Origin: Nitrospinota bacterium
GTDB taxonomy: Bacteria > Nitrospinota > Nitrospinia > UBA9942 > JAHJSF01
DNA length: 11,538 nt
Assembly (NCBI GenBank): GCA_018830405.1
Contig: JAHJSF010000021.1
Location: 1 to 11,538 of the forward strand
Direction: 5' to 3'
Every line of letters begins with the position of its first letter. The first letter of the stretch is position 1. The notes beneath the pieces are model-generated. The model made no database searches and had not been told where the DNA came from. It saw nothing but the letters and a program-made list of their open reading frames with translations. Positions 1 through 11,538 of this stretch are shown here, piece after piece. Both the position numbers and the translations under genes were made by a program.

Positions 1-113
1 AGAACAAAAGTTACCAAAGGATATTGGCATTAAAATAAAACATAACGTAAGAATCTCTCAAACTTTACCTATATCTTTAGCTAACTTTCGAGTAAATGGT
101 ATTTATTGTCTAT

Positions 114-122
114 TGGTATAAT
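114..122 (+). promoter_or_regulatory. Candidate extended -10 promoter for the glycan module
   Basis: A perfect TATAAT at 117-122 is preceded by TGG at 114-116, which matches an extended -10 element (TG-n-TATAAT). No good -35 hexamer lies 16-18 bases upstream, which is acceptable for an extended -10 promoter. It sits about 57 bases before the glycosyltransferase start. The rest of 1-178 is AT-rich and shows no gene. The role is inferred from sequence match and position only. Confidence 0.45.
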
Positions 123-178
123 TCAACATCCTTACTTAACTAAAATCTCATACGCCCATCTAACAATAAGCTGATACC

Positions 179-1282
179 ATGAAAATAATATACATAGTCG
201 GCGGGCTTCCTTTCGGCGGGGTGGAAAATATGCTCCTTGATATAGTCAGGGAGTTGAACAGCCGCGAAGGTTTCGAACCGGTTGTCATAAATATTTCAGG
301 AACCGGACAAAGAAATCAGGATTTCATAGATGAGGGTATAAGGGTAATTTCTGTTGGTAAGAGCAAAAGAATAATCAAGACATTCCGGATCGATACCGTA
401 AAAAAGCTGCGGGACATATTGAAGTCTGAAAGACCAGACATCATACAAACCGCCCATTTTTCAGGGGACTACTTTGGACGTCTTGCAGCCATAGGCCTCG
501 GAATACCGGTTACAACCCATATATGCAACCCGAGGGTTGAAAAGAGGTGGTTTCGTCGATATGCCAACATTTATTTAAGCCTCTTTACAACTGCCTATAT
601 TTCGATATCCAAAGAAGTCAGGGAGGTTGTTCAGAAATACCATAATAAATTCAATAGAGAAAATATTCTCCTCTACAACGCAATCGATGGGAAGCGCTTT
701 GAGGATGCGGAGGCAGTAGACCTCTCTCTGCTAACCGGGAAAGGCGGCAGGTTTATAATAAGTGTCGGAAGGTTAGTTCCGGAAAAAAATTTCGAGGGGC
801 TTATAGGGGGATTCACTATCATCAAGAATAGATTTCCAGACACGAACCTAATAATCGTCGGCGAGGGGGGAGAGCGGAAAGGACTTGAATCCCTCATAGA
901 AAATCATGGCCTTAAGGAAAGGGTTTTTTTACCGGGTTACCGCACCGATATCCCCTCCCTGCTAAAGGGGGCGGATTTCTTTGCCCTTGTCTCGCACACG
1001 GAAGGTTTTGGTAATACTCATCTGGAGGCGATGTTTGTCGGCCTTCCGACCCTGATATCTGATAAGGTTCCTACGGCTGAGATATCGGAAGAGGGGGCTC
1101 TTGTATCAACAACTGAAGCAGCCGACATCGCCGAAAAACTCTCTCTATTGCTTGAAGATCCAGAAATGGCAGCTACGCTGGCAAGGAAGGGGAGGGGAAT
1201 CGCCTCCGGATATACAATCGACAGGTATGCGGATAGGTTGACAGAAATATACGGAAGGCTATTGGCTGGAAATGAAAAATAA
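179..1282 (+). CDS. Glycosyltransferase family 4 (GT-B fold)
   Basis: A 367-residue protein predicted to transfer a sugar from a nucleotide-sugar donor to a growing surface glycan on the cytoplasmic side of the inner membrane. It opens with a beta strand and a GG-containing loop (VGGLPFGGVENML, residues 7-19), typical of the GT4 N-terminal acceptor domain. The C-terminal donor domain begins near residue 191 with FIISVGRLVPEKN (192-204). The E-x7-E signature is present as E275 and E283 in HTEGFGNTHLEAM, followed by GLPTLISD. Length is normal for GT4. ATG 179 is the first possible start, because a stop in frame lies at 167-169; no clear Shine-Dalgarno is visible. The gene overlaps the next one by 11 bases, implying co-translation. 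The sugar and acceptor cannot be read from the sequence. Confidence 0.9.
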   Translation: MKIIYIVGGLPFGGVENMLLDIVRELNSREGFEPVVINISGTGQRNQDFIDEGIRVISVGKSKRIIKTFRIDTVKKLRDILKSERPDIIQTAHFSGDYFGRLAAIGLGIPVTTHICNPRVEKRWFRRYANIYLSLFTTAYISISKEVREVVQKYHNKFNRENILLYNAIDGKRFEDAEAVDLSLLTGKGGRFIISVGRLVPEKNFEGLIGGFTIIKNRFPDTNLIIVGEGGERKGLESLIENHGLKERVFLPGYRTDIPSLLKGADFFALVSHTEGFGNTHLEAMFVGLPTLISDKVPTAEISEEGALVSTTEAADIAEKLSLLLEDPEMAATLARKGRGIASGYTIDRYADRLTEIYGRLLAGNEK

Positions 1283-2285
1283 ATATCTAATCATATCCAT
1301 AGACACAGAGGTCGACTGGTTTGACAAGGCAACAAACCGTCTCGAAAATCTAAAGTGCTTAGACACTCTTACCAGTCTGTTTGATAGATATGGGATGAAA
1401 CCTACCTATCTCGTAACATACGAGGTTACTCAAAATGAGAGAGCCGTTAAAAAACTTAAAGGCCTTCAGGATAGCGGAAGGTGTGAGATAGGTTCCCACC
1501 TCCACGTATGGAGCACCCCTCCGTTTAAGAACCAAAACAATTTTGGGGTAGATGAAGAAATGATAGAGGGGATTCAATCTGAGCTGGACGATAATGTTTT
1601 CTACGCAAAAATAGAGACTCTGCACGAGACAATTGGGAATTCCTTCGGCCGTTATCCCACAAGTCACAGAGCGGGAAGATGGGGAATCGATGAGAGGACA
1701 ATAGAATGGTTGTCCCGAAATAATTATCTGGTCGATTCTTCAATATGCCCATTGACCGATTGGACAAAGGAAAAAGGAATCAGTAAGAATATCAGGGTAA
1801 ACAGCATGGAGGCCCCCAACCATCCCTATCGCCCCTCAATGACTGATATAACCAAAAAGGGGGGGGAGAACAATGCATTCGACCTGTTGGAAATCCCGGT
1901 AACCGCCATCCCCGCCAATCCTATCTTCGGAAACTACTCGACCAAGACATCCAAGAAGGTAAACAGCCTGTTTAAGGGGCTCGGCTTCAGGGTACACAAG
2001 AATATTCTCTTCAGGCCCTCGCACCGCATGCCTTCGGTCACATTTCGCAAGATATCGGAGCACCTGTTTGGGGGGAACGGAACATTTTTCAATATGATGT
2101 TTCACAGCAACGAGACGCACTCCGGCACTTCGCCATACTCGAAGAACATGAGAAGATATTCCTCTCTGATGAAACGCCTTGAGGCCTCCCTAAAGGCAGC
2201 CGCGGCAGCAGGCCTAAAGGGTGTTACTCTTAGCGAGGCGGCAACTATATTCAATGAACAAGAAAATCTCAGAGATAATAAATAA
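1272..2285 (+). CDS. Polysaccharide deacetylase-fold protein, WalW-like (CE4-related)
   Basis: A 337-residue protein with the seven-stranded (beta/alpha) barrel signals of the NodB/CE4 superfamily. The first strand ends in ISIDTEVDW (residues 8-16), with D11 and E13 in place of the usual TFDDGP. GSHLHVW (75-80 region) gives a metal-binding H76-x-H78 pair. SHRAGRWGID (131-140) and YLVDSSICP (152-160) match the downstream CE4 motifs, and FHSNETHSGTSPY (277-289) supplies the last histidine, H278. This arrangement fits the subgroup named after the lipopolysaccharide-synthesis protein WalW, as I recall it; the substrate is unknown and may be a glycan amide. The stop codon shares one base with the next start (TAATG). 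A run of eight Gs at 1859-1866 (codons 196-199) is an indel-prone site but is in frame here. Confidence 0.78.
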   Translation: MKNKYLIISIDTEVDWFDKATNRLENLKCLDTLTSLFDRYGMKPTYLVTYEVTQNERAVKKLKGLQDSGRCEIGSHLHVWSTPPFKNQNNFGVDEEMIEGIQSELDDNVFYAKIETLHETIGNSFGRYPTSHRAGRWGIDERTIEWLSRNNYLVDSSICPLTDWTKEKGISKNIRVNSMEAPNHPYRPSMTDITKKGGENNAFDLLEIPVTAIPANPIFGNYSTKTSKKVNSLFKGLGFRVHKNILFRPSHRMPSVTFRKISEHLFGGNGTFFNMMFHSNETHSGTSPYSKNMRRYSSLMKRLEASLKAAAAAGLKGVTLSEAATIFNEQENLRDNK

Positions 2286-3139
2286 TGGCAAAGTTAACGA
2301 GGGTAAAAAGGGATCAGGTGGTTCAGTGTGCAAAAGATTACGGCCTGAATATATACCAAGATATATGGCACTACAGTTTTAATCCAAGTCTAATCAGAAA
2401 CGACTTCATTCTCGACAAATCGTGTCCCGAGAAAATAGTTCTTTACCCCCACCCTGCCTATATAGAAGATTCTTGCCCGGCACTTATCTATACCAATAGC
2501 AGCGGGACTATAGAACACCAAATATATAACGGTGTAAGGAAGGAGTTTGAGAAAGAGGTCGACAGAAGAAGAAAGATTTTTTGGTACCTGCACATAACCG
2601 GCTTTAAAGATTTTCTCGACAGAAGAACGGCCGAATCATCAAAACCGAAGAAACATTTTCCCACAGTTGAAACATACGAAAAGACGAGAGAGAAAATTGG
2701 GGGGGAGACAGAGATAACCTTTCTTGATGAAGCTAACTTCATCAAACATTACAATCGTATAAAAAAAGAAGAGCACTCGGGGGGCAAAGAAACAATATTA
2801 TCCATCAAGCAATCTGTTCCGGAAGAGTGGATAAAGTGCGCCTATCTTGAAAGAGATGGCGATATCGTGGCCGCTGCCATACTTGTTGATGACGGAAGGT
2901 CTATGTCGCTGCAAAATGTGGCCGCCGCAAAAAGTAATCTCGGTTTTGGGATCTTTCTGGTAACAGAGATAATAAAATATCTATCTGAAAATAACTACAC
3001 ATCATTCGATGCCGGGGTTAGCGGCCTTTACGGGGTATACAAAAGTAAACTCTTTTTAGATAGTAAAGAATTGTATAGAGACAGGGTGAAATGGAAGAGG
3101 GTTAAAGAGATCCTCTTCCATTTTATGCCCAGTCAATAA
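2285..3139 (+). CDS. Putative GNAT/FemAB-like acyltransferase
   Basis: A 284-residue protein whose C-terminal half resembles an acyl-CoA N-acyltransferase fold. ERDGDIVAAAILVDDG (residues 189-204) looks like the paired central beta strands. LGFGIFLVTEIIKYLSENN (219-237) looks like the cofactor-binding turn and helix. FDAGVSGLYGVYKSKL (241-256) resembles the closing strand of FemAB/CelD-type members, with a conserved glycine and lysine. The N-terminal half is not recognisable and is rich in aromatic and charged residues. There is no signal peptide or membrane segment. It overlaps the deacetylase-fold gene by one base, so the two are probably co-translated. A role in acylating an amino sugar or transferring an aminoacyl group in glycan synthesis is inferred from this context. 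It ends 10 bases from the convergent hisB. Confidence 0.55.
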   Translation: MAKLTRVKRDQVVQCAKDYGLNIYQDIWHYSFNPSLIRNDFILDKSCPEKIVLYPHPAYIEDSCPALIYTNSSGTIEHQIYNGVRKEFEKEVDRRRKIFWYLHITGFKDFLDRRTAESSKPKKHFPTVETYEKTREKIGGETEITFLDEANFIKHYNRIKKEEHSGGKETILSIKQSVPEEWIKCAYLERDGDIVAAAILVDDGRSMSLQNVAAAKSNLGFGIFLVTEIIKYLSENNYTSFDAGVSGLYGVYKSKLFLDSKELYRDRVKWKRVKEILFHFMPSQ

Positions 3140-3149
3140 GGGTTGCTAC

Positions 3150-3737
3150 TTAAAGATTCCCTTTGGTGGAAGGAATGGCGTTGGACCTGTCGTCTATCGA
3201 GGTGGCCATATCCATCGCCTTGGCGAAGGACTTAAAGATTGCCTCTACTATATGATGAAGGTTTGTCCCGTAGAGGACATTTATATGGAGGGTTACACCG
3301 CAATGAACCGCAAAGGCATTAAAGAATTCCTCAATCAGCTCAACATCAAAATCCCCAACCTTCTCCTTCGGCAGATTGACGTTATAGACAAAATAGGGGC
3401 GTCCGCTAAGGTCAACCGTAACGTTGGCCAAGGCCTCGTTGAGCGGAACCGAGGCGTAGCCGTAGCGGCGTATACCCTTCTTATCCCCCAGGGCAGACTT
3501 AAAGACTTCCCCAAGGACAATCCCCGCATCCTCAACCGTGTGGTGAAAATCTATCTTGGTGTCGCCGGTGGCGGTAACCTCCATATCAAAAAAGCCATGT
3601 TTGGCTATCTGGGATAACATATGGTCAAGAAATGGGACGGAGGTGTCTATACTATACTTCCCTATCCCGTCTATCTTGAGAGAGATGCCGATATCGGTCT
3701 CATTCGTCTTCCTCTTTGACTCTCCTTTTCTTGTCAT
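3150..3737 (-). CDS. hisB: Imidazoleglycerol-phosphate dehydratase
   Basis: A 195-residue cytosolic enzyme that dehydrates imidazole glycerol phosphate to imidazole acetol phosphate in histidine biosynthesis. It is the monofunctional form, with no phosphatase domain. The diagnostic metal-binding motifs are complete: FLDHML with H39, DFHHTVED (residues 63-70), [16 protein letters not shown] (136-151) and [11 protein letters not shown] (159-169). The C-terminus has the usual SNAIPSTKG. The ATG at 3737 is supported by a strong ribosome site reading AAAGAGGTGG on the minus strand (3741-3750). The gene is alone on this strand: no other his gene is adjacent, and a palindromic repeat begins 67 bases upstream of the start. 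It converges on the acyltransferase gene. I see no convincing promoter in 3738-3804. Confidence 0.96.
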
Positions 3738-3804
3738 GATCCACCTCTTTGTAATTCAGTTAGCCAGCAAATCTAAGATACTTTTGGATATTCTATCAGG
3801 GTCT

Positions 3805-3966
3805 GGTGCTTAATTGCCTAAATCTTGCTGTAGCCGACCGGCCTTTGACGCGCCCGGCTTTGTCGTCAATCCTCGCCATAGACCCTGCTATGGCTACGGT
3901 TGTCTTCGTGCCAGTCGCGCCAAATTCTCGGTCTTGATACTACGCAGACTTAGGCAACTAAACACT
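3805..3966. repeat. Long imperfect palindrome, possible miniature non-coding repeat element
   Basis: Bases 3805-3824 and 3947-3966 are inverted copies of each other (16 of 20 match), built around TAATTGCCTAA and its counterpart. The same axis of symmetry, near 3885, carries a perfect hairpin: GCCATAG (3875-3881), loop ACCCTG, CTATGGC (3888-3894). Weaker matches between the arms continue outwards with bulges. The interior (about 3830-3930) is visibly richer in G and C than the AT-rich flanks. No reading frame here looks like a protein. It could be a miniature transposable element, a dispersed intergenic palindrome of the REP kind, or a structured RNA. Confidence 0.5.
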
Positions 3967-3991
3967 AATTTTAATACTCACCCAAAACTTG

Positions 3992-3997
3992 TATAAT
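3992..3997 (+). promoter_or_regulatory. Candidate -10 box for dinG
   Basis: A perfect TATAAT lies 54 bases before the dinG start, just outside the palindromic repeat. The hexamer 17 bases upstream (TTTTAA, 3969-3974) matches only part of the -35 consensus. The region 3967-4050 is otherwise AT-rich without other signals. The assignment rests on the hexamer and its position. Confidence 0.4.
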
Positions 3998-4050
3998 CTC
4001 ACTACCTAATCACTACCAGACAAATCTAAAAACAGAACTGCTTTCATTAT

Positions 4051-5898
4051 ATGCCAACAGGAAATAAAAACGAATTATCTTCTATCTTCGACATTCTGAA
4101 GAAAACCCTCCCGCAATATGAAGAGAGGGAAGAGCAGAAGAAGATGGCAGCCGAGGTTTTTAGCGCCATTAAGGGAGATAAAAGGCTTATTATTGAGGCG
4201 GGAACCGGGGTCGGTAAAACATTCGCCTATCTGATACCGGCCATCCTATCGAAAAAAAAGACAATCATCTCCACCTCATCTATAACCCTTCAAAACCAAC
4301 TGGTGGAGAAGGACCTCCTTTTGCTCAGTCACGTCTTTAATCACCGCTTCACCTATGCCCTTCTAAAGGGGAAGAACAACTACCTCTGCCTCCTTCGTAA
4401 CCTAGACTTTGGAGAGGTGAGTGAGAGATATATGACATTTGCCGACTGGGTATCCAAGACCAAAACGGGGGATAAGGAGGAGCTCCCCTTCATCCCGGAA
4501 TTTTGGTCAGAGGTATCTTGCGACCATAACGACTGCAACCAGAAGAGCTGTCTCTACCAAAAAAAATGTTTCTACTATTCGCATCTCAAATCTTTGGGGA
4601 AGGTAGACATAATCGTCGTTAATCACCACCTCCTTGTCTACGACCTACTATTATCCTTCAAGCTCCTCCCCTTCCATAAGCTTCTAATCGCCGATGAGGC
4701 CCACCACCTGGAAAATGTTATATCGAGCGCCTTCGGGAGCGAGCTGACCAGCCTGAGATTTATCTGGCTCTTAAACCGGTTGAGAGAATTTCATATCAAG
4801 ACAGACAAGGCCTTCAAGGGAATTGAGACCCTATTTAAGAGAAAAGATATCCCCCTTAGGGCCACCTATCCTATCCCTCAAGAAATAATAGACGATCTTA
4901 GTCACCTTAAGGAAACCTTGGCCCCTGAGGCCATTATCAAAAAATTGGAGGAGTTTAGAGATGCGTCGGGGAATACGAAGGAGTTGATAGATAGCATAGA
5001 AAATATAATCAGCATCGTCTCCATACTGAAGGGAGATATGGAGGACTTTATAGAGCAGAAGAAGAAGGATAGGGTCTATTACGCCAATGGAAATAAAAAG
5101 ATGTTGGAGCTTAAGAGCAACCTTATCGAGTCGGCCAAGGCCTTCTCTCTTCTCTCCTCAGGTTATAATAATGTTATTCTTACCTCGGCCACCCTGACCA
5201 CCAAAAATAACTTTGACTTCATCAAAGAAAGACTTGGCGTTCAGGAAGGTTACAAAGAGGTCATCATAGGCTCCCCCTTCGACTATAAAAGGCAGAGCGC
5301 AATATATATAGATAATAAGCTTCCCCTCCCAAACGAAGACCAGGAACTATATCAGAAGGAGAGCTTGAAGGTTATAGAAGAACTGATCGGAGCGGCCAAG
5401 GGGAGGACAATGGTCCTCTTCACCTCGTATCAGCATCTCCGCTACGTGGCAGCCAATATAGAAATTCCTTACCCTTGCAAAACGCAGGGGGATGCTCCAC
5501 CACCACAGCTTATTGAATGGTTCACCGCCAATAGAGATTCGGTTCTTCTAGCCACTACAACCTTTTGGCAGGGGATAGACATTAAAGGGGAAAGCCTAAG
5601 TCTGGTTATCATAACAAAGCTCCCCTTTGTCTCCCCCGATGACCCTGTTTATAATGAACGGTGTAAAAGGCTTGAAGGGCGATGGTTTAAATCGTTGGCC
5701 CTCCCCTCGGCCACTATACTTCTGAGGCAAGGGGTAGGAAGGCTAATAAGGGGGAAGGAAGATAGGGGGGTAATCGCCATACTTGATACTCGGCTGGTGA
5801 AAAACTCCTACGGAAAGCAGATAATATCCTCCCTCCCCCAGACAAATATTGTCCATACAATTGAGGAGGTAAAGGAGTTTTTTGATAGTGCCTTATAA
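4051..5898 (+). CDS. DinG/XPD-type ATP-dependent iron-sulfur helicase
   Basis: A 615-residue superfamily-2 helicase, predicted to unwind DNA 5' to 3' (forks, D-loops or R-loops) in repair or damage survival. In order: Walker A EAGTGVGKT (residues 49-57, K56); a cysteine-rich insert; DEAH box DEAHH (215-219); ILTSATLT (376-383 region); FTSY (457-460); FWQGIDIKG (505-513); and motif VI RQGVGRLIRGKEDRG (559-573). Cysteines C113, C162, C167 and C173 have the C-x4-C-x5-C spacing of the E. coli DinG 4Fe-4S site; C157 is an extra cysteine nearby. There is no exonuclease domain, so it is DinG rather than the Gram-positive DinG/epsilon fusion; a YoaA-type relative is possible. A stop in frame at 4027-4029 excludes an upstream start, and no Shine-Dalgarno precedes ATG 4051. 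It stands alone between its neighbours. Confidence 0.9.
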   Translation: MPTGNKNELSSIFDILKKTLPQYEEREEQKKMAAEVFSAIKGDKRLIIEAGTGVGKTFAYLIPAILSKKKTIISTSSITLQNQLVEKDLLLLSHVFNHRFTYALLKGKNNYLCLLRNLDFGEVSERYMTFADWVSKTKTGDKEELPFIPEFWSEVSCDHNDCNQKSCLYQKKCFYYSHLKSLGKVDIIVVNHHLLVYDLLLSFKLLPFHKLLIADEAHHLENVISSAFGSELTSLRFIWLLNRLREFHIKTDKAFKGIETLFKRKDIPLRATYPIPQEIIDDLSHLKETLAPEAIIKKLEEFRDASGNTKELIDSIENIISIVSILKGDMEDFIEQKKKDRVYYANGNKKMLELKSNLIESAKAFSLLSSGYNNVILTSATLTTKNNFDFIKERLGVQEGYKEVIIGSPFDYKRQSAIYIDNKLPLPNEDQELYQKESLKVIEELIGAAKGRTMVLFTSYQHLRYVAANIEIPYPCKTQGDAPPPQLIEWFTANRDSVLLATTTFWQGIDIKGESLSLVIITKLPFVSPDDPVYNERCKRLEGRWFKSLALPSATILLRQGVGRLIRGKEDRGVIAILDTRLVKNSYGKQIISSLPQTNIVHTIEEVKEFFDSAL

Positions 5899-5912
5899 TA
5901 CCCCCCTTCAGA

Positions 5913-5932
5913 AATATTTGACCCCAAATATT
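5913..5932. promoter_or_regulatory. Perfect palindrome, candidate MarR operator
   Basis: AATATTTG (5913-5920) and CAAATATT (5925-5932) form a perfect 8-base inverted repeat around the spacer ACCC. Size and symmetry fit the palindromic sites bound by MarR dimers. It covers the -35 box of the promoter described at 5918-5946, so binding would block RNA polymerase. It is too AT-rich, and lacks a T-tract, to be a good terminator for dinG. Confidence 0.6.
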
Positions 5933-5946
5933 ATCAAATGTAAAAT
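5918..5946 (+). promoter_or_regulatory. Sigma-70-type promoter of the marR-tolC-RND operon
   Basis: TTGACC (5918-5923) and TAAAAT (5941-5946) are separated by exactly 17 bases, each one mismatch from consensus. Transcription would start near 5953, giving a leader of about 44 bases that ends in the ribosome site AGAGGAAG (5985-5992). The -35 box lies inside the palindrome 5913-5932. This is the best promoter in the window. Confidence 0.65.
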
Positions 5947-5996
5947 ATCTTAAAACTAAAACATATAACAAGTAAACTAACTACAGAGGAAGAACA

Positions 5997-6455
5997 ATGG
6001 TTAAGGTTGCAATAGAAGAATGTGCCGAAAGGACCATAGACTCGATACATAAGATAGAAGATATCTTCAAGCTCAAGCCGTGTAAGAGCGTTATGCGCCT
6101 AGACCTCAACCTCCCCCATCTTAAGGTTCTCCGCTTTATCGCCCACGCCAGCCAGCCTCAAACGATCAGCATCATAGGAAACAGCCTCGACATATCAATG
6201 GCCATGATGACCAGAATCATAGACAAACTTGAAAACCACAAGTTGGTCGAAAGGGATAGAGACACAACCGACCGGAGAATCATCAGAATCAAGCTGTCGG
6301 CCAAAGGTAAAAAACTGGCCAAGGAATGTAACGATTGCCACAAGGAGCACATAATCAATATGCTAAACGGATTAACCCCTAAGGATAGGGAGATGTTTAT
6401 CGCGGCCATGAATACAATTACAGAGATAATATCAAGAGAGGGGGATAAAAAGTGA
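5997..6455 (+). CDS. MarR-family transcriptional regulator
   Basis: A 152-residue winged-helix repressor that probably senses a small molecule and controls the efflux genes that follow. Helices around residues 37-64 lead into the recognition helix ISMAMMTRIIDKLENHKLV (about 66-84). The wing ERDRDTTDRRIIRIKLSAKGK (85-105) carries the conserved D-x-R-D-x-x-D-R-R pattern. Flanking helices at both ends form the dimer interface. Several cysteines (C9, C29, C111, C114) are present, so redox or metal sensing is possible but not shown. Start ATG 5997 has a good AGAGGAAG ribosome site. The stop overlaps the tolC GTG start by four bases (GTGA). Autorepression is inferred from the palindrome over the promoter's -35 box. 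Confidence 0.92.
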   Translation: MVKVAIEECAERTIDSIHKIEDIFKLKPCKSVMRLDLNLPHLKVLRFIAHASQPQTISIIGNSLDISMAMMTRIIDKLENHKLVERDRDTTDRRIIRIKLSAKGKKLAKECNDCHKEHIINMLNGLTPKDREMFIAAMNTITEIISREGDKK

Positions 6456-7891
6456 TTAAGAGACTACTAATAGTAATCATCCCTATATTTCTCCTCTCCA
6501 GCCCGGTTTGGGGAGAAACGCCCGGCCCAATATCGATGGAAGAGTGTATAGAGATAGGGATAAAAAATAACTTTGACCTTAAGAAGACCAACTACGACCT
6601 GCTCGTCGCCCAGGAAGGAACGGAGCAGATTATGGCCCAATATGAACCGCTCCTAAGCTTCTCGACCGGAATAAAAGATGTAAGAAACCCTGTCACCACC
6701 GCTACATACGGTTCAAAGAGCAGAACCGACTCTGCCTCAGTAGGGATAAATAAAAAGACCGCCCTAACCGGCGGAACATTCGGGGCGACGTGGCAAAACT
6801 CCAAAACAGATACCAATGCCTCTTCCGCCTCCTTCAACCCCTCATACAATTCCGATCTAAGCCTTGCCTACTCTCAACCGCTACTCAATAATTTTGGGGG
6901 AAAGAATGACAGACGCAATATCCGCATCTCAAGGCTGAAGGAGGAGACTGCTTCTTTGGCCACAACCACAGAGAAAAACATCCTGATAAACAGGCTAAAG
7001 AAAGGATATCTCGACCTCAATTTCACCAAACTAAACCTTGAGGTAGAAAATAAAGCCCTAAGTCGTTCGCAGCAACTCCTATCCTTAAATAAGAAAAAGT
7101 TCGCCGACGGACTCATAGAGGAGGTCGATATCATAGCCTTAGAGGCAGCGGTCACCTTAAACGAGGCCTCCATCATGCTGGCCAAGGATGAGGTGAAAAA
7201 TGCCCGGGAGCAATTACTAAATATTATGGGAGTTAAGGAGGATATCGGCTACACCTTTACCGAGTTAAACCTCCTCCAAATACCGGAGGCTGTCCCACCC
7301 AACCAAGATGAGACAATAAGAATAACCCTAGCCAACCGGGCTGAACTGAAAATCATAAAAAATATATTGGAGATAGACTCGATAACCAAAGAGATAAAGG
7401 CCAATGAAAATAAGCCGTCGTTAAATTTTAATACCAGCTATGGATTCAGTAGTGCCGAAGAAAGCCTGTCCAACAGTTATGACACGGTCGGTGATGGGAC
7501 ATACCCATCTTGGTATGTCGGCCTAAACCTAACCCTCTACCCCTTCAGCCAGAAAGGGGCCAGCCAAGTGAGGGCGTCGGAATACACCTACGGCAAAAAT
7601 ATGGCCGAGTATGAAAGGGTCAAACTGGCCCTAATTACCGATTCCAAGGCTATAGCCCGCCACATAAGGACTCAGCTTTCATATATTGAGGCAACCAAAA
7701 ATGTAGCCTCTCTGCAGGACAAAAAGTTCAGACTTGAACAGGAGAAGTTTGCCCAGGGACGATCGGGCACAAAATGGTTGTTAGAATACCAAGATGACCT
7801 AAGCCAAGCCGAGATAAATAACCTGAAGGCCCTGACCGATTATTATAAAATCAAGGCAGACTTTGAACTTATAACCGGGGTAACAGAATGA
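6452..7891 (+). CDS. TolC-family outer-membrane efflux protein
   Basis: A 479-residue outer-membrane factor that would form the trimeric exit duct of a tripartite pump. Residues 1-21 are a signal peptide (positive start, hydrophobic IVIIPIFLL, cleavage after VWG). No lipobox cysteine follows, unlike OprM-type lipoproteins. The mature protein starts with the family's SMEECIEIGIKNNFDL helix (28-43). SLAYSQPLLNNFGG (137-150) is the typical strand-to-helix motif of the first repeat. The long helices after about 151 and the second repeat from about 290 follow the usual two-repeat OEP plan. Length is normal. It starts with GTG inside the marR stop and ends in an ATGA overlap with the RND gene, so the three genes are translationally coupled. 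Its partner adaptor is not encoded here. Confidence 0.93.
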   Translation: MIKRLLIVIIPIFLLSSPVWGETPGPISMEECIEIGIKNNFDLKKTNYDLLVAQEGTEQIMAQYEPLLSFSTGIKDVRNPVTTATYGSKSRTDSASVGINKKTALTGGTFGATWQNSKTDTNASSASFNPSYNSDLSLAYSQPLLNNFGGKNDRRNIRISRLKEETASLATTTEKNILINRLKKGYLDLNFTKLNLEVENKALSRSQQLLSLNKKKFADGLIEEVDIIALEAAVTLNEASIMLAKDEVKNAREQLLNIMGVKEDIGYTFTELNLLQIPEAVPPNQDETIRITLANRAELKIIKNILEIDSITKEIKANENKPSLNFNTSYGFSSAEESLSNSYDTVGDGTYPSWYVGLNLTLYPFSQKGASQVRASEYTYGKNMAEYERVKLALITDSKAIARHIRTQLSYIEATKNVASLQDKKFRLEQEKFAQGRSGTKWLLEYQDDLSQAEINNLKALTDYYKIKADFELITGVTE

Positions 7892-10173
7892 ATATAGCCT
7901 CCTTCTCAATAAAAAATAAGGTTCTCGTAAACCTCATAACTATAGCCGTCATGATTATCGGCATTGTAGTAACAATGGGGTTTAAGCGGGAAGCCTTCCC
8001 GACAGTTGAGGTCGATAGTGTTACCGTATCAACCAATTATCAGGGGGCCTCCCCTTTTGAGGTTGAGAAACTGATAACCATTCCTATAGAAGATTCTCTA
8101 AAAAGTATAGATGGTATAGATACCTACTCCTCCATCTCTCGCGAGGGGGTCTCCTATGTATTCATTGAACTAGATACCAATCTCCCTAACAAGGATAAGG
8201 TTATTAATGAGATATCGAGGGAGGTGGATAAGGTAGAACTCCCTCAAGACGTAGATGACCCAACCGTAAAAGAAATCATTCTTGAAAGGCCCTTAATAGA
8301 GATTTCCTTCTCAGGACACGATATATCGGAGGCAGAGCTTAGACAATACGCAGGCGACTTTGAAGATATAGTTAAAGAAATCAAAGGGGTAGCCTCTGTC
8401 GATAAGTCTGGATGGAGGGATAGAGAGGTATCTATAGAGATAGATCCGAAGAACCTTGAACGCTATTATGTCTCCCTTGAACAGGTTATCGAGAGCATCA
8501 GAAACCATAACCTCAATCTCCCCGGAGGTAAAATAACCAGCGGAACTAGGGAGTTGATACTCAGAACAGTAGGAGAACTGGAAAAGGCGGAACAGTTTGG
8601 AGATATCATAATAAGAACCAACAGTGACGGCCAATACCTGTATGTTAAAGATATCGCTCAAATAAAGGATACCTTTGAGGAGGAGGAGAAGATATATAAG
8701 ACCGATGGAAAGGTATCAATAAATATTACCCCCAAGAAGAAAGATGCCGGAGATACAATAACCCTCGTCAACAAAATAAGGGAAGAGGTAGAAGAGTATA
8801 AAAAGGTACTCCCTGAGAATGTATCTGTCGATATGCTTAACGACTCATCCCTTCGGGTCAAGAGACGATTAGGGGTTCTTATATCGAATGGAATAATGGG
8901 GCTAATACTTGTAATGATTACCCTTCTCGTATTCCTTAATGTTCGTGTTGCCCTTGTTACAGCCCTTGGTATACCATTTGCCTTCCTTACCGCACTTATA
9001 TTTATGTCCTTCTTTGGGGTAAGCCTCAATATGATAACTATGTTCGGGCTGATACTCGTTCTCGGTATGATAGTCGACGACGCCATAGTAGTATCGGAAA
9101 ATGTATACCGCTATATGGAAGATGGGCTGGAACCGGTTGAGGCAACAATAAAAGGGGCCACAGAAGTAGCCGCCCCAGTATCGGCCGCTGTGCTAACAAC
9201 CGTTGCCTCTTTTCTCCCCCTAATGTATATATCGGGAGTTCTCGGAAAATTTCTAAGGTTCTTCCCGATGGGGGTTGTTGCTTGTCTGGCCGCCTCTCTG
9301 TTTGAGGCCCTATTCATACTCCCTTCGCATCTGGCCGAATGGGTCAGACCTCTAACACCCACAAAGGAAGAGACAACTAAAAAGTGGTTTAATTTCTTCT
9401 CGCAAAATCGAAAGGGGAGCGAGGCACCATGGTTTAAGGCGATGAGCGATAGCTACGAAAGGATTTTGACCAAAGCAACAAAACGGAGATACCTCGTCTC
9501 TCTGGTAGCCTTTATAATCTTTCTTGCCGCTCTACTCTTCTCAGCTAAAATAATGTCGTTCAAGCTATTTCCAAATACGGTTGATGCCTTCTATGTAAGG
9601 GTAGAGACAGTTGAGGGTTCATCTCTTGCGGAGACCAATAAGGTTATATCAGAGATAGAGAAGATAATATTGGAACTCCCAAAAAGCGAACTTGAGAATG
9701 TAACCACAGTAGTCGGTTTCATAGGAGAAGGGGGACGTGGAGGACCTATGGATAAACATGGGAGCAAGTACGCCCAATGTGTAGCCTACCTAACCCCTGA
9801 AAACGACCGGGGGCGTGATGCCAACCAGATTATCGCTGCCATTCGTAAAAAAATAGAAGAGGAAAAAATATCAGGTTTTGTAAGCCTAAAGTTCGAACTT
9901 AACAGGCATGGCCCTCCGGTTGGAAAACCTGTGGCAGTCGAAGTTCGCGGGGATTCATATGATACCCTTATCAAACTATCGGAAGAGATCTCTGCCTATA
10001 TGGCTGCCCTTGAAGGGGCTGAAGATATCAGGTCAGACTATGAATTAGATAAAGAAGAGATTCAGGTATCCATCAACAAAGAAGAAGCTGCCAGGCTAGG
10101 CCTAAACGTTAGGATGGTTGCCGAGACAATCAGGCACGCCTTCGATGGGGGGGGGCGCTACAACCATGCGTAA
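7888..10173 (+). CDS. RND efflux permease, N-terminal part (frameshifted)
   Basis: The first 761 codons of an AcrB/HAE-type proton-driven inner-membrane pump. Transmembrane helix 1 spans about residues 11-30 and is followed by the first periplasmic porter domain. A block of helices at about 335-480 includes LGMIVDDAIVVSENVY, where D397 and D398 match the proton-relay pair D407/D408 of AcrB. Helix 7 is near 535-555, then the second porter domain begins. True homology stops at residue 756 (HAFDGGG); after the G9 run at 10147-10155 the frame reads RYNHA and a stop. Dropping one G restores GGGATTMRKDDED and a protein of 1047 residues ending at 11032, the normal RND length. As read, this product lacks helices 8-12 and could not pump. 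No adaptor gene sits beside it. Confidence 0.9.
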   Translation: MNIASFSIKNKVLVNLITIAVMIIGIVVTMGFKREAFPTVEVDSVTVSTNYQGASPFEVEKLITIPIEDSLKSIDGIDTYSSISREGVSYVFIELDTNLPNKDKVINEISREVDKVELPQDVDDPTVKEIILERPLIEISFSGHDISEAELRQYAGDFEDIVKEIKGVASVDKSGWRDREVSIEIDPKNLERYYVSLEQVIESIRNHNLNLPGGKITSGTRELILRTVGELEKAEQFGDIIIRTNSDGQYLYVKDIAQIKDTFEEEEKIYKTDGKVSINITPKKKDAGDTITLVNKIREEVEEYKKVLPENVSVDMLNDSSLRVKRRLGVLISNGIMGLILVMITLLVFLNVRVALVTALGIPFAFLTALIFMSFFGVSLNMITMFGLILVLGMIVDDAIVVSENVYRYMEDGLEPVEATIKGATEVAAPVSAAVLTTVASFLPLMYISGVLGKFLRFFPMGVVACLAASLFEALFILPSHLAEWVRPLTPTKEETTKKWFNFFSQNRKGSEAPWFKAMSDSYERILTKATKRRYLVSLVAFIIFLAALLFSAKIMSFKLFPNTVDAFYVRVETVEGSSLAETNKVISEIEKIILELPKSELENVTTVVGFIGEGGRGGPMDKHGSKYAQCVAYLTPENDRGRDANQIIAAIRKKIEEEKISGFVSLKFELNRHGPPVGKPVAVEVRGDSYDTLIKLSEEISAYMAALEGAEDIRSDYELDKEEIQVSINKEEAARLGLNVRMVAETIRHAFDGGGRYNHA

Positions 10174-11032
10174 GGATGATGAGGATATCGACATTGTCGT
10201 CAGGCTGCCTGAGAGGTTCAGGCAAAATATATCAAACCTGACAAACCTGACCATAGCCAACAACCAGGGGAGGCTTATATCCCTAAACAAGGTGGCGAAC
10301 TTCTCCAAATATCAAGGGGTGCGGGGGATTACCCATCAGGAAGGGAGGAGGACGGTAACCATAACCGCCTCTATAGACGAAGAGAAGACAACGGTTGTTG
10401 AGGTAAACAAAGCCATAGTTGAAAAATTCAGGGATATACCCCAAAAATATCCGGGCTACTATTTTAAGAGTGGGGGAGAATTTGAAGATACAACCGAATC
10501 GGTTCGCTCCATGTTTAATGCCTTCGCAATGGCCTTCATTCTTATATATATAATATTGGCTACCGAATTTGGGTCATTTATCCAGCCATTTATCATCATG
10601 GTCTCTATCCCCTTCGGGATAGTCGGGGTAATCATTGCTCTCTACCTGCATGGGAAACCGCTTAGCCTGATGGCCCTATTCGGGATAGTGGGATTAACCG
10701 GCGTGGTCGTTAATGACTCACTCGTCATGGTCGACTTTATCAACACGCTAAAAAATGAGGGGTTGGAGATAACCAAGGCGGTAGTTCAGGCGGCCAAAAC
10801 GAGACTCCGCCCGATACTCCTAACCTCCATAACAACTATAGCTGCGCTTTTGCCGCTGGTATATGGAATCGGGGGGAGAGAGGCCTTTCTCGAGCCGGCG
10901 GCTATCGCCATGTCTTATGGACTCTTTGCGGCAACATTGCTAACCCTCTTCATAATTCCCTGCACCTACCTAATCGCGGAAGATATAAAGACCTTCTTTA
11001 AAAGAGGAAACGCTGTAAAGAATGGAGAATAG
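10118..11032 (+). CDS. RND efflux permease, C-terminal part (second half of the split gene)
   Basis: This frame continues the RND protein from GGGATTMRKDDEDIDIV onwards. The TTG at 10118 is only the nominal opening of the frame, not a credible start; real RND sequence begins at the G9 run. It completes the second porter domain and carries five membrane helices (8-12): MFNAFAMAFILIYIILATEF; the IMVSIPFGIVGVIIALYL region; ALFGIVGLTGVVVNDSLVMVDF; TSITTIAALLPLVYGI; and ATLLTLFIIPCTYLIA. The helix matching AcrB helix 10 reads VVVNDSLVMVDF, so the position I align with AcrB K940 is N, not K. The last codons overlap the miaB start by 11 bases. The full gene is best read as 7888-11032 with one frame change. 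Confidence 0.85.
   Translation: MPRQSGTPSMGGGATTMRKDDEDIDIVVRLPERFRQNISNLTNLTIANNQGRLISLNKVANFSKYQGVRGITHQEGRRTVTITASIDEEKTTVVEVNKAIVEKFRDIPQKYPGYYFKSGGEFEDTTESVRSMFNAFAMAFILIYIILATEFGSFIQPFIIMVSIPFGIVGVIIALYLHGKPLSLMALFGIVGLTGVVVNDSLVMVDFINTLKNEGLEITKAVVQAAKTRLRPILLTSITTIAALLPLVYGIGGREAFLEPAAIAMSYGLFAATLLTLFIIPCTYLIAEDIKTFFKRGNAVKNGE
10147..10155 (+). repeat. Nine-G homopolymer at the RND frameshift
   Basis: Nine consecutive Gs follow TTCGAT. With nine the upstream frame stops 18 bases after the run (TAA 10171-10173); with eight the reading continues through the rest of the permease. It may be a sequencing or assembly error, a true mutation, or a slippage-prone switch. Confidence 0.9.
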
Positions 11033-11174
11033 AAAGCAGGTATATATAAAAACCTTCGGCTGCCAGATGAATAGTTACGACTCGGAGATCATGGCCGGGG
11101 TATTGAACAGCCAGGGCTACCAAATAACCAAAAACCAGGTCAAGGCAGATAGCGGTGCGGCTAAATCAGATTGA
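11022..11174 (+). pseudogene. miaB: 5' fragment of miaB (tRNA methylthiotransferase), truncated
   Basis: This short frame reads MENRKQVYIKTFGCQMNSYD, then SEIMAGVLNSQGYQITKNQVKAD. It matches the start of MiaB, the radical-SAM enzyme that adds a methylthio group to i6A37 of tRNAs reading U-starting codons. C14 in TFGCQMN is the first ligand of the N-terminal iron-sulfur cluster. MiaB similarity stops after KAD (base 11150), where intact proteins continue with a hydrophobic strand and NTC. Seven unrelated codons and a TGA follow. The radical-SAM and TRAM domains are absent. The start overlaps the RND stop by 11 bases, so miaB was the last gene of the efflux operon before the break. A transposase start lies 299 bases past the break. 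Confidence 0.85.
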
Positions 11175-11448
11175 TGCCTTGAGATATGAATAATAGTATT
11201 TTGGTATTTCCCCATTTTTGACCGACAATAAGAACTTATAGTGAAATTAACAGCAAGCTGGCATTAATATTACCCTATAAAGTAAAAGGGGGGGCTCCTC
11301 CTTCCCTAAATATCCACATATCGTAAAGATATGATAAAAAAATCACACAGCTGTCACACAAATATCATTCATATTCTGTAAACTGTGGTTAATATAGTTA
11401 AGGGTCATGACTAGAACAGCACATTAAAATATATGCTAATGTCTAGCT
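11151..11448. other. AT-rich non-coding segment between broken miaB and transposase
   Basis: No coding frame is visible; all frames are rich in stops. It begins where miaB similarity ends. It contains a small inverted repeat, CATATC (11317-11322), GTAAA, GATATG (11328-11333), and a seven-G run at 11288-11294. The left end of the transposable element must lie here. Two candidate boundaries are the break at 11151 (AGCGGTGCGGCTAAATCAG) and GGGTCATGACTA at 11402-11413, only about 47 bases before the transposase start. The matching right end is outside the window, so neither can be confirmed. Confidence 0.5.
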
Positions 11449-11538
11449 ATGACAGTAAAAAACAGGTATGCAAAACGTTCGAAAATTTCAGAGGCTAAAA
11501 TTCGTCAAATTGTGAAGCTTTTTTCACTAGATTTAAAC
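11449..11538 (+). CDS. IS1595-family-like transposase, N-terminal start only
   Basis: The last 30 codons of the window read MTVKNRYAKRSKISEAKIRQ, then IVKLFSLDLN, with no stop before the edge. The KNRYxKRSKISExKxRxIxxLFxLDL pattern matches, from memory, the start of IS1595-family (ISXO2/IS1016-like) DDE transposases. There it leads into a helix-turn-helix and zinc-binding region before the catalytic core. A stop in frame at 11437-11439 makes ATG 11449 the likely start, though no clear ribosome site precedes it. The catalytic domain is not visible, so whether the element is intact is unknown. It lies downstream of the broken miaB in the same direction. Confidence 0.72.
   Translation, partial: MTVKNRYAKRSKISEAKIRQIVKLFSLDLN

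Follow-up and report, generated by a model that had tools for sequence, protein, structure and literature searches.

Efflux is lost in natural gonococcal populations through frameshifts in short repeats, with mtrC affected in 3.8% of isolates and farA in 6.9%, mostly at an eight-T run (PMC7431566). Blochmannia has frameshifted yet undecayed genes at homopolymers, some of them essential (PMC3017870). Transcripts of E. coli and Buchnera showed homopolymer insertions in A/T runs only, and G/C runs were judged not to be prone to slip (PMC5574713). On the technical side, Illumina indel errors reportedly fall mainly in runs above 14 bases (PMC8808543).

The locus described here is an RND permease gene whose frame is broken, as recorded, at a run of nine Gs. 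It resembles gonococcal mtrC and farA in that a small indel within a short repeat disrupts the frame of a pump gene, but the gonococcal data come from hundreds of isolates, whereas here there is a single draft genome, and the repeat and the pump subunit are different. The likeness to Blochmannia lies in a single indel within a long homopolymer of a gene that is otherwise intact, with an essential gene (here glyS) also included; however, the Blochmannia runs are poly-A/T and the run here is G, and slippage during transcription has been reported for A/T only (PMC5574713). The frame break itself is confirmed, and we regard its explanation as ordinary.

The window, a stretch of 11,538 nt, is contig C131 of a draft genome of 1.42 Mb in 185 contigs, estimated to be 87% complete. 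It contains a MarR-TolC-RND operon on the forward strand (5997–11032), headed by a MarR-family regulator (5997–6455). The start of a TolC-like outer membrane factor gene (6452–7891) overlaps the regulator, and its end overlaps the start of the permease gene by 4 bases. A TolC-sized frame also lies directly 5′ of the permease in the two closest orthologous loci (L039 and L040). The operon context with a TolC-like factor and a MarR regulator is shared with the HAE-1-like RND permeases (ACR_tran; best NCBIfam profile RND_permease_2, NF033617), and the two parts of the gene cover nearly the full profile. The locus departs from that group in its broken frame, in scores that lie below the NCBIfam subfamily cut-offs and in the lack of an adaptor: no adaptor (MFP) gene was found in the window operon, so that, unlike in a tripartite system, the adaptor is not encoded with the permease.

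The permease gene spans 7888–11032 and is split into two frames by 10147–10155, the sole nine-G run within the window, where the change in coding score places a shift of one base. The N-terminal frame (7888–10173, 761 codons) ends at a stop 18 bases past the run, and the C-terminal part (10156–11032) is open to its stop at 11030–11032. The first-pass annotation had proposed that an extra G in this run splits one RND pump of 1047 residues, and several observations bear this out. The two frames match positions 1–745 and 749–1020 of the Pfam profile ACR_tran, as adjacent parts of one protein would, and a genome-wide profile search returned the same matches for both; coding statistics give +22 for a one-base change of register at the run against −20 for a continuous frame; and 7888–11029 comprises 3142 nt, which is 1047 codons plus one base. 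The mechanically listed open reading frame for the C-terminal part starts with a TTG at 10118, and an ATG at 10166 is also possible. This ATG, which lies inside the 3′ end of the upstream frame just before its stop at 10171 and has a G-rich sequence about ten bases 5′ of it, might allow reinitiation, such that the halves of the pump are made as separate pieces. However, the break (near ACR_tran position 747 of 1021) interrupts a periplasmic portion in the protein's second half, no such split is seen at this site in the nearest homologues, and an overlap of this kind is what chance would produce after a frameshift; we consider a two-piece pump extremely improbable.

In both of the closest orthologues the permease is full length in a single open frame, and the C-terminal part in the window aligns to them gaplessly, with 70% identity to L039 and 67% to L040. 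Further decay after the lesion, as a pseudogene would show, is not seen within the gene: the 277 aligned residues contain neither a stop nor a gap, in agreement with the earlier claim that the rest of the gene is intact, although a truncated miaB remnant does follow it. The coding score per codon is 0.163 in the C-terminal part against 0.175 in the N-terminal part, with similar values in the neighbouring genes, and the branch lengths relative to the orthologues are 0.85 and 0.89, respectively. By these comparisons the gene is not decaying, and the lesion, if real, would be recent. No other members of the same family were found among the relatives searched, and the flanking sequence was not found in viral contigs.

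Where the window has nine Gs, L039 and L040 have no G run, their sequences being GAAGGCGGCCTT and GAAGGCGGGGTGGC. The third glycine that the run encodes is found at that column in 0 of 90 homologues, a column that was read gaplessly and is therefore rough for the distant ones; L039 and L040 have Leu and Val there. This glycine may have arisen when a substitution fused shorter runs of G into a longer, unstable one, or the bases may have been miscalled.

A second gene of the same genome provides an internal control. A run of 14 Gs (L137:3046–3059; G000:C150:8745–8758) breaks glyS, directly 3′ of glyQ (the latter named from its sequence), and the parts on either side align with the glyS profile over 1–147 and 149–684. 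No second glyS copy, and no glycyl-tRNA synthetase of the dimeric type above the cut-off, was found in this genome, leaving glyS as the sole gene for this enzyme that was detected. In relatives where the gene lies clear of contig ends it is uninterrupted, and the Trp of its MRW motif, kept in all seven relatives read, is replaced by Gly within the run. This is the stronger of the two cases: glyS is needed and cannot be dead, and therefore the recorded sequence is not what all cells express. Because that record must be either wrong or one of several lengths, the lengths of G runs in this consensus cannot be relied upon at face value.

The reading that we tentatively favour for the pump, and regard as quite possibly though not yet probably correct, is that the recorded length of the nine-G run is wrong or is the consensus of mixed run lengths, and that full-length pump is made. 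The gene would then encode the ordinary RND permease of a MarR-TolC-RND operon, one base out of register only in the recorded sequence; the true run would be in frame, or cells of mixed run length would have been collapsed into one consensus, with the whole pump made in either event. We prefer this reading because the glyS control shows that such a failure happens in this assembly, and we infer that the run in the pump gene is a recording failure of the same kind. The first-pass annotation had named sequencing or assembly error as the leading ordinary explanation, and the like break in glyS supports it. Also counted in its favour are the odd third glycine, the undecayed C-terminal part and the contigs that end on G runs. 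At least three contigs (C7, C31 and C98) end on runs of 8–9 Gs, against about 0.5 expected, and therefore the assembly has trouble at such runs. Against it, the class of Illumina errors above 14 bases is nearly reached by the glyS run but not by the nine-G run of the pump gene.

The frames of other runs also weigh against an error. We checked 55 stretches around runs, in a sample that also took 20 contigs chosen by number (five of them masked), and counted only G/C runs that were clearly coding. All 64 runs of 7–8 bases were in frame, as were 15 of 16 at nine bases (the exception being the RND gene) and 3 of 3 at 10–11 bases, while the single run of 14, in glyS, was not. For nine-base runs the failure rate is thus 1 in 16, with a 95% interval of 0.2–30%. 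In-frame runs at glycine motifs include those of FtsZ (10 Gs), FtsA (9) and FtsH (10), the genes being named from their motifs, and the intact ten-base runs in the ftsZ-like and ftsH-like genes count against the error reading together with the nine-base result. An error-prone platform with general homopolymer errors is ruled out by the 64 of 64 runs of 7–8 bases in frame. Apparent shifts at two 8-base A/T runs and two 6-base G runs proved to be gene junctions or gene ends.

Since 15 of 16 nine-base runs are in frame, the record is mostly trustworthy, and this argues for the principal alternative: a recent loss-of-function allele, in which a G was gained by replication slippage and all or most of the sampled population is without the pump. 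Such a loss would be unregulated, and the allele may decay or revert. Loss of efflux by repeat frameshifts has its precedent in the gonococcal populations (PMC7431566). Genome-wide, the single clear match to RND_mfp lies on contig C8 beside another RND permease gene, which is open, and therefore the pump in the window may be dispensable and a real loss possible, a point that also counts against the error reading. The gene next to the permease is a truncated copy of miaB, and mutL was not found in the 87%-complete genome, where mutS was found only as two N-terminal pieces, one a 68-residue remnant and the other a gene start merely cut by a contig end. Loss of mismatch repair as the proven cause is not accepted, given that cut piece and the incompleteness of the genome. 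Against a genuine loss, the C-terminal part bears no sign of relaxed selection, and glyS demonstrates that breaks recorded at G runs by this assembly are not necessarily genuine. We regard a recent loss as plausible, but on balance improbable.

The miaB remnant (11024–11170, forward strand) comprises approximately the first 38 residues of a second copy; it overlaps the 3′ end of the permease gene and does not belong to the pump, and a complete miaB is present on contig C109. It is one of two truncated duplicates of gene starts, the other being the mutS remnant (L208:2826–3074), which lies 3′ of a cation antiporter-like gene; both are 5′ ends only, and each matches another copy in this genome at 84–93% DNA identity. 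The window ends in an insertion-sequence-like element (11398–11538), with a transposase-like start near 11449, which is 99% common to the end of contig C127 and also occurs at other contig ends; contigs probably stop there because of this repeat. A further dispersed repeat of about 165 bp (window 3806–3968) is near-palindromic, with a strong predicted fold (z −5.2), and is MITE-like. Scanning 302 kb of the genome gave 14 full-length copies, with 74–96% identity, and 3 partial ones; it is absent from the related loci compared, and an Rfam search gave no match.

Runs of 8–12 Gs are classical tracts of phase variation, and this counts for a reading in which the pump gene is a contingency locus, its run changing length frequently and reversibly and selection keeping a mixture of on and off cells. 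The genome is rich in such runs: counted with overlaps, eight Gs match 202 times and nine Gs 52 times, corresponding to about 109 runs of length 8, 36 of length 9 and 5 of 10 or more, and long G runs are distinctly fewer in relatives of the same order. Extrapolating the fall in number from length 8 to 9 predicts more runs of at least ten than are present (5 of 41, p ~0.03), and a shortage of this kind is expected if long runs are unstable. However, this abundance can be put down to codon use. Glycine is most often encoded by GGG, which is likely why long G runs are many, and resampling of synonymous codons yields nine-G runs at a comparable rate (about 1.0 expected in every 81 kb of coding DNA), so that no selection for a switch need be invoked. 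Runs of 9 and 10 Gs are found in the housekeeping genes ftsZ, ftsA and ftsH as well, and one run length is seen, in a single draft assembly. A contingency locus would have its run kept in relatives or enriched beyond composition, and we found neither in L039 and L040 or by codon resampling. The earlier suggestion that the run may switch the pump accordingly fares poorly: the run is missing from the nearest orthologues, codon bias explains its length, and no second run length is seen. Adaptive phase variation is without positive support, and we consider it unlikely.

Slippage by RNA polymerase at the run could instead give a share of full-length mRNA, as has been described for the poly-A frameshifts of insect endosymbionts; Blochmannia offers the precedent (PMC3017870), and glyS would be a similar case here. 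The first-pass annotation had raised this as a way of lowering the level of the pump. We consider it very unlikely because G runs in bacteria, namely those in E. coli and Buchnera transcripts, are reported not to slip (PMC5574713). Also very unlikely is a broader version, in which a lineage rich in long G runs, and perhaps without mismatch repair, lets run lengths in several genes (among them the pump gene and the essential glyS) wander between in-frame and out-of-frame states, with function kept up by a standing mixture or by rescue through slippage at G runs.

These observations counsel caution: when a draft genome shows a frame interrupted at a G run, this is weak evidence that the gene is lost or phase-variable, and a needed gene broken likewise in the same assembly, as glyS is here, serves as a simple control from within. 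Should the mixture of run lengths be real, the locus would represent slippage-driven loss of efflux in an uncultured bacterium, comparable to that in gonococci.
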